A DNA stretch of 51,063 bases, from the NCBI GenBank assembly GCA_018700525.1, contig JABITN010000102.1:1-51063 (forward strand). The letters are read 5' to 3'. Positions 1 to 51,063 of this stretch are shown here, piece by piece; the stretch's first letter is position 1, and each line of letters starts with the position of its first letter. The notes under the pieces are model-generated. The model saw nothing but the letters and a program-made list of their open reading frames with translations, ran no database searches and was not told the DNA's origin. The position numbers were made by a program, and so were the translations under genes. The stretch is from Opitutales bacterium (lineage in GTDB: Bacteria > Verrucomicrobiota > Verrucomicrobiia > Opitutales > Opitutaceae).

Positions 1-435
1 AGGAAATTCAACAATCTGAGCCGCGGTCAATATGGAGTCGTCGAAGCAATTTCCGACCGTATATTGCCGAAGACGGATACGCCGGGCGCCTTGGATGTAG
101 GTGTGCCGGAGTGGATCGACTTGATGTACGGCGAATTCCTTACGGACGAGGAGAAGACTGTTTTTTCGAAAGGGATTACGGGATTGAATAGGACGAGTCG
201 GAAGGCTCATAAATCTATTTTCGCTAAGTTGACGGGCGATCAGCAGGACGAAGTCTTGATGGGCCTTGACGAAAGTGATTCGACGTTTTTCAAAAAAGCG
301 CGTGAACTGACCATCACGGGTTACTTCACTTCGGAGAAGGTGATGAAAGAAGTACTCAACTATGATTTCATTCCAGGGATGTGGGAAGGCTGTGTACCTA
401 TTTCGGAAGTGGGTAATAAGGTTTGGGCACATTAG
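1..435 (+). CDS. Gluconate 2-dehydrogenase subunit 3 family protein (5' end off window)
   Basis: The frame is open from base 1, so the N-terminus lies outside the window; the TTG at 64 is not a likely start because in-frame upstream codons read RKFNNLSRGQYGVVEAISDR, which belongs to the same domain. Seen: the domain opening (AISDRILPKTDTPGALD) and the ending FIPGMWEGCVPISEVG...WA, both typical of the Gluconate_2-dh3 family. These proteins are usually exported by Tat and escort a GMC-family flavoprotein that oxidises sugars or polyols and passes electrons to a cytochrome c. No GMC gene follows: the next gene is on the opposite strand. A partner would have to lie upstream of the window. The C-terminus looks complete. 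Family assignment is by recognition of motifs only. Confidence 0.82.
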   Translation, partial: RKFNNLSRGQYGVVEAISDRILPKTDTPGALDVGVPEWIDLMYGEFLTDEEKTVFSKGITGLNRTSRKAHKSIFAKLTGDQQDEVLMGLDESDSTFFKKARELTITGYFTSEKVMKEVLNYDFIPGMWEGCVPISEVGNKVWAH

Positions 436-566
436 AAGAAGGGGTTTTTTCGGAATTATTGCCGCAGGTTACTCAGACTACCGCAGATCGTTTTTCGATT
501 TTTTTTGGTTCTGGTTACCCGTTCACTTGTCGGATTTCCTGATGTTATCGAAGGATGTTTCCTTGT

Positions 567-612
567 GGTAACGGCCGATCTCCGAGCGGCCACTGAACGA
601 GGCAATCGTTCA
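567..612. repeat. REPIN-like half copy A
   Basis: Contains the core ggccgatctccgagcggcc flanked by ggtaac and ac, followed by a small stem-loop (ctgaacga/tcgttcag, 592-612). The second, inverted core is missing. The flank after the core resembles the loop of copy G (32935-33023). It lies between two convergent genes. Confidence 0.75.
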
Positions 613-673
613 GCTTTGGCAACCTGCGGGCTTGTTGCATACGCGGCACACGCTCCAGGCATAGTCTTTACCT

Positions 674-1798
674 TCAATCTTGGCTACTTGTGACGGCGGA
701 AATCGCCGCGTTTAAGCGTCGTCCTGTATCGGCGGATACGCTTGGGTCGGTGAGCGTGTATAGGGCTATTGCAAAAATACCGGATTCTAGGTTAATTCGG
801 AATGTGGCTCGGCTCGATGCGAGTGCTCCGGTATGGGAAACTTCGATCGTGCGGCGATTGTTCATTTTCAGGGTCCAACCGAGGCCATATACTTTGCCTT
901 CGAAATGGAGTTGCGTGTAGTCGTCCCAGCTAGGTTTGGAAAGGATCTCATTTTTTTCTAAGCTTCCTTTATTGATGACCATTCTGGCGAAACGCGCGCT
1001 GTCGCGGGCCGTAGAATAAAGACTACCGCCGATGAGAGGCAGATTGAAGGGCTTTGAGAGGTGGGGAGTTTGCGGATTTAGTTTTCCGTTAGCCGAACCA
1101 GTCGCGATGTTTGGGTCGCTAGGGTTCGGGAAGTAGGTCGTACGTTGGAGTTTCAGCGGTTGAGCGATTTTCGCCTGAAAAAGAGCTTCGAACGATTGGT
1201 TCGTTCCGACTTCGGCGACCCGTCCAAGGATGCAGTATCCCGCTCCGCTATACGCGTAGTCTGTACCGGGAATACTGATCAACGATTCGTTTGCGATGCC
1301 CTTGACGGCATCTTCAAGGGTCAATTTGAAATCACGAATATATCGAGTTTGACGCTTATTCATCTCCAGTTTTTGAGAATAAATTCCTCCACGATGGGAA
1401 AGCAGTTCGCGCAAGCTCGGGTTCCGATCTGCGGTTCCGCGACCCGCGACCTCGATGTTATCGAATTCAGGAAGCAAGGTATTTATGGGTGTATCCAGAT
1501 TTAAGCGCTTATCGTGGACGAGGGTTAGTATCGTGGCGGATGCTAACGGCTTCGAACATGAACCTATGCAGAATTGCGTCTCTGCATTGACCGAGCTGAC
1601 ATTGTTGGCGGAAAGAACGCCGAAATGACGTTCGAGGAGTATCTGGCCTCCTTTTCCGATCAGTAGCTGAACGCCGAGAATTTTATCGCTTCGAACGAGG
1701 TCAATGACAGTGGACTCGAGCGATTCGAGGTTCTTTGCCTGACAGTACGCGGTGGTTATCGAGAGCAACAGAATGGCGATCGTGAATACGTAGCGCAT
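674..1798 (-). CDS. Serine hydrolase, beta-lactamase/class C PBP family
   Basis: Predicted exported serine hydrolase of 374 residues. The start at 1798 is chosen because it begins with a clean signal peptide (MRYVFTIAILLLSITTAYC, then QA); the in-frame ATG at 1852 would add 18 residues that spoil it. Motifs seen: SxxK as Ser80-Cys-Ser-Lys83 (FCIGSCSK), the YxN position as Tyr183-Ser-Gly (YSGAGY, Gly instead of the classical Asn), and HTGA near the C-terminus in place of KTG. Family members include beta-lactamases, D-Ala-D-Ala carboxypeptidases and esterases. The motifs fit the esterase/peptidase branch and give no reason to expect antibiotic resistance. It converges on the gluconate dehydrogenase subunit gene. 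Substrate unknown. Confidence 0.85.
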   Translation of the reverse strand: MRYVFTIAILLLSITTAYCQAKNLESLESTVIDLVRSDKILGVQLLIGKGGQILLERHFGVLSANNVSSVNAETQFCIGSCSKPLASATILTLVHDKRLNLDTPINTLLPEFDNIEVAGRGTADRNPSLRELLSHRGGIYSQKLEMNKRQTRYIRDFKLTLEDAVKGIANESLISIPGTDYAYSGAGYCILGRVAEVGTNQSFEALFQAKIAQPLKLQRTTYFPNPSDPNIATGSANGKLNPQTPHLSKPFNLPLIGGSLYSTARDSARFARMVINKGSLEKNEILSKPSWDDYTQLHFEGKVYGLGWTLKMNNRRTIEVSHTGALASSRATFRINLESGIFAIALYTLTDPSVSADTGRRLNAAISAVTSSQD

Positions 1799-1915
1799 GA
1801 TGATTGGGGCGGGCAGGAGGTTGACAATGTTAACGAACGCGGAACGGCGCAAGGGCTGGCCCTACGGTATTGAAAGTATCAGATTCTATTGGTAGGAACC
1901 GGCTGCGAGATCCAT

Positions 1916-2875
1916 TCAGATGAGTTCTTTATCGTTGCGGGCGAACATGCGTTTTTGGGCGAAAGCCGGGTGGCTCCAGACAAAGTTGCGACCCATCGCG
2001 GTGTTGGTCGGTTCGACGGCAGTGAGCCACCAGAGTTCTTCGTAAGCTTCAGGGGTGAGCTTGGCTAGGATGAGATCGCCAGTTTCACTCAGAATGAAGT
2101 AGCGGTCGCTTTGCTTATGCCTCACGACGAAGCAGATTGCATGGCGTCCTTTACGTTCTCCGAAGGTCGGTTTTTTCGTTTGCCAGAATCGCTCGCCGTT
2201 TCGGGGATTGAATGCTATGAGGCTGCTCGTTTGGACGTCGCAGCCGTAGATGGTTTCCCGCATAAATACTGGCGTGTTGGCGAGCGAGGATGCGGCGATA
2301 CCTGGTCGATTTCGCCAGAGAGCTTTGCCCGTTGGGCGTTCGTCATCGAGTTCCAGCATTATTCCTACGCCTTTTTGGGTACTCGCGTAGAGCAGGTTGC
2401 CTTGCTTGCGGGGCACGATTATGGACATGCGAAGCGTGGCGTTAATCGGGTGAGACCAATAGACGGAGCCGGTTTCGGGATTCAGTCCATTTATGGCTTC
2501 GTGTTGCCAGAGCAGCTCTCCTGTTTCCGAGTCGTAGCACCGAATCCGTTCATAGCCTGCGAGCGGATCTTTCCAGCTCGCTCTGTTGGTGATTTCACCC
2601 GAAGTCTTTACGTAATCCGTGCTGTACACTTTCCCGTCGGCAACTGAGTAACCAGCTCCGATTGGAGCCCGCCAAAGAACCTTCAACTCCGACTCAGGCA
2701 TTTCTTGGATAATACCGTTTTCTGCCCAGACGAAATCTCTCGTTGGCCCGAGCCAATGAGGCCAATCGTCGGCAATGCTCAAAGTCGGAAATAATACGAA
2801 TGCGAAGAGAGCGGTTTTGACGGTTGCTGAAAGGATAGGCGGTTTCGCTGGAGAGCCATTGGCGAATTGCTTCAT
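1916..2875 (-). CDS. PQQ-like beta-propeller protein, shortened by apparent in-frame deletions
   Basis: Exported propeller protein of 319 residues; the start at 2875 places a hydrophobic signal (TALFAFVLFPTLSIA) before DDWPHWLGPTRD, the usual first strand of this family. Seen: PQQ-type blades such as RCYDSETGELLWQHE and AFNPRNGERFWQT. The family is normally about 420-450 residues. Here LLWQHE runs directly into AINGLNPETGSVYW, two stretches that in relatives are separated by roughly 100 or more residues (more than one blade). GYSVADGKVY also looks short by a few residues, and the protein stops at ARNDKELI, just before the usual last strand. The frame stays open, so it may make an incomplete propeller. 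No quinone-dependent activity is claimed; most members are BamB-like or structural. Confidence 0.72.
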   Translation of the reverse strand: MKQFANGSPAKPPILSATVKTALFAFVLFPTLSIADDWPHWLGPTRDFVWAENGIIQEMPESELKVLWRAPIGAGYSVADGKVYSTDYVKTSGEITNRASWKDPLAGYERIRCYDSETGELLWQHEAINGLNPETGSVYWSHPINATLRMSIIVPRKQGNLLYASTQKGVGIMLELDDERPTGKALWRNRPGIAASSLANTPVFMRETIYGCDVQTSSLIAFNPRNGERFWQTKKPTFGERKGRHAICFVVRHKQSDRYFILSETGDLILAKLTPEAYEELWWLTAVEPTNTAMGRNFVWSHPAFAQKRMFARNDKELI

Positions 2876-3042
2876 GGTCCTTGGACGCTGCTGGTCAATT
2901 TGTTGGAGACCACGTTCGCATTTCATCATATCGGTGGTTAGAGGATGATTTCGGCGGTCAGAGTTTCAAGGATAATAGGCCCTGGCGACTTCAGAGAATA
3001 TGCACGCTTGCGGTTGCTGTGTCCAATCGAATAAAAGACCGA

Positions 3043-3957
3043 ATGCATCAGGGTCCAATCGTCGTTTTCGTTCGAGGCATAACGTTGTTTATCGGTATAG
3101 TAGCCAGCGCTTGCAGTGCGGATTCGCAGGCTGACGATGTGGCGCTGTTCTCGTTTGGAGCGATAGCGGATTGCCAGTACTGCGACGAGGAAGGCACGCG
3201 GCGCCAGTATCGACTATCGCCCCAGAAGCTGGAGAATTGCATCGAGGACTTCAATAGTCAGCCGTTGGCTCATGTCGTGCATTTGGGCGATTTTATCGAT
3301 CGCGACTGGAAGAGTTTCGATGTCGTGCTTCCGATAGCCGAGAAATCGAAGGCTCATATTTACCATGTGCTAGGTAATCATGATTTTGCAGTTGAAGATA
3401 GATACAAGAATCAGGTTCCAAAGCGCTTAGGGCTGAAGAAACGGTATTACGGTTTCACTGTCGAAAATTGGCGATTCTTGATTTTGGATACGAATGACGT
3501 TAGTCTGTACGCGTATCCGAAAGGGAGTCGAAAAGCAAAAGAGTCTGAAGCGATTTACGATTCGCTTGGCGGCGATTTGCCGAAGTACAACGGAGGGATT
3601 GGAGTGACTCAAATGAAGTGGATCGAGAAACAATTGATCCTGGCGGAAAAGCGAGGCGAACATGTCGCGCTGCATAGTCACCACCCTGTGTATCCATTTA
3701 CTAATCACTCGGCATGGAACGCTAGGGAAATTGTAGGTTTGCTAGAGAAGTATTCGTGCGTGACCGCATTCATCAATGGCCATAATCATCGAGGAGCGTA
3801 CGGGTTGAAAAAAGGCATCCACTACCTTACGCTAAAGGGCATGGTCGATACGGAGGAAACGTCGTATGCGACGGTGTCGGTCTTTCCTGGACGGATTGAA
3901 GTGTCCGGAAAAGGGCGTCAGGACGACTACTATTTGGAGATTCGGGAACGAGATTGA
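3043..3957 (+). CDS. Metallophosphoesterase of the ADP-ribose/CDP-alcohol diphosphatase type
   Basis: 304 residues, read divergently from the PQQ gene. The ATG at 3043 is chosen because it starts a hydrophobic export segment (IVVFVRGITLFIGIVASAC); the earlier in-frame ATG (2881) lies in the neighbour's upstream region. The export signal ends in ASAC, so it may be a lipoprotein. Calcineurin-like metal motifs are seen in order: IADCQY (about 42-46), GDFID (82-86), GNHD (about 111-114), HSHHPVYP, and GHNH near the C-terminus. IADxQY...TRRxY is typical of Mn-dependent ADPRM-like phosphohydrolases, which cleave ADP-ribose or CDP-alcohols. An exported member would probably act on extracellular nucleotides or phosphodiesters, which is inference. 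Confidence 0.85.
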   Translation: MHQGPIVVFVRGITLFIGIVASACSADSQADDVALFSFGAIADCQYCDEEGTRRQYRLSPQKLENCIEDFNSQPLAHVVHLGDFIDRDWKSFDVVLPIAEKSKAHIYHVLGNHDFAVEDRYKNQVPKRLGLKKRYYGFTVENWRFLILDTNDVSLYAYPKGSRKAKESEAIYDSLGGDLPKYNGGIGVTQMKWIEKQLILAEKRGEHVALHSHHPVYPFTNHSAWNAREIVGLLEKYSCVTAFINGHNHRGAYGLKKGIHYLTLKGMVDTEETSYATVSVFPGRIEVSGKGRQDDYYLEIRERD

Positions 3958-4033
3958 GCGAGGCTTTTCTGAATAGGTTAAGGATCTCGCAGCAAGGTTT
4001 TGACTTAAGAGCTCTTCGGACTAACTTCTGAGG

Positions 4034-4690
4034 GTGCTCCAATTTACTGTTTTAGTTCTTCTAAATCTTTTTAGCGTATCTCATGGTCTGTTCGCCGAGG
4101 AGTTTTCGGAGATCTCTTTCAAAACGGATGATGGTGCGACGATTTATGCGAACCTCTATGAAACGGGAGAGCCCGCGGTGATTCTAGCCCATGGCGCGAT
4201 TTTCAACAAAGAAAGTTGGCACGTGCTGTCGACGGCCTTGACGGATGACGGTCTTCAAGTACTAGCCATCGATTTTCGTGGATACGGCAAGAGCAAGCCT
4301 GGAAGTCGTTCTAATGGAATGTACTTGGACTTATTTGCTGGCATTGAGTTTCTCTCGAATCAAGGCGCCAAGCGAGTCTCAATGCTCGGAGCGAGCATGG
4401 ACGGTGGGGCGGCTTCCTAAGCGGCGGTCGAGGCTCGATCCAGTGGACTGAACAAATAGATTTTACTCGTTCCAGCGCGGGTGGTTTCGCCGAAGAGGCT
4501 TCATGGAAATAAGTTGTTCGTCGTCAGCGAAGGTGAATGGTTGCGCTCCTCCGTAACTGCGGCACACAAGTAGGCCACAAATCCTAAGCGTTTAGAGGTG
4601 CTTGAGGAGGAGGCTAATGCGCAGCATATTTTCAATACGCCCCATGGACCAGCCCTAACGAAATTGATAAGAGATTTTTTGGCCGATTGA
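4034..4690 (+). pseudogene. Alpha/beta hydrolase pseudogene with three in-frame stops
   Basis: Starts at GTG 4034 with a signal peptide (LQFTVLVLLNLFSVSHGLFA). An alpha/beta-hydrolase follows: AVILAHGAIFNKESW (oxyanion HG), DFRGYGKS and the nucleophile elbow GASMDGG. Translation stops at TAA 4418-4420 just after the elbow. The same frame continues with recognisable sequence (ILLVPARVVSPKRLHG, LFVVSEGEWLRSS, NTPHGPALTKLIRDFLAD) to TGA 4688-4690. It is interrupted by TAG at 4457-4459 and TAG at 4571-4573. No frameshift is needed to recover the full ~215-codon gene, so only point changes have killed it. The nucleophile Ser is kept, but the late catalytic residues (AQHIFN region, Asn before AQH where relatives have His/Asp) lie beyond the stops. 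Confidence 0.88.
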
Positions 4691-4718
4691 AGAACCCGGC
4701 TAGGCGCATTGGTTTCCT

Positions 4719-4793
4719 GGTAGCGGCCGATCTCCGAGCGGCCACCTCTGCAATGATTCATTTGATAGGGCCGCTCGAAGATCGGCCGCTACC
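4719..4793. repeat. REPIN-like inverted repeat pair B
   Basis: Two inverted copies of the core ggccgatctccgagcggcc (left 4724-4742; right copy with one change, ctcgaagatcgg) with outer ends ggtagc and gctacc. They enclose a ~25 bp loop beginning cacctctgcaatg, the same loop start as copy E. Transcribed, it would form a long hairpin. It sits between the convergent ends of the hydrolase pseudogene and the lactonase gene. Confidence 0.85.
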
Positions 4794-4824
4794 TGATTTG
4801 CCATGCAGGCTTAACCTGTCTGCG

Positions 4825-5937
4825 TCATTCGTTGAATAGAATGCAGATCGAACTAGGGACGTTGATGATGGATTTGGTTTGGTAGGTTAATTCGCCATTT
4901 TGTTGGTCGATTTCGAATACGGAAATAGTGCTAGAGTCAGCGCCAGCTGCGAGCAGCCAGCGACCGCTAGCATCCATGTTGATATTTCGTGGCCAAGCGC
5001 CTCGAATGGCTTGGACCTCTTTGACGACTAATTTGCCGGTCTTTGGATTGGCGTTGTAGACGGTGACCGAATCGTTTCCGCGATTGGCGGAGTAGACGAA
5101 GCGACCATTAGGATGGACGAGTATTTCCGAACTGGAATTGAAGCGTTCTTTCGCCTTGGTCTCAGGGCTGAGGGCGCGGGTTGTGGTAAGTTGCTTGGCG
5201 CTTCCTTGGGCTGCGTTGTATTTGAAAGTGGTGACTGCTAGTTCGAGTTCATTGAGCAAGTAAATGAATTCGCCATCGATCGAAAAACGCATGTGACGCG
5301 GTCCGCCGCCAGGAATGCTTTGAGCGACCCCGTGTTTGGACAGAGATGCTTTGGCGCCGTTTACCTTGTAGATTACTACTTGATCGAGTCCCAGATCTGG
5401 AACGAATGCGAATTTGCCATCGGGCGAATAGCCGGTCCAGTGCGGGTGGGGCTTCTCTTGGCGTTTTCCAGCGACGCCTGATCCGCCTTCGTGCTTGAGC
5501 AGCTGACTTCGTTTGCCAACGCGGCCATTTTTTTCGATTTGGTAGACTGCCACCGAGCCGCTACCGTATTGAGCGGTCATGAGGAACCGGTTGGAAGGAT
5601 GCACTGATATGTGAGCAGCACCACCGTCGCCGGTCGGCGTTGTATTCAAAAGATTTAGGCTGCCATCGGATTTGACTTCATAAGCCGCGACGCTCGGCTC
5701 TTTACCCTGTTGGCAAATAGCGTAAAGACGCGTTTTATCTGGCGAAAGGGCAAGGAACCCGGGTCCGCCGATTTCGGCCACTAGATCGGCAGGAGAAAGC
5801 TTTCCGGTTTCCGTATTGAACTTAGCGTGGTAGATTCCTTTGGAGCTTCCTCCTCGAGTCCCGAAATAGACATCAACCGAGGCGGCATTCGAAGTGGGGG
5901 CAAGAAAGAGAAGGAGCGTAATAGCAGCGATTTTCAT
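4825..5937 (-). CDS. 6-phosphogluconolactonase-like (lactonase family) beta-propeller, exported
   Basis: 370 residues (ATG 5937; an adjacent ATG at 5940 is equally possible). Signal peptide MKIAAITLLLFLAPTSNA, then VDVYFGTRGGSSKGIYHAKF, the standard first blade of the lactonase (Pgl/YbhE-type) seven-bladed propeller. Later blades with FLALSPDKTRLYAICQ, HISVHPSNRFLMTAQYGSGSVAVY, HPHWTGYSPDGKFAFVPDLGLDQVVIY and ILVHPNGRFVYSANRGNDSVTVY confirm the family. Cytoplasmic homologues hydrolyse 6-phosphogluconolactone. An exported one cannot meet that substrate and more likely opens a sugar lactone made by periplasmic dehydrogenases, in line with the oxidoreductases in this window. Full length, no defects seen. 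Confidence 0.88.
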   Translation of the reverse strand: MKIAAITLLLFLAPTSNAASVDVYFGTRGGSSKGIYHAKFNTETGKLSPADLVAEIGGPGFLALSPDKTRLYAICQQGKEPSVAAYEVKSDGSLNLLNTTPTGDGGAAHISVHPSNRFLMTAQYGSGSVAVYQIEKNGRVGKRSQLLKHEGGSGVAGKRQEKPHPHWTGYSPDGKFAFVPDLGLDQVVIYKVNGAKASLSKHGVAQSIPGGGPRHMRFSIDGEFIYLLNELELAVTTFKYNAAQGSAKQLTTTRALSPETKAKERFNSSSEILVHPNGRFVYSANRGNDSVTVYNANPKTGKLVVKEVQAIRGAWPRNINMDASGRWLLAAGADSSTISVFEIDQQNGELTYQTKSIINVPSSICILFNE

Positions 5938-6010
5938 CATGAAGGAATCGATACCAGAAAACGGAATCGAAAGCACGAATTATTCGACTCGTTCCGTTGT
6001 TTTGGTTCCA

Positions 6011-6037
6011 ATGACCGTTCGGAAATCGGTCGCTACC
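6011..6037. repeat. Degenerate REPIN-like half copy C
   Basis: Reads atgaccgttcggaaatcgg, then tcgctacct. It matches the right half of the REPIN-like unit with several changes. It lies in the divergent promoter region between the lactonase and the second PQQ propeller gene. Confidence 0.55.
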
Positions 6038-6158
6038 TGTGGCTTTGAATACCTCGGAACAGGCGAATTCGACTTGAAAATCTTTTGGGTGTGGGCTTGC
6101 CTGTTTAGGGGATTCGCAGCATCAATTTTAGGGGTTACTCAGTCCTTTCAATTTACCC

Positions 6159-7418
6159 ATGAAAAACACTCTCCGCTTTGTCTTCGCTCTTCTTGCCCTA
6201 GTACTCGGTTCATCCGTTTCGGCTTTTGCGGCTTTCGAGGATTGGCCTGAGTTTCGCGGCCCAACGGGCCAAGGCATTTCCGCAGCTGAGAATCCACCGG
6301 TTTCTTGGGATTCCCCAAAGGGTGTGGCTTGGAAGATCGAGATACCAGGCAAGGGCTGGTCGTCACCGGTATTGAGCGAAGGAATGATCGTGCTCACGAG
6401 TTCGAAGGAAACCGATAAAGGGGTGGTTTTGTGTGCGTTGATGGTGGAAGCGGAGACGGGGAAAATCCTTTGGGAGCGAGAATTATTTCGGCCAAGCGAG
6501 AAAGAGACGAAGGCTAGTCACTCGAAGAACAGCCTAGCCAGCGGTACGCCAATCATAAGTGGAGACAAAATTTACGTGCATTTCTCTCACATGGGGACGG
6601 CGGCGCTGAAATTCTCGTCCGGAAAGGTGATCTGGAAAAAGCAGCTGAGCCATTTGCCCGTGCACGGTACGGGAGGGTCGCCTGTATTGGTGAATGGATT
6701 GCTCGTCTTCAATATGGACGGCAAAACGGATCCTGCGATTGCGGCCTTGGACGCTAAAAACGGAAAATTGGTTTGGTGCACGCCACGCGACCAAGAAGTG
6801 CTCAGAACGTTTTCATTTTGCACGCCTTTAGTCATTGAAAATCAAGGACGCACCGAAATTGTGAGTCCAGGCAGTGGAATGGTGGGAGCATATTCGCCTC
6901 AAGACGGAACGTTGCTGTGGAAAGTCTCTTATGGCGAGGGTTATTCCGTGGTGCCGCGGCCAGTCTTTGCGGACGATATGCTCTACGTTTTGTCTGGTTT
7001 TAATCGACCGAGCATGCTGGCGATTAAGGTGGATGGATCAACGGGTGACTTGACGGACTCGCACGTTCAGTGGCGAGCGATCAAGGCGATGCCAAAGACG
7101 CCTTCGCCGATTGCTGTCGATGGGTTAGTCTATGCGATTGACGATACGGGAAGCCTTAGTTGCCTTGATGCGATTTCGGGTGAACTCCTATGGAAAGAGA
7201 AGCTGATTGGGAATTTTTCGGCTTCACCGGTTCTAGCTGGCGATACCCTGTACTGCTGCACTGAGGACGGAGTGTGCTACGTTCTGAAGGTCTCGTCAGC
7301 GGGCGCGGAAATTATTTGGGAAACCGATCTTGAGGAACGGATCTTAGCTTCTCCGGCCGTAGTGGACGAAGCGATTTATATTCGTTCCGATCCGCATTTG
7401 TGGAAGATTGGGTCGTAA
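6159..7418 (+). CDS. Outer membrane PQQ-like beta-propeller protein
   Basis: 419 residues. Signal peptide MKNTLRFVFALLALVLGSSV...AFA, then DWPEFRGPTGQGISAAENPPVSW, the hallmark opening of PVC-type PQQ_2/BamB-like propellers. Blades recur about every 40-50 residues as ALDAKNGKLVW, AYSPQDGTLLWKV, CLDAISGELLWKE and IRSDPHLWKI. It is exported and probably periplasmic or outer-membrane associated. No catalytic PQQ dehydrogenase residues or CxxCH are apparent, so it is more likely a scaffold or binding protein. It is complete, unlike its paralogue at 1916-2875, and related to the one at 38791-40224. No Shine-Dalgarno is visible upstream. Confidence 0.88.
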   Translation: MKNTLRFVFALLALVLGSSVSAFAAFEDWPEFRGPTGQGISAAENPPVSWDSPKGVAWKIEIPGKGWSSPVLSEGMIVLTSSKETDKGVVLCALMVEAETGKILWERELFRPSEKETKASHSKNSLASGTPIISGDKIYVHFSHMGTAALKFSSGKVIWKKQLSHLPVHGTGGSPVLVNGLLVFNMDGKTDPAIAALDAKNGKLVWCTPRDQEVLRTFSFCTPLVIENQGRTEIVSPGSGMVGAYSPQDGTLLWKVSYGEGYSVVPRPVFADDMLYVLSGFNRPSMLAIKVDGSTGDLTDSHVQWRAIKAMPKTPSPIAVDGLVYAIDDTGSLSCLDAISGELLWKEKLIGNFSASPVLAGDTLYCCTEDGVCYVLKVSSAGAEIIWETDLEERILASPAVVDEAIYIRSDPHLWKIGS

Positions 7419-7447
7419 GGATTTACGGTGGTTTCGGCAGTGCGGAA

Positions 7448-8440
7448 CTAGCTGTATAGACTGGCGACGGCTTGAGCTTGTTTGCGGATAAGCGTTCTGA
7501 GTTCGGGCGGTTCGAGCGCTTCGACTTGTTTTCCCCAGCTGAGAATCCATTGGGCGACCTCGTCCAGGCTACCTAGTTCGAAGCGAATGACGAGGCTGCC
7601 ATCTGCTTGCGGCTCGAGTTTTTGCGTAGGGTGCCAGATGTTTTCGGATACGTAATCGACGATGCCTGGCCTTATGCGAATGGCGACCGCATGTTCACCC
7701 GATTTCGACCAAATGCCGAAGCTGCTCCAGAGATAATCGTCGGCTGAGAAATCGCTCGGCAATTCGAAGGTCTCCGTTTGCAATTCAAGTTCCGACGCGC
7801 GGGCGAGCAAGAAGGTTCGCATCGCTTCGCGTTTGTGATCCCAGGCTAGAAGGTACCACTTCCCAAGATAGTTGGTAACGTGATACGGGTTAGCGGTTCG
7901 CGAGTGCGGATTTGAGCCGTTGGGCTTCTTGTATTGGAATTTCAATACGCGTTTTTCCAATGCTGCCTTTATTGCGAGTTTGAGGGTTGATTCGTCGAGA
8001 TTGGAAAGCCGGCCTTGTTTGAATGAAATCGTTTCGCTGAGTTCGCTAAGATTCGCGGTTATCGTGTCTGGTAGGCTGGCGGAAAGCTTGTTGAGGGCAT
8101 TGGCCAGCGGTTGCTCGAAAGGAGTTCCTTTGTAATGGTCGAGCGCTTTTCGGGCGATGCTTAGGGCAAGTAACTCTCCCTCGGAAATGTCGATTGTGGG
8201 TAGGCTTTCGACTTCGCGAGTGTAGCAGTACCCGTGGGAGGATGCCTCGTATTCAATTGGCAGCAGCATTCGATCTCGCATGAAGTCGATATCGCGACTG
8301 ACCGTCTTGGAGCTGACTTCTAGCTGTGCGGCGAGCTTGCTGCAGTTGGGGAAGCCACCTCGTTGGAGAGCCTTGTGGATGAGCATCATCCGTTCAATCG
8401 CAGGGCGTTTGAGAGTGTGAATGCGATCGGGTGATTCCAT
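7448..8440 (-). CDS. YafY-type transcriptional regulator (HTH + WYL domain)
   Basis: 330 residues, cytoplasmic. The N-terminus holds a DeoR-like helix-turn-helix (IHKALQRGGFPNCSKLAAQLEVSSKTVSRDIDFMRDRM, about 22-60). The WYL region follows at about 150-230 (VLKFQYKKPNG...RTANPYHVTNYLGKWYLLAWDH), and a C-terminal extension ends at ILSWGKQVEALEPPELR. WYL domains sense ligands, often nucleic-acid or nucleotide-type molecules, and this architecture is a common stand-alone transcription factor. It converges on the PQQ propeller gene with 29 bp between stops. Its targets cannot be told from the sequence; the altronate dehydratase gene lies upstream of it on the same strand. Confidence 0.88.
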   Translation of the reverse strand: MESPDRIHTLKRPAIERMMLIHKALQRGGFPNCSKLAAQLEVSSKTVSRDIDFMRDRMLLPIEYEASSHGYCYTREVESLPTIDISEGELLALSIARKALDHYKGTPFEQPLANALNKLSASLPDTITANLSELSETISFKQGRLSNLDESTLKLAIKAALEKRVLKFQYKKPNGSNPHSRTANPYHVTNYLGKWYLLAWDHKREAMRTFLLARASELELQTETFELPSDFSADDYLWSSFGIWSKSGEHAVAIRIRPGIVDYVSENIWHPTQKLEPQADGSLVIRFELGSLDEVAQWILSWGKQVEALEPPELRTLIRKQAQAVASLYS

Positions 8441-8531
8441 GGAGAGGCGGCTTGGAGGAGGTCGGCGCTTTCGGCCTGGCCTGAAAATTCTAATAATGCT
8501 TAGGCTAAAGCTCTGAGCTACGGTTAGAGCC

Positions 8532-10178
8532 TTAGAGTGACACGCCGCGTTTCCAAGGGATGAAGTCGTCCTGGCCGAGAACTTGAGCGCACGTTTGGTT
8601 TTCGCCGCTGGCGGTTCGGACGATCAGTTCGAGGAGGTCGTCGGCTAGGTCGTCGATCGTGGCGGTACCTTCGATGACGGGTCCCGTATCGAAATCGATC
8701 ATATCGCTCAGATTGCGAGCGATTTTCGAATTGCTCGAAAGCTTTATGACGGGCGTAACGGGGTTTCCGGTGGGGGTGCCCAGTCCTGTTGAAAAGACGA
8801 TCATGTTCGCTCCGGCGCCGGCCATTGCGGTTGTGGATTCAACGTCGCCGCCAGGAGTGCAAAGTAGGCTGAGACCGTTTTCGCTTACCCATTCCGGATA
8901 GTCCAATACTGCTCGTACGGGGGAGGAGCCGCCTTTGAGGGCTGCGCCGGCTGACTTGATCGCATCGGTGGTAAGCCCATCCATTATGTTGCCAGGGGAG
9001 GGGTTGTGGTCGAAGCCGGAACCGACACGTGCGGCGGCATCGGCGTAGGCTTTCATCAGTTTCAAAAAACGTTCAGCAATTTCCGGACTGGCGCTGCGGT
9101 CGACTAGGTTTTGTTCGACGCCGCACAGTTCGGGGAATTCGGCGAGGATCACGCTTCCGCCGGATGCTACAAGTCGGTCGGAAGCCGATCCGATAACGGG
9201 ATTGGCGGAAATACCGGAAAATCCGTCCGACCCCCCGCACTCGACTCCAAGGACCAGTTTACTGATCGGGGCCGATTCGCGTTTGCAGCGATTCGCTTCG
9301 GAAACGCCTTTGAAGGTCACCCGGATGGCTTGGGACAGCATCTCTTTTTCCGAGGCGCTTTTCTGCTGTTCGAAGTAGTGTACAGGTTTTGAGAAATTGG
9401 GATCGCGACGCTCGATCTCGGCCTTCAGGTGATCTATCTGCACCTTTTGGCAGCCTAGGCTCAGGACGGTTGCTCCAGCAACATTCGGGTGGGCTATATA
9501 GCCCGCTAAAAGTCCGCTTAAAGTTGCTGCGTCTTCAGCGGTTCCGCCGCAGCCGAGCGTGTGGCTGAGAAACTTGATGCCATCGACATTGGGAAAGAGG
9601 CGTGGTCGAGCGCCTGCGTTCGAAGTCGCGTCGAGTTCCGGTACGTCGTCCAGCTCGGCTCCGGAATTATAAGCGGTTACCAACTCCGTTACGTAGCTAG
9701 CATAGAGGCTTTCCTGTCCGTAGCCAAGGGGTTTCAGGAGGGCTTCCTTCATCGTGGCCAAGTTGCGATTTTCGCAAAATACCAAGGGAATCACGACCCA
9801 GTAATTGGCGGTTCCGACCGAGCCATTGGCGCGGTGGTACCCTTGGAAAGTGGCGTTTTCCCAGCGATCCGTATCCGGAGCCTGCCAGCTGGATTGAGTA
9901 TCCGAGATGCTCGCGCCATCGGCTGCATGGATAACATTGTCGACGTGGATACGTTCGCCGCGGGCGATGGTCTTTTGGGCTCGGCCAACTTTGACGCCGT
10001 ACATGTAGAGCACGTCGTTGACCTCGAATTGCTGAGCGGCGAATTTATGTTTGGCCGGCACTTTTTCGCTCAATACGAACGTCTCGCCTTCGTATTCAAG
10101 TTTCTGGCTAGCATCGAGGTCGCGCAGGGCCACGATGATATTGTCGTTCGGATGTACTTTAAGAATTGAAGCGCTCAT
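8532..10178 (-). CDS. uxaA: Altronate dehydratase family protein (fused small and large domains)
   Basis: 548 residues from ATG 10178, chosen over an upstream in-frame ATG (10220) because the SAF domain begins MSASILKVHPNDNIIVALRDL. Residues 1-95 form the SAF (small) domain ending RGERIHVDNVIHA. From about 115 comes the large UxaA/GarD domain, with NYWVVIPLVFCENRN, LSHTLGCGG, GLLAGYIAHPNV, LGVECGGSDGFSGISANPVIG, EFPELCGVE and STGLGTPTGNPVTPVIKLSSN. Conserved Cys residues (HTLGCGG, LGVECGG, LLCTPGGD) fit an iron-dependent dehydratase. Known members turn D-altronate, or the related galactarate, into a 2-keto-3-deoxy acid for the KDG pathway. It is a little longer than E. coli UxaA (about 495). 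Which aldarate/aldonate is used cannot be fixed from sequence. Confidence 0.87.
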   Translation of the reverse strand: MSASILKVHPNDNIIVALRDLDASQKLEYEGETFVLSEKVPAKHKFAAQQFEVNDVLYMYGVKVGRAQKTIARGERIHVDNVIHAADGASISDTQSSWQAPDTDRWENATFQGYHRANGSVGTANYWVVIPLVFCENRNLATMKEALLKPLGYGQESLYASYVTELVTAYNSGAELDDVPELDATSNAGARPRLFPNVDGIKFLSHTLGCGGTAEDAATLSGLLAGYIAHPNVAGATVLSLGCQKVQIDHLKAEIERRDPNFSKPVHYFEQQKSASEKEMLSQAIRVTFKGVSEANRCKRESAPISKLVLGVECGGSDGFSGISANPVIGSASDRLVASGGSVILAEFPELCGVEQNLVDRSASPEIAERFLKLMKAYADAAARVGSGFDHNPSPGNIMDGLTTDAIKSAGAALKGGSSPVRAVLDYPEWVSENGLSLLCTPGGDVESTTAMAGAGANMIVFSTGLGTPTGNPVTPVIKLSSNSKIARNLSDMIDFDTGPVIEGTATIDDLADDLLELIVRTASGENQTCAQVLGQDDFIPWKRGVSL

Positions 10179-10297
10179 AGGTGGAAACTGCAGGTTTAGT
10201 CCCGTCCCGGTGGAAGGCAATTTACTTTTCGAAGCGAAGGGGTTTTCAGCTCATTTTGTTTCCAGCGTTGGCACGCTAACTATGAGCCTGTCGTACG

Positions 10298-11620
10298 TTA
10301 AAACCCCAATTTCTGAATTTCCTTGGTTAGCTGGAAGATGCCGACGGCGGTCATCAGAAACGACGAAACCCATAACATCGCTATCCAGCTTAATTTCGGG
10401 CGCAGGGCTTCATGGGTTTCCCGGTAGAGGAAATAGAGCGCGGCGAAACTTAGAAAAGGGAGCATCAGAGCCTGGGCAACTGCTCCGATTGTCACCAAGG
10501 TCACAGGTTTCCCGACGGATAAATAGAATAGGCAATATATGGCGGGCAGGGTGACGCATGAGATGCGGATGAGCCGTTTCCGTCCTGCCTCATCGGTGAC
10601 TTTGACCAGTCGCATAAGTTTAAGCAAATCGGCGGCAAGGCGGCTATTGGAGGCGGTTGAAATGAAGATCGTGGAGTAGAGGACCATAAATGCCCCGATC
10701 ACGAATATCCATAAGCCAGTGGTTCCGAAGGATGTGCTATAGAGCTCGGAGAGATTGATCATCAAATTCTCATTGTTTATTTCCAATCCCTTGCCGTTGA
10801 GCACTGCGGCGCCGAGTAGGTAGAACGCAATCGTGGCTCCCGTGTAAATGACGAGAGAAACGAGGGCATCCCATTTGAGGATTCTCATCCAACCTTGCGC
10901 TCTTTCGACCCATTCCTCGCTGCCGTCGTCCGGTCCGACATGACGGGCGTATCCTTTTTCCAAACACCAGTATGGGTAGTAGATGAGCTCGGCAGCTCCG
11001 ACGCCGATTACGCCAAAAGCGGCAAAGGCTACGATAAATTGCTTGGGTAATTGAAAACTCAGCCCTTCGCTGATGTTCTGAGCGGTGATTCCATAGTCGG
11101 TCCAATAGAGCGAGAATACCGCGAAGATCGTGAACATGGTGAACACCGCGATCATGGAGGTAGAGAATTTCTCGATGAAGGCATAGCGCCCTACGTAGAG
11201 CAATACGGCGCATGAGCCAGTTACCAAAATCGCCAGGGTCGTATTCGAAAGCGAGGAACCCGCTAGGCCCGCGACCTGGGCAATGCCGCCGACCATTCCG
11301 GATAGTTGAAAGAACGTAGCGACGAACATGAGCATCCAGAGCCATACCAGCCAGGAGACCACTACCTTCGGTCCAGGGACGGAGTTTAATGCTTCGAGAG
11401 TCGTTTTGCCTTTCGACAATGTGTAGCGTCCTAATTCGACCTGCAGGAAGACTTTTATCGCGCAGCCAAGGATGATGAACCACAGGAGAATGAAACCAAC
11501 CTGAGCTCCGAGGATGGTGGTTACGATAAGCTCGCCCGAACCGACGATGTTTGCCGATACGATAAGGCCGGGGCCGAGTTGTTTGAGGATACCGCGAAAA
11601 TCAGTGGGGGCTTTGAGCAT
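10298..11620 (-). CDS. Nramp-like transporter lacking the canonical metal-binding motifs
   Basis: 440 residues with about 11 hydrophobic segments. Start at ATG 11620 (MLKAPTDFRGILKQLGPG); the longer frame to 11869 would overlap the upstream permease gene and encodes Arg/His-rich nonsense. The opening LGPGLIVSANIVGSGELIVT matches the first helix of the Nramp fold. The metal-coordinating DPGN is GSGE here, and the helix-6 MPH motif is replaced by GAAELIYYPYW. Those residues coordinate Mn/Fe in true Nramp proteins, so the usual 'divalent metal transporter' label is doubtful. It follows the ArsB/NhaD-type permease by 50 bp and precedes altronate dehydratase by 119 bp, all on the same strand. A sugar-acid or other organic-ion substrate is possible (inference). 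Confidence 0.8.
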   Translation of the reverse strand: MLKAPTDFRGILKQLGPGLIVSANIVGSGELIVTTILGAQVGFILLWFIILGCAIKVFLQVELGRYTLSKGKTTLEALNSVPGPKVVVSWLVWLWMLMFVATFFQLSGMVGGIAQVAGLAGSSLSNTTLAILVTGSCAVLLYVGRYAFIEKFSTSMIAVFTMFTIFAVFSLYWTDYGITAQNISEGLSFQLPKQFIVAFAAFGVIGVGAAELIYYPYWCLEKGYARHVGPDDGSEEWVERAQGWMRILKWDALVSLVIYTGATIAFYLLGAAVLNGKGLEINNENLMINLSELYSTSFGTTGLWIFVIGAFMVLYSTIFISTASNSRLAADLLKLMRLVKVTDEAGRKRLIRISCVTLPAIYCLFYLSVGKPVTLVTIGAVAQALMLPFLSFAALYFLYRETHEALRPKLSWIAMLWVSSFLMTAVGIFQLTKEIQKLGF

Positions 11621-11670
11621 GGAGGAGGGTGGGAAGGTTGAGGGATGAAGGATGAAAAGGTTTAGTGGGA

Positions 11671-13077
11671 TTACCGGAGGAAGATGAGGACGTAGGCGGT
11701 GGCTAGGGCGATTTGAATGAGGGCGTAAGGGATGGCTTTGACGACGAATCCGCCGAAGGACATGGGAAGCTTGTATTTGTGAATTATCGTAACAGCGACA
11801 AGTGTCGAGGCGCTTCCGATTGGAGTGAGGTTTCCGCCAAGATTGGCCCCGAAGATGACAGCCCACCAAAGAGGCGATTCGCCGGGGGTTCCGGTAGATC
11901 CTAGGATCTTTGCCAGCATTGCGGCGAGCGGTATGTTGTCTGTCACGGAACTGAATCCTGCTGCCGATACGAGGAGAGCCCCCGTGCCGAGAGCGTTCTC
12001 GACGTCACCAATAATCACTGACAATCCTTTTCCTATGAGTGCTAATACTTGAGCGTGTTCGAGTACGTTGATGACCACAAACAGGGCCATGAAAAATCCG
12101 ATCAAGTCCCAATCGACCGCTTTGTAGAATTGATCCACTTCATTTTTGAAGCGAATCAGCATGATTAGGGCGAACGCCAGGGCGACATAGCCCATCCCCA
12201 GGTCCCTTACGAACGGCATGACCGATGCAGTGGCGATCACTCCAATGAAGGCAACGAGCATAAGGGTTCCAAACCAGAAAAATCCAGCGCTTTCGATCCC
12301 GTCGTTTTCATCGAAGCTATTTACCTTGGTCAAAGCCGTCTCGCGTTCCTCGGGTGTGGTTAGGCGTTTGATCTTAAAGACTTTCGCCCCCATCCAGATC
12401 GTTAGGAGGGTCGCTGCAAAGACGTAGGGACTGGCTTTGACGAAGAAGGTTAGGAAGCTGATGCCTGCCGCGTTGCCTACGATGATGTTTGGCACGGAAC
12501 TGATGAGCGTGAGCAGTCCACCGATATTCGTCAAAAGGCCTTCTATCAAAAGGAATCCTAGCAGCTTGTCCGTTCGTTCGAGTTTGCCGAGCGAGACGGC
12601 TGTTAGCGAACCGACGATGATCATTGCCGTTACGTTATTGAGGACTGCCGAGAAAACGACCGTCATGATTCCGTAAAGCCAAAGCAAGGTTTGCGGGTCT
12701 CCCTTGGATGCCTTGGTCAGCTTTACCGCGATCCAAGTGAAGAGCCCGGAACGCGAGGTTACATCGACGAACACGCTTGATCCGACGATGATGGCAATCA
12801 CCCCCCAGTCGATCGCGGGGATATAGACAGGGATTTCGATCGCGTGCCCACCGGGAAGCATCATTGCCCCGAAAGGAATAATGTGAAAAGTAGTTCCGAT
12901 GATCAGAGCTCCAACGGCAAAGAGGCCGACGATTAGCGATTTCTTTGCGTGAAGCTTCTCCTCGAGAGCGAGGCAAAAGATCATTGCTACCAAGTAGAAT
13001 GTGAAGAAAAGAGTGACGCCCTGCGAGACCTCGCTCGTGGCGTGGGCTGATTCGATGGCGGTAGATAAAATATTCAT
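11671..13077 (-). CDS. ArsB/NhaD-type ion permease (IT superfamily)
   Basis: 468 residues with about 11-12 membrane helices; the N-terminus (MNILSTAIESAHATSEVSQGVTLFFTFYLVA) fits an Na+/H+ antiporter or SLC13-like carrier. The duplicated fold shows in two half-sequence motifs, FSAVLNNVTAMIIVGSLT and FSSVTDNIPLAAMLA. Also seen are GGLLTLISSVPNIIVGNAAGISF and NLGGNLTPIGSASTLVAV. These are typical of the ArsB/NhaD permease group, which exchanges Na+, arsenite or carboxylates. No arsR or arsA is nearby, so arsenic resistance is unlikely; Na+/H+ exchange fits a marine organism. It is separated from the upstream Usp-like gene by only 21 bp, which suggests co-transcription. Confidence 0.85.
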   Translation of the reverse strand: MNILSTAIESAHATSEVSQGVTLFFTFYLVAMIFCLALEEKLHAKKSLIVGLFAVGALIIGTTFHIIPFGAMMLPGGHAIEIPVYIPAIDWGVIAIIVGSSVFVDVTSRSGLFTWIAVKLTKASKGDPQTLLWLYGIMTVVFSAVLNNVTAMIIVGSLTAVSLGKLERTDKLLGFLLIEGLLTNIGGLLTLISSVPNIIVGNAAGISFLTFFVKASPYVFAATLLTIWMGAKVFKIKRLTTPEERETALTKVNSFDENDGIESAGFFWFGTLMLVAFIGVIATASVMPFVRDLGMGYVALAFALIMLIRFKNEVDQFYKAVDWDLIGFFMALFVVINVLEHAQVLALIGKGLSVIIGDVENALGTGALLVSAAGFSSVTDNIPLAAMLAKILGSTGTPGESPLWWAVIFGANLGGNLTPIGSASTLVAVTIIHKYKLPMSFGGFVVKAIPYALIQIALATAYVLIFLR

Positions 13078-13098
13078 ACAGTTCAGGTCGAATCGAAT

Positions 13099-13959
13099 CT
13101 AAATCATTAGCAGGGGAATCGCCCGCATTTCAACAGCTAACGGGTAGGCTTGGCCATGCATGGCCAATTGGTCGTGATCCTTTGTTCGCATTACCAGAAG
13201 GTCAATCGGGTCTTTTTCGAGGATGCTTTTGTATTCAGCCAAATTGCTGCCGAATGTAACCTGGGCCCGAACGTCTAGGGCGAGCGTACGCTCGGAAAGA
13301 ACCGTACGACAGGATTCGATATAATCCGAAGGACCTTTGCGAAGCTGATTCGTCAGCAACGCACGAGCTTCATCGGTATCGATTTGCGGGATCTTGGAAA
13401 TCGCTTCCATGTAGCGATCGAATACTGCCTGGTCTTCGACGTGGGACAGGATCAGCTTTCCGCCTTTTTCCGTAAATGACGCCGCTGCCGATACGAGACG
13501 GTAGTCGTTTGCCAGGTGGTCGGTCATCGCGAGGACGCTTTTGCATGCACCCAATGAATGGTCTGCAGCGTATCCAGCATCAGGATGCGGAATAACGAGC
13601 ACGGGGGCACTTGTCAGTTGAAGCAGTACGTCAAGGAATTCGCCTAGGCTGTGGGGATATTTCCAGGCTTCGCTTTTCAGGTTTCGATAGGCGATAATTA
13701 AATCAGGCTTTTCGTGCTCAACCCTAGCGAGCAGTTCAACTGTAGTTTTATATTCCGCTCCTGGTACGGTTGCCCATGTTGAAACGGCACCGCAAATGGC
13801 CGACTCGACAAAGGATTTCAGTTCCTCGGCAAGGAGATTCGCTTGATCGACTTGCAGGTCGGTAACGAGCATCGCTCGTTTGATTTCCAGAGGTTTGTAT
13901 TCGAACGGATCCTTTAGGGCCGCTCTGAATACGCTTTCGAACTGATCGACTTTTGACAT
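13099..13959 (-). CDS. Tandem universal-stress-protein-like protein
   Basis: 286 residues from ATG 13959 (MSKVDQFESVFRAALKDPF); an upstream in-frame ATG (14049) adds 30 non-conserved residues. Two Usp-like alpha/beta halves are seen. The first covers about 28-150 (KRAMLVTDLQVDQANLLAEEL...PDLIIAYRNLKSEAWKYPHSLGEFLDVLLQLTSAPVLVIP). The second covers about 165-286 (KSVLAMTDHLANDYRLVSAAASFTEKGGKLILSHVED...DPIDLLVMRTKD...YPLAVEMRAIPLLMI). The G-x2-G-x9-G(S/T) ATP-binding signature is not obvious in either half, so it may not bind ATP. It is the first gene of a probable operon with the NhaD-type permease; Usp domains often sit next to, or are fused to, cation antiporters and may regulate them. Confidence 0.8.
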   Translation of the reverse strand: MSKVDQFESVFRAALKDPFEYKPLEIKRAMLVTDLQVDQANLLAEELKSFVESAICGAVSTWATVPGAEYKTTVELLARVEHEKPDLIIAYRNLKSEAWKYPHSLGEFLDVLLQLTSAPVLVIPHPDAGYAADHSLGACKSVLAMTDHLANDYRLVSAAASFTEKGGKLILSHVEDQAVFDRYMEAISKIPQIDTDEARALLTNQLRKGPSDYIESCRTVLSERTLALDVRAQVTFGSNLAEYKSILEKDPIDLLVMRTKDHDQLAMHGQAYPLAVEMRAIPLLMI

Positions 13960-14129
13960 GGGTTGGGCAATGGGTATCTGTGCCACGAAGCGAGGCACGG
14001 TCAAAGCAATCGGTTTTTGGATTTTCGGGCAACGAGATTCGTCGCCCAAAATCGGGCTGCGAGCAATTGGTCGCTTTTACCATTTCTCAGAATGAGAACC
14101 GTGGCGGCAATGCCGCCAACCAGCGGAGT

Positions 14130-14330
14130 TTATTGGGTCAATGCTTCCATTGGCTTGGACCAGCGCGTTGCTTCCCTGAGTAGAGGAACTTCCGCCTCGA
14201 TTTCGATTTGTATGGCGGTGTAACGCTTGAGGTCGTCACGGAGAACGCACAGCGCGTCTTGGCCCATCTCTTTAACAGCAAATAGCTCGGACAAATAGTC
14301 GTTTAGCACGATGCCGAACGTTTCCGTACC
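14130..14330 (-). pseudogene. Possible gene remnant (unrecognised)
   Basis: A minus-strand open stretch of about 66 codons, ending at TAA 14130-14132 and bounded upstream by TAA (14331-14333). It reads TETFGIVLNDYLSELFAVKE...DALCVLRDDLKRYTAIQIEIEAEVPLLREATRWSKPMEALTQ. The amphipathic, charge-rich composition looks protein-coding, but there is no start codon near its head and I do not recognise the family. It may be the C-terminus of a lost gene or chance. Confidence 0.3.
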
Positions 14331-14451
14331 TTAGCGGTGTCTGTATACCAGAGCGTTGAAGATGCCTTTGGGGGACGAGAAAATGGCGCGAAAGACGCTA
14401 GGTAGGTCACTCTCTTGAGGCTCGAGTACTGACTCCTTGGATATCCCCTTT

Positions 14452-14635
14452 GGACGCAAAAAGGGCCCCGCTAGGCGAGACCCTCTTAACAAACTACAAA
14501 CTACAAACGAAAATGAACAAATCAACTTGTTCTGCTTATGAGCAGACGAAGTAGGGAGCGAAGCGTTCAAAATCGGGTAAGTTTTTTTAAGAGAGCTCAG
14601 AAAGCCTTGGAAGAGGGTGACGCAGGGGGGTGCGA
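14452..14635 (-). repeat. Structured dispersed element, copy 1 (candidate small RNA)
   Basis: Shares about 180 bp with copies 2 and 3: ggacgcaaaaaggg at the left, the hairpin region, acaaactacaaac, gcgttcaaaatcgggtaag, then a run of T and agagagct. On the minus strand it ends in a strong terminator-like hairpin (14458-14486: GGGTCTCGC, loop CTA, GCGGGGCCC, then TTTTT). An upstream hairpin GAACAA/TTGTTC replaces the GGACAA/TTGTCC of copy 2, a compensatory change. This copy lacks the right-hand motif present in copies 2 and 3. Confidence 0.75.
14458..14486 (-). terminator. Intrinsic terminator hairpin of element copy 1
   Basis: Minus strand: nine-pair stem GGGTCTCGC/GCGGGGCCC (two G-U pairs), loop CTA, then TTTTT. 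Read on the plus strand the two wobbles become C-A mismatches, so the functional RNA is the minus-strand one. Confidence 0.65.
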
Positions 14636-14722
14636 AGCGTCAGTCGACGAAGTCGAGAGCTCTTGACGCGGCGTAGCCGGGTATCCAGCGGACTGAGGCT
14701 TAAAGGGCATCGCGCACGTGCT

Positions 14723-14787
14723 AGCGGCCGCTCGGAGATCGGCCATACCCCTCCAAAAGAATGGCCGCTCGGAGATCGGACGCTACC
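14723..14787. repeat. REPIN-like pair D, direct rather than inverted
   Basis: Two copies of ggccgctcggagatcgg in the same orientation (14723-14749 and 14761-14787), 11 bp apart, both ending in a tacc/ctacc tail. Unlike copies B, E, F and G they are tandem, so they cannot form the long hairpin. Located 78 bp past the NIPSNAP gene's stop. Confidence 0.75.
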
Positions 14788-14864
14788 TTTAGTCTTCCAA
14801 AAAAGACCTACGGATATTCGTCCAGCGGTTCTCGAATTCTTAGGGATTAGTCGCTAGGCTCACG

Positions 14865-15662
14865 CTAGAGCTGGGAGCCTTTAAGCGGCTTTAGATAGTT
14901 GGTCGTCCGTCCGGACACTCCCCCCTTGCTCCACTTTGGATTGGTTTTAGCTTTGTTCCAGCGCGGATTATCGCGGAAGGATTGCCAATCCTTGGCCTGA
15001 TCGGCTTCGTCATCGAAAGTAACCATATAGCGAAGGCTCGGGCGCTTTCCCCCTATAAGCGTTTCCGAATAGAATATCGCCTCCAGCCCGGACTCGGCGA
15101 ATATATCGGCTTCGATCTGATTGAACATGGCGATCTTGTTGGTGCTGCCCGCTTCGCTATGTCCCTCGTATTCGCGCATCTCGAAAATCCGCTTCTTTCC
15201 GGTATCGGGAACGGTTAGTTGCGGTTTGACCCGCATCGCCCGGAGCAAGTGGCTCTCAATCCGACGGTAGGCGGGATCATCCTTCGTCGCGTTGAGGTAG
15301 TCGGCGCCCACCTTTTTGTATTCCTTGTCCGCGTTGAGCTTCGACACGGAACTCGCGAATTGACCGATGGTCTTGTAGGGCACCAGCACAATTACTTGAC
15401 CGAACTGCTCGCCTTCCTGCGGCTTGGTTTCCTGGAAAAGACCGATGTTCTTTATTCCCTGGCGATTCAAGGCAGGGATGGCGGCCTCCGCCCAGTAATT
15501 GGCGATACGCTGCTGCTGGGCCGCGGAATCGACGGTATACACGCGAAGCTCGTAGTGTTCGCGTGGGTTGGGTTTGGGCTTATCTTGGGCCATAGAACTG
15601 TTTGCTAAGGTGAAAAGCGCAAGGAGCGCTAGAGGTGATGTTCGGAATAGGATATACTTCAT
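14865..15662 (-). CDS. NIPSNAP family protein, exported
   Basis: 265 residues. Signal peptide MKYILFRTSPLALLALFTLANSSMA, then HYELRVYTVDS, the start of the first NIPSNAP/EthD-like ferredoxin-fold domain (about 36-135). The second domain starts at KKRIFEMREYEGHSE (about 158-250) with WQSFRDNPRWNKAKTNPKW. Tandem NIPSNAP proteins of this kind are common in PVC bacteria; the fold is a dimeric alpha-beta barrel and the function is unknown. Exported copies often appear with sugar-degradation genes. It stands alone: downstream are repeats and upstream is a 520-bp gap before a divergent gene. Confidence 0.87.
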   Translation of the reverse strand: MKYILFRTSPLALLALFTLANSSMAQDKPKPNPREHYELRVYTVDSAAQQQRIANYWAEAAIPALNRQGIKNIGLFQETKPQEGEQFGQVIVLVPYKTIGQFASSVSKLNADKEYKKVGADYLNATKDDPAYRRIESHLLRAMRVKPQLTVPDTGKKRIFEMREYEGHSEAGSTNKIAMFNQIEADIFAESGLEAIFYSETLIGGKRPSLRYMVTFDDEADQAKDWQSFRDNPRWNKAKTNPKWSKGGVSGRTTNYLKPLKGSQL

Positions 15663-16182
15663 TTTTGGGATGGTAACTGGTTAAAGGTTATAACGCAGAT
15701 TCCCTTGGGTTTAGACATGCCGAGCAATGTTTTTCTGAGATTTTCCAAACTCGGCCACCATTTCCCCTTGGAACTCCCCGATTGCAACTCAAGGAATACC
15801 GCAATTCGCAAGGCGTTTTCCACTCGCCCATGACGTCTTGCGTCATACCTCCGTCACCTTTCATGTCGCTAAGTTCAAGAGCGTAGGGGCCACCTCACTA
15901 CAAGCAGGCAATTCCTAAGCGATCGTACGCCGCTGCTATCTCAAGATGGTCGCGGAAAACGAGGCCATGCAGTTTTGGGGTTTCGCCAGGTAGGTCATTG
16001 CATGAAGGTTTCAGCGCTGGCCTTTTTGTCACCCTCCTGAATTTGGTTCGGGATGGATAGATTTTTGAGGAACGCCCCTGCAAAGAAAAATGAATTGCTA
16101 GTAGGTCTCTCTTGAAAGACGGTACCCTAGACTAGAACCTTGAAGCTCTCGTTCCGATAAACGGAACGTACCGGCTAATCCT
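15663..16182. other. Divergent intergenic region
   Basis: 520 bp between the divergent NIPSNAP and DUF5916 genes. No open frame with coding character, repeat copy or tRNA was seen. It contains the inverted repeat near 16150-16168 listed separately. Promoters for both genes must lie here but cannot be assigned with confidence. Confidence 0.5.
16150..16168 (+). promoter_or_regulatory. Small hairpin just upstream of the DUF5916 gene
   Basis: cgttccg - ataaa - cggaacg, a perfect seven-pair stem with a five-base loop, ending 14 bases before the ATG at 16183. It could be a leader hairpin affecting translation or an operator half-site pair. There is no second copy in the window to support either. 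Confidence 0.35.
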
Positions 16183-18444
16183 ATGCCCCAAGCGTTTCGA
16201 TATATCCTGTTTATCTTTTGGTTAACTGATTGCTCCCTCGCGGGAGGGGAGTCTCCTATTCCGGAACGACAAGAGATACCTGCTTACCGATTGGATAGAG
16301 ATTACCGGCCGGAGATCACTGCGGTCCGGCTAGACGAACCACCGAAAATTGACGGCCACCTCGATGAGGACGTGTGGAAAACCGCCCCGATGGCCGGACC
16401 CTTGCTGCAATATCAGCCTAGTTCCTATGCGCGTATGGACCAGGAGACGTTTTTTCGCGTGGCATACGACGAGAACTATTTGTACATAGCGATCTGGTGT
16501 TGGGATACCGAACCGGATCGAATAGTAGCTCGCTACATGCGCCGCGATGACGAGCTGTGGAATGACGACTCGGTCAATATCAACCTCGACACGTTTAACG
16601 ACCAGCGGAACAGCTACACCTTTCTCGTCAACCCCAACGGTACGCGGCACGACGCTATTTCCACTAACAACGCGAACTACAATTATCGGTGGGATGGCGT
16701 CTGGAAAGCGAAAACCCAAATAACAGATTACGGTTGGCAGGTGGAAGTGGCCCTGCCTCTTACGACATTAAGTTTCGATCCGGCGAGTTCCCAATGGGGC
16801 CTCAACCTTGGCCGACGGATAAAGCGTTCGGATCAACGGGGTATTTGGTCTTCGCCGAGAAACGCTATCCGCGGCTATTATATGTCGGAGGCGGGAAAAT
16901 TGAATGGCTTAAGCGGTCTCAAACAAGGTTTGGGTCTTGAGCTGAATCCTTATATTCTTGGAAAGCAATCGGAGGATAAAAGTCGGGGAACGGATGATTT
17001 TGAATTCGAGTGGGGTGGCGACTTTCGTTACCGCATTACCCCCAAAATGAGTGCCTCCTTAAGCTACAATACCGACTTCGCCGCTGCCGAGACCGATGCC
17101 CGGCAGGTCAATTTAACGCGCTTCTCCCTGTTCTTTCCGGAAAAGCGACGGTTTTTTCTCGAAGATACCGGTGTATTCAATTTTGGAGGACTGGGCGGTC
17201 GATTCAGGCGAAGGACGGGAACCCGAGCGTCGCCGGTCATTCTTCCGTATTTCAGTCGCCGCATCGGATTGAGCAACGAAGGGCAAGTCGCACCCCTAAT
17301 AGGGGCGGCCAAACTTTCCGGCCGGGTCGGGAATTACAATATCGGAATCATCGATGCCGTTGTCGAAGCCAACGGAGACCTGGACAGCCAGAACGCATTT
17401 GTAGGGCGTGTAACGCGCGAGATTCTCGATCAATCCACCATTGGGGCGCTGGTAACTCATGGAGATCCCAATTCCGATTACGACAATTTGCTTTTGGGAA
17501 CGGACTTTCAGTACCTGACCAACAAGTTTCTCGATAACTACCGATTGGTAGTAAACGCCTTCGCTGTGGCTACGGAATCGGACCATCCGGATTTCCAGGA
17601 TGGCTTGGCCCCGGTATTCGGCAGTAGCATCGTTCTTCCGGCCGATGAATTCGATATCGAGGTGGCGCTCATGCACGTGGACGACGATTTCAATCCGGCC
17701 ATGGGTTTCGCGCCGCGAACGGGAGTCCGCCGGTATTATACGAGATGGGCTTATAAACCCTTTATCGAATCCAAAGATTGGTTGCGTCAGGCGTATTACA
17801 GCTATGAGGGAGAATACATCACGGACCTTTCCAACCAGCTGCAATCTTCCAAACACCTCATAACGCCCTTCCATTTCCTGTTCGAGTCGGGCGACGAAGT
17901 TTTCCTCGAAATCGAGAATTCAGCCGATGTTCCTGGCAGCGATTTCAGAATCTACAACGTTGCTGGCGATGAAAATGACGTTTTCATTCCTGTCGGGGAT
18001 TATTCATGGACCCGTGGAATCATTGGGTTCCAGACGTCTTCCAGACGAAAACTCCAATTCCAGCACGATTACTCCTTTGGCGATTTTTATGACGGTACCC
18101 GAAGAGAGAATACATCTGAATTAACCTACTTGCCGTCCAAGTATTTTGGGGCGGAGATGAGTTACTCCAATCAAGACGTTGAATTGCCTGCCGGAGACTT
18201 TAATATCAAACTCGCGTCCTTGACGGCGTTGATCAATTTCACTCCGGATTTCACCTGGTCTAACGTGGTGCAGTACGACAATGTTTCCGACTCCTTGGGG
18301 GTTAATAGCCGGTTGATCTGGGAGTACCGCCCCGGAGCGCGTATTTTTCTCGTTCTAAACCAGAGCTACCTTGATGAAAGGACCGGATTCGTCCGCAAGC
18401 AAATGGATACGACCCTAAAGTTGAGTTCGATATTCCGGTTCTGA
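16183..18444 (+). CDS. DUF5916 outer-membrane protein with N-terminal CBM9-like domain
   Basis: 753 residues. Short signal region (RYILFIFWLTDCSLAGG), then a CBM9-like domain at about 45-245: AVRLDEPPKIDGHLDEDVWKTAP, YDENYLYIAIWCWDTEPDRIVA, RDDELWNDDSVNINLDTFNDQRNSYTFLVNPNGTRHDA, WDGVWKAKTQITDYGWQVEVALPLTTLSF. The rest is DUF5916-type beta-barrel: YNTDFAAAETDARQVNLTRFSLFFPEKRRFFLED, PYFSRRIGL, and many alternating aromatic strands ending in the outer-membrane-like C-terminal SSIFRF. The family is widespread in Bacteroidota, Gemmatimonadota and PVC bacteria, with no settled function; a role in sugar binding or outer-membrane passage is inferred. It is monocistronic, reading away from NIPSNAP. 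Confidence 0.88.
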   Translation: MPQAFRYILFIFWLTDCSLAGGESPIPERQEIPAYRLDRDYRPEITAVRLDEPPKIDGHLDEDVWKTAPMAGPLLQYQPSSYARMDQETFFRVAYDENYLYIAIWCWDTEPDRIVARYMRRDDELWNDDSVNINLDTFNDQRNSYTFLVNPNGTRHDAISTNNANYNYRWDGVWKAKTQITDYGWQVEVALPLTTLSFDPASSQWGLNLGRRIKRSDQRGIWSSPRNAIRGYYMSEAGKLNGLSGLKQGLGLELNPYILGKQSEDKSRGTDDFEFEWGGDFRYRITPKMSASLSYNTDFAAAETDARQVNLTRFSLFFPEKRRFFLEDTGVFNFGGLGGRFRRRTGTRASPVILPYFSRRIGLSNEGQVAPLIGAAKLSGRVGNYNIGIIDAVVEANGDLDSQNAFVGRVTREILDQSTIGALVTHGDPNSDYDNLLLGTDFQYLTNKFLDNYRLVVNAFAVATESDHPDFQDGLAPVFGSSIVLPADEFDIEVALMHVDDDFNPAMGFAPRTGVRRYYTRWAYKPFIESKDWLRQAYYSYEGEYITDLSNQLQSSKHLITPFHFLFESGDEVFLEIENSADVPGSDFRIYNVAGDENDVFIPVGDYSWTRGIIGFQTSSRRKLQFQHDYSFGDFYDGTRRENTSELTYLPSKYFGAEMSYSNQDVELPAGDFNIKLASLTALINFTPDFTWSNVVQYDNVSDSLGVNSRLIWEYRPGARIFLVLNQSYLDERTGFVRKQMDTTLKLSSIFRF

Positions 18445-18530
18445 CAGCGCGTATTGAGCTTTTGGGATTTTAAACCCCACGGAGGAGTGGGGCCTCGCCC
18501 ACCAACCCGTTTGGCTGTTCTCTCGTGCTT

Positions 18531-18754
18531 GGACGCAAAAAGGGCCCCGCTAAGCGAGACCCTTTTAACAACCTACAAACTAGAAAAGGACAAACCCGTT
18601 TGTCCTGCTTATGCTAGACGGGGTATGGTGCGAGGCGTTCAAAATCGGGTAAGTTTTTTTGAAGAGAGCTTGGGATTCGTTAGAAGATGATGACGCGGGG
18701 ATAGCCAGGCGGGTCGCTCCCTCGAATTCAAGCGCTAACCCGTTTTTGTCCCCC
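18531..18754 (-). repeat. Structured dispersed element, copy 2 (candidate small RNA)
   Basis: Full-length copy of about 220 bp: ggacgcaaaaaggg, terminator-like hairpin, hairpin GGACAAAC-GG-GTTTGTCC on the minus strand (perfect eight-pair stem), gcgttcaaaatcgggtaag, T-run, agagagct, gatgatgacgc. It ends at the motif attcaagcgctaaccc followed by gtttttgtcc. Lies in the 353-bp gap between the convergent DUF5916 gene and the membrane-protein gene. Confidence 0.8.
18537..18567 (-). terminator. Intrinsic terminator hairpin of element copy 2
   Basis: Minus strand: GGGTCTCGC, loop TTA, GCGGGGCCC, then TTTTT. The plus strand also shows TTTT after the stem but with two C-A mismatches. Confidence 0.65.
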
Positions 18755-18797
18755 TGCGTTAGAGCGTTTCGCAAAGCGTGCTTTGGGACGAAGCGAG

Positions 18798-19637
18798 CTA
18801 ATACCCACGCGGATTGCGTCCATTGCCGCGCATTCGCTGCTGCTTAGGCGCTGCCGGTGTCTCCAAATAGAGGCTGTACCACTCATCCCCCAATCCTGCA
18901 TTGGAGAAACTCTTTACACGATCGTTGGATAGGTGCTCCCAGTTCCGGCTGAAAGTACCGACTCCAGTGACCTCTTTGGCCTTCAACAAGATCCGACGGG
19001 CTTCAGCAGGCTCGTCAACCTTAACGTAGATCCACGACATCAAGCCGTACAACAAAGTACCGCGATCGCCCCGAGACCACCTAATCCGGCTCTTAAAGAC
19101 CTTTTTCGCGCCCGCCAAATCATCGTTCTTATAACAGCGCGCCATCCTCATGGCCGCCGCTGTGGGGTCCATCATCATCGGGCCCCTTAGGAAACCGCAG
19201 GTGGCAAGGATCTCGTCAACCTGGTCGAACTCCTTGAGCTGGTAGTGAAACTGCATGCGCAGGGTAGCAATCTGGCGTCCCGTGAGCAAGGACCACTTCC
19301 GGAAGGGTTCGAGTCCCTTGGTGAGCTCTAGCCCCTCCTTAAACATGACCTTTTGATCCATTTCGAGCTGGCGTTGTATCTGCTTAACATTTCCGCCGGG
19401 TTTGTTCTGGAACAACTGCACCTTCCGCTTCATGCGCCCCTGAGCGGCTTGCATGCTTCCCTGGAGCTTGCCTTGGGCCTTGGACATCTTTTTCCGAACC
19501 AGGAATCCGACCAGGAAAAACGTGCCAGTAAATCCGGTAATGCTAAAGAAGACCGTCGCCCCCGTACTTATCTGCGAAGCGGTCAAGGCACCAGCCAATG
19601 CGATAGCGACTAGCGCTGAAATGAGAAGTGAAAGCAT
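18798..19637 (-). CDS. Membrane-anchored protein with TPR-like repeats, unknown function
   Basis: 279 residues, not recognised as a named family. Two hydrophobic segments at the N-terminus (LSLLISALVAIALAGAL and TGATVFFSITGFTGTFFLVGFLV) form a membrane hairpin. A basic, Gln-rich stretch follows (KKMSKAQGKLQGSMQAAQGRMKRKVQLF). A helical cytoplasmic domain from about 110 has TPR-like spacing (LRMQFHYQLKEFDQVDEILATCGFL..., AMRMARCYKNDDLAGAKKVFKSRI..., YGLMSWIYVKVDEPAEARRILLKAKE). The tail is Gly/Arg/Asn-rich (RMRGNGRNPRGY). Probably a scaffold for protein partners. It sits between two copies of the structured element and has no operon partner. Confidence 0.78.
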   Translation of the reverse strand: MLSLLISALVAIALAGALTASQISTGATVFFSITGFTGTFFLVGFLVRKKMSKAQGKLQGSMQAAQGRMKRKVQLFQNKPGGNVKQIQRQLEMDQKVMFKEGLELTKGLEPFRKWSLLTGRQIATLRMQFHYQLKEFDQVDEILATCGFLRGPMMMDPTAAAMRMARCYKNDDLAGAKKVFKSRIRWSRGDRGTLLYGLMSWIYVKVDEPAEARRILLKAKEVTGVGTFSRNWEHLSNDRVKSFSNAGLGDEWYSLYLETPAAPKQQRMRGNGRNPRGY

Positions 19638-19958
19638 ACTTTGAGACCTTTTTGTCTAATAAATTTAATTCGTACTGTGATTTTTCCAAAGATGACATGG
19701 GAGTTGTCAGGTCGGTCTAGACCTCAAGAACTGACAGCGCATAAAAAACACCCCCCACCATCGGAAAACAGCATTCAGCGGAATTACCAACTCGAATCAA
19801 GCCTGGTCTTGATACGAGTACATAAAGTATCAATCCTTCCTCTTTGCGCCTAGCAAAATTCCGAATGGTTTCAGAATCCATAGCGGGTTAGCTCGTAAGT
19901 CTTAACATCTGAAAATGTAAGACATCTCGGTCTGAGCCCATTTCGCTCTTTTGAGCTG

Positions 19959-20180
19959 GGACGCAAAAAGGGCCCCGCTAAGCGAGACCCTTTAAACAAA
20001 CTACAAACTAGAAAAGAACAAACCCACTTGTCCTGATTTAGCTAGACGGAGTGGGGAGCGAAGCGTTCAAAATCGGGTAAGTTTTTTCGAAGAGAGCTCG
20101 GGACGCCTTGAAAGATGATGGCACAGGGGCCGGGAGGCCGGTCATTCCCTCAAAATTCAAGCACTGACCCTTTTGTCTCC
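19959..20180 (-). repeat. Structured dispersed element, copy 3 (candidate small RNA)
   Basis: About 220 bp, full length like copy 2. Minus-strand hairpins: GGACAAG/TTTGTTC with G-U wobbles (intermediate between copies 1 and 2), and the terminator stem. The conserved gcgttcaaaatcgggtaag block, T-run and agagagct are present, and it ends at attcaagcactgaccc then ttttgtctcc. Confidence 0.8.
19964..19994 (-). terminator. Intrinsic terminator hairpin of element copy 3
   Basis: Minus strand: GGGTCTCGC, loop TTA, GCGGGGCCC, then TTTTT; identical stem to copy 2. Confidence 0.65.
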
Positions 20181-20213
20181 ATGATCTTCGTATTATGTGA
20201 TAATGGCTTTCAG

Positions 20214-20239
20214 AGTTTAAGTACTAGCCCTCTTTGTCT
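20214..20239. repeat. Isolated copy of the element right-end motif
   Basis: gtttaagtactagccc followed by tctttgtct, a variant of the motif that ends element copies 2 (18725) and 3 (20155). A fourth variant is at 21047-21072. Confidence 0.5.
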
Positions 20240-20293
20240 ACTCACCCATGTGTTAGTGTCGGTATTGATGAAGTATCATATCGCTTGAGTCTC

Positions 20294-21046
20294 TCAGGTG
20301 TAGACGATTTCCATGGGTAAGCCCCTGGAGTCTTTCGGAGGGGCGGGCGGCATCGTTTTCAATTTATCTTCAGGTGTGCTGGCGACTACCATGCCGACCA
20401 ATGCATCGAGGATGTCATCCCGTGCCACTTCCCGTCTCAGATATTTGTTGAGAGCCCTGTCAACGTGGTCGTGAGCGTTTGGAAGGTGTTTTTCCAACAC
20501 TTGCAAACGTTCCTCGAATCCCGTTATCCTCTTTTTTGAATACTTCGTGGGTTTCAGATCATTAAGGCTCCAGAAGCATACCTCAGGATGGATCTCTCGA
20601 ATTAAGTATCCAGAATCGCGATTCGATATTAAGTAATCATTCACTTCGCGAATCTTCGGAGTGATAGCGAATGCCTGTCTGCTCAATTTTTTCCCGATCG
20701 CTCGTAAGCTTAGCTTTTGGGCCTCCTCGTAATTTGCTGCTTCGAGAACTGAAAAAACCGGGGCGGAAAAGACAGAAGAAGCTCTAGGGCTGCCGAGCGC
20801 TTTTCGCACGTCCCCATCACACGCTCTTCCTTCGGAGTTTGAGTCGATTAACCCAATCGGAATATCTATAAAAATACGAGAGCCAACGGGAAGTGCACTC
20901 GTTAGTTGGTGAATGTCGGAAGCCACGCCAAACGAGACCGATTTCTGATCTATCCGAAAATAGAACCAACCGGCTTTACATCCGTCTACGCCCACTGCTG
21001 TGCTCACTATTCGCGACCCATTGTTAAATGATTTGATGGATATCAA
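20294..21046 (-). CDS. DUF429 domain protein
   Basis: 250 residues, cytoplasmic. The N-terminal VGVDGCKAGW motif (about 18-27) and the Asp-bearing FIDIPIGLID (about 58-67) are the signature of DUF429, an RNase H-like fold. Further family blocks are SVFSAPVFSVLEAANYEEA, REIHPEVCFWSLN, RITGFEERLQVLEKHLP and the C-terminal DDILDALVGMVVAS. The family is a predicted nuclease or nucleotide-related hydrolase without a firm biochemical role. It lies between two copies of the 25-bp right-end motif (20214 and 21047), which may mean it arrived with, or was flanked by, that element. Confidence 0.87.
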   Translation of the reverse strand: MISIKSFNNGSRIVSTAVGVDGCKAGWFYFRIDQKSVSFGVASDIHQLTSALPVGSRIFIDIPIGLIDSNSEGRACDGDVRKALGSPRASSVFSAPVFSVLEAANYEEAQKLSLRAIGKKLSRQAFAITPKIREVNDYLISNRDSGYLIREIHPEVCFWSLNDLKPTKYSKKRITGFEERLQVLEKHLPNAHDHVDRALNKYLRREVARDDILDALVGMVVASTPEDKLKTMPPAPPKDSRGLPMEIVYT

Positions 21047-21072
21047 GATTTAAGAACCGACCCTTTTGGCTA
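21047..21072. repeat. Isolated copy of the element right-end motif
   Basis: gatttaagaaccgaccc followed by ttttggct, related to the ends of element copies 2 and 3. It lies right at the start of the DUF429 gene, opposite the copy beyond its stop. Confidence 0.45.
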
Positions 21073-21302
21073 TTCTTTCAAGGTTTAAGGTTTGGCAGTG
21101 CAACGTGGTTGAGGGTGTGGCGTTGGGTGCGTTTACTTGGAAAAGTGTGCACTGATCTGGTGGGAGCGGAGTTGGGGTGCTGGAACCGGATCCCGAGGCG
21201 AATTCCCGAGGGGTCCATTTTCGTTTTTTTGGCTGGACCGATTCGCTCGAATACGTGTCTTTGTTCGAGCTGTTTCTCGTTAACCTACAAATTGAACAAA
21301 CT

Positions 21303-22868
21303 ATGCGTTTATCCATATCCTTTCACCGAGGTCTATCGCCCTTGCTTGCTTTCCGCTGGGTGGCAGTACTACTTTGCTTTTCTTTTGGACTGAAAGCCGA
21401 AAAGCCGAATGTCATAGTGATCATGGCAGACGATCTCGGTTATGGCGATATTTCCGCCTATGGAACGAAGTCTTTCCGGACGCCAAACATCGATCAGCTG
21501 GCGGCCGAAGGGCAACGTTTTACGAGTGGCTATTGCTCGGCTTCGACTTGCACGCCAACGAGATATTCGATGCTGACGGGGACCTACGCGTTTCGTAAAC
21601 CCAACACCGGGATAGCCCCTCCCAATAGCCCGGCACTTATTCAGCCTGGTACCGAAACGTTGCCTTCGTTGATGCAGGGAGCAGGATACCGTACGGCGGT
21701 AATCGGGAAATGGCATCTAGGTCTTGGCGGGCCGGATGGCCCTGACTGGAATGGCGAATTGAAGCCAGGCCCTCGCGAAATTGGTTTCGACTACAGCTTT
21801 TTGCTTCCGACGACTAACGATCGAGTCCCTCAGGTTTACGTCGAAAATCACCGTGTTCTCAACCTCGATCCGAAGGACCCGCTCTGGGTAGGCAATAATA
21901 AACCGAGGCCTGATCATATCACGGGTTTGACGCATCGCGACACGCTGAAGATGGATTGGACCCACGGGCACAATTCGACGATTCACAATGGAATCAGCCG
22001 TATCGGTTTTTACACGGGCGGCCACGCGGCTCGCTTCCGCGATGAGGATTTGGCTGACGAATGGGTAAACCAATCGAATAAGTGGATCGAAGCGAATAAA
22101 GACGAACCGTTTTTCCTCTTCTTCTCGTCGCACGATTTGCATGTTCCGCGCATCCCGCACGAGCGCTTTCAAGGAGCAACCGATCTCGGCTATCGCGCGG
22201 ACTCGATCGTCCAGCTCGACTGGTGCGTCGGCGAACTGATGAAGACCCTCGATCGCTTGAAGATCGCGGATAATACCTTGGTTATCTTTTGTTCGGATAA
22301 CGGTCCCGTTATGGATGATGGTTATGCGGATGAGGCTCTCGAGCGCATTGGCGATCATCGTGCTGCGGGTCCTTACTCGGGTGGGAAATACAGCGTTTAC
22401 GAGGGAGGCACGCGTACGCCGTTTATTACGCGCTGGAAAGGCCGGATAGAGCCTGGCGTATCGAAGCAGCTCGTTTCGACGATTGATTTGGCCGGTAGTT
22501 TGGCGGCGCTGACAGGGGTGTCGATCGATGACGACGCCTGCTTGGATAGCTTGGATGTGATGGACGCGTTGCTCGGTAAGCCTGGAGCTAAGGGCCGCAA
22601 CCATTTGGTTCAGCAAGACAATGGCAAGGGAGGTAACTACGGTCTACGCGTTGGTAAGTGGAAGCTGCAGCGTCATGATTCGAAAAGCGCCCGGAACCTA
22701 GTGGTCGAAAAGCTCTTGGCGAATACTAAAGTTCCGCAGTATCAGCTCTTCGATCTGTCAAAGGATCCTGCTGAGAAGAACGATCTCTACGCCACGGAAA
22801 TCAAGGTCGCCAAGCGCCTCACCAAGCGTTTGACAGGCTTGATCGAAAACGGCCGCAGCCGGAATTAG
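21303..22868 (+). CDS. Sulfatase 1 (family S1, Cys-type)
   Basis: 521 residues from ATG 21303, chosen for the signal peptide (MRLSISFHRGL...WVAVLLCFSFGLKA); upstream in-frame codons are intergenic in character. Formylglycine motif CTPTR with Cys83, then YSMLTG. Other catalytic motifs: VIVIMADDLGYGD (metal-binding Asp pair), GKWHLG, SSHDLHVPR, FCSDNGPV and GGKYSVYEGGTRTPF. It hydrolyses sulfate esters after Cys83 is converted to formylglycine. The maturase (FGE or anSME) is not in this window. The C-terminus is standard (YQLFDLSKDPAEKNDL). First gene of the sulfatase region; the REPIN-like pair E follows it. It resembles arylsulfatases of the PVC group; the sugar substrate is unknown. Confidence 0.92.
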   Translation: MRLSISFHRGLSPLLAFRWVAVLLCFSFGLKAEKPNVIVIMADDLGYGDISAYGTKSFRTPNIDQLAAEGQRFTSGYCSASTCTPTRYSMLTGTYAFRKPNTGIAPPNSPALIQPGTETLPSLMQGAGYRTAVIGKWHLGLGGPDGPDWNGELKPGPREIGFDYSFLLPTTNDRVPQVYVENHRVLNLDPKDPLWVGNNKPRPDHITGLTHRDTLKMDWTHGHNSTIHNGISRIGFYTGGHAARFRDEDLADEWVNQSNKWIEANKDEPFFLFFSSHDLHVPRIPHERFQGATDLGYRADSIVQLDWCVGELMKTLDRLKIADNTLVIFCSDNGPVMDDGYADEALERIGDHRAAGPYSGGKYSVYEGGTRTPFITRWKGRIEPGVSKQLVSTIDLAGSLAALTGVSIDDDACLDSLDVMDALLGKPGAKGRNHLVQQDNGKGGNYGLRVGKWKLQRHDSKSARNLVVEKLLANTKVPQYQLFDLSKDPAEKNDLYATEIKVAKRLTKRLTGLIENGRSRN

Positions 22869-22880
22869 GTTTTGTATAGT

Positions 22881-22992
22881 GGTAGCGGCCGATCTCCGAC
22901 CGGCCACCTCTGCAATGGGCTGGGTTTGATATGGCCGCTCGGAGATCGGCCGCTACCTATTGGGTTGTGCCGCTCGGGGATTGGGCGTTACC
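22881..22992. repeat. REPIN-like inverted repeat pair E with an extra degenerate half
   Basis: Inverted pair at 22881-22957: left core with one change (tccgaccggcc), loop starting cacctctgcaatg as in copy B, right core exact, ends ggtagc/gctacc. A third, degenerate unit in right-half orientation follows at 22967-22992 (gccgctcggggattgggc, then gttacc). It fills the gap between sulfatases 1 and 2. Confidence 0.85.
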
Positions 22993-23058
22993 TTTTGGTT
23001 GGGCTGGGGTTGTGCACTTACGTCTTGCGGCGTGCTGCGAGATCGAGCTCACTGGATT

Positions 23059-24408
23059 ATGTTCAATGCAGTGAATAATCCTGCCGCGCTACGCGGTCTC
23101 GTGTTTGGTCTGGTAAGCGGGCTTTTGGCTTCAAGCGTTTCGTTTGCCGAAATGAAAAACATCATCCTCATCATGGCGGATGACTCGGCGGTGGATAACT
23201 ACAGCTGCTACGACAGCGATTTTTTCAGCTCGCCGCAGATCGATAAACTCGCCGAAACGGGGGTGAAGTTCAACTACTGCTATTCGGAGCCGGTTTGCAC
23301 TGCTAGTCGCGTTAAGATTATGACCGGTCGCGATGGCATTCGAAACTATTTGAATTTCGGAACGCTTGATAAAAGCGAAACGACTTTCGGTACGATGTTC
23401 AAGAATGCGGGTTATGCGACGGCGGTGGCTGGCAAATGGCAATTGCACGGCGCTCCGAATGGTTCGTTGGCTCCCGATTGCGGATTCGATAACTACTGCC
23501 TGTGGAACTATCCTGGCACGACTTTGGACCGCTATTGGAATCCCAGCCTCGTCCAAGATGGCAAGTTGCTCGAGACGACTGAGAAAGATTACGGGCCGGA
23601 TATCGTTGCGAATTACCTGATCGATTTCATAGAGGAAAATAAGGACGGCCCGTTTTTCGCTTATTATCCGATGATTCTCGTTCACAATCCGTTTCCGGAA
23701 ACTCCGGACAGCGAGCCGATGACCAGCGAAGAGAAGAAGATGCACAAGGGTCTCAAGAACTTCCGAGATATGATCGCCTATGCGGACAAAACCGTTGGCA
23801 GGATTGTCGATACCTTGGACCGACTAGGCATCCGCGAGAACACCGTCGTTATCTATACGGCTGACAATGGTACCAATCGAACGCTTACGTATCCTTTTCA
23901 TGGGGAACAGCGGATTGGCGAAAAAGCCTACGCTACGGAGGCGGGTTCGCATGTGCCGCTCGTTATGAATTGTCCCGGCACCATCCCGGAAGGCATTGTC
24001 ACCGACGATATCGTGGATTTCTCGGATATCTTGCCCACGCTCGCCGATATTACAGATGTTCCGCTTCCTGATGTGACGCTTGATGGCCGCAGTTTTTGGC
24101 CGCAATGCCTAGGAGAAGAGGGGAATCCGCGGGAATGGATTTTTCAATACTACTACCCGAAATTTCTGCCGGCTGCCGAAAAACACGGCCAGGGTGTCCG
24201 CAATCGCGAAGTCGTTTGGGCCCAGAACCAACATTACAAATTGTTTCGCGATGGCTCTTTCTACGCGGTTTCGGATCGCTACGAAGATCGCCCCATCAAG
24301 TCTGAAATGGGAAGCCGTTCTGCGGAGAAAACGCGTAAAATGCTCCAAGGTGCGATCGATTCGATGCCACGAAAAGCCGCTTTGCTAGACCCGGAATTCG
24401 GTAACTAG
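23059..24408 (+). CDS. Sulfatase 2 (family S1, variant CTASR motif)
   Basis: 449 residues from ATG 23059; signal region LRGLVFGLVSGLLASSVSFA, then MKNIILIMADDSAVDNYSCYD. An earlier in-frame ATG (22960) lies inside the REPIN-like repeat and is rejected. The formylglycine motif is Cys80-Thr-Ala-Ser-Arg: Ala replaces the usual Pro. GKWQL replaces GKWHL, the catalytic-His region of canonical enzymes. Also seen: FAYYPMILVHNPFP, YTADNGTN and SFWPQCLGEEGNPREW. It is closely similar in layout to sulfatase 4 (26089), so the two are paralogues. CxAxR is known to be accepted by some maturation enzymes. The substrate is unknown but probably shared with sulfatase 4. Confidence 0.9.
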   Translation: MFNAVNNPAALRGLVFGLVSGLLASSVSFAEMKNIILIMADDSAVDNYSCYDSDFFSSPQIDKLAETGVKFNYCYSEPVCTASRVKIMTGRDGIRNYLNFGTLDKSETTFGTMFKNAGYATAVAGKWQLHGAPNGSLAPDCGFDNYCLWNYPGTTLDRYWNPSLVQDGKLLETTEKDYGPDIVANYLIDFIEENKDGPFFAYYPMILVHNPFPETPDSEPMTSEEKKMHKGLKNFRDMIAYADKTVGRIVDTLDRLGIRENTVVIYTADNGTNRTLTYPFHGEQRIGEKAYATEAGSHVPLVMNCPGTIPEGIVTDDIVDFSDILPTLADITDVPLPDVTLDGRSFWPQCLGEEGNPREWIFQYYYPKFLPAAEKHGQGVRNREVVWAQNQHYKLFRDGSFYAVSDRYEDRPIKSEMGSRSAEKTRKMLQGAIDSMPRKAALLDPEFGN

Positions 24409-24526
24409 GGAGCTGCCAATTCTGTCGATTACCTGTAGCGCCAACTAAAGATGCTCTGATTTTGAGTCTTGTAGAATTTTCACTAAAATAACGTCCACCT
24501 TTCGGAAAACGGAGAAACTTAATAGT

Positions 24527-25963
24527 ATGACGAACCCCTTGATCCTTTCTATGCGAAGGACTGCGTTGTTGGCCCTGGCTTTTGTTAGCCTGCTAACCGC
24601 AGGACCCCTGGCAAAAACGAGCGCCGCCATCGAGAACGTGCTTTTTCTGATTTCCGATGATTTGAAGGCGAGCGTGTTGAGTTGCTACGGCGACCAGATT
24701 TGCCAAACCCCGAATATCGATAAACTGGCTTCGGAAGGGGTCGTTTTCGATCGCGTCTACTGCCAAGGGACCTCTTGCGGTCCTTCGCGGCGTTCGTTCA
24801 TGCACAGCCGCTACCAGGGCGAAGCGAAGGTGAACCTGGGAAAGCACTTTATTGATAACGGAATCTACAGTGCTCGGGTGGGGAAAATCTACCACATGAA
24901 AGTGCCGGGCGATATCATTGCGGGTACTGATGGCGAGGATCACGAGAGCACTTGGATCGAACGTTTCAATTCGCCGGGACTCGAGGCCCATACGCCGGGC
25001 GATTACGCCTGTCTCAATCTCGATATCTTCACGACGGATCTGGCGGGACGGTATTCGACGGCAATGCCTAATCGCTGGTTTGTGACCGTAAGTTACGATG
25101 GCGACGGGTCGGATCAACCTGACTATAAAACCGCGAGTAAAACGATGGAGCTGATCCGTGATCATAAGGACGAGCGTTTCTTTATCGCAGCTGGCTTTGT
25201 GCGTCCTCACTACCCGATGGTCGCTCCGAAACGCTATTTCGATCTTTACCCGATCGAGGACATCGAGATGCCGCATGTACCGGCGAATGATTTGGATGAT
25301 ATCCCACCGCTTGGGATGGCCAAGACTATGTCCACTAAGGATCCGATTGGAAAATATCCGGATAATCAAAAGCGGATGTGGGCGGGGTATTACGCCACGG
25401 TCACTTACATGGACGAGCAGGTGGGGCGCATCATCGACGAGCTCGAACGGCAAGGCTTGCGGGATAAAACGGCGATCGTGTTCACGAGCGATCATGGCTA
25501 CCATCTGGGCGAGCATCACTTCTGGCAAAAGAGCAATTTACATGAGGAAGCTTTGCGGGTGCCGCTAATCGTTTCGGTTCCGGGCATGAAAGCGGGGCGG
25601 ACCGACGCGATCACGGAATTGATGGATCTCTATCCGACGTTTTCCGAATTGGCTGGTTTGGAGAATTTGCCGGAGCACGTGCAGGGCAAGAGCCTCGTGC
25701 CGGTTTTGGAGGATACGTCGGCAACCGTTCGCGAAGCCGCATTTACGACCGGTAATTCTGGATACGCGCTTCGTTCGAACGAATGGAGTTATATTCGTTA
25801 CAATGACGATACCGAGGAGCTTTACAATATGCAGTCCGACCCCGATCAATTCTCGAATCTCGCAACCAATCCTGAGTACGCGTCAGTCGTGCGAAGCTGG
25901 CGGGGAAAACTGGTTACTCACATGAATGGGGCTGGTCTCAAACGCAAAGTTGCCAAGAAATAA
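24527..25963 (+). CDS. Sulfatase 3 (iduronate-2-sulfatase-like, family S1)
   Basis: 478 residues. Signal region RRTALLALAFVSLLTAGPLAKTSA; ATG 24527 is the first start, and an ATG at 24551 (MRRTALL) is also possible. Formylglycine motif Cys84-Gly-Pro-Ser-Arg. The iduronate-2-sulfatase group is recognised from VLFLISDDLKASVLSCYGD, GKIYHM (in place of GKWH), FIAAGFVRPHYPMVAPKRYFDLYP, MDEQVGRIIDELERQGL and FTSDHGYHLGEHHFWQKSNLHEEALRVPLI. Members act on 2-O-sulfated uronic acids and on other sulfated sugars, so the name does not fix the substrate. Full length, with 118 bp to sulfatase 2 upstream. Confidence 0.92.
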   Translation: MTNPLILSMRRTALLALAFVSLLTAGPLAKTSAAIENVLFLISDDLKASVLSCYGDQICQTPNIDKLASEGVVFDRVYCQGTSCGPSRRSFMHSRYQGEAKVNLGKHFIDNGIYSARVGKIYHMKVPGDIIAGTDGEDHESTWIERFNSPGLEAHTPGDYACLNLDIFTTDLAGRYSTAMPNRWFVTVSYDGDGSDQPDYKTASKTMELIRDHKDERFFIAAGFVRPHYPMVAPKRYFDLYPIEDIEMPHVPANDLDDIPPLGMAKTMSTKDPIGKYPDNQKRMWAGYYATVTYMDEQVGRIIDELERQGLRDKTAIVFTSDHGYHLGEHHFWQKSNLHEEALRVPLIVSVPGMKAGRTDAITELMDLYPTFSELAGLENLPEHVQGKSLVPVLEDTSATVREAAFTTGNSGYALRSNEWSYIRYNDDTEELYNMQSDPDQFSNLATNPEYASVVRSWRGKLVTHMNGAGLKRKVAKK

Positions 25964-25987
25964 AGCCGTATTAATCTAATCGAATTT

Positions 25988-26062
25988 GGTCGCGGGCGAT
26001 CTCCGAGCGGCCATTTTTGGAAAACCAGGGCAGTGGTGGCCGCTCGGAGATCGGCCGCTACC
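25988..26062. repeat. REPIN-like inverted repeat pair F
   Basis: Left core slightly diverged (gggcgatctccgagcggcc), right core exact (ggccgctcggagatcggcc), outer ends ggtcgc and gctacc. The loop differs from the B/E and A/G types. It ends 27 bp before the start of sulfatase 4. Confidence 0.85.
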
Positions 26063-26088
26063 TTCATTCTCCAAAATTATTCAAATCC

Positions 26089-27426
26089 ATGAAAGCGCCA
26101 TTATTCATCTTATTAGCCATTTCCCCGTTTTTCGTCACCGCAGCCGATAAACCGATGAACGTTTTGCTGATCATGGCTGACGATATTGGTTTCGAATGTT
26201 TCAGCAGTTACGGGAGCGAAGAGTACTCGACGCCGCGACTCGACGCATTGGCCGAGGCGGGGATCCGTTTCGAAAATTGTCACTCGACGCCGTTGTGCAC
26301 CCCGAGTCGCGTTAATCTGATGTCGGGCAAGTCCAATGTTTTCAACTACCAGGATTTCGGGCTTTATCCCAAAGGGGAACCGACCTTTGCCAATCATTTC
26401 AAGGAATCGGGCTACGCTACTGCGGTTGCGGGCAAGTGGCAGCTGATGATCGAGGGCGCGGGCACGTCACCTCAGGAAGCGGGCTTCGATTCGTACTGCC
26501 TCTGGAATACGCCGATGACGAGTCGAGCTCGCTATTGGGATCCTTCTCTCGAGAGCGATGGGGCGATCCTCGAGCTTCCGAAGGATAGCTACGGGCCGGA
26601 TGTATGCACGGATTTTTTGGCGGATTTCATTGAATCGTGTGCGGATTCGAACACGCCGTTTCTCGCTTACTACCCGATGATCCTCGTGCACAATCCATTC
26701 CCGCCCGCCCCGAATAGCGTAGATCGAAACGAGCAGGACAATAAGAAGAACTTCGTCGATATGGTGAACTATATGGATGCGCTGGTCGGCCGACTGGTGG
26801 ATACGCTCGAAGCTAATGGATTACGCGAAAATACGCTCGTCGTATTCACGGGAGATAATGGAACGAACGAAGTTTTACACTCGGAATTCGAAGGCGAGCA
26901 GCTCCGAGGCGGCAAGGGGTACACGTACGATCACGGAACGCATGTGCCGCTCATCGCGAATTGGCCCGGACGCATACCTGAGGGGCAAGTCAATGGCGAC
27001 TTGATCGCTTTTTCCGATTTCTTCCCGACGATCGTGGAAGCTGCGGGTCTGCCGCCAAAGAACGTTACCGACGCGGATGGGTGGAGCTTTTGGCCCCAGT
27101 GCGAGGGTAGGAAGGGCAAACCGCGCGATTGGGTTTATGGATACTACTTCCCGCGGCCTTACTCGAAAAAGTTCGACGATAAATACAATCACTGGGAAGT
27201 GCGCTACGCTCGAGACGAGCGCTATAAGCTTTACGACAATGGGGATCTCTATGATACCCAAAAAGATGTGTTGGAAAAATCGGTCGTAGATCGCGAACGT
27301 TCCAGTAGCGCGGTTAAGCGGGCCCGCAAGAAGCTGCAGGCGGTACTTGATTCCTATCCAAATCGAGGAGCTCAGGTTGACTACTCGAAAGTCGAAGGAG
27401 TCTACCCGTCTGAGATGAAGCGCTAG
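26089..27426 (+). CDS. Sulfatase 4 (family S1, Cys-type)
   Basis: 445 residues from ATG 26089 (MKAPLFILLAISPFFVTAADKP); the longer frame to 26017 runs through REPIN-like copy F and is rejected. The formylglycine motif is Cys70-Thr-Pro-Ser-Arg. As in sulfatase 2 it has GKWQL, YYPMILVHNPFPP, FTGDNGTN and SFWPQC...GKPRDWVYGYY, marking a paralogous pair in which only this copy keeps the standard CxPxR motif. Metal ligands: LLIMADDIGFECFSSYG. No clear ribosome-binding site; the leader is A/T-rich. Followed 205 bp later by the PAS-AraC gene. Confidence 0.91.
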   Translation: MKAPLFILLAISPFFVTAADKPMNVLLIMADDIGFECFSSYGSEEYSTPRLDALAEAGIRFENCHSTPLCTPSRVNLMSGKSNVFNYQDFGLYPKGEPTFANHFKESGYATAVAGKWQLMIEGAGTSPQEAGFDSYCLWNTPMTSRARYWDPSLESDGAILELPKDSYGPDVCTDFLADFIESCADSNTPFLAYYPMILVHNPFPPAPNSVDRNEQDNKKNFVDMVNYMDALVGRLVDTLEANGLRENTLVVFTGDNGTNEVLHSEFEGEQLRGGKGYTYDHGTHVPLIANWPGRIPEGQVNGDLIAFSDFFPTIVEAAGLPPKNVTDADGWSFWPQCEGRKGKPRDWVYGYYFPRPYSKKFDDKYNHWEVRYARDERYKLYDNGDLYDTQKDVLEKSVVDRERSSSAVKRARKKLQAVLDSYPNRGAQVDYSKVEGVYPSEMKR

Positions 27427-27631
27427 TACGGTTTATCGCAGCACTATGTGACGTTATTGCCGTCGGGTCCCTATTGCAGGAGGAGTAGTGGTAAAAACCC
27501 GCCATTGTCGCAATTGTACAATGCTTTTTGTCCTATCCTCCTATCCAAGGCCTTCGTTGAGGCCTATAGTTATATCGTTTTTCGTTGGCTGAACACGGTC
27601 GACGATGGCTTGAGCTCGTTTTAATATACCC

Positions 27632-28390
27632 ATGATTATGCCTTTTTCTGAAAGCCTTTCGGATTCCTTTTTCGAGGAAGTCGACCCTGTTCGCAGGGGG
27701 CTTGGGCTTTATCGTCATTTGAATGACGTCTGTTATTTTGTAAAAAACCGAGAAGGACGTTTTGTTGCCGCGAACGAGGCGTTGGTGCTTTTATTGGGCT
27801 ACGCCCGCGAGTCCGACGTAGTGGGCAAGACTGATTTCGAATTGGTTCCCACTTACTTGGCCGACCATTACTTGAATGATGACCAGCAGGTTCTTTTGCA
27901 CGGCGAGCAGGTCGTCAACAAGGTGGAGTTAGTAACTCGTAACGACCTATCGGTTTATTGGTACACGACGACCAAGGTACCCGTTTACGGGAAGGATGGT
28001 AGCATCATCGGGCTCGAAGGGGTAACGCGCGAGTTCAAGGCTGCTAGCAGTGCATTGGGAGCGTACCCGGAGTTGTTCAAGGTTATCGATTTCGTCGAGG
28101 AGAAGTATTCCGAAAAAATATGCGTCGCCGACATGGCTGGACGGGCGAACCTGTCCGTGCGGACTTTCGAGCGGCAATTCAAAAAACGCTTCAATCTCAG
28201 TCCGATCGCCTACTTGAAAAAGGTTCGAATTAACGCGGCCTGCCGGGAGTTAATCCACGGCAATCACACGATCGCTCGAATAGCGATGGATTGCGGCTTT
28301 TGCGACCAGAGCTACATGACTAAGGAATTCGCTCGTTTGATGCAAATCACCCCGCAGGTTTATCGCGATACCCATCTCCGATCGTTATGA
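27632..28390 (+). CDS. PAS-AraC transcriptional regulator 1
   Basis: 252 residues, cytoplasmic (ATG 27638 is an alternative start). PAS domain at about 28-130: LNDVCYFVKNREGRFVAANEALVLLLGY...VVGKTDFELVP..., ending VPVYGKDGSIIGLEGVTREF. AraC-type DNA-binding domain at about 150-250 with two helix-turn-helix units: KICVADMAGRANLSVRTFERQFKKRF and HTIARIAMDCGFCDQSYMTKEFARLMQITP. This combination is frequent in Verrucomicrobiota next to carbohydrate genes and may sense a small ligand through the PAS pocket. It lies between the sulfatases and the 1416-residue oxidoreductase on the same strand, so those genes are likely targets. Paralogue of the gene at 40317-41054. Confidence 0.9.
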   Translation: MIMPFSESLSDSFFEEVDPVRRGLGLYRHLNDVCYFVKNREGRFVAANEALVLLLGYARESDVVGKTDFELVPTYLADHYLNDDQQVLLHGEQVVNKVELVTRNDLSVYWYTTTKVPVYGKDGSIIGLEGVTREFKAASSALGAYPELFKVIDFVEEKYSEKICVADMAGRANLSVRTFERQFKKRFNLSPIAYLKKVRINAACRELIHGNHTIARIAMDCGFCDQSYMTKEFARLMQITPQVYRDTHLRSL

Positions 28391-28674
28391 AATCGTGCGA
28401 TAGACAAAACAAATCCTGGAACGCTCGGGCTGGTTTTCGGAAAAAATCGAGAACGATTCGCTTTTCGCGTCTAGAAACGGAGACAATGGAGGAATATCTT
28501 TGACCATGCGTCGCTTCGAATACCCAATTTCCGAGAGAAGGCCTCTGATAGCCATTTTCCACCCGTTTATATATCCGTTGTTAAAGACGGAAAACAGACC
28601 CTCGATTCGTCGAGTAGCCCCATCGCCTTGATTGGCTCGATTTTAGAACGATAAAATTATCTACGTACTGCCTT

Positions 28675-31600
28675 ATGTTGTTTAGAATACTATTGCGTGC
28701 CCTGGTTGGCCTCTCTTGTTTGAATGTGTCGGCCGCCACATTGCCGCTAACCGTAGAGAAGGGCGAACGCATCGTCATTCTCGGAAATGGATTGGGAGAG
28801 CGCATGCTCTATTTTCCGCATTTCGAAACGGATTTGCACCGCCAATACCCGAACGAAGAACTGATTGTTCGCAATATGAGCATCCCGGGCAATACGCCGG
28901 GTTTTCGGCCGCATTCTTCCCGCGAAACGCAGTGGGCCTTCCCAGGAGCCGAGGCGTTTCATCCGGGCAAGACGATGCATACCGGCATTGGTCATTTCCC
29001 TTCGCCAGACGAATGGCTGACCGAGCTGAAGACGGATACGATTCTCGCATTCTTCGGGTACAACGAATCTTTCGAAGGCTTGGACCGGGTCGATAATTTC
29101 TATAACGAACTCGATGCGTTCGTTCAGCATACCTTGGAGCAGAAGTACAACGGGAAGTCGGCTCCTCGCCTGGTGCTGGTATCGCCGATAGCTTATGAAG
29201 ACCTTTCGAAGCAGAAAGATCTGCCCGATGGCAAAGCGGAGAATATCCGCCTAGCTGCCTATGCAGATGCAGTGAAGGGCGTCGCTCAGGCACGCAATGT
29301 TGGCTTCGTCGATTTGTTCGAACCGACTCGGAAACTTTATGCCGCGGAGAAAGTGCCCCAGACGATCAACGGTTTTGCCCTGTCGGACGAAGGCTACCGC
29401 AACCTTTCCACAATTCTGATCAAGTCCCTTTACGGGGAAGTGAAGGCTCAGGAAAAGGTGTCGCATGAAGCGATGTTCGAAGTCGTCGAGGATAAGAATT
29501 GGTTTTGGAGGAACGACTACCAAATCCTCAATGGCGTTCACGTGTACGGTCGTCGCTACAAGCCGTATGGCAATGACAACTACCCAGGGGAAATTGAGAA
29601 GATTCGTCAGATGACGGAACTGCGCGACGAGAAGATTCACGATGTGGCCCAAGGCGCCTCGCCGGATACGCAAGTCGATGATGCGTCGACCCTAGCGTTG
29701 AAGACGATTGGTACGAACTTTTCGCGTCAAATTGAATTCCTCGATGTGGATAGGGCCCTCGAAAAATTCACGCTGCCCGAGGGATACAAAATCGATCTGT
29801 TCGCTTCCGAGTCGGAATTTCCCGAGTTACGGAACCCGGTTCAGGCGACTTTCGATAATCAGGGCCGCTTATGGGTAGCCGTCATTCCTTCATATCCGCA
29901 TTATCGCCCGGGTGACGAGCGTCCCAATGACAAGTTGTTGATCTTCGAAGATACGAATGGCGATGGGCGCGCGGATTCGCAGAAGACGTTCGCAGACGGT
30001 TTACACATGCCGATCGGTTTCGAGTTGGCTCCCGAAGGCGTTTACATCGCGACTCAGCCAAACTTGTCATTGCTGATAGACGACGACGGCGACGACCGAG
30101 CGGATCGCACGGAGATTCTCGTACATGGGTTTGATTCGCACGATACTCATCACTCGATCTCGGCTTTCCTCGCTGATGCGGCTGGAGGTATCTACATGAA
30201 CGAGGGGCGTTTCCTACACTCGTCCGTGGAAACTCCATACGGTCCTGAGTATATGACCGATGGCGGATTATGGCGCTTCGATCCGATTACTTTGCGGGTC
30301 GAGCGTTTTATGCAAACGGATGTATCCAATCCGTGGGGCGTTACGATAGACGATTACGGTCAAACGTTCCTTTCGGATGCTTCCCCTGGCGCCAATTGGT
30401 GGTCCTTGCCACTGTCAGCGAAAGTGCCGCACGGTCACGAAGTCGAGAAGTTGGCTCAATTCACAACGCACCGCGTCCGTCCGACATCGGGTACCGAGTT
30501 CATCTCTTCGCGTCATTTTCCTGAAGATGCGCAGGGCGACTTTCTGATTAACAATACAATCGGCTTTTTGGGGACCAAGCAGCACAGCATGGTCGAAGAT
30601 GGAGCTGGTTTTACGGGAGAGTTGCAGCAAGATTTGATTGTGTCGACGGATTCGAATTTCCGTCCAGTAGAGATGGAATTCGCTCCGGACGGTTCCCTCT
30701 ATATCATCGATTGGCATAATCCGCTTATTGGTCACATGCAGCATAGTGCTCGCGATCCGAATCGCGATAACGACCATGGACGTATCTATCGCGTTACCTA
30801 TCCCTCTCGTCCGCTTGTGAAGCCCGTTAAGGTTGCCGGGGCATCGATTAAGCAATTGCTTGAAAATTTGAAGGAGCACGAGTACCGCACGCGCTATCGG
30901 ACGCGCCGCGAATTGCGTGGCCACGATGCTGGCAAAGTGATTCCTGCCGTTAAGCGTTGGGTTAGGGGACTTGATAAGAGCGATCCGAACTATGGCCGTA
31001 ATCTTCTCGAAGGGCTTTGGGCTACTTGGGGACAGAATCAGGTTGATTCCGGTATCTTGAAGCTATGCCTGAACTCGGACGATCATAAGGTACGTTCCGG
31101 TGGTGTTCACGTATTGCGCTACGCTCACCGACAGCTTCCGAATAGTCACGAATTGTTTCTAAGGGCGGCTGAAGATGAGCACCCTCAGGTCCGTTTGGAA
31201 GCGGTCGTAGCAGCGTCATGGCAGGACAATGACAAGGGTGCGGAAATCGCGATCGCCGGTTTGAAGAAACCGATCACCAAGTGGATGGGCCGCGCTTACG
31301 ATTCTATTTTCGCAACGTTGGGAGACGATGTAAAAGCGTTGAACAAGAGCGGCAAGCTGCAGCTCGCAGGCAATGCGGCCGCGAAATCGTACTTGGCTGG
31401 GAACCTCGAATTCTACGACAAGAAACAAAAGACAATCGCCGTAGAGCAAATCAATCTCACCAAAGACGATCTTGAACTCTATAGGATTGGCGAAGAAGTG
31501 TACCATCGGGATGCGCACTGCGAGACGTGTCACGGGGCCGATGGCAAGGGCACCGTTCCTAACATCTATCCTCCCCTCAATGCTAACGAGTGGGTAATGG

Positions 31601-32925
31601 GCGATGATGAGCGTCTTATTAAGATCGTCTTAAAGGGCCTTTGGGGTCCCATCGATGTAGATGGCAAAACTTACGATCCGTCTACAGGCGTTCCGCCGAT
31701 GACTGGTTTTGGCGGCATGTTGGATGACGAAGAGATCGCAGGCGTCCTCACCTTCGTTCGCGCTCGTTTTGGGGACAAGAAAGCCTTGGCCAAGGCTATC
31801 AAGCCCGCTGCGGTGGCGAAGGTTCGCAAAGCAACTGAGGGACGGCAGAACTTCTACATGGTGGACGAGCTCTTGAAGGAAAATCCGTTTCCTGAATCGG
31901 CCTCCGGCGAGAGTGTGAAGCAGTTTCAGTTCTATGCCGGAACGTCCGGAAAGGGCGAGGGGAAGAAGGTCGTTTTGATTAGCGGCGACGAAGAGTATCG
32001 ATCCGAGGAAGCATTGTCTCAGCTCGGCAAGGTTCTCTCTCAGCGGCACGGGTTCGACTGTACGGTGTTGTATGCCCAAGACCCGAAGAACCCGGGGGTG
32101 ATCGATTCGAATTACCAGAATAACATCCCTGGATTGGACGCTTTGCAGACTGCAGATCTGATGGTGATATCGACGCGTTTTCGCGATCTTCCTGACGCTC
32201 AAATGCAGGAGATTAACAACTACCTAAAGTCTGGACGTCCGGTGATTGGATTGCGCACAGCGACGCATGCATTCAATATCGGCGACAAGGATTCGAAGTG
32301 GGCGCATTGGAGTTTTAACTACAAGGGCGATGAGAAGGCTTGGACTAAAGGATTTGGCGAGCTGGTACTTGGCAGCACCTGGGTAAGCCATCATGGTTGG
32401 CATAAGTATGAAAGCACGCGTGGCATTCTGGCCGGCAATCACGAAATCGGCAATGGGATCGGCGAAGGCGATATTTGGGGTCCAACCGATGTTTATGGAG
32501 TCAACCTACCACTGATCGGCGATAGCGAGCCTATCGTCTATGGGCAGGTCGTAGCTGGCATGGGCAAGCTGCACCCGCCGATTGGTCCGGGGCCTTACGA
32601 TAGAGTTCCTGGCTACGGAAAAGAGCCCGGGTTTCACAAGAACGATCCATTGATGCCGGTTGCTTGGACCAAGACGTACACGTATCCTGGTGGGAAGTCT
32701 GGCAAGGTCTTCGCCACGACCATGGGGTCCTCCAATGATCTTCTAATCGAGGGCACCCGCAGAATGGTTGTGAACGCCGTTTTCTGGACCCTTGGGATTC
32801 CGGTTCCGCGAAACGGAACCAATGTTCAGTTGGTCGGCGACTACAAGCCGTCGATGTTCGGCTTTATGCCCGAAGGTTACTGGAAGGAAAAAGACCTCAA
32901 GGTATCGGACTTCGATCTAAAATAG
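28675..32925 (+). CDS. Giant PVC-type oxidoreductase: SGNH-like / propeller / HEAT / cytochrome c / ThuA fusion
   Basis: 1416 residues, exported (signal FRILLRALVGLSCLNVSAA). Modules in order: SGNH-hydrolase-like domain (about 25-260) with GYNESFEG but GNGLGER where the Ser-bearing GDS block should be and NGFALSDEG at the Asp/His block, so probably not an active esterase; PVC 'membrane-bound dehydrogenase' propeller, glucose/sorbosone-dehydrogenase-like (about 360-690; FTLPEGYKIDLFASESEFPELRNPVQATFDNQGRLWV, FEDTNGDGRAD, SISAFLADAAGGIYMNEG); HEAT-like helices (about 740-900); cytochrome c with CETCH at 949-953 and a possible axial Met1009; and a ThuA-like domain (about 1098-1375; GKKVVLISGDEEYRSEEALSQLG). 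ThuA-like domains occur with sugar metabolism. It probably oxidises a sugar and hands electrons to its own heme, which is inference. Confidence 0.9.
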   Translation: MLFRILLRALVGLSCLNVSAATLPLTVEKGERIVILGNGLGERMLYFPHFETDLHRQYPNEELIVRNMSIPGNTPGFRPHSSRETQWAFPGAEAFHPGKTMHTGIGHFPSPDEWLTELKTDTILAFFGYNESFEGLDRVDNFYNELDAFVQHTLEQKYNGKSAPRLVLVSPIAYEDLSKQKDLPDGKAENIRLAAYADAVKGVAQARNVGFVDLFEPTRKLYAAEKVPQTINGFALSDEGYRNLSTILIKSLYGEVKAQEKVSHEAMFEVVEDKNWFWRNDYQILNGVHVYGRRYKPYGNDNYPGEIEKIRQMTELRDEKIHDVAQGASPDTQVDDASTLALKTIGTNFSRQIEFLDVDRALEKFTLPEGYKIDLFASESEFPELRNPVQATFDNQGRLWVAVIPSYPHYRPGDERPNDKLLIFEDTNGDGRADSQKTFADGLHMPIGFELAPEGVYIATQPNLSLLIDDDGDDRADRTEILVHGFDSHDTHHSISAFLADAAGGIYMNEGRFLHSSVETPYGPEYMTDGGLWRFDPITLRVERFMQTDVSNPWGVTIDDYGQTFLSDASPGANWWSLPLSAKVPHGHEVEKLAQFTTHRVRPTSGTEFISSRHFPEDAQGDFLINNTIGFLGTKQHSMVEDGAGFTGELQQDLIVSTDSNFRPVEMEFAPDGSLYIIDWHNPLIGHMQHSARDPNRDNDHGRIYRVTYPSRPLVKPVKVAGASIKQLLENLKEHEYRTRYRTRRELRGHDAGKVIPAVKRWVRGLDKSDPNYGRNLLEGLWATWGQNQVDSGILKLCLNSDDHKVRSGGVHVLRYAHRQLPNSHELFLRAAEDEHPQVRLEAVVAASWQDNDKGAEIAIAGLKKPITKWMGRAYDSIFATLGDDVKALNKSGKLQLAGNAAAKSYLAGNLEFYDKKQKTIAVEQINLTKDDLELYRIGEEVYHRDAHCETCHGADGKGTVPNIYPPLNANEWVMGDDERLIKIVLKGLWGPIDVDGKTYDPSTGVPPMTGFGGMLDDEEIAGVLTFVRARFGDKKALAKAIKPAAVAKVRKATEGRQNFYMVDELLKENPFPESASGESVKQFQFYAGTSGKGEGKKVVLISGDEEYRSEEALSQLGKVLSQRHGFDCTVLYAQDPKNPGVIDSNYQNNIPGLDALQTADLMVISTRFRDLPDAQMQEINNYLKSGRPVIGLRTATHAFNIGDKDSKWAHWSFNYKGDEKAWTKGFGELVLGSTWVSHHGWHKYESTRGILAGNHEIGNGIGEGDIWGPTDVYGVNLPLIGDSEPIVYGQVVAGMGKLHPPIGPGPYDRVPGYGKEPGFHKNDPLMPVAWTKTYTYPGGKSGKVFATTMGSSNDLLIEGTRRMVVNAVFWTLGIPVPRNGTNVQLVGDYKPSMFGFMPEGYWKEKDLKVSDFDLK

Positions 32926-32934
32926 TATCTGTTT

Positions 32935-33023
32935 GGTAGCGGCCGATCTCCGAGCGGCCATTGAGCGAAGTAGTCGTTCGGTGCCTTCAATGAAAAATGA
33001 TCGCTCGGAGATCGATCACTACC
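32935..33023. repeat. REPIN-like inverted repeat pair G
   Basis: Left core exact (ggccgatctccgagcggcc), right core diverged (gatcgctcggagatcgatc), ends ggtagc and actacc. The long loop starts attgagcgaagtagtcgttc, similar to the tail of half copy A. It ends 39 bp before the start of sulfatase 5. Confidence 0.85.
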
Positions 33024-33062
33024 TTTTAAATACATCGGGGTTCGCCCTGATGGTGAGTTATT

Positions 33063-34712
33063 ATGAAATCGAAATTTATTTCCCTCGGAGTCATCGCGAT
33101 TGGCGCCTCTTCATTGGTCGTTCAGGCAGTCGATCGACCGAATGTGATCTTCATTATGTCCGATGATCACACTGCTCAAGCGGTGGGAGCCTACGCTACG
33201 TTGCTCAAAGACCTGAACCCGACGCCTAATCTCGACAAGCTGGCGAACGAGGGGATCGTATTCGATAATGCGTTTTGCACGAACGCGATTTGCACGCCAT
33301 CGAGGGCGTGCGTTATCACAGGACAATACGATCACGTTAATGGCGTTTTCGATCTTGGAGGCAATATCAAGCCTGAGAATCAATCCCTTCCGATTCAGAT
33401 GCGTAAAGCTGGCTACCAAACGGCAATCGTCGGAAAATGGCATCTTAAACAAGAGCCGAACTTCGATTACTATAAGGTGCTGCCGGGCCAAGGAAAGTAC
33501 TTCGACACGGAATTCCGGATACAAGGAAAAGAAAAATGGCCTAAGAATGTAGTTACACACACAGGGCAGCATTCTTCCGATGCGATTACCGATTCCACTT
33601 TGGATTGGTTGAAGAACGAACGCGATCCGAACAAGCCGTTCTTTCTTTGTCACCAATTCAAAGCGCCGCACGACTACTTCGAAAATGCTCCGCGCTACCA
33701 GTCCTATTTGGCCGATGTGGCGCTCCCAGAGCCTGATACGCTTTACGACGTCCCTGATAGCTTCGGTTCGATCGCAACGCGGGGGCACAACGATGAGCTC
33801 ATGCCTCACATCGGTACATCGATTGGAAAGCGCAATCCTCGTCGTTCTTATGCGACGCATCTTTTCCAAAAGTTCCCTGAAGAATTCCCGGATGATTACG
33901 ATCCGGTAAAGCTCACCGAACGCGAAACGACCAGCATCGCGTATCAGGGTTACCTCAAAAAGTACCTTCGTTGCGTAAAGGGCGTGGACGACAATTTGAA
34001 GCGCCTATTCGATTATTTGAAAGCAGAGGGGCTCTATGATAACACGGTTATCATCTACACGGGCGACCAAGGTTTCTGGCTGGGCGAAAAGGATTACCAA
34101 GACAAGCGTTGGGCTTACGACGAATCGGCTCGTATGCCTTTTATCGTCCGCTACCCGCCATCGATCCCTGCCGGAACTCGGAGCGATGCGATCATTGAAA
34201 ATGTGGATTACCCCGCCCTCATGCTCGACTACGCTGGAGCGACGATTCCCGAAAGCATGCAAGGACGTTCGTTTCGCGAGATTTGCGAAACCGGTCGGGA
34301 GCCGGCTGGATGGAAACAGGCGGCGTATTATCGTTATTGGATGCACATGGCCCATCACGACAATCCAGGCGAGATGGCTATCCGCACGAAGGACTATAAA
34401 TTGATCTATTTCTACGGCGCCGATTACAAGGGCGAGAATCAAACCCCGCCGGCATGGGAACTCTACGACCTAAAGCGCGATCCGAGTGAACTTAACAACG
34501 TGTACGACAACCCCGAATACAAAAATGTTCGTAATCAGCTGAAGGCTCAGTTCGCTCAGCTTCGATTGGATGTTGGAGACGATGGGTCGCATTATCCAGC
34601 TACTGAAGCGGTTGTTCAGGAATTCTGGGATTACAGTGAGCAGGACCGGGCAAAAGCGATTGAGATCTCAGCAACTTTCAAGAAGACGCGCGAAGCGTCA
34701 TTGGCTAAGTAG
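33063..34712 (+). CDS. Sulfatase 5 (family S1, Cys-type)
   Basis: 549 residues. Signal peptide MKSKFISLGVIAIGASSLVVQA, then VDRPNVIFIMSDDHTAQAVGAY with the metal-binding Asp pair. Formylglycine motif Cys77-Thr-Pro-Ser-Arg, then ACVITGQYDH. Also GKWHLK, FLCHQFKAPHDYFENAPRYQSYLADV, IIYTGDQGFWLGEKDYQDKRWAYDESARMPFIVRYP, and a standard C-terminus (WELYDLKRDPSELNNVYDNP). DDHT and the TGDQGFWLGEK form (Gln in place of Asn) mark a different subfamily from sulfatases 1-4, often annotated as choline- or heparan-type sulfatases; the true substrate is unknown. It follows the giant oxidoreductase and REPIN-like pair G. Confidence 0.92.
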   Translation: MKSKFISLGVIAIGASSLVVQAVDRPNVIFIMSDDHTAQAVGAYATLLKDLNPTPNLDKLANEGIVFDNAFCTNAICTPSRACVITGQYDHVNGVFDLGGNIKPENQSLPIQMRKAGYQTAIVGKWHLKQEPNFDYYKVLPGQGKYFDTEFRIQGKEKWPKNVVTHTGQHSSDAITDSTLDWLKNERDPNKPFFLCHQFKAPHDYFENAPRYQSYLADVALPEPDTLYDVPDSFGSIATRGHNDELMPHIGTSIGKRNPRRSYATHLFQKFPEEFPDDYDPVKLTERETTSIAYQGYLKKYLRCVKGVDDNLKRLFDYLKAEGLYDNTVIIYTGDQGFWLGEKDYQDKRWAYDESARMPFIVRYPPSIPAGTRSDAIIENVDYPALMLDYAGATIPESMQGRSFREICETGREPAGWKQAAYYRYWMHMAHHDNPGEMAIRTKDYKLIYFYGADYKGENQTPPAWELYDLKRDPSELNNVYDNPEYKNVRNQLKAQFAQLRLDVGDDGSHYPATEAVVQEFWDYSEQDRAKAIEISATFKKTREASLAK

Positions 34713-34759
34713 CGGTTCGGTTCGATGGAGACCCGCAGGAGAATGACTGGATCACGAAC

Positions 34760-35110
34760 TTGGAAATCCGTCTGCCTATTGTTTTCGTCTTTGCCGGCGT
34801 GATATGCCCGCCAACGCGCGGAAGCTTGTACACCGGCCGGAATCCGTATCGCTTTGGAATTACATTTGAGATGAAAAGAATGCTGGAGGAATCGGAGATC
34901 CCGATAACCTCAGTTGTTAAGGAAGCAGGCTATACGATAGGACATTTTTGGATACCCTTTCAGAAACGATGGGTGCACAATCGCGTTGGGGAGCTTTTTC
35001 CGAGAATCCCGTACAGTTACTACTGTCCGCCTTGGGAGCGTGATGTAGATGTGAGTTTCGTAACCGAATCCAAGGTGCTCACCTGGGATCCGCTGGTTCA
35101 TCCTGGAGCG
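34760..35110 (+). pseudogene. Sulfatase remnant (N- and C-terminally truncated)
   Basis: Recognisable sulfatase pieces in one frame: CPPTRGSLYTGRNPYRFGIT (formylglycine site), then EESEIPITSVVKEAGYTIGHF, then a gap where GKWHLG should be, then YYCPPWERDVDVSFVTESKVLTWDPLVHP. The N-terminal metal-binding Asp pair and everything after the 'WDP' region are missing. The open frame continues to 35293 with unrelated sequence and overlaps the opposite-strand DUF1961 gene. Clearly a decayed copy of a sulfatase subfamily not otherwise present here. Confidence 0.82.
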
Positions 35111-35209
35111 ATCATGGTAAGGGAATGGATTCCTGCACTACTTCATCTCATCATGTCGCGAGGCTATTTCCTCGGAGAAGTGAATGAAAATCGAAAATCA
35201 GCTTCCACT

Positions 35210-35956
35210 CTAATCGAGCGACCACACGTTGAAGTTTCGGTAGCGAAAGTGAGTCCATTGCATTTGGCGCAATCCTATTTTTCCAGCACCTAGCGGTCCG
35301 CCATTGACTTCGTTTTCGTCTGTCCAGTCTATGATGGGGCGATCGTCAACGAAAAGCCGAATACGGGCTGAGTCTTTGACTAAGGTGATTCGGTGCACTT
35401 GATCGCTATCGGCCTCGATTCCTGGAGGGCCTTCGCTGACGATGTTTTTCCCCGGATTCTTCCGGAGTCGAGCGACCGGTCGTGCTGGGAGCTTGGGATT
35501 ATTTGCAAAGTAGGAAATGTGGTAATTCTTCAAAGCTGCATTGTTGTACTGGCTGAAGGTGCCATCTCTTTTGGGGAGAGAGGCGTCCATTGGATCTTCA
35601 CCGTTTAAACCAGTTGCCGCAAAAAAAACGATACATAAACCCGCTTCTAAATGCTGGTTTTGCATATCCCATTGAGCTACGAAATCAGTCGGAAACGTTT
35701 CGGGGCACCAATAAACATGGTGCATTCTTTCGTTGGGCGAGCGCATTTTCATCCACCCATCTACGAATTCGATTTGTCCAGGGCCTTCCATGATCCAGTC
35801 TCTTACCGAGGCAGAAGAATCCATCGCCGAGTGATAGAGGAGCTTTTCGGTTTCGATAGCGAAACTGGAAGGCGTTTGAGCGAGGCAATTAGAGTGTGCG
35901 AATGAGATTATGAATACGCTGAGCGTAGTAAAGCGTTTGGAGGAGACGAAGCTCAT
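35210..35956 (-). CDS. DUF1961 family protein, exported
   Basis: 248 residues. Signal region (TTLSVFIISFAHSNCLA), then LLYHSAMDSSASVRDWIMEGPGQIEFVDGWMKMRSP. The DUF1961 core is recognised in HHVYWCPETFPTDFVAQWDM, GLCIVFFAATGLNGEDPMDASLPKRDGTFSQYN, ALKNYHISYFANNP and RLFVDDRPIIDW. The fold is a concanavalin-like beta sandwich related to carbohydrate-binding or lyase modules, and members cluster with polysaccharide-degradation genes. It is the closest thing to a carbohydrate-active protein in this window, but catalysis is unproven. Its 3' end abuts the sulfatase remnant. Confidence 0.85.
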   Translation of the reverse strand: MSFVSSKRFTTLSVFIISFAHSNCLAQTPSSFAIETEKLLYHSAMDSSASVRDWIMEGPGQIEFVDGWMKMRSPNERMHHVYWCPETFPTDFVAQWDMQNQHLEAGLCIVFFAATGLNGEDPMDASLPKRDGTFSQYNNAALKNYHISYFANNPKLPARPVARLRKNPGKNIVSEGPPGIEADSDQVHRITLVKDSARIRLFVDDRPIIDWTDENEVNGGPLGAGKIGLRQMQWTHFRYRNFNVWSLD

Positions 35957-36089
35957 CGTCGGAGACTGCCGGCGACGGGGATTATGAACAAGGACAAATT
36001 GATTGAGCTGAATCGATAGAATGGGTATCCCCAGAGATTAATGTTATTTGCGGCTTGGCTATTTTCTTATCCTGATTTCTCATTTGATG

Positions 36090-36510
36090 ATGTTGCGAGT
36101 TTCGGGAGCCGTTTGTATTCTGATGCGAGAGATTCAAATCAAAGCGATCAAATCTCAAGGATCGGGGGGGGCAGAACGTGAACAAGGTTTCGACTGCGAT
36201 TCACCTGTTCTTCAATATCGCCGAATCATCTCTTCCTGAACGATTGAAAAAACGTCTAATGGCGAAAAGCGATCACAGAATTACGGAACAAGGAGTCATC
36301 ATTATCAAATCCCAAGAAGCTCGGAGCCAAGAAGCGAACCGAGAAGCGGCCTTCAAAAGGCTGAAGAGATTGGTTGCAAGCGTATTGACGGAACCTATAG
36401 AACGGAGACCCACTAAGCCTTCCAAAAGAGCGAAAGAACGGCGCCTAAAAGGGAAAGCTATTCGATCGAAGACGAAAACGATGCGAAGTCGGCCCGGTTT
36501 GTCGAATTAG
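36090..36510 (+). pseudogene. arfB: ArfB (peptidyl-tRNA hydrolase, stalled-ribosome rescue) with a frameshift in the GGQ codons
   Basis: ArfB releases peptides from non-stop ribosomes through a GGQ loop and a basic C-terminal tail placed in the empty mRNA channel. The frame from ATG 36090 reads MLRVSGAVCILMREIQIKAI, then KSQGSGG, which matches the ArfB N-terminus. At a run of eight G (36164-36171) it leaves frame. The next frame (+1) continues Q-NVNKVSTAIHLFFNIAESS..., DHRITEQGVIIIKSQEARSQEANREAAF and the basic tail RRPTKPSKRAKERRLKGKA to 36510. With seven Gs the gene would encode 139 residues with an intact GGQNVNK, the normal length. So either one G is inserted, the read is wrong in the homopolymer, or the ribosome shifts here. 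The GTG at 36178 alone would start after GGQ. Confidence 0.85.
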
Positions 36511-36709
36511 ACATTCTCTAGGGACTGGAAGGGTTGGCTTGACTGGAAACGAGTCAAACGTCGGTCAAAACAAAGATCGAACGATCATGTTCGTAATTCT
36601 CTTAGCTTATGAATATCATATGCTTAATGTTCTATGATAGAGCGAATACCCTTGTTTCGTAAGGGTTTTGACAAGTTGACAAGCGAAACTCGATTCGTAG
36701 CATTTCAGA

Positions 36710-37117
36710 ATGATAACTTTGATTCATTTAAATCGATTTGTTTTGGCCCTATTGGTTTCGGTTGCCCTGTCGTTAGTGGCGAGCGCTTCCAAGAGTGAAG
36801 AGGACGCTCTGAAACGCATCCAGCAAGCCAAGTATAGTATTTTTACGGGCAATTGGGATGTTCGCCTATATGAGGATATTAACTCCGTGGTTGATGGTGT
36901 AAAAAAGGGGATGCCAGGATTGGACTACGCATTGGTAGATCAGAAAATAGCCAACTCGACACGTATGACGCTGGTTTTTCGAGGACAGGGAGACCAAAAA
37001 GTAGTCGTGAGGCTCAAGCGATTTGAAACGTTTACACGTTTACGCATTCGTGTCGGAGTCGTAGGTAGTGAAACCAAGTCCGCCCAAATCTTCAATTACG
37101 TATATCGAAAGATGTGA
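36710..37117 (+). CDS. Small exported protein, DUF3568-like
   Basis: 135 residues. Signal peptide (LNRFVLALLVSVALSLVASASA-type, cleaved near SAS-KSE). The mature part of about 110 residues has the pattern YSIFTGNWDVRLYEDINSVVDGVKKGMPGLDYALVDQKI and then alternating strands (RMTLVFRGQGDQKVVVRLKRFETFTRLRIRVGVVG). It resembles the small periplasmic DUF3568 family found in PVC and other Gram-negative bacteria. No known function. A stem-loop follows the stop. Confidence 0.7.
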   Translation: MITLIHLNRFVLALLVSVALSLVASASKSEEDALKRIQQAKYSIFTGNWDVRLYEDINSVVDGVKKGMPGLDYALVDQKIANSTRMTLVFRGQGDQKVVVRLKRFETFTRLRIRVGVVGSETKSAQIFNYVYRKM

Positions 37118-37135
37118 GGAGTTTCGAATTTCTAA

Positions 37136-37172
37136 AAACGAGACCGTACTCGTTTAGAGGGTGGTTTTTTTG
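37136..37172 (+). terminator. Possible terminator after the DUF3568-like gene
   Basis: Stem aaacgag - accgta - ctcgttt (37136-37155) followed after agagggtgg by a run of seven T. The T-run is not directly against the stem, so this is a weak call. Confidence 0.4.
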
Positions 37173-37202
37173 CACGAGACGACAAGCGCCTGCACGGTTT
37201 TG

Positions 37203-38071
37203 TTAGAGTCTGTTGTCGCTCTCTAACTCGCTTAGGAGTCGCGGTAGTCCGTCGATGTTTTCCTGCAGACTGATTTTTGAGTCTTGTTTGGCTATGTGCC
37301 CCAGGATGGCAATTGGACTCTTGTACCCACTATTAAATACGGATTTAATTATCCTCTTCTGGGATTTTTCTGGTCCGATTGGGAGAATTTTATTTTTCCG
37401 GATTGGCTCGAACGGACGCGGCGTCGGTTACGCCGTTTAAATTCAAGCAGATCAAGTATGGCAGCTTGGCTTACAATTACCTATCGAGTTCATTGATGCT
37501 TTCATGGGCATAGTGAAAGTTGCAGAGGATACCAATGTGATAGGATCTCAATCCTTCGCTTAAGGCTTTCGTTACTGCCACCATATTTTCCGGCTCGCCT
37601 CCCAGTTGCCGCGATTATAATTAACTACTCTCGATCCCATAGCCTGGGTTCTTTGTGCCAGCGGCAGAATTTCGTTCACCGCTTAATCAATCATGTCCTC
37701 CTGGAAGAACCCGCTAACATTCTTGGGGCCATGAATGGTCTCCCAAATTTGGGGTGAATCCCGTGTTCTTCGAAAAGTTCGAATGCTTTATTGTGCTTTC
37801 TCCAGAAAGCCAAATATTTGATACCGTGCTTTTTGTACTTAATGATTTTTTCTTGAAACGAGGGAACGTTCTCGGCCCGTCAGTCATAAGCGCATTTTGT
37901 GATACCCAATTCCTCCAATATCTTGGACCGGGCTTCCGGATCGCGATTTTCAGCATCATAGGGTACAATGCACCAGGAGACTAAGTTTACGGTGCGGAAG
38001 TCCTTCAGTGATTTTGATGAGTCGAAAGATGAGGCGAAACTCAAAGCGATGAAGAGGGAGAGCAGTTTCAT
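37203..38071 (-). pseudogene. Sugar phosphate isomerase/epimerase (TIM barrel) pseudogene
   Basis: From ATG 38071 the minus strand encodes a signal peptide (MKLLSLFIALSFASSF), then SLKDFRTVNLVSWCIVPYDAE...ILEELGITKCAYD and a TGA. The same frame continues PSFQEKIIKYKKHGIKYLAFWRKHNKAFELFEEHGIHP. Further coherent pieces appear in other frames: IHGPKNVSGFFQEDMID, ILPLAQRTQAMGSRVVNYNRGNW, KALSEGLRSYHIGILCNFHYAHESINEL and the C-terminal GHIAKQDSKISLQENIDGLPRLLSELE to TAA at 37203. At least two frameshifts and several stops are needed to explain this. The pattern matches exported AP-endonuclease-2-type sugar isomerases. An intact distant relative is at 43203. Confidence 0.85.
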
Positions 38072-38234
38072 TGTTAGGCAATAGCACTTAGTCCTGACGA
38101 GGCCCTAGGATCACTGCAGGCAAGCGACTATCGCTTTACTTTTGAAACTCGTGAGAGCCAGATGAAACGTCGTTCCCTTTGGGTTTGACCCTTTAGGACG
38201 GTAAAACTAAGTTTCTGTTTTTGGGGGTGTTCGC

Positions 38235-38774
38235 ATGAAAAATCGTTTGTTAGTCTGTCTGTGCTTATCGTTTGTTATGGCCTTAGTATTTTCGGGATGC
38301 GAGACCACGAGCTCTGGAGCTACCGATGTGACAGGGCAAATGCGGACTCCGCTAACGGAGTGGGACGTCGATGTTTATCAAAATCCGCCTGGATTGCTTG
38401 ACTGGGTTTTGGATATGGAGATACCGACAAGCTTTGAGCAGGTCGCAACGCTGGAATCAAGCGCTACGACGCAGAGCAGCAGTCAAGCAGCGCTGGATCA
38501 GAAGACGACGCAGATCGTTACGGATCTAAAAAAGCGGGCCGCGAGGATGGGTGCGAACGCTATCGTTCTCAAAGCGGTGAATATGACTGAAGAGATTGTC
38601 GAACATCAGTCTAGTGGCTACGAAAGAGTGCGTTATCCGGATGGAACTATCCGAGAGGTGGAGGCCCCCATCAGAATCAGCTACAGCCGAGTCTACAAAG
38701 TCACGATATCGGCGGATTCGGTGTTCCTAGACTGGGATAATGTTTGGACGGGCGAGGCGAATATCGCGAAATAA
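38235..38774 (+). CDS. Lipoprotein of unknown function
   Basis: 179 residues. Lipoprotein signal MKNRLLVCLCLSFVMALVFSGC with lipobox FSGC, Cys22 being the lipidated residue. The mature domain has LDMEIPTSFEQVATLESSATT, then a helical AALDQKTTQIVTDLKKRAARMGANAIVLKAVN, similar in layout to small outer-membrane lipoproteins of the YbjQ/heavy-metal-binding-like type ('A..GANAIV'). It ends with ISYSRVYKVTIS. One of few genes here with a convincing ribosome-binding site (gggggtg, 7 bases before ATG). It converges on the PQQ propeller gene with 16 bp between stops. Confidence 0.78.
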   Translation: MKNRLLVCLCLSFVMALVFSGCETTSSGATDVTGQMRTPLTEWDVDVYQNPPGLLDWVLDMEIPTSFEQVATLESSATTQSSSQAALDQKTTQIVTDLKKRAARMGANAIVLKAVNMTEEIVEHQSSGYERVRYPDGTIREVEAPIRISYSRVYKVTISADSVFLDWDNVWTGEANIAK

Positions 38775-38790
38775 CGCCACGTCCGCTTAG

Positions 38791-40224
38791 CTAACTATCT
38801 TCGGAAATACAGTAGAGGTGCGTGTGCGTTCGAATGAGAAGATCGTTGCCGACGATAACGGGTGAAGCATCAATAGGGTCGTCGAGTTGATTCTTGGATA
38901 CGATTTCGAACGTTTCGGAATCTTTGAGTACGAGCGATACGCCTTCTTTTCCTAAAACATAGAGATGCCCGTTTGCGGATATGGGGGAAGCATAAATCCC
39001 GCGTATCCCCTCTAGGGTTTCATCTTGGAAGAAAACCTCGCCCGTTTTGGCGTTGAAGCAAGTGAGGTAAGCGTCGTTTCCCTTGTTCATGAAAAGGCGA
39101 TTGCCGGATAAAACGGGGGACGCAACGTAGGGAGCGCTGTGCAGAGCACTCCATGCAATGCTTGCCGAGTCCGTGACGTCGCCTTTGGAGCCTAGGTCGA
39201 TCGCCTGAACCGAACGACCTTTGTATCCACTAACTAAGTACACAAATTCATCATCGACAACGGGTGTGGGAATGATGTTCGCCGTTAAGCCTGCAGCTTC
39301 CCATATGAGTTGGCCATTTTGGGTGTCGTAACTACGCGTTTTATTCGCTCCGGCTACGATTGCCTGGGAGATGCCGTCAACTTCGACCACGACGGGGGTG
39401 GTCCAGGATGTAGGTTCGTCGCGTTCGGTTCTCCACAGTTCCTTTCCCGTTTTCTTGTCGAGAGCTATCAGATAGGATTGTGCTTCTTGATCCCATAAGA
39501 CAAGCAATGAGTTTCCCGCGATCACGGGCGAAGTGCCTTCGCCGAATCCATTACGCGTACGCAGGTTCCCTAGATCGTTTTCCCAGACGACAGCGCCATT
39601 GAGGTCGTAACAGAAAATCCCTCGCGAACCAAAGGACACCCACAGGTGTTGACCATCGGTGACTGGCGAGCCGGAAGCGAACCCATGAGTAGGATGATGA
39701 CCTTCGTGGGGCGTTTCTTTGCGGGCGGTTTGACTCCAGATGACTTCGCCGGAATCCCGATTCAACGCGAGAATTTGAAAAGCATGCTCTTTCTGGGGGC
39801 CAGGGCCTCCTTGCCCTCTTGGACCCCCTCTGCCACCGGGTCCTCCTCGGTTAGGCCGGCGAGGGCGATCGCCGTTGGAATTGGCGACATTTCCGCCTCT
39901 CGGTCTCGGGCGTTCGACAACCGGGGGAGGTTTGGGAGCGTTTTCTTGGTCGGAAACTTTCGGGGCCTGCTCGATGGCGCTCAGTAGAAAAATACGGTCT
40001 TTCCAGACGATTGGGGTGGCAAGTCCGGACCCGGGAACCTTTACCTTCCACTTTACGTTCTTATCTTCGCTCCATTCAGTGGGCGGTTTAGCGCCAGGAA
40101 CCGTTCCATTTTGCGTCGGTCCACGCCAATTCGTCCAAGAGTCGCCCGCGAAAATGAGATTGGGCGCTACGGAAAGCGCGAGAATTGCCAAGGGAAGAAG
40201 CGTACGATTAAGGCAGTCTTTCAT
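38791..40224 (-). CDS. PQQ-like beta-propeller protein with Gly/Arg/Pro-rich insert
   Basis: 477 residues. Signal region (LPLAILALSVAPNLIFA), then DSWTNWRGPTQNGTVPGAKPPTEWSEDKNVKWKVKVPGSG, the usual PVC propeller start. Between blade strands (about 98-146) sits a low-complexity insert rich in Pro, Arg and Gly (pattern RPRPRGG...PRRPNRGGPGGRGG). Blades follow: LALNRDSGEVIW, ALDKKTGKELWRTERDE, SYDTQNGQLIWEAAG, CFNAKTGEVFFQDE. It ends DLLIRTHTHLYCIS. Third PQQ-like propeller in the window and the longest. No catalytic or heme motif. Probably periplasmic or outer-membrane attached; the insert may be an exposed loop. Confidence 0.87.
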   Translation of the reverse strand: MKDCLNRTLLPLAILALSVAPNLIFAGDSWTNWRGPTQNGTVPGAKPPTEWSEDKNVKWKVKVPGSGLATPIVWKDRIFLLSAIEQAPKVSDQENAPKPPPVVERPRPRGGNVANSNGDRPRRPNRGGPGGRGGPRGQGGPGPQKEHAFQILALNRDSGEVIWSQTARKETPHEGHHPTHGFASGSPVTDGQHLWVSFGSRGIFCYDLNGAVVWENDLGNLRTRNGFGEGTSPVIAGNSLLVLWDQEAQSYLIALDKKTGKELWRTERDEPTSWTTPVVVEVDGISQAIVAGANKTRSYDTQNGQLIWEAAGLTANIIPTPVVDDEFVYLVSGYKGRSVQAIDLGSKGDVTDSASIAWSALHSAPYVASPVLSGNRLFMNKGNDAYLTCFNAKTGEVFFQDETLEGIRGIYASPISANGHLYVLGKEGVSLVLKDSETFEIVSKNQLDDPIDASPVIVGNDLLIRTHTHLYCISEDS

Positions 40225-40316
40225 AGAGATAGTTAAGGGTTTGCGAATCGTTCATTATCGGGACCGCGAGCGAATAGGGCTACTGTTATCAGACGTTTGG
40301 AAACCCCTATTTGGTT

Positions 40317-41054
40317 TCAGCGAATTTGGCTTGAACGCTCTTTTCGATAAGCTAGGGGCGTGCACCCCATGTTGCGCCTAAAATAGCGGGTAAATGAACT
40401 GTGATCATAGAATCCGCAGTCGAGGGCAATCTGGGTGATGCTCCTACGGCTTTGACTGAGTTGATCCGCGGCGATCAGGATTCGGAGCTGAATGATGTAT
40501 TCGCGAGGACTCACCCTAAATCGCTTCTTGAAAAGGCGTTCGAGCTGACGCTGGGAAATTCCGGCTTGTTTCGAGAGTTCTGGAATCGAGAGACTGGAAG
40601 CATAGTTTTGCTTGATGGTTCGGACCATTTTAATGACTGGGTCGTCAATGTCTTCCTTTGCAGGCTCGTGATTTTGAACAATACCGCAAATCCCTTCAAC
40701 TTCGCCGTTCGGCCTTAATAGCGGGTATTTGTGGGTGACGAACCACTCGGGTAAGCGATTTCTCGTGGGGAAAAGCTCAACCAGATCCAGAAGTGGCAAT
40801 TTCGATTGGATAACGGTTTGATCGTCGCTGCGAAATTTCTCGGACATGTATTCAGGGAATATATCTCGGTCGGATTTACCGAAGATCGCTTCGTTTGTTG
40901 CGAATCCGCAGTGTTCAAGAAAGCGGTGATTTCCCATGATGAGGCGGCTTTCCTTATCCTTCAAAAAGAACATTAAATTTGGTATGTGCTCGAATAGCCG
41001 ATAGAGCTGACCGCCTTGGTCAATACACAAAAGCCACGCGTTGAATGATTTCAT
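40317..41054 (-). CDS. PAS-AraC transcriptional regulator 2
   Basis: 245 residues from ATG 41054 (MKSFNAWLLCIDQGGQLYRLFEHIPNLMFFLKDKESRLIMGN); the longer frame to 41183 runs into the divergent sulfatase's leader. PAS domain at about 18-125 with IFGKSDRDIFPEYMSEKFRSDDQTVI and WFVTHKYPLLRPNGEVEGICGIVQ. AraC DNA-binding domain at about 145-243: LSIPELSKQAGISQRQLERLFKKRFRVSPREYI and RSITQIALDCGFYDHSSFTRYFRRNMGCTPLAY. Same architecture as the gene at 27632. It is divergent from sulfatase 6, with 145 bp between the starts, so it probably controls that gene and itself. Confidence 0.9.
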   Translation of the reverse strand: MKSFNAWLLCIDQGGQLYRLFEHIPNLMFFLKDKESRLIMGNHRFLEHCGFATNEAIFGKSDRDIFPEYMSEKFRSDDQTVIQSKLPLLDLVELFPTRNRLPEWFVTHKYPLLRPNGEVEGICGIVQNHEPAKEDIDDPVIKMVRTIKQNYASSLSIPELSKQAGISQRQLERLFKKRFRVSPREYIIQLRILIAADQLSQSRRSITQIALDCGFYDHSSFTRYFRRNMGCTPLAYRKERSSQIR

Positions 41055-41199
41055 GGCGAAAAAGTACAAAAATAAATCCGCCGTGACAAGGGGTTTCGGG
41101 GGAGTATCTCGGTTCGATTGTCCAATCCACCGAAAAAGCTTGGCAATGCAGAATAACTCGCTGGCCAAGCGATGGATGATCAATCAATACTTCGTAGTT
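41055..41199. promoter_or_regulatory. Divergent regulator-sulfatase promoter region
   Basis: 145 bp between the starts of PAS-AraC regulator 2 (minus) and sulfatase 6 (plus). AraC-type regulators usually bind such regions as direct repeats. I did not find a convincing repeat pair by eye, so the region is called from arrangement only. Confidence 0.45.
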
Positions 41200-42777
41200 A
41201 TGTTTCCTAAGAATTACCGGTTTTCATTTTTGATTGGGGCGCTGATTAATCTTGCGGTGGGTCAGCTTTGCGTTGGCGAGGAGCGCCCCAATATTCTGCT
41301 TATGATGGTCGATGATTTGGGCTTTTCCGACTTCGGATGCTACGGAAGCGAAATCGAGACGCCGCATATCGATAGCCTGGCGTCGGAGGGGCTTCGTTTT
41401 TCGCAATTTTACAATACTGCGAAATGTCACTCGTCGCGAGTATGTCTGCTTACTGGACTGTACACCAACCAAGCGGGCAATGCAGCGCTAGACCGTTCGG
41501 TCACGATTGCGGAGACACTCGGAGAGGCGGGCTACGCGACTTCGATGACCGGAAAATGGCATCTCGAAGACCAACCAACCGATCATGGCTTTAGCCGGTA
41601 TTTCGGGCATTTGTCCGGGGCGACGGATTTCTTCAAAGGTGACGATACATTCCGCCTGAACGGAAAACCGTGGAATGAGTTTGATGAAAACTTTTATACG
41701 ACCGACGCGAATGTAGATTACGCGATGGATTTCATCGATCAGGCGCTTGAACAAAAGAAACCATTTTTCCACTACATTGCGTTTAACGCGCCTCACTACC
41801 CATTACAGGCCCCGAAAGAAGATATTCAGAAATATCTAGGCCGTTATGATACGGGATGGGATGTTATTCGAAAAGAGCGCTTTGAAAAACAGAAACGTCT
41901 TGGAGTATTTCCAGCGGATATGGAATTGCCTCCATTGCCTGATCACATGAAAGCTTGGGACGACTTGAGCTCGGAAGAGCAGGAGATGGAAAGTTTTCGA
42001 ATGGCTATATTTGCCGCGATGGTTGATCGAGTGGATCAGAACATCGGCCGCGTGATTGCCTATTTGAAGCATAAGGGTCAATTGGAGAACACCTTGATCA
42101 TGCTATGCTCGGACAATGGAGCCTGTCCATTTGAACGTAGCAAGAGCACGGATATTCCACCTTGGGAAGCGGACTCGTATTATCTCTACGATGCAAGCTG
42201 GGCAACAGTGGGCAATACGCCCTTGCGGCACTACAAGCAAACTCAACACGAGGGAGGGATTTCTTCGCCTCTGATTGTGAACTGGCCTGGAAAAATCGCC
42301 AATCCCGGTTCGTGGGAAGCGAGTCCCGGTCACTTGATAGATCTGATGGCGACTTGTATCGATGTTGGCGATGCGTCCTATCCGACAAACTATATTGGCG
42401 AAGCAATAGAGCCCTTACAGGGGAAGACGCTCCTGCCGCTTTTCAAAGGCAAGGAGCGGGATGGGCACGATTGGTTGTATTTTCAATTTTCGAATTGTCG
42501 CGCGATTCGTCAAGGAGACTGGAAAGCGGTTAGCTTTTACGGTCATGCCTGGGAGCTCTACAATATAGCGAACGACCGAGTGGAACAACACGACCTGGCT
42601 AAACAGCATCCGGAAAAAATGAAAAGGCTGTCTACGCTCTGGCAGAAGGTGGCTGAAGAAACGGATATGGCGCCGGAAAGGCAGCGTGGACCGGTTAAGG
42701 CGAAGCAATCTCCACACACTCAAAAAAGTTGGCACAAGTCGGAGTTGTATGACGAATGGGAGGCTCCGACATTCTGA
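41200..42777 (+). CDS. Sulfatase 6 (family S1, variant CHSSR motif)
   Basis: 525 residues from ATG 41200 (MFPKNYRFSFLIGALINLAVGQLCVGEERPNILLMMVDD), chosen for its signal peptide; several in-frame ATGs upstream (from 41041) give non-hydrophobic sequence and lie in the regulator's promoter. The formylglycine site is Cys76-His-Ser-Ser-Arg: Ser in place of Pro. Otherwise standard: VDDLGFSDFGCYGSEIETPHIDSLA, GKWHLED, FIAFNAPHYPLQAP-like region (YIAFNAPHYPLQAP), MLCSDNGACPFE, and HEGGISSPLIVNWPG with the active-site His/Lys region changed to HYKQTQHEGG. It ends KSELYDEWEAPTF. Its likely regulator is the divergent PAS-AraC gene. Substrate unknown. Confidence 0.9.
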   Translation: MFPKNYRFSFLIGALINLAVGQLCVGEERPNILLMMVDDLGFSDFGCYGSEIETPHIDSLASEGLRFSQFYNTAKCHSSRVCLLTGLYTNQAGNAALDRSVTIAETLGEAGYATSMTGKWHLEDQPTDHGFSRYFGHLSGATDFFKGDDTFRLNGKPWNEFDENFYTTDANVDYAMDFIDQALEQKKPFFHYIAFNAPHYPLQAPKEDIQKYLGRYDTGWDVIRKERFEKQKRLGVFPADMELPPLPDHMKAWDDLSSEEQEMESFRMAIFAAMVDRVDQNIGRVIAYLKHKGQLENTLIMLCSDNGACPFERSKSTDIPPWEADSYYLYDASWATVGNTPLRHYKQTQHEGGISSPLIVNWPGKIANPGSWEASPGHLIDLMATCIDVGDASYPTNYIGEAIEPLQGKTLLPLFKGKERDGHDWLYFQFSNCRAIRQGDWKAVSFYGHAWELYNIANDRVEQHDLAKQHPEKMKRLSTLWQKVAEETDMAPERQRGPVKAKQSPHTQKSWHKSELYDEWEAPTF

Positions 42778-42805
42778 ATCTCAGAAAACACTACCATATC
42801 CGCAT

Positions 42806-43164
42806 ATGAATCGAATCTCGATAATCGCGTTGCTTTTGTTTGCGGTTGGCGTGTCGGCTGCCGATCGGCCCGATATAATTTACATCCTAGCTGATAATCT
42901 CGACTATGGCGATTTAGGATGTTACGGTCAAGAGACCTTGAATACGCCTGCGATTGATCGCATGGCGGAAAGCAAAGCGTTCTTCAAGGTGACTGGAAAC
43001 TGGTTCGAATTGGACTCGGAAGTCCTGTATACGAACTTTATAACGTAGGCGAAGATCCCTCGGAGGAGATCGATCAGCTGGCGTTGCGCCCCGGGGAGTT
43101 CGCAACATTGAAAGCACTCCTGAAGAGTATTCCCGATGATCGTAGTCCGTTTAAGGACGCGTAA
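42806..43164 (+). pseudogene. Sulfatase pseudogene: N- and C-terminal ends joined by a large deletion
   Basis: From ATG 42806 the frame reads MNRISIIALLLFAVGVSA (signal), RPDIIYILADNLDYGDLGCYGQETLNTPAIDRMAES, the first ~55 residues of a sulfatase. It then jumps, in a different frame, to the C-terminal end: VLQGDWKLVRIGLGSPVYELYNVGEDPSEEIDQLALRP...SIPDDRSPFKDA, ending at TAA 43162-43164. The whole catalytic middle (roughly 350 residues, including the formylglycine site) is gone. The junction lies near 42970 and shifts the frame. It starts only 28 bp after sulfatase 6 and may once have been co-transcribed with it. Confidence 0.88.
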
Positions 43165-43191
43165 TTGTCGACGATCTCCTTAAGCTGCCTG

Positions 43192-43211
43192 AAAAGGCAT
43201 CTTTAGATGCC
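43192..43211 (-). terminator. Terminator hairpin with the stop codon in its loop
   Basis: Minus strand: GGCATC - TAAA - GATGCC - TTTT. The six-pair stem includes the last two codons of the isomerase gene (Gly-Ile), and the loop carries its TAA stop (43203-43205). The plus strand has an overlapping hairpin TGCCT-GAAA-AGGCA (43186-43199) that could serve the convergent sulfatase remnant. Confidence 0.65.
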
Positions 43212-44117
43212 GAATGCTCGATCCATTTGCCTGGAAATCGTTTCAAGGGCTTCCAAATCTCCTCCCTTAACTTCTGCTGCCACCCATCCATGATAGTCGA
43301 TTTCGATTAACGCTTTGCGGACGTCGGCAAAGTCGATGTCGCCTTCGCCGATCTGAGTGAATTTGCCCTCCTGGCGAGAGAAGCCTTTGACGTCTAGTTT
43401 TTTGACGCGCTTGCCGAGTTGGCGTATCCAATCGCCCATGGCGCCGTATTTCCAATGATTGCCAATGTCGAATTGCATGCCCACCCAGGGTGAGTTGAAG
43501 CTATCTATATAGCTTACGAAATCTGCGGCGGATTGATTCGAATCGCCTTCATGATCGTAAAGAAAGCGATTCCAAACATTTTCGATGACAATGGAGATGC
43601 CGAGTTCGGCTGCGAGAGGAATAGCTTTTCTAATGTTATCGATGGAACGCGGACGGATCTCCGAGACTGGTCCATCGTCGCCATGACCTACGACCAATAG
43701 GACCGTATGCCCACCAACTGCGTGAGTATCGCGAATGGCTTGCTTCAAGTCTGCGAGAGCCTGAGCTCGAACGGAAGCATCGGGGCTTGAATGACGAATT
43801 TTCCAATGAGTGCTGCAAACCGTACCGTCAACTGGCAGGCCGGAAGCGGCGATTGCGGCTTTGGTCATCGCAACATTCATGCCGGGCGAATTCATTTCGA
43901 TCCCCAAAAAACCAGCGGTTTTCGCGGCAATGAATTTTTCGACTAGAGAAATATCGGGAATTTTGACCATTCTGATTTTAAGCGTTTTGTAGAGTCTTCC
44001 TTTTAAGGAAGCGCTTGCATGGGGGTCGGCTAGGGCGAAGGTGGGAAGTATGCTTGAGGCTCCAAGTGCGGCAACGGTTCTAAGAAAATTACGACGATTA
44101 TTGGATTGATGTGGCAT
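43203..44117 (-). CDS. Sugar phosphate isomerase/epimerase (TIM barrel), Tat-exported
   Basis: 304 residues from ATG 44117, chosen because MPHQSNNRRNFLRTVAALG is a twin-arginine signal (RRNFLR). The open frame runs on to 44435 but that part overlaps the promoter of the divergent gene. AP-endonuclease-2-type TIM barrel: KTAGFLGIEMNSPGMN, VDGTVCSTHWKI, GGHTVLLVVGHGDDG, IVIENVWNRFLYD (Glu metal ligand), WVGMQFDIGNHWKYG (Asp/His ligands), VKKLDVKGFSRQEG, IGEGDIDFADVRKALIEIDYHGWVAAEVKGGD. Family members isomerise or epimerise sugars and inositols, or act on oxidised (3-keto) sugars. Export with a Tat signal is common in PVC bacteria and implies folding with a cofactor metal. Confidence 0.88.
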   Translation of the reverse strand: MPHQSNNRRNFLRTVAALGASSILPTFALADPHASASLKGRLYKTLKIRMVKIPDISLVEKFIAAKTAGFLGIEMNSPGMNVAMTKAAIAASGLPVDGTVCSTHWKIRHSSPDASVRAQALADLKQAIRDTHAVGGHTVLLVVGHGDDGPVSEIRPRSIDNIRKAIPLAAELGISIVIENVWNRFLYDHEGDSNQSAADFVSYIDSFNSPWVGMQFDIGNHWKYGAMGDWIRQLGKRVKKLDVKGFSRQEGKFTQIGEGDIDFADVRKALIEIDYHGWVAAEVKGGDLEALETISRQMDRAFGI

Positions 44118-44425
44118 GTTCGGAGGAAAAACGAATGGCCTGTGAGTATCAATCTTCGAATAGCGAATTGAAGAGGGGAACCAATGGGAATTCTCGATTA
44201 GTCTGATGTATTTCAGTCGCAAGGCGTCGTCGTTTGTTAGGTTCGGCATAAGAACCAGAGTCAATCGTTGACTAGAAATTGTAGTGGATAGGGTCAAACG
44301 AATGCTGATGCAAATAATTGCCCATTTGAGCCAAGTTAGACTGGACAAGAAGGCTTCATAGAGCGGAATCTCAACCGTTAGGATGTGATTCCCGTTATCA
44401 ACCCTACTAAACTTAAAAAAATCAT

Positions 44426-47302
44426 ATGAACTCAATTCTTAGACCACTATGGCACGCTGCGATTGCTCTCGTTGCAGCCTCAAGCGCGCAAGCGGATTTC
44501 CGATTCGAAGACGGCGATCGTATTTGCTACATTGGCAGTGGGCTTGCTGACCGGATGCAGCATGACGGTTGGCTGGAAACCCTCATTCAAAGCCGTTTGG
44601 CCGATCAGCAATTGGTCTTTCGCAATTTCGGGTTTACCGGTGACGAAATCGACAACCAGCCTCGAAATAAAGGCTTCACTCCAATGGAGTCCTATTTGGC
44701 TCTTTCCGAAGCAGATGCGCTTTTCGTCTTCTACGGCTATAACGAATCGTTTGGAGGCACTGCGAAATTAGCGTCATTTAAACATCGATACACGAAGATG
44801 ATCGATCATTATTTGGCTCTGAAGCCGAACGGGTCGAGTTCGCCTAAACTGGTGCTTTTTTCGCCAATCGCCCACGAGGATTTGAATAATTCAAATTTGC
44901 CGGACGGCAGTGAAAACAATGCCCGTCTAGCCATATACACTGCTGCAATTGGCGAGATTGCGGCATCGAGAGGAGCAACCTTCGTAGATCTTTTCTCCGC
45001 GACACAAGAGCTCTACGATAGCAGTTCCGAACCGTTGACGATCAATGGCGTTCATTTAAATTCAGAGGGCAACCGTCAGGTTGCCGAAGTAATTGCTCGT
45101 GAATTGCTTGGAAAACGCGTGGTCGCGAATCGCTCGCTTGCTCAGTTGCATGAAGCGGTGCTCGACAAGAATTGGCATTGGTACAATCGATTCCGGGCTA
45201 CCGACGGCAATGACGTTTGGGGAGGGCGCTCGACACTGACCTTCGTGAATGAGCAATCCAACGCTGAAATTTTGAAGCATGAGCTTACGATGCTCGATGT
45301 GATGACTGCCAATCGCGACAAGCGGATTTGGGCCGTTGCCAAAGGGGATATCGAGCAATCGGCCGTAGATGATCGCAATGTTCCTCAGCCAATCGGAGTC
45401 ATCTCCAATGTGGGCGGCGGCAGCAAGAGTTCGAATGCCGAGAAAGAAGGTTCGACGACTTACAAGACGGGAGATACAGCGATCTCTAGCATGAAAGTTG
45501 CGGATGGATTCAAAGTGAATCTTTATGCGGACGAGTCTCGCTTTCCTGAACTAGTCAACCCGGTTCAAATGCAAGTCGATGGCAAGGGCCGCATTTGGGC
45601 GGCGGCTTGGCAGACTTATCCTAAGTGGGAGCCGCTCAAGGAAATGGGCGATAGTATTCTGATTTTCTCGGACGAGGATAACGATGGATCGGCGGACAAG
45701 ATGGTCACTTTCGCGAAGGTACATAACCCGATCGCTTTCGAATTCTGGAATGGAGGCGTTATCATCGCTAGCCAACCGGAGATTTTGTTCTTAAGGGACA
45801 CGGACGGCGACGACGTAGCTGACGAACGTATCGTACTTTTACAGGGTACAGGCTCGGCGGATACGCATCACTCCGCTAACAATTTCGTATACGGGCCGGA
45901 CGGAGCAATCTACTGGCAGAGCGGGATTTTCCTTCGCAATGCATTCGAGCACCCATGGGGAGCTCCTTTGTCTACGGCATCATCCGGCATGTATCGGTTC
46001 GATCCTCGCCGTCATGCGATCAGCTTCCACGCTGAAAATCGGCCGAATTCACACGGTATCGCCTTCGACCGCTGGGGTTATCATTACGCTACTGACGGTA
46101 CTTCTGGGCGAACCTATCAAGTTCGTCCCGAAGCGAACTCATTCAAAATGCATGAACTTTTCAAAAAAGAAGTTCGTCCAGTGGCGGCCAATGCGATCAT
46201 TTCCAGCTCGAATTTTCCTGATTCGATGCAAGGCAACATCCTCGTTTGCAATACGATCGGCTATCTCGGTCTAAAGCAGTACGCTCTGGAGCGCGGTCCT
46301 CAGTCTGGCGAAGTTTGGGGTGAACCTGCCGCGGACCTGCTATACAGCACGGATAAAAACTTCCGACCTTCCGATGCGGTTTTCGGAGGAGATGGCGCTT
46401 TGTATATTTCCGATTGGCAGAATGTAATCATCGGCCATATGCAGCACAATATCCGCGACCCGAATCGGGATCACAAACACGGACGTATCTACCGGATGGT
46501 ATCGACCGAGAAACCGCTGCAGAAGGCGGTAAAGATCGCCGGCGCGTCGTTGGCTCAATTAATGAAGAATTTGGAGCATCCAATCGATGGGGTGCGTCAC
46601 CGCACTCGCGTCGAATTGAGCGCTCGCGACTCAGGCAACGTTATTGCGGCAGCCAATAAGTGGGTTGGGCAATTCGATTCGAAGAGCAAAGAAGACGCTC
46701 ATCATTTCTTGGAAGCGCTTTGGCTTCACCAACAGCACAACGTTATCAATGACGATCTCCTGAATATCGTTCTTGAATCCCCAGAACCGCATGCCCGAAA
46801 TGCAGCGAAAACAGTAGAGCATCTTTGGTATACAGTGGATACGACCGGAGGAGCAGGGCTTGTGGTCGTGAAAGCGTCGAAGAAGGAAGTGCCCAAATTG
46901 AAGTCTGGAGTAGTTTCAGACACGGCTGAACTGACCGAAGTGCGGATTGGAACGATCGTCGAGAAGATGCAGTTCGACGTTGAGGAGTTTGTCGTGAAGG
47001 CAGGCAAGAAGGTTAAGCTGACCTTCTTCAATCCGGATTTTATGAATCACAATCTCGTCATGGTCCAACCAGGCGCGGCGGACGAGGTCGGGATGGCTGC
47101 TTTGGCTATGGGCGCGAAGGGATTCGAAATGGGTTATGTTCCGGAGAGCGACAAAATCCTATTCGCATCGAATCTGCTTGAGAATAAGGAAGAGCAAGTA
47201 TTCGAATTCGTGGCGCCGCATACGCCAGGCGACTATCAATTCGTATGCACCTTCCCCGGGCATCACATCATGATGCGCGGAGTCATGAAAGTGATTGAAT
47301 AA
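44426..47302 (+). CDS. PVC-type oxidoreductase: SGNH-like / propeller / HEAT / cupredoxin fusion
   Basis: 958 residues, exported (LRPLWHAAIALVAASSAQA). SGNH-like domain at about 25-235: GYNESFGG and NGVHLNSEG are present, but GSGLADR replaces the Ser-bearing GDS block. Propeller at about 350-690: MKVADGFKVNLYADESRFPELVNPVQMQVDGKGRIWAAAW, FSDEDNDGSADKM, SANNFVYGPDGAIYWQSG. A short HEAT-like part follows (about 710-800). The C-terminal plastocyanin/azurin-like domain (about 835-958) has the type 1 copper set His875, Cys941, His946 and Met950 with azurin-like spacing (VCTFPGHHIMM). It parallels the protein at 28675 but ends in copper instead of cytochrome c plus ThuA. Divergent from the isomerase gene with 308 bp between starts. 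Confidence 0.91.
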   Translation: MNSILRPLWHAAIALVAASSAQADFRFEDGDRICYIGSGLADRMQHDGWLETLIQSRLADQQLVFRNFGFTGDEIDNQPRNKGFTPMESYLALSEADALFVFYGYNESFGGTAKLASFKHRYTKMIDHYLALKPNGSSSPKLVLFSPIAHEDLNNSNLPDGSENNARLAIYTAAIGEIAASRGATFVDLFSATQELYDSSSEPLTINGVHLNSEGNRQVAEVIARELLGKRVVANRSLAQLHEAVLDKNWHWYNRFRATDGNDVWGGRSTLTFVNEQSNAEILKHELTMLDVMTANRDKRIWAVAKGDIEQSAVDDRNVPQPIGVISNVGGGSKSSNAEKEGSTTYKTGDTAISSMKVADGFKVNLYADESRFPELVNPVQMQVDGKGRIWAAAWQTYPKWEPLKEMGDSILIFSDEDNDGSADKMVTFAKVHNPIAFEFWNGGVIIASQPEILFLRDTDGDDVADERIVLLQGTGSADTHHSANNFVYGPDGAIYWQSGIFLRNAFEHPWGAPLSTASSGMYRFDPRRHAISFHAENRPNSHGIAFDRWGYHYATDGTSGRTYQVRPEANSFKMHELFKKEVRPVAANAIISSSNFPDSMQGNILVCNTIGYLGLKQYALERGPQSGEVWGEPAADLLYSTDKNFRPSDAVFGGDGALYISDWQNVIIGHMQHNIRDPNRDHKHGRIYRMVSTEKPLQKAVKIAGASLAQLMKNLEHPIDGVRHRTRVELSARDSGNVIAAANKWVGQFDSKSKEDAHHFLEALWLHQQHNVINDDLLNIVLESPEPHARNAAKTVEHLWYTVDTTGGAGLVVVKASKKEVPKLKSGVVSDTAELTEVRIGTIVEKMQFDVEEFVVKAGKKVKLTFFNPDFMNHNLVMVQPGAADEVGMAALAMGAKGFEMGYVPESDKILFASNLLENKEEQVFEFVAPHTPGDYQFVCTFPGHHIMMRGVMKVIE

Positions 47303-47605
47303 TTGGAGACAATCGGGGCGGAAGCATTTCTGGAAAACCTACTTTAACCTACGCCTCGGAGTTTCGACTTCGAGGCGTTTTGACGCGAGGCCCTCATTCG
47401 CTTTAATTTAAACCCCCGGGGCCGCGTTTGAGTCAATGAAAGGCTCGAGAATATAATGGACCTTTTGTAGTCCATCAGAGGGGCAATGATATGGGGACAC
47501 ATTGGGAGATCGCCAACCATGAAAAGCGAATACGGGGCAGATGCGAGCGACTCGTCTCAGCCCAGAGTGATCCGTCCTTATTGGCTTTGAATGAAAACGG
47601 AGAGG
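47303..47605. other. Convergent intergenic region
   Basis: 303 bp between two convergent genes. It contains the terminator at 47351-47381. The rest (47382-47605) shows no coding character or repeat that I can support. Confidence 0.5.
47351..47381 (+). terminator. Intrinsic terminator of the cupredoxin oxidoreductase gene
   Basis: Stem acgcctcg - gagtttcgactt - cgaggcgt followed by ttttg, 48 bases after the stop codon. Confidence 0.7.
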
Positions 47606-49195
47606 CTAGGAACTCGGGCCGGCTTCGGCACCTGTTTCGACAAGAACGCCGGATTGGTTGATCTTCTGCTTGAGGGCTTGAATCTCTTCTTCCCAGGCAT
47701 TGATCTGGGATTGGTCGAGAGCATTGGATCTGAAGGCTTCGGCGCCTTCAGAGGTTACCTGAGTCTCCCACAAATAAAGGCTTTGCAGTTGGTCGAGATC
47801 TTCGAGGTACTCAAGCCCATCATCGCTTACCTGCGTACCGTAGAGATTCAAATAGCGAAGGTTTTCAAGATTGGCGACGTGTTCGAGTCCTTCATCGGAA
47901 ATCGTCGTCTTTTGCAGATAGAGACGTTCCAGATTATGCATTCCCGATAGGGTGGCTAGTCCTTCGTTAGTTATATTGCTGAAGCCAATTTCGAGCTCGG
48001 CTATATTCGCTGCGACGGGTGCGAGCATAGCGAGAGCTTCGTCATCGAATTTGCTTTCGCCAAAGGGGGACTTGACCCGAATCAATGGGGAATCGAGGGC
48101 GATCGGTTGCACATTGATACGCGGATCTTCTTGAAGTTCTGCGACAGTGGCCGCTATCTCTTCCCAGCTAGGAACGTCTAGTTCAGCAACCATGGTTTCA
48201 GCTTCCGCAACGAAAGCGGGTTGCTCGAGTTGGGCGTTTATTGCGGCCTCGATGGTCTCGGGTAGTTCGAGCTCGGATAGGAGTCCAGCATCTGGAGCGC
48301 CGCTTTCTACCCACCATTCGAGAATGGCGATTTGGGAATCGCTTGGCTGACGCTTGCCTTCTGGAGGCATGCGTTCGTCGTCGTCTAAATCTAGGTGCAA
48401 TCGGTAGATTATTTCACTGGCGTCTATATCGCCCGGAACAATGGTGTCGCCCAGCTCGCCGCCTTGCATGGCCAATTCGAAAGAGTCGAGTCTGAGGTCG
48501 CCTTTCGATTTATCAACCCCGTGGCATGCTATGCAGGTTTCTTCGAAAATGGGGTGAATAATGTCTTGGTAAACGTCTGCAACTTTGAAGCCATTTGATC
48601 CTGGTTCTTTTTCCAGCTCCATCCCGATTACGCTTTTGATCGGGTTGGGAAGGTATTTCGTTAGGTAACCGGAACCGTGGGTGAGCGTTCCACCGTCGTG
48701 ACCAACCACGAGGAGAAGGATAATCGTTGCTCCGAGAGCCCCATGATAGGGGATCGAAAATCCGTTGCGTCTGCGGTCGCGAGCACGGGTACGTAGGACG
48801 ATTAGCCAAAAAACCGAGACTGCGGTAATACAACCGAGCCAGCGGTGTCGTGCGAGCAGGTCGTCATTGTAGCCACCATCTAGGGCAAGCAGGATGCCGA
48901 GCACGGCAGCGAGGGTGGAAACGTATGCGGTGTACTTTAAGACAATCTCGCAGGCTTTACCGATTCGGGGGCCTCCCATTGAGCTATCTAAATATTCGAT
49001 GACCCCAAGGACGACTAGAAATCCAATCGGCAAGTGCAGGAGGGCGGGATGAAATCGACCCAGAAACAGCGTCCAAGTGGGAACGCTTTCAGCTCCTACT
49101 GCAAAATAGGCAAGACCTAGGAGGAAGAGGCTCGCACAGGATGCGATTAAAATAGCAGGTTTCAGGTTAGCTGGGCGACGATACGATTTTTTCAT
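47606..49195 (-). CDS. DUF2231-like membrane protein fused to cytochrome c and leucine-rich repeats
   Basis: 529 residues. Five or so membrane helices in the first ~175 residues (FLGRFHPALLHLPIGFLVVLGVIEYL is the DUF2231 signature, followed by ARHRWLGCITAVSVFWLIVL and ATIILLLVVGHDGGTLTHG). A planctomycete-type cytochrome c domain (about 205-310) has CIACH at 221-225 and DDDERMPPEGKRQPSDSQIAILEWWVESGAP, which supplies a possible Met ligand. The C-terminus (about 385-495) holds leucine-rich repeats: LERLYLQKTTISDEGLEHVANLENLRYLNLYGTQVSDDGLEYL. Likely an inner-membrane electron carrier with a periplasmic binding surface, and a candidate acceptor for the copper or heme oxidoreductases here (inference). 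Confidence 0.9.
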   Translation of the reverse strand: MKKSYRRPANLKPAILIASCASLFLLGLAYFAVGAESVPTWTLFLGRFHPALLHLPIGFLVVLGVIEYLDSSMGGPRIGKACEIVLKYTAYVSTLAAVLGILLALDGGYNDDLLARHRWLGCITAVSVFWLIVLRTRARDRRRNGFSIPYHGALGATIILLLVVGHDGGTLTHGSGYLTKYLPNPIKSVIGMELEKEPGSNGFKVADVYQDIIHPIFEETCIACHGVDKSKGDLRLDSFELAMQGGELGDTIVPGDIDASEIIYRLHLDLDDDERMPPEGKRQPSDSQIAILEWWVESGAPDAGLLSELELPETIEAAINAQLEQPAFVAEAETMVAELDVPSWEEIAATVAELQEDPRINVQPIALDSPLIRVKSPFGESKFDDEALAMLAPVAANIAELEIGFSNITNEGLATLSGMHNLERLYLQKTTISDEGLEHVANLENLRYLNLYGTQVSDDGLEYLEDLDQLQSLYLWETQVTSEGAEAFRSNALDQSQINAWEEEIQALKQKINQSGVLVETGAEAGPSS

Positions 49196-49456
49196 GAAGT
49201 GTTAGAGGATTGGATTCGAAATAAGCGTCATGATTAGAATACGCATAAAATTCAACAGCCTTTTGCAGAAGCCGGCTTCGAAATTTTGGCATGAGGTCGG
49301 TAAAAAGGTGCCTGCCCGCTTGATAACTTCAGAGTTATGAGCTTGTCGAATGGCGTGGAGGGCTGAGGTCGGGCCTTAGCGATTTACGCTTTCGCCGCAG
49401 GCGAAACCCCTCCGAATTTCTAAGTTCAGAGAAGCGGGGTCTCTCGGTTTTTCGAG

Positions 49457-50602
49457 TTAATCTGCAGGTAAATCGGAAGCAATTTCTGCGGCGATCTTGT
49501 CGATGAAATCCGGGGTGATGAAATCCATTCCGATTCCGGGCGCTTCAAGTGGCTTAACGTAAGGTCCATCGGTCAAGGCCATGGTGGCCTCAGGAGCGTA
49601 GGCTCTTAGCCATTGGTGAACTTGATGGTATTCGACTGAATCGCATTGCGACAGTGTGGCTGAAAAATTAATACTAGCAGAGAAGAGGCATACCGAGTTC
49701 GCCGAATGGAGCGTTACAGGCAAGCCATGTGCTTCTGCAATCGCAGAGATTTTGCGGGCTTCGGTAATGCCTCCGCAGGCGCAAAGGTCGAGATGAACGT
49801 ACTCGGTTCCGCGTCGACTGATTAGATCGTTGAAATTTTGGCAACCGTAAAGCGATTCATTGGCGCATACCGGAATGCCGGCACGGGCGTTAATCACTGC
49901 ATGACCCGCGTTGTCGGCTAGGGCTATGGGCGATTCGAACCAATAAATATCGTGTTGCTGCGCTTTGGCAGCCAGTGAGAGCGCCTCGGGCACATTATAG
50001 GCATGCACGGCGTCGATCATCAGCCGGGCATCGGGACCGATCGCTTCGCGGGTTGCTGAAATACGCTCGAGGTCATCCCGTTGGGGGACGCCGCCAATCT
50101 TGATTTTCACTCCGCTAAATCCTTGATCAATGTATCCGGTAACCTCGGCCTTAAGGTCGTCGATCGTTTTGTCCCGTCCATAAAGCCCTCCGCTCGCATA
50201 AGTGTAGACGCTATCCGAATAAGCTCCGAGCAATTGATACAAAGGCGTGTTCAAAAGCTTCGCCCGAAGATCCCACAGGGCGTTGTCGAGTCCGCTCAAA
50301 GCGTTTATCAAGACTCCTTCGAGCGTCCCAATCGGGGCTATCCCGGCGATGCGGTGCCGAATGCGTTCGGTGAAGTGCGGATCTTCTCCGGTAACAAGCG
50401 GGGCGATGTCGTGGTTGATCGTATCGACGATCGATCTTGCGCTACCGTAGAACGACCAGACTTCGCTCACGCCTAGAATTCCGGTGTCGGTCTCGACGAA
50501 AATGAATACAATTTCCTTAGCGTTAAAGGTCAGGGCTGGATTCCAGACCTTCCCGCCCATTGGAAAATCGATCTGTTTGGCGAAAACGTGTTTAATCTTC
50601 AT
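49457..50602 (-). CDS. Enolase-superfamily (mandelate racemase/muconate lactonizing-like) sugar-acid dehydratase
   Basis: 381 residues, cytoplasmic. Capping domain at about 1-130 (VFIFVETDTGILGVSEVW, GLDNALWDLRAKLLNTPLYQLLGAY), then the catalytic barrel. Visible catalytic residues: KIK with Lys166 and Lys168, metal ligands Asp197 (LMIDAVHAYN), Glu223 (WFESP) and Glu249 (CANES), and a general base in the LHSANS segment (His299). The KxK + D/E/E + His set marks the mandelate-racemase group, whose bacterial members mostly dehydrate aldonic or aldaric acids to 2-keto-3-deoxy acids. This fits the altronate dehydratase at 8532 and the exported sugar oxidoreductases. The exact acid is not predictable by eye. 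Confidence 0.88.
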   Translation of the reverse strand: MKIKHVFAKQIDFPMGGKVWNPALTFNAKEIVFIFVETDTGILGVSEVWSFYGSARSIVDTINHDIAPLVTGEDPHFTERIRHRIAGIAPIGTLEGVLINALSGLDNALWDLRAKLLNTPLYQLLGAYSDSVYTYASGGLYGRDKTIDDLKAEVTGYIDQGFSGVKIKIGGVPQRDDLERISATREAIGPDARLMIDAVHAYNVPEALSLAAKAQQHDIYWFESPIALADNAGHAVINARAGIPVCANESLYGCQNFNDLISRRGTEYVHLDLCACGGITEARKISAIAEAHGLPVTLHSANSVCLFSASINFSATLSQCDSVEYHQVHQWLRAYAPEATMALTDGPYVKPLEAPGIGMDFITPDFIDKIAAEIASDLPAD

Positions 50603-50736
50603 GGGAAGGGTGGAGGAATTCCCTAGGATGGAACACCTGATGATTTAAGATTGGCGGTAAAGAGCATTTTGACAAGCTGGAATTGGGACGATGTTTTGGA
50701 TTGGCTTTTGAGGAAGGCTACATTTTTTTGAGCCCT

Positions 50737-51060
50737 ATGGATGAAACGGAGAAACGGACCAAGGCTTGGATTGGCGACGCAGTCCTCGCCCTATTCGCTC
50801 GCGAGTGGATTCTGAGGCAGACGGATATTGCTCCTAGCGAACGAATAGAGGTCTTCACGGGAATGACTTCCAACCGTTTTCTAGCCTGTACAGGGGAGCC
50901 GACTTTGATGGAAGCGAAGATTGGCGTCATCTACGAGAAAGACGGGGTTGATAAGGCGTTCTCGTATATTGAAGAAACGCTTCTTCCCGTATTCAAAAAA
51001 CAGCGACAAAATCTATTGAAGTCACCAGGAAGCTATAGAGGGCGAAAAAGCAAAATCTGA
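50737..51060 (+). CDS. Small RNase III-fold protein
   Basis: 107 residues from ATG 50737 (MDETEKRTKAWIGDAVLALFAREWILRQ); a longer frame from 50683 adds 18 unlikely residues. AWIGDAVLALFAREWIL is the RNase III opening (normally LGDAVL...), followed by GMTSNRFLACTG at the position of the second conserved block. The C-terminal helix (GVDKAFSYIEETLLPVFKK) resembles the end of the nuclease domain. The signature ERLEFLGD is reduced to KAWIGD: Asp33-type acidic residue kept, first Glu lost. There is no dsRNA-binding domain. Much shorter than RNase III (about 220) and somewhat shorter than Mini-III. It could be a Mini-III-like rRNA nuclease or an inactive relative. Confidence 0.7.
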   Translation: MDETEKRTKAWIGDAVLALFAREWILRQTDIAPSERIEVFTGMTSNRFLACTGEPTLMEAKIGVIYEKDGVDKAFSYIEETLLPVFKKQRQNLLKSPGSYRGRKSKI

Positions 51061-51063
51061 GCA

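Follow-up and report, generated by a model that had tools for sequence, protein, structure and literature searches.

Three copies of a short structured unit lie in the window, the whole 51,063-nucleotide stretch of Opitutales DNA analyzed here, and their sequence features make it nearly certain that they are small RNA (sRNA) genes, read from the minus strand. The best reading, which we consider rather probable, is that they represent a new family of Hfq-free sRNAs, presumably transcribed from an ECF-type promoter and functionally similar to FoxI and FoxJ of Fusobacterium nucleatum. In the mechanism proposed, whose transcription, sigma class, in vivo base-pairing and repression we infer, each copy would be a free-standing gene for a trans-acting sRNA. 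An ECF-type sigma factor would start transcription from TTTTGAACG-N16-17-G(T/C)CT, and transcription would stop ~74-106 nt downstream at an intrinsic terminator. A largely unpaired UG-rich core, CUAGUUUGUAGUUUG[A/U]UAAG, would pair with the 5' leaders or start regions of outer-membrane protein mRNAs, among which the TorF-family putative porins are the best-seen candidates, and, with no need of Hfq, would keep them from being translated when the envelope is under stress. The unit's ancestral location is probably upstream of an rsmE-like gene, in 1 to 5 tandem copies, and in the lineage of the window extra copies may have arisen elsewhere by amplification together with flanking REP-like repeats.

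The initial annotation had placed the copies at 14452-14635, 18531-18754, and 19959-20180, and they are recovered there by repeat families, BLAST and a covariance model. The repeat families D1 and D2 cover the copies; D2 is 60 nt long, and its other two copies share 90% and 92% identity with the reference. A BLAST search of the own genome with copy 3 returned the window copies at C125:14452-14628, 18519-18756, and 19940-20200 (the query itself), together with further copies at C186:161-403 and C112:16317-16561; the weakest of these matches has an E value of 1.6e-45, and the query matches itself at 2.1e-133. With E values up to 1 allowed, the covariance model, whose building sequences included the three window copies, matches these copies and nothing else in the window. 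The genome as a whole has seven copies, three of them within the window. Five extra copies in this genome have flanking sequence in common, with REP-like motifs upstream in four of the five; in the window, such upstream flanks with a REP-like motif are situated at 18643..18756 (copy 2) and 20071..20200 (copy 3), both on the minus strand. Several short repeats also occur in the region.

The sequence blocks noted as shared by the three copies are indeed present, but gcgttcaaaatcgggtaag belongs to the promoter region and not to the transcribed RNA, being the complement of a promoter-like block (TTTTGAACG, 16-17 nt, G(T/C)CT), and acaaactacaaac is complementary to the conserved core. On the minus strand, a -35-like TTGAACG and a -10-like box can be read from the sequence at 14564..14570 and 14541..14547 (GTCTGCT) in copy 1, 18636..18642 and 18613..18619 (GTCTAGC) in copy 2, and 20064..20070 and 20041..20047 (GTCTAGC) in copy 3. 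Scanning genome contigs for the core by itself, which gives a promoter count free of selection for GAAC, yielded 37 stretches with 53 sites. TGAAC is found 53-96 nt upstream of the core in 50 of the 53; one of the other three is cut by a contig end and two are chance-like. G(T/C)CT follows GAAC by 17 nt in 38 of these 50 copies and by 18 nt in 4, so that 42/50 have ECF-like box spacing, with the best-fitting TGAAC used for copies that have several. GAAC and GTC(T) boxes at such spacing are what we take to be the layout of an ECF-sigma promoter, and this box layout makes control of the block by an ECF sigma factor likely. The promoter pattern TTTGAACG-N16-GYCTA has 42 matches in 57 genomes against 10 control matches, and 35 of the 42 belong to sRNA genes. 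The seven remaining matches do not exceed the control matches, and a wider regulon under the same promoter was rejected. An earlier pattern ending in YCTAYC had just one match in the own genome and was replaced by GYCTA. A sigma-70 promoter was also rejected: the copies have no minus-strand match, one 9-of-12 plus-strand match overlaps copy 1, and 4 matches were counted in the region where 4.6 are expected by chance.

The predicted RNA, of ~74-106 nt if its start is placed from the promoter, consists of a variable 5' part, a conserved core and a GC-rich terminator. It would span 14458..14538 in copy 1 (model match 14449-14572), 18537..18610 in copy 2 (18528-18644) and 19965..20038 in copy 3 (19956-20072), all on the minus strand. 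The 5' hairpin, core and terminator lie at 14514-14533, 14490-14507, and 14458-14484 in copy 1, at 18587-18606, 18569-18583, and 18537-18564 in copy 2, and at 20015-20034, 19997-20011, and 19965-19992 in copy 3. The core, CTAGUUUGUAGUUUG[A/U]UAAG, is strongly conserved, largely single-stranded and the most conserved part of the unit, and, considered as a possible source of a small peptide, it shows by eye stops in two of three reading frames. For the alignment, 75 copies were collected, 3 (overlapping or truncated) and 8 (redundant) were dropped to leave 64, and 5 more were left out to give the 59 of alignment A1, in which the invariant columns are so partly by construction because GAAC and a near-core were collection criteria.

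As was originally noted, the terminator stem forms G-U pairs on the minus strand; T5 comes after it there, and both can be read directly from the sequence. Across the 59 sequences the stem covaries, with 92 cells changed on both sides vs 29 in shuffles. None of 500 shuffles matched it in cells paired, cells changed on both sides or covariation score; for the measures counting pairs and types, 32/500 and 54/500 did. A generic terminator scan listed the 5' hairpin of copy 2 and none of the three copies' terminator stems. In line with the first description, the 5' hairpin of copy 1 has GAACAA/TTGTTC, that of copy 2 GGACAA/TTGTCC and that of copy 3 GGACAA/TTGTTC. The covariation read from these variants is weaker than first claimed: it comes down to one pair with AU, GU and GC variants in seven sequences and is not significant (211/500 shuffles). 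With both sides changed in one of six pairs and RNAalifold on the 59 copies keeping the terminator only, the 5' hairpin was rejected as a conserved element.

The covariance model matches 188 of 372 genomes searched in the order Opitutales, in 75 of 100 genera, and with strict filters the other 184 genomes have no match. In a phylum-wide sample, 36 of 37 positive genomes fall inside the order. The sole positive outside it (G457, 42.4 bits) carries the GAACG box, a terminator and a sequence close to the -10 box, and is left unconfirmed because its core is not recognizable. Tandem arrays of up to five units, often just upstream of an RsmE-like gene, are found, including in the culturable genus Pelagicoccus, and tandem and dispersed units alike have their own promoter-like block and terminator. 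An N-terminal sequence pattern detects an RsmE-like frame downstream on the same strand in 26 of 35 genuine stretches, starting 83-168 nt past the start of the last core in 25 of the 26 and at 479 nt in one; three of the nine other stretches are cut off at their end. PF04452 and PF20260 were confirmed in two of the RsmE-like examples. The initial proposal of a minus-strand small RNA is supported by this order-wide conservation, by the promoter-like block at near-fixed spacing and by the covarying terminator. The promoter, the largely single-stranded core as the best-conserved element, the tandem home locus beside rsmE and the possible porin targets come in addition to that proposal.

The view that no named RNA family matches the unit also stands, with no Rfam 15 match in the window at the gathering threshold. 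Among 11 related loci Rfam detected only six tRNAs, and in the region of copy 3 only isrC, at 15.7 bits vs a threshold of 39 and on the opposite strand. Hfq (PF17209), which the genome of an Hfq-dependent sRNA should encode, was found in none of 57 genomes, the own genome included, by a search that was positive in 5 of 14 control genomes.

In several relatives, the start regions of mRNAs for TorF-type porins, and for further proteins predicted to be secreted, are complementary to the core beyond the level of controls. Allowing at most one mismatch, the core complement has 10 non-sRNA matches in the 57 genomes. In four cases the match stops 1-9 nt short of the start of a gene for a predicted secreted or outer-membrane protein; a fifth match is inside another TorF leader. 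A frame of 100 codons starts within ~40 nt of 8 of the 10 (two of them inside a longer frame), as against 3 of 14 matches to the reversed pattern; two of these three reversed-pattern matches are in open frames and are read as internal or chance. The duplex energy with the core averages -17.0 kcal/mol for 30 TorF leaders, of which those of G038 and G043 are shorter, whereas 167 control leaders average -12.2 kcal/mol (p 2.5e-7). The excess persists without the three ascertainment genomes (p 5e-6), is matched by none of 200 shuffled cores, and is also seen against 38 A/C-rich control leaders (p 6e-4). Leaders are often A/C-rich in these bacteria. Another 35 TorF leaders, more distant and some with uncertain starts, barely differ from controls (p 0.04), with 5/35 in the best 5%. 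These results make repression of porins by the sRNA plausible.

An sRNA gene that is no porin repressor, whose UG-rich core has different mRNA targets or a protein partner, is an unlikely alternative. The core is conserved more widely than the TorF sites, and many TorF leaders have no core-complementary site. When whole own transcripts are used instead of the consensus core, only 5/21 TorF leaders rank with the best 5% of controls; the own genome's leader, at a fraction of 0.48, is not among them. Nor does the own genome offer a close target: with up to three mismatches to the core complement it has only the sRNA copies and one site off gene starts, and its sole non-sRNA match to a 20-nt complement, at C112:4850, was rejected as a target because it is not at a gene start. 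Against this alternative, several relatives have near-perfect core complements at the start codons of genes whose products are predicted to be secreted or outer-membrane proteins, and the energy excess outlasts removal of the ascertainment genomes.

The frequent position before the RsmE-like frame, in 26 of 35 stretches with 3 of the other 9 cut off, suits a cis-acting leader or attenuator, in which the terminator would stop transcription unless a signal permits readthrough into rsmE. Such a leader would put every copy directly upstream of rsmE, whereas the window copies are not beside rsmE and copy 2 converges on the gene at 16183-18444. Two to five tandem units, each with its own promoter-like block and terminator, and a core conserved as strongly as this one, unlike a leader retained for its terminator alone, also make the leader reading improbable. 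Even less probable is a mobile or REP-like repeat that ends in a terminator and has no RNA function. It would account for the five extra copies with common flanks, the REP-like motifs upstream of four of them and the short repeats nearby. It is disfavoured by conservation: many genera keep the home locus beside a fixed gene neighbor, the promoter, core and terminator are retained while the sequence in between and the flanks diverge, and no plasmid or phage match was found.

Returning to the porin-repressing sRNA, a wider proposal, to which we would give slightly less than even chances, is that Opitutales possess an Hfq-free noncoding arm of the envelope-stress response. Its sRNAs would be order-wide and dosage-tuned (1-7 copies per genome, through tandem arrays and REP-flanked dispersal), would be driven by a nearly private ECF promoter, would repress TorF-type porins and other outer-membrane proteins, and would be linked through their location to rsmE, an rRNA methyltransferase gene. 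If true, this would give Opitutales, for which searches of an open-access library listed no described trans-acting sRNA, an sRNA family that is defined and can be searched for. It would also be a further case, after Fusobacteria, of Hfq-free stress-sigma porin control by small RNAs, and one that culturable genera such as Pelagicoccus would allow to be tested.

Several known systems share parts of this design. CcsR1-4/alpha-r15 of alphaproteobacteria are stress sRNAs, homologous to one another and arranged in tandem, that have a CU-rich single-stranded motif in common and are controlled by RpoH; the tandem copies and the single-stranded motif are alike, whereas the core sequence here differs. 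The enterobacterial sigma-E sRNAs RybB, MicA, and MicL are short, have a stress-sigma promoter and target outer-membrane protein mRNAs, and they act with Hfq. The present family differs in that Hfq was found in none of the 57 genomes and in having no Rfam sequence match. OmpA is a common target of MicA and RybB (PMC11005410). FoxI and FoxJ of F. nucleatum, a host without Hfq and ProQ, are Sigma-E-dependent sRNAs that repress the abundant porin FomA (PMC11005410). The likeness to FoxI and FoxJ would lie in a stress-sigma sRNA, a porin target and independence of Hfq, with sigma control and targets here only inferred, while their seed is C-rich, the core here is UG-rich, and the two hosts belong to unrelated phyla.

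Three copies of a single unit lie on the minus strand of the window (copy 1, 14458-14570; copy 2, 18537-18642; copy 3, 19965-20070). In the 5' to 3' direction of this strand, each copy consists of TTTTGAACG, a 16-nt spacer, a -10-like box (GTCTAGC in copies 2 and 3, GTCTGCT in copy 1), a short hairpin with GGACAA/TTGTTC or variants of it, a UG-rich core (TTTGTAGTTTGTAGTTTG in copy 1, CTAGTTTGTAGGTTG in copy 2 and CTAGTTTGTAGTTTG in copy 3) and a terminator, AGGGTCTCGC-YTA-GCGGGGCCC-TTTTT. The three structured copies reported in the initial annotation are present, but the spans given there also include upstream flanks, which are common to the copies because these are related duplicates. The units very probably constitute a small-RNA gene family. 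A GAGCGAAGCG-type motif (repeat family D9) is found near copy 1 (14545-14640), once in the promoter spacer and once more at a distance of 74 nt.

The scan of genome contigs used the core alone, so that the upstream sequence played no part in the choice of sites. TGAAC lies 53-96 nt upstream of the core in 50 of the 53 sites, and among these 50 G(T/C)CT follows GAAC after 17 nt in 38 and after 18 nt in 4. ECF-sigma promoters in general have GAAC and GTC at such spacing. The pattern TTTGAACG-N16-GYCTA occurs almost exclusively at the sRNA genes: 35 of its 42 matches in 57 genomes are sRNA genes, including divergent ones in G047 (contig C5), G042 and G045 to which the covariance model gives 31-41 bits, and the remaining seven, with at most 17 bits or no model match, are no more than the 10 control matches. 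No sigma-70-like promoter was found on the minus strand at the three window copies. Control of the family by an ECF-type sigma factor is predicted, and is probable.

Folding of 27 predicted transcripts (74-106 nt, with starts guessed from the promoter) formed the terminator in all 27. The 5' hairpin formed in the three window copies and in only some of the relatives, and is absent from the best fold of two other copies of the window type in the same genome; in the window copies most of the core stays single-stranded, and in several relatives part of it is paired. From the 59-copy alignment RNAalifold keeps only the terminator stem, with 11 pairs, 8 of them showing at least one change on both sides. 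In this stem 92 cells are changed on both sides, against 29 in shuffles (none of 500 reaches 92), a comparison in which related sequences may exceed shuffles without structure and in which a terminator is expected at this place anyway. The number of changed pairs (8, reached by 32 of 500 shuffles) and of further pair types (22, by 54 of 500) is less striking; sliding the partner along the stem lowers pairing from 93% to 39-69%. The covariation initially claimed for the 5' hairpin is not significant: in seven close copies a single pair varies (AU, GU and GC), and 211 of 500 shuffles do as well. The evidence for an RNA is therefore the unit of promoter, core and terminator, not the 5' hairpin.

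Of 372 Opitutales genomes searched with the covariance model, for which 59 copies were used, 188 match at E up to 0.001; among the 232 with completeness of 90% or more and contamination of 5% or less, the count is 139. The search used stricter filters, which lose weak members, and its E-values are rough. The order is taken here as the genome tool draws it; NCBI places Pelagicoccus in Puniceicoccales. In a sample of the phylum, matches at E up to 0.0001 were obtained for 37 of 387 genomes; 36 belong to the order, and the remaining one, G457, is from the same class. The G457 locus (L328, 543-658) combines a GAACG box and a terminator with ATCTATC, a near-match to the -10 box, in the -10 position; it has no recognisable core, for which reason it was not counted as confirmed. 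It may be distantly related, or may be an unrelated gene under this type of promoter. The hits of the core scan include Pelagicoccus, Verrucomicrobiae bacterium DG1235 and various MAGs, with labels such as Opitutaceae, Opitutales, Puniceicoccaceae and Verrucomicrobia. Two of its 37 stretches, L086 and L100 (the latter from a 'Gammaproteobacteria' MAG), look like chance: they lack both a promoter-like block and rsmE, and the model matches them only in part. More distant relatives whose cores are altered, e.g., TAAGTTTGTTGTTTG, occur at L331 (G124), L329 (G013), L330 (G014) and L332 (G202), which retain both boxes, GAACG and GTCT, as well as a terminator; this seed drift is a possible handle on target co-evolution.

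An RsmE-like frame lies downstream on the same strand in 26 of 35 genuine stretches, as judged by sequence pattern, and in 25 of them the distance from the last core's start to this frame is 83-168 nt; two examples were confirmed (PF04452 with PF20260). Same-genus genomes mostly have two units at this locus, named A and B, and G029 has five. The genome of the window (4.8 Mb, 268 contigs) has seven copies: besides the three described above, there is a tandem pair upstream of the rsmE-like gene of contig 222 and a single copy on each of contigs 112 and 186. The five extra copies have flanks in common on one or both sides, and four of them an upstream REP-like motif, copy 1 sharing less, which suggests spread by recombination or by a REP-type element. 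Plasmid and phage records gave no match. The sRNA family is order-wide, and its three copies in the window are a lineage-specific amplification. The dispersed REP-like repeat (family D6, ~28 nt, with the approximate minus-strand sequence GACAAA(A)GGGTYAGYNCTTRAA..TTGA) lies at 16003-16031, 18721-18749, 20150-20178, ~20215-20244 (by eye) and 21043-21071. BLAST finds similar sequences on other contigs and in other genomes, and the repeat, which flanks sRNA copies, may be linked to their spread. A 26-nt repeat, GGTAGCGGCCGATCTCCGACCGGCCA, with inverted copies 81-96% complementary, forms two clusters 8 kb apart (14718-14788 and 22879-22993) and looks like another palindromic repeat element.

With one mismatch allowed, the core complement CAAACTACAAACTAG has 10 matches outside sRNA genes in the 57 genomes. 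Four of them stop 1-9 nt short of a start codon, namely those of TorF porin genes in G006 and G029 and of genes for predicted secreted proteins in G013 and G020 (199 aa in G020). The fifth match falls within the TorF leader of G007, where the start position is uncertain, a sixth 30 nt before a start in G015, and the remaining four inside coding or otherwise unrelated sequence. The reversed pattern, as control, gave 14 matches, three with a 100-codon frame starting within ~40 nt, one of which was judged plausible. With 57.1 bits the G006 protein exceeds the curated TIGR02001 (TorF family putative porin) cut-off of 47.15 bits; it also matches PF09694 and is 47% identical to the G029 and 74% to the G007 protein. 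The G020 protein has no family match and that of G013 a single one far under its cut-off; signal peptides and sequence suggest an outer-membrane location for these non-TorF proteins.

TorF homologs occur in 49 of the 57 genomes. Predicted pairing with the consensus core averages -17.0 kcal/mol for 30 TorF leaders vs. -12.2 for 167 control leaders (p = 2.5e-7), the controls being imperfect (the most upstream ATG of long frames) and the genomes, as relatives, not independent; none of 200 shuffled cores reaches the observed mean. The difference persists for the 27 leaders that are left when the three genomes that pointed to TorF are removed (p = 5e-6, with 12 leaders in the best 5% of controls), and TorF leaders also differ from 38 A/C-rich controls (p = 6e-4). 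Against porin targeting stands a second set of 35 more distant leaders, with a small difference (p = 0.04; 5 in the best 5%). When each genome's own sRNAs were used as whole transcripts, 5 of 21 TorF leaders reached the best 5% and the window's genome was average; there, a 20-nt core complement with three mismatches found no start-codon site. Given this excess in some sets and weak or average results elsewhere, porin targeting is supported for a subset of relatives; the window's genome gave no such support. Direct repression of outer-membrane protein mRNAs is proposed, with even chances of being correct. A second TorF paralog, whose leader is also predicted to pair strongly, is present at L301 (G006:C560; -26.6 kcal/mol) and L294 (G009:C44; -20.1 kcal/mol).

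A search for Hfq (PF17209) was positive in 5 of 14 control genomes and in none of the 57, so any pairing would take place without Hfq or with the aid of another protein. Among the titles listed by searches of an open-access library, none described the sRNA family; for the PVC group as a whole, eight annotated sRNAs are counted in PMC9029176. FoxI and FoxJ of F. nucleatum are sigma-E dependent and repress the porin FomA in a bacterium without Hfq and ProQ (PMC11005410). They are the closest functional parallel to the Opitutales sRNA family.
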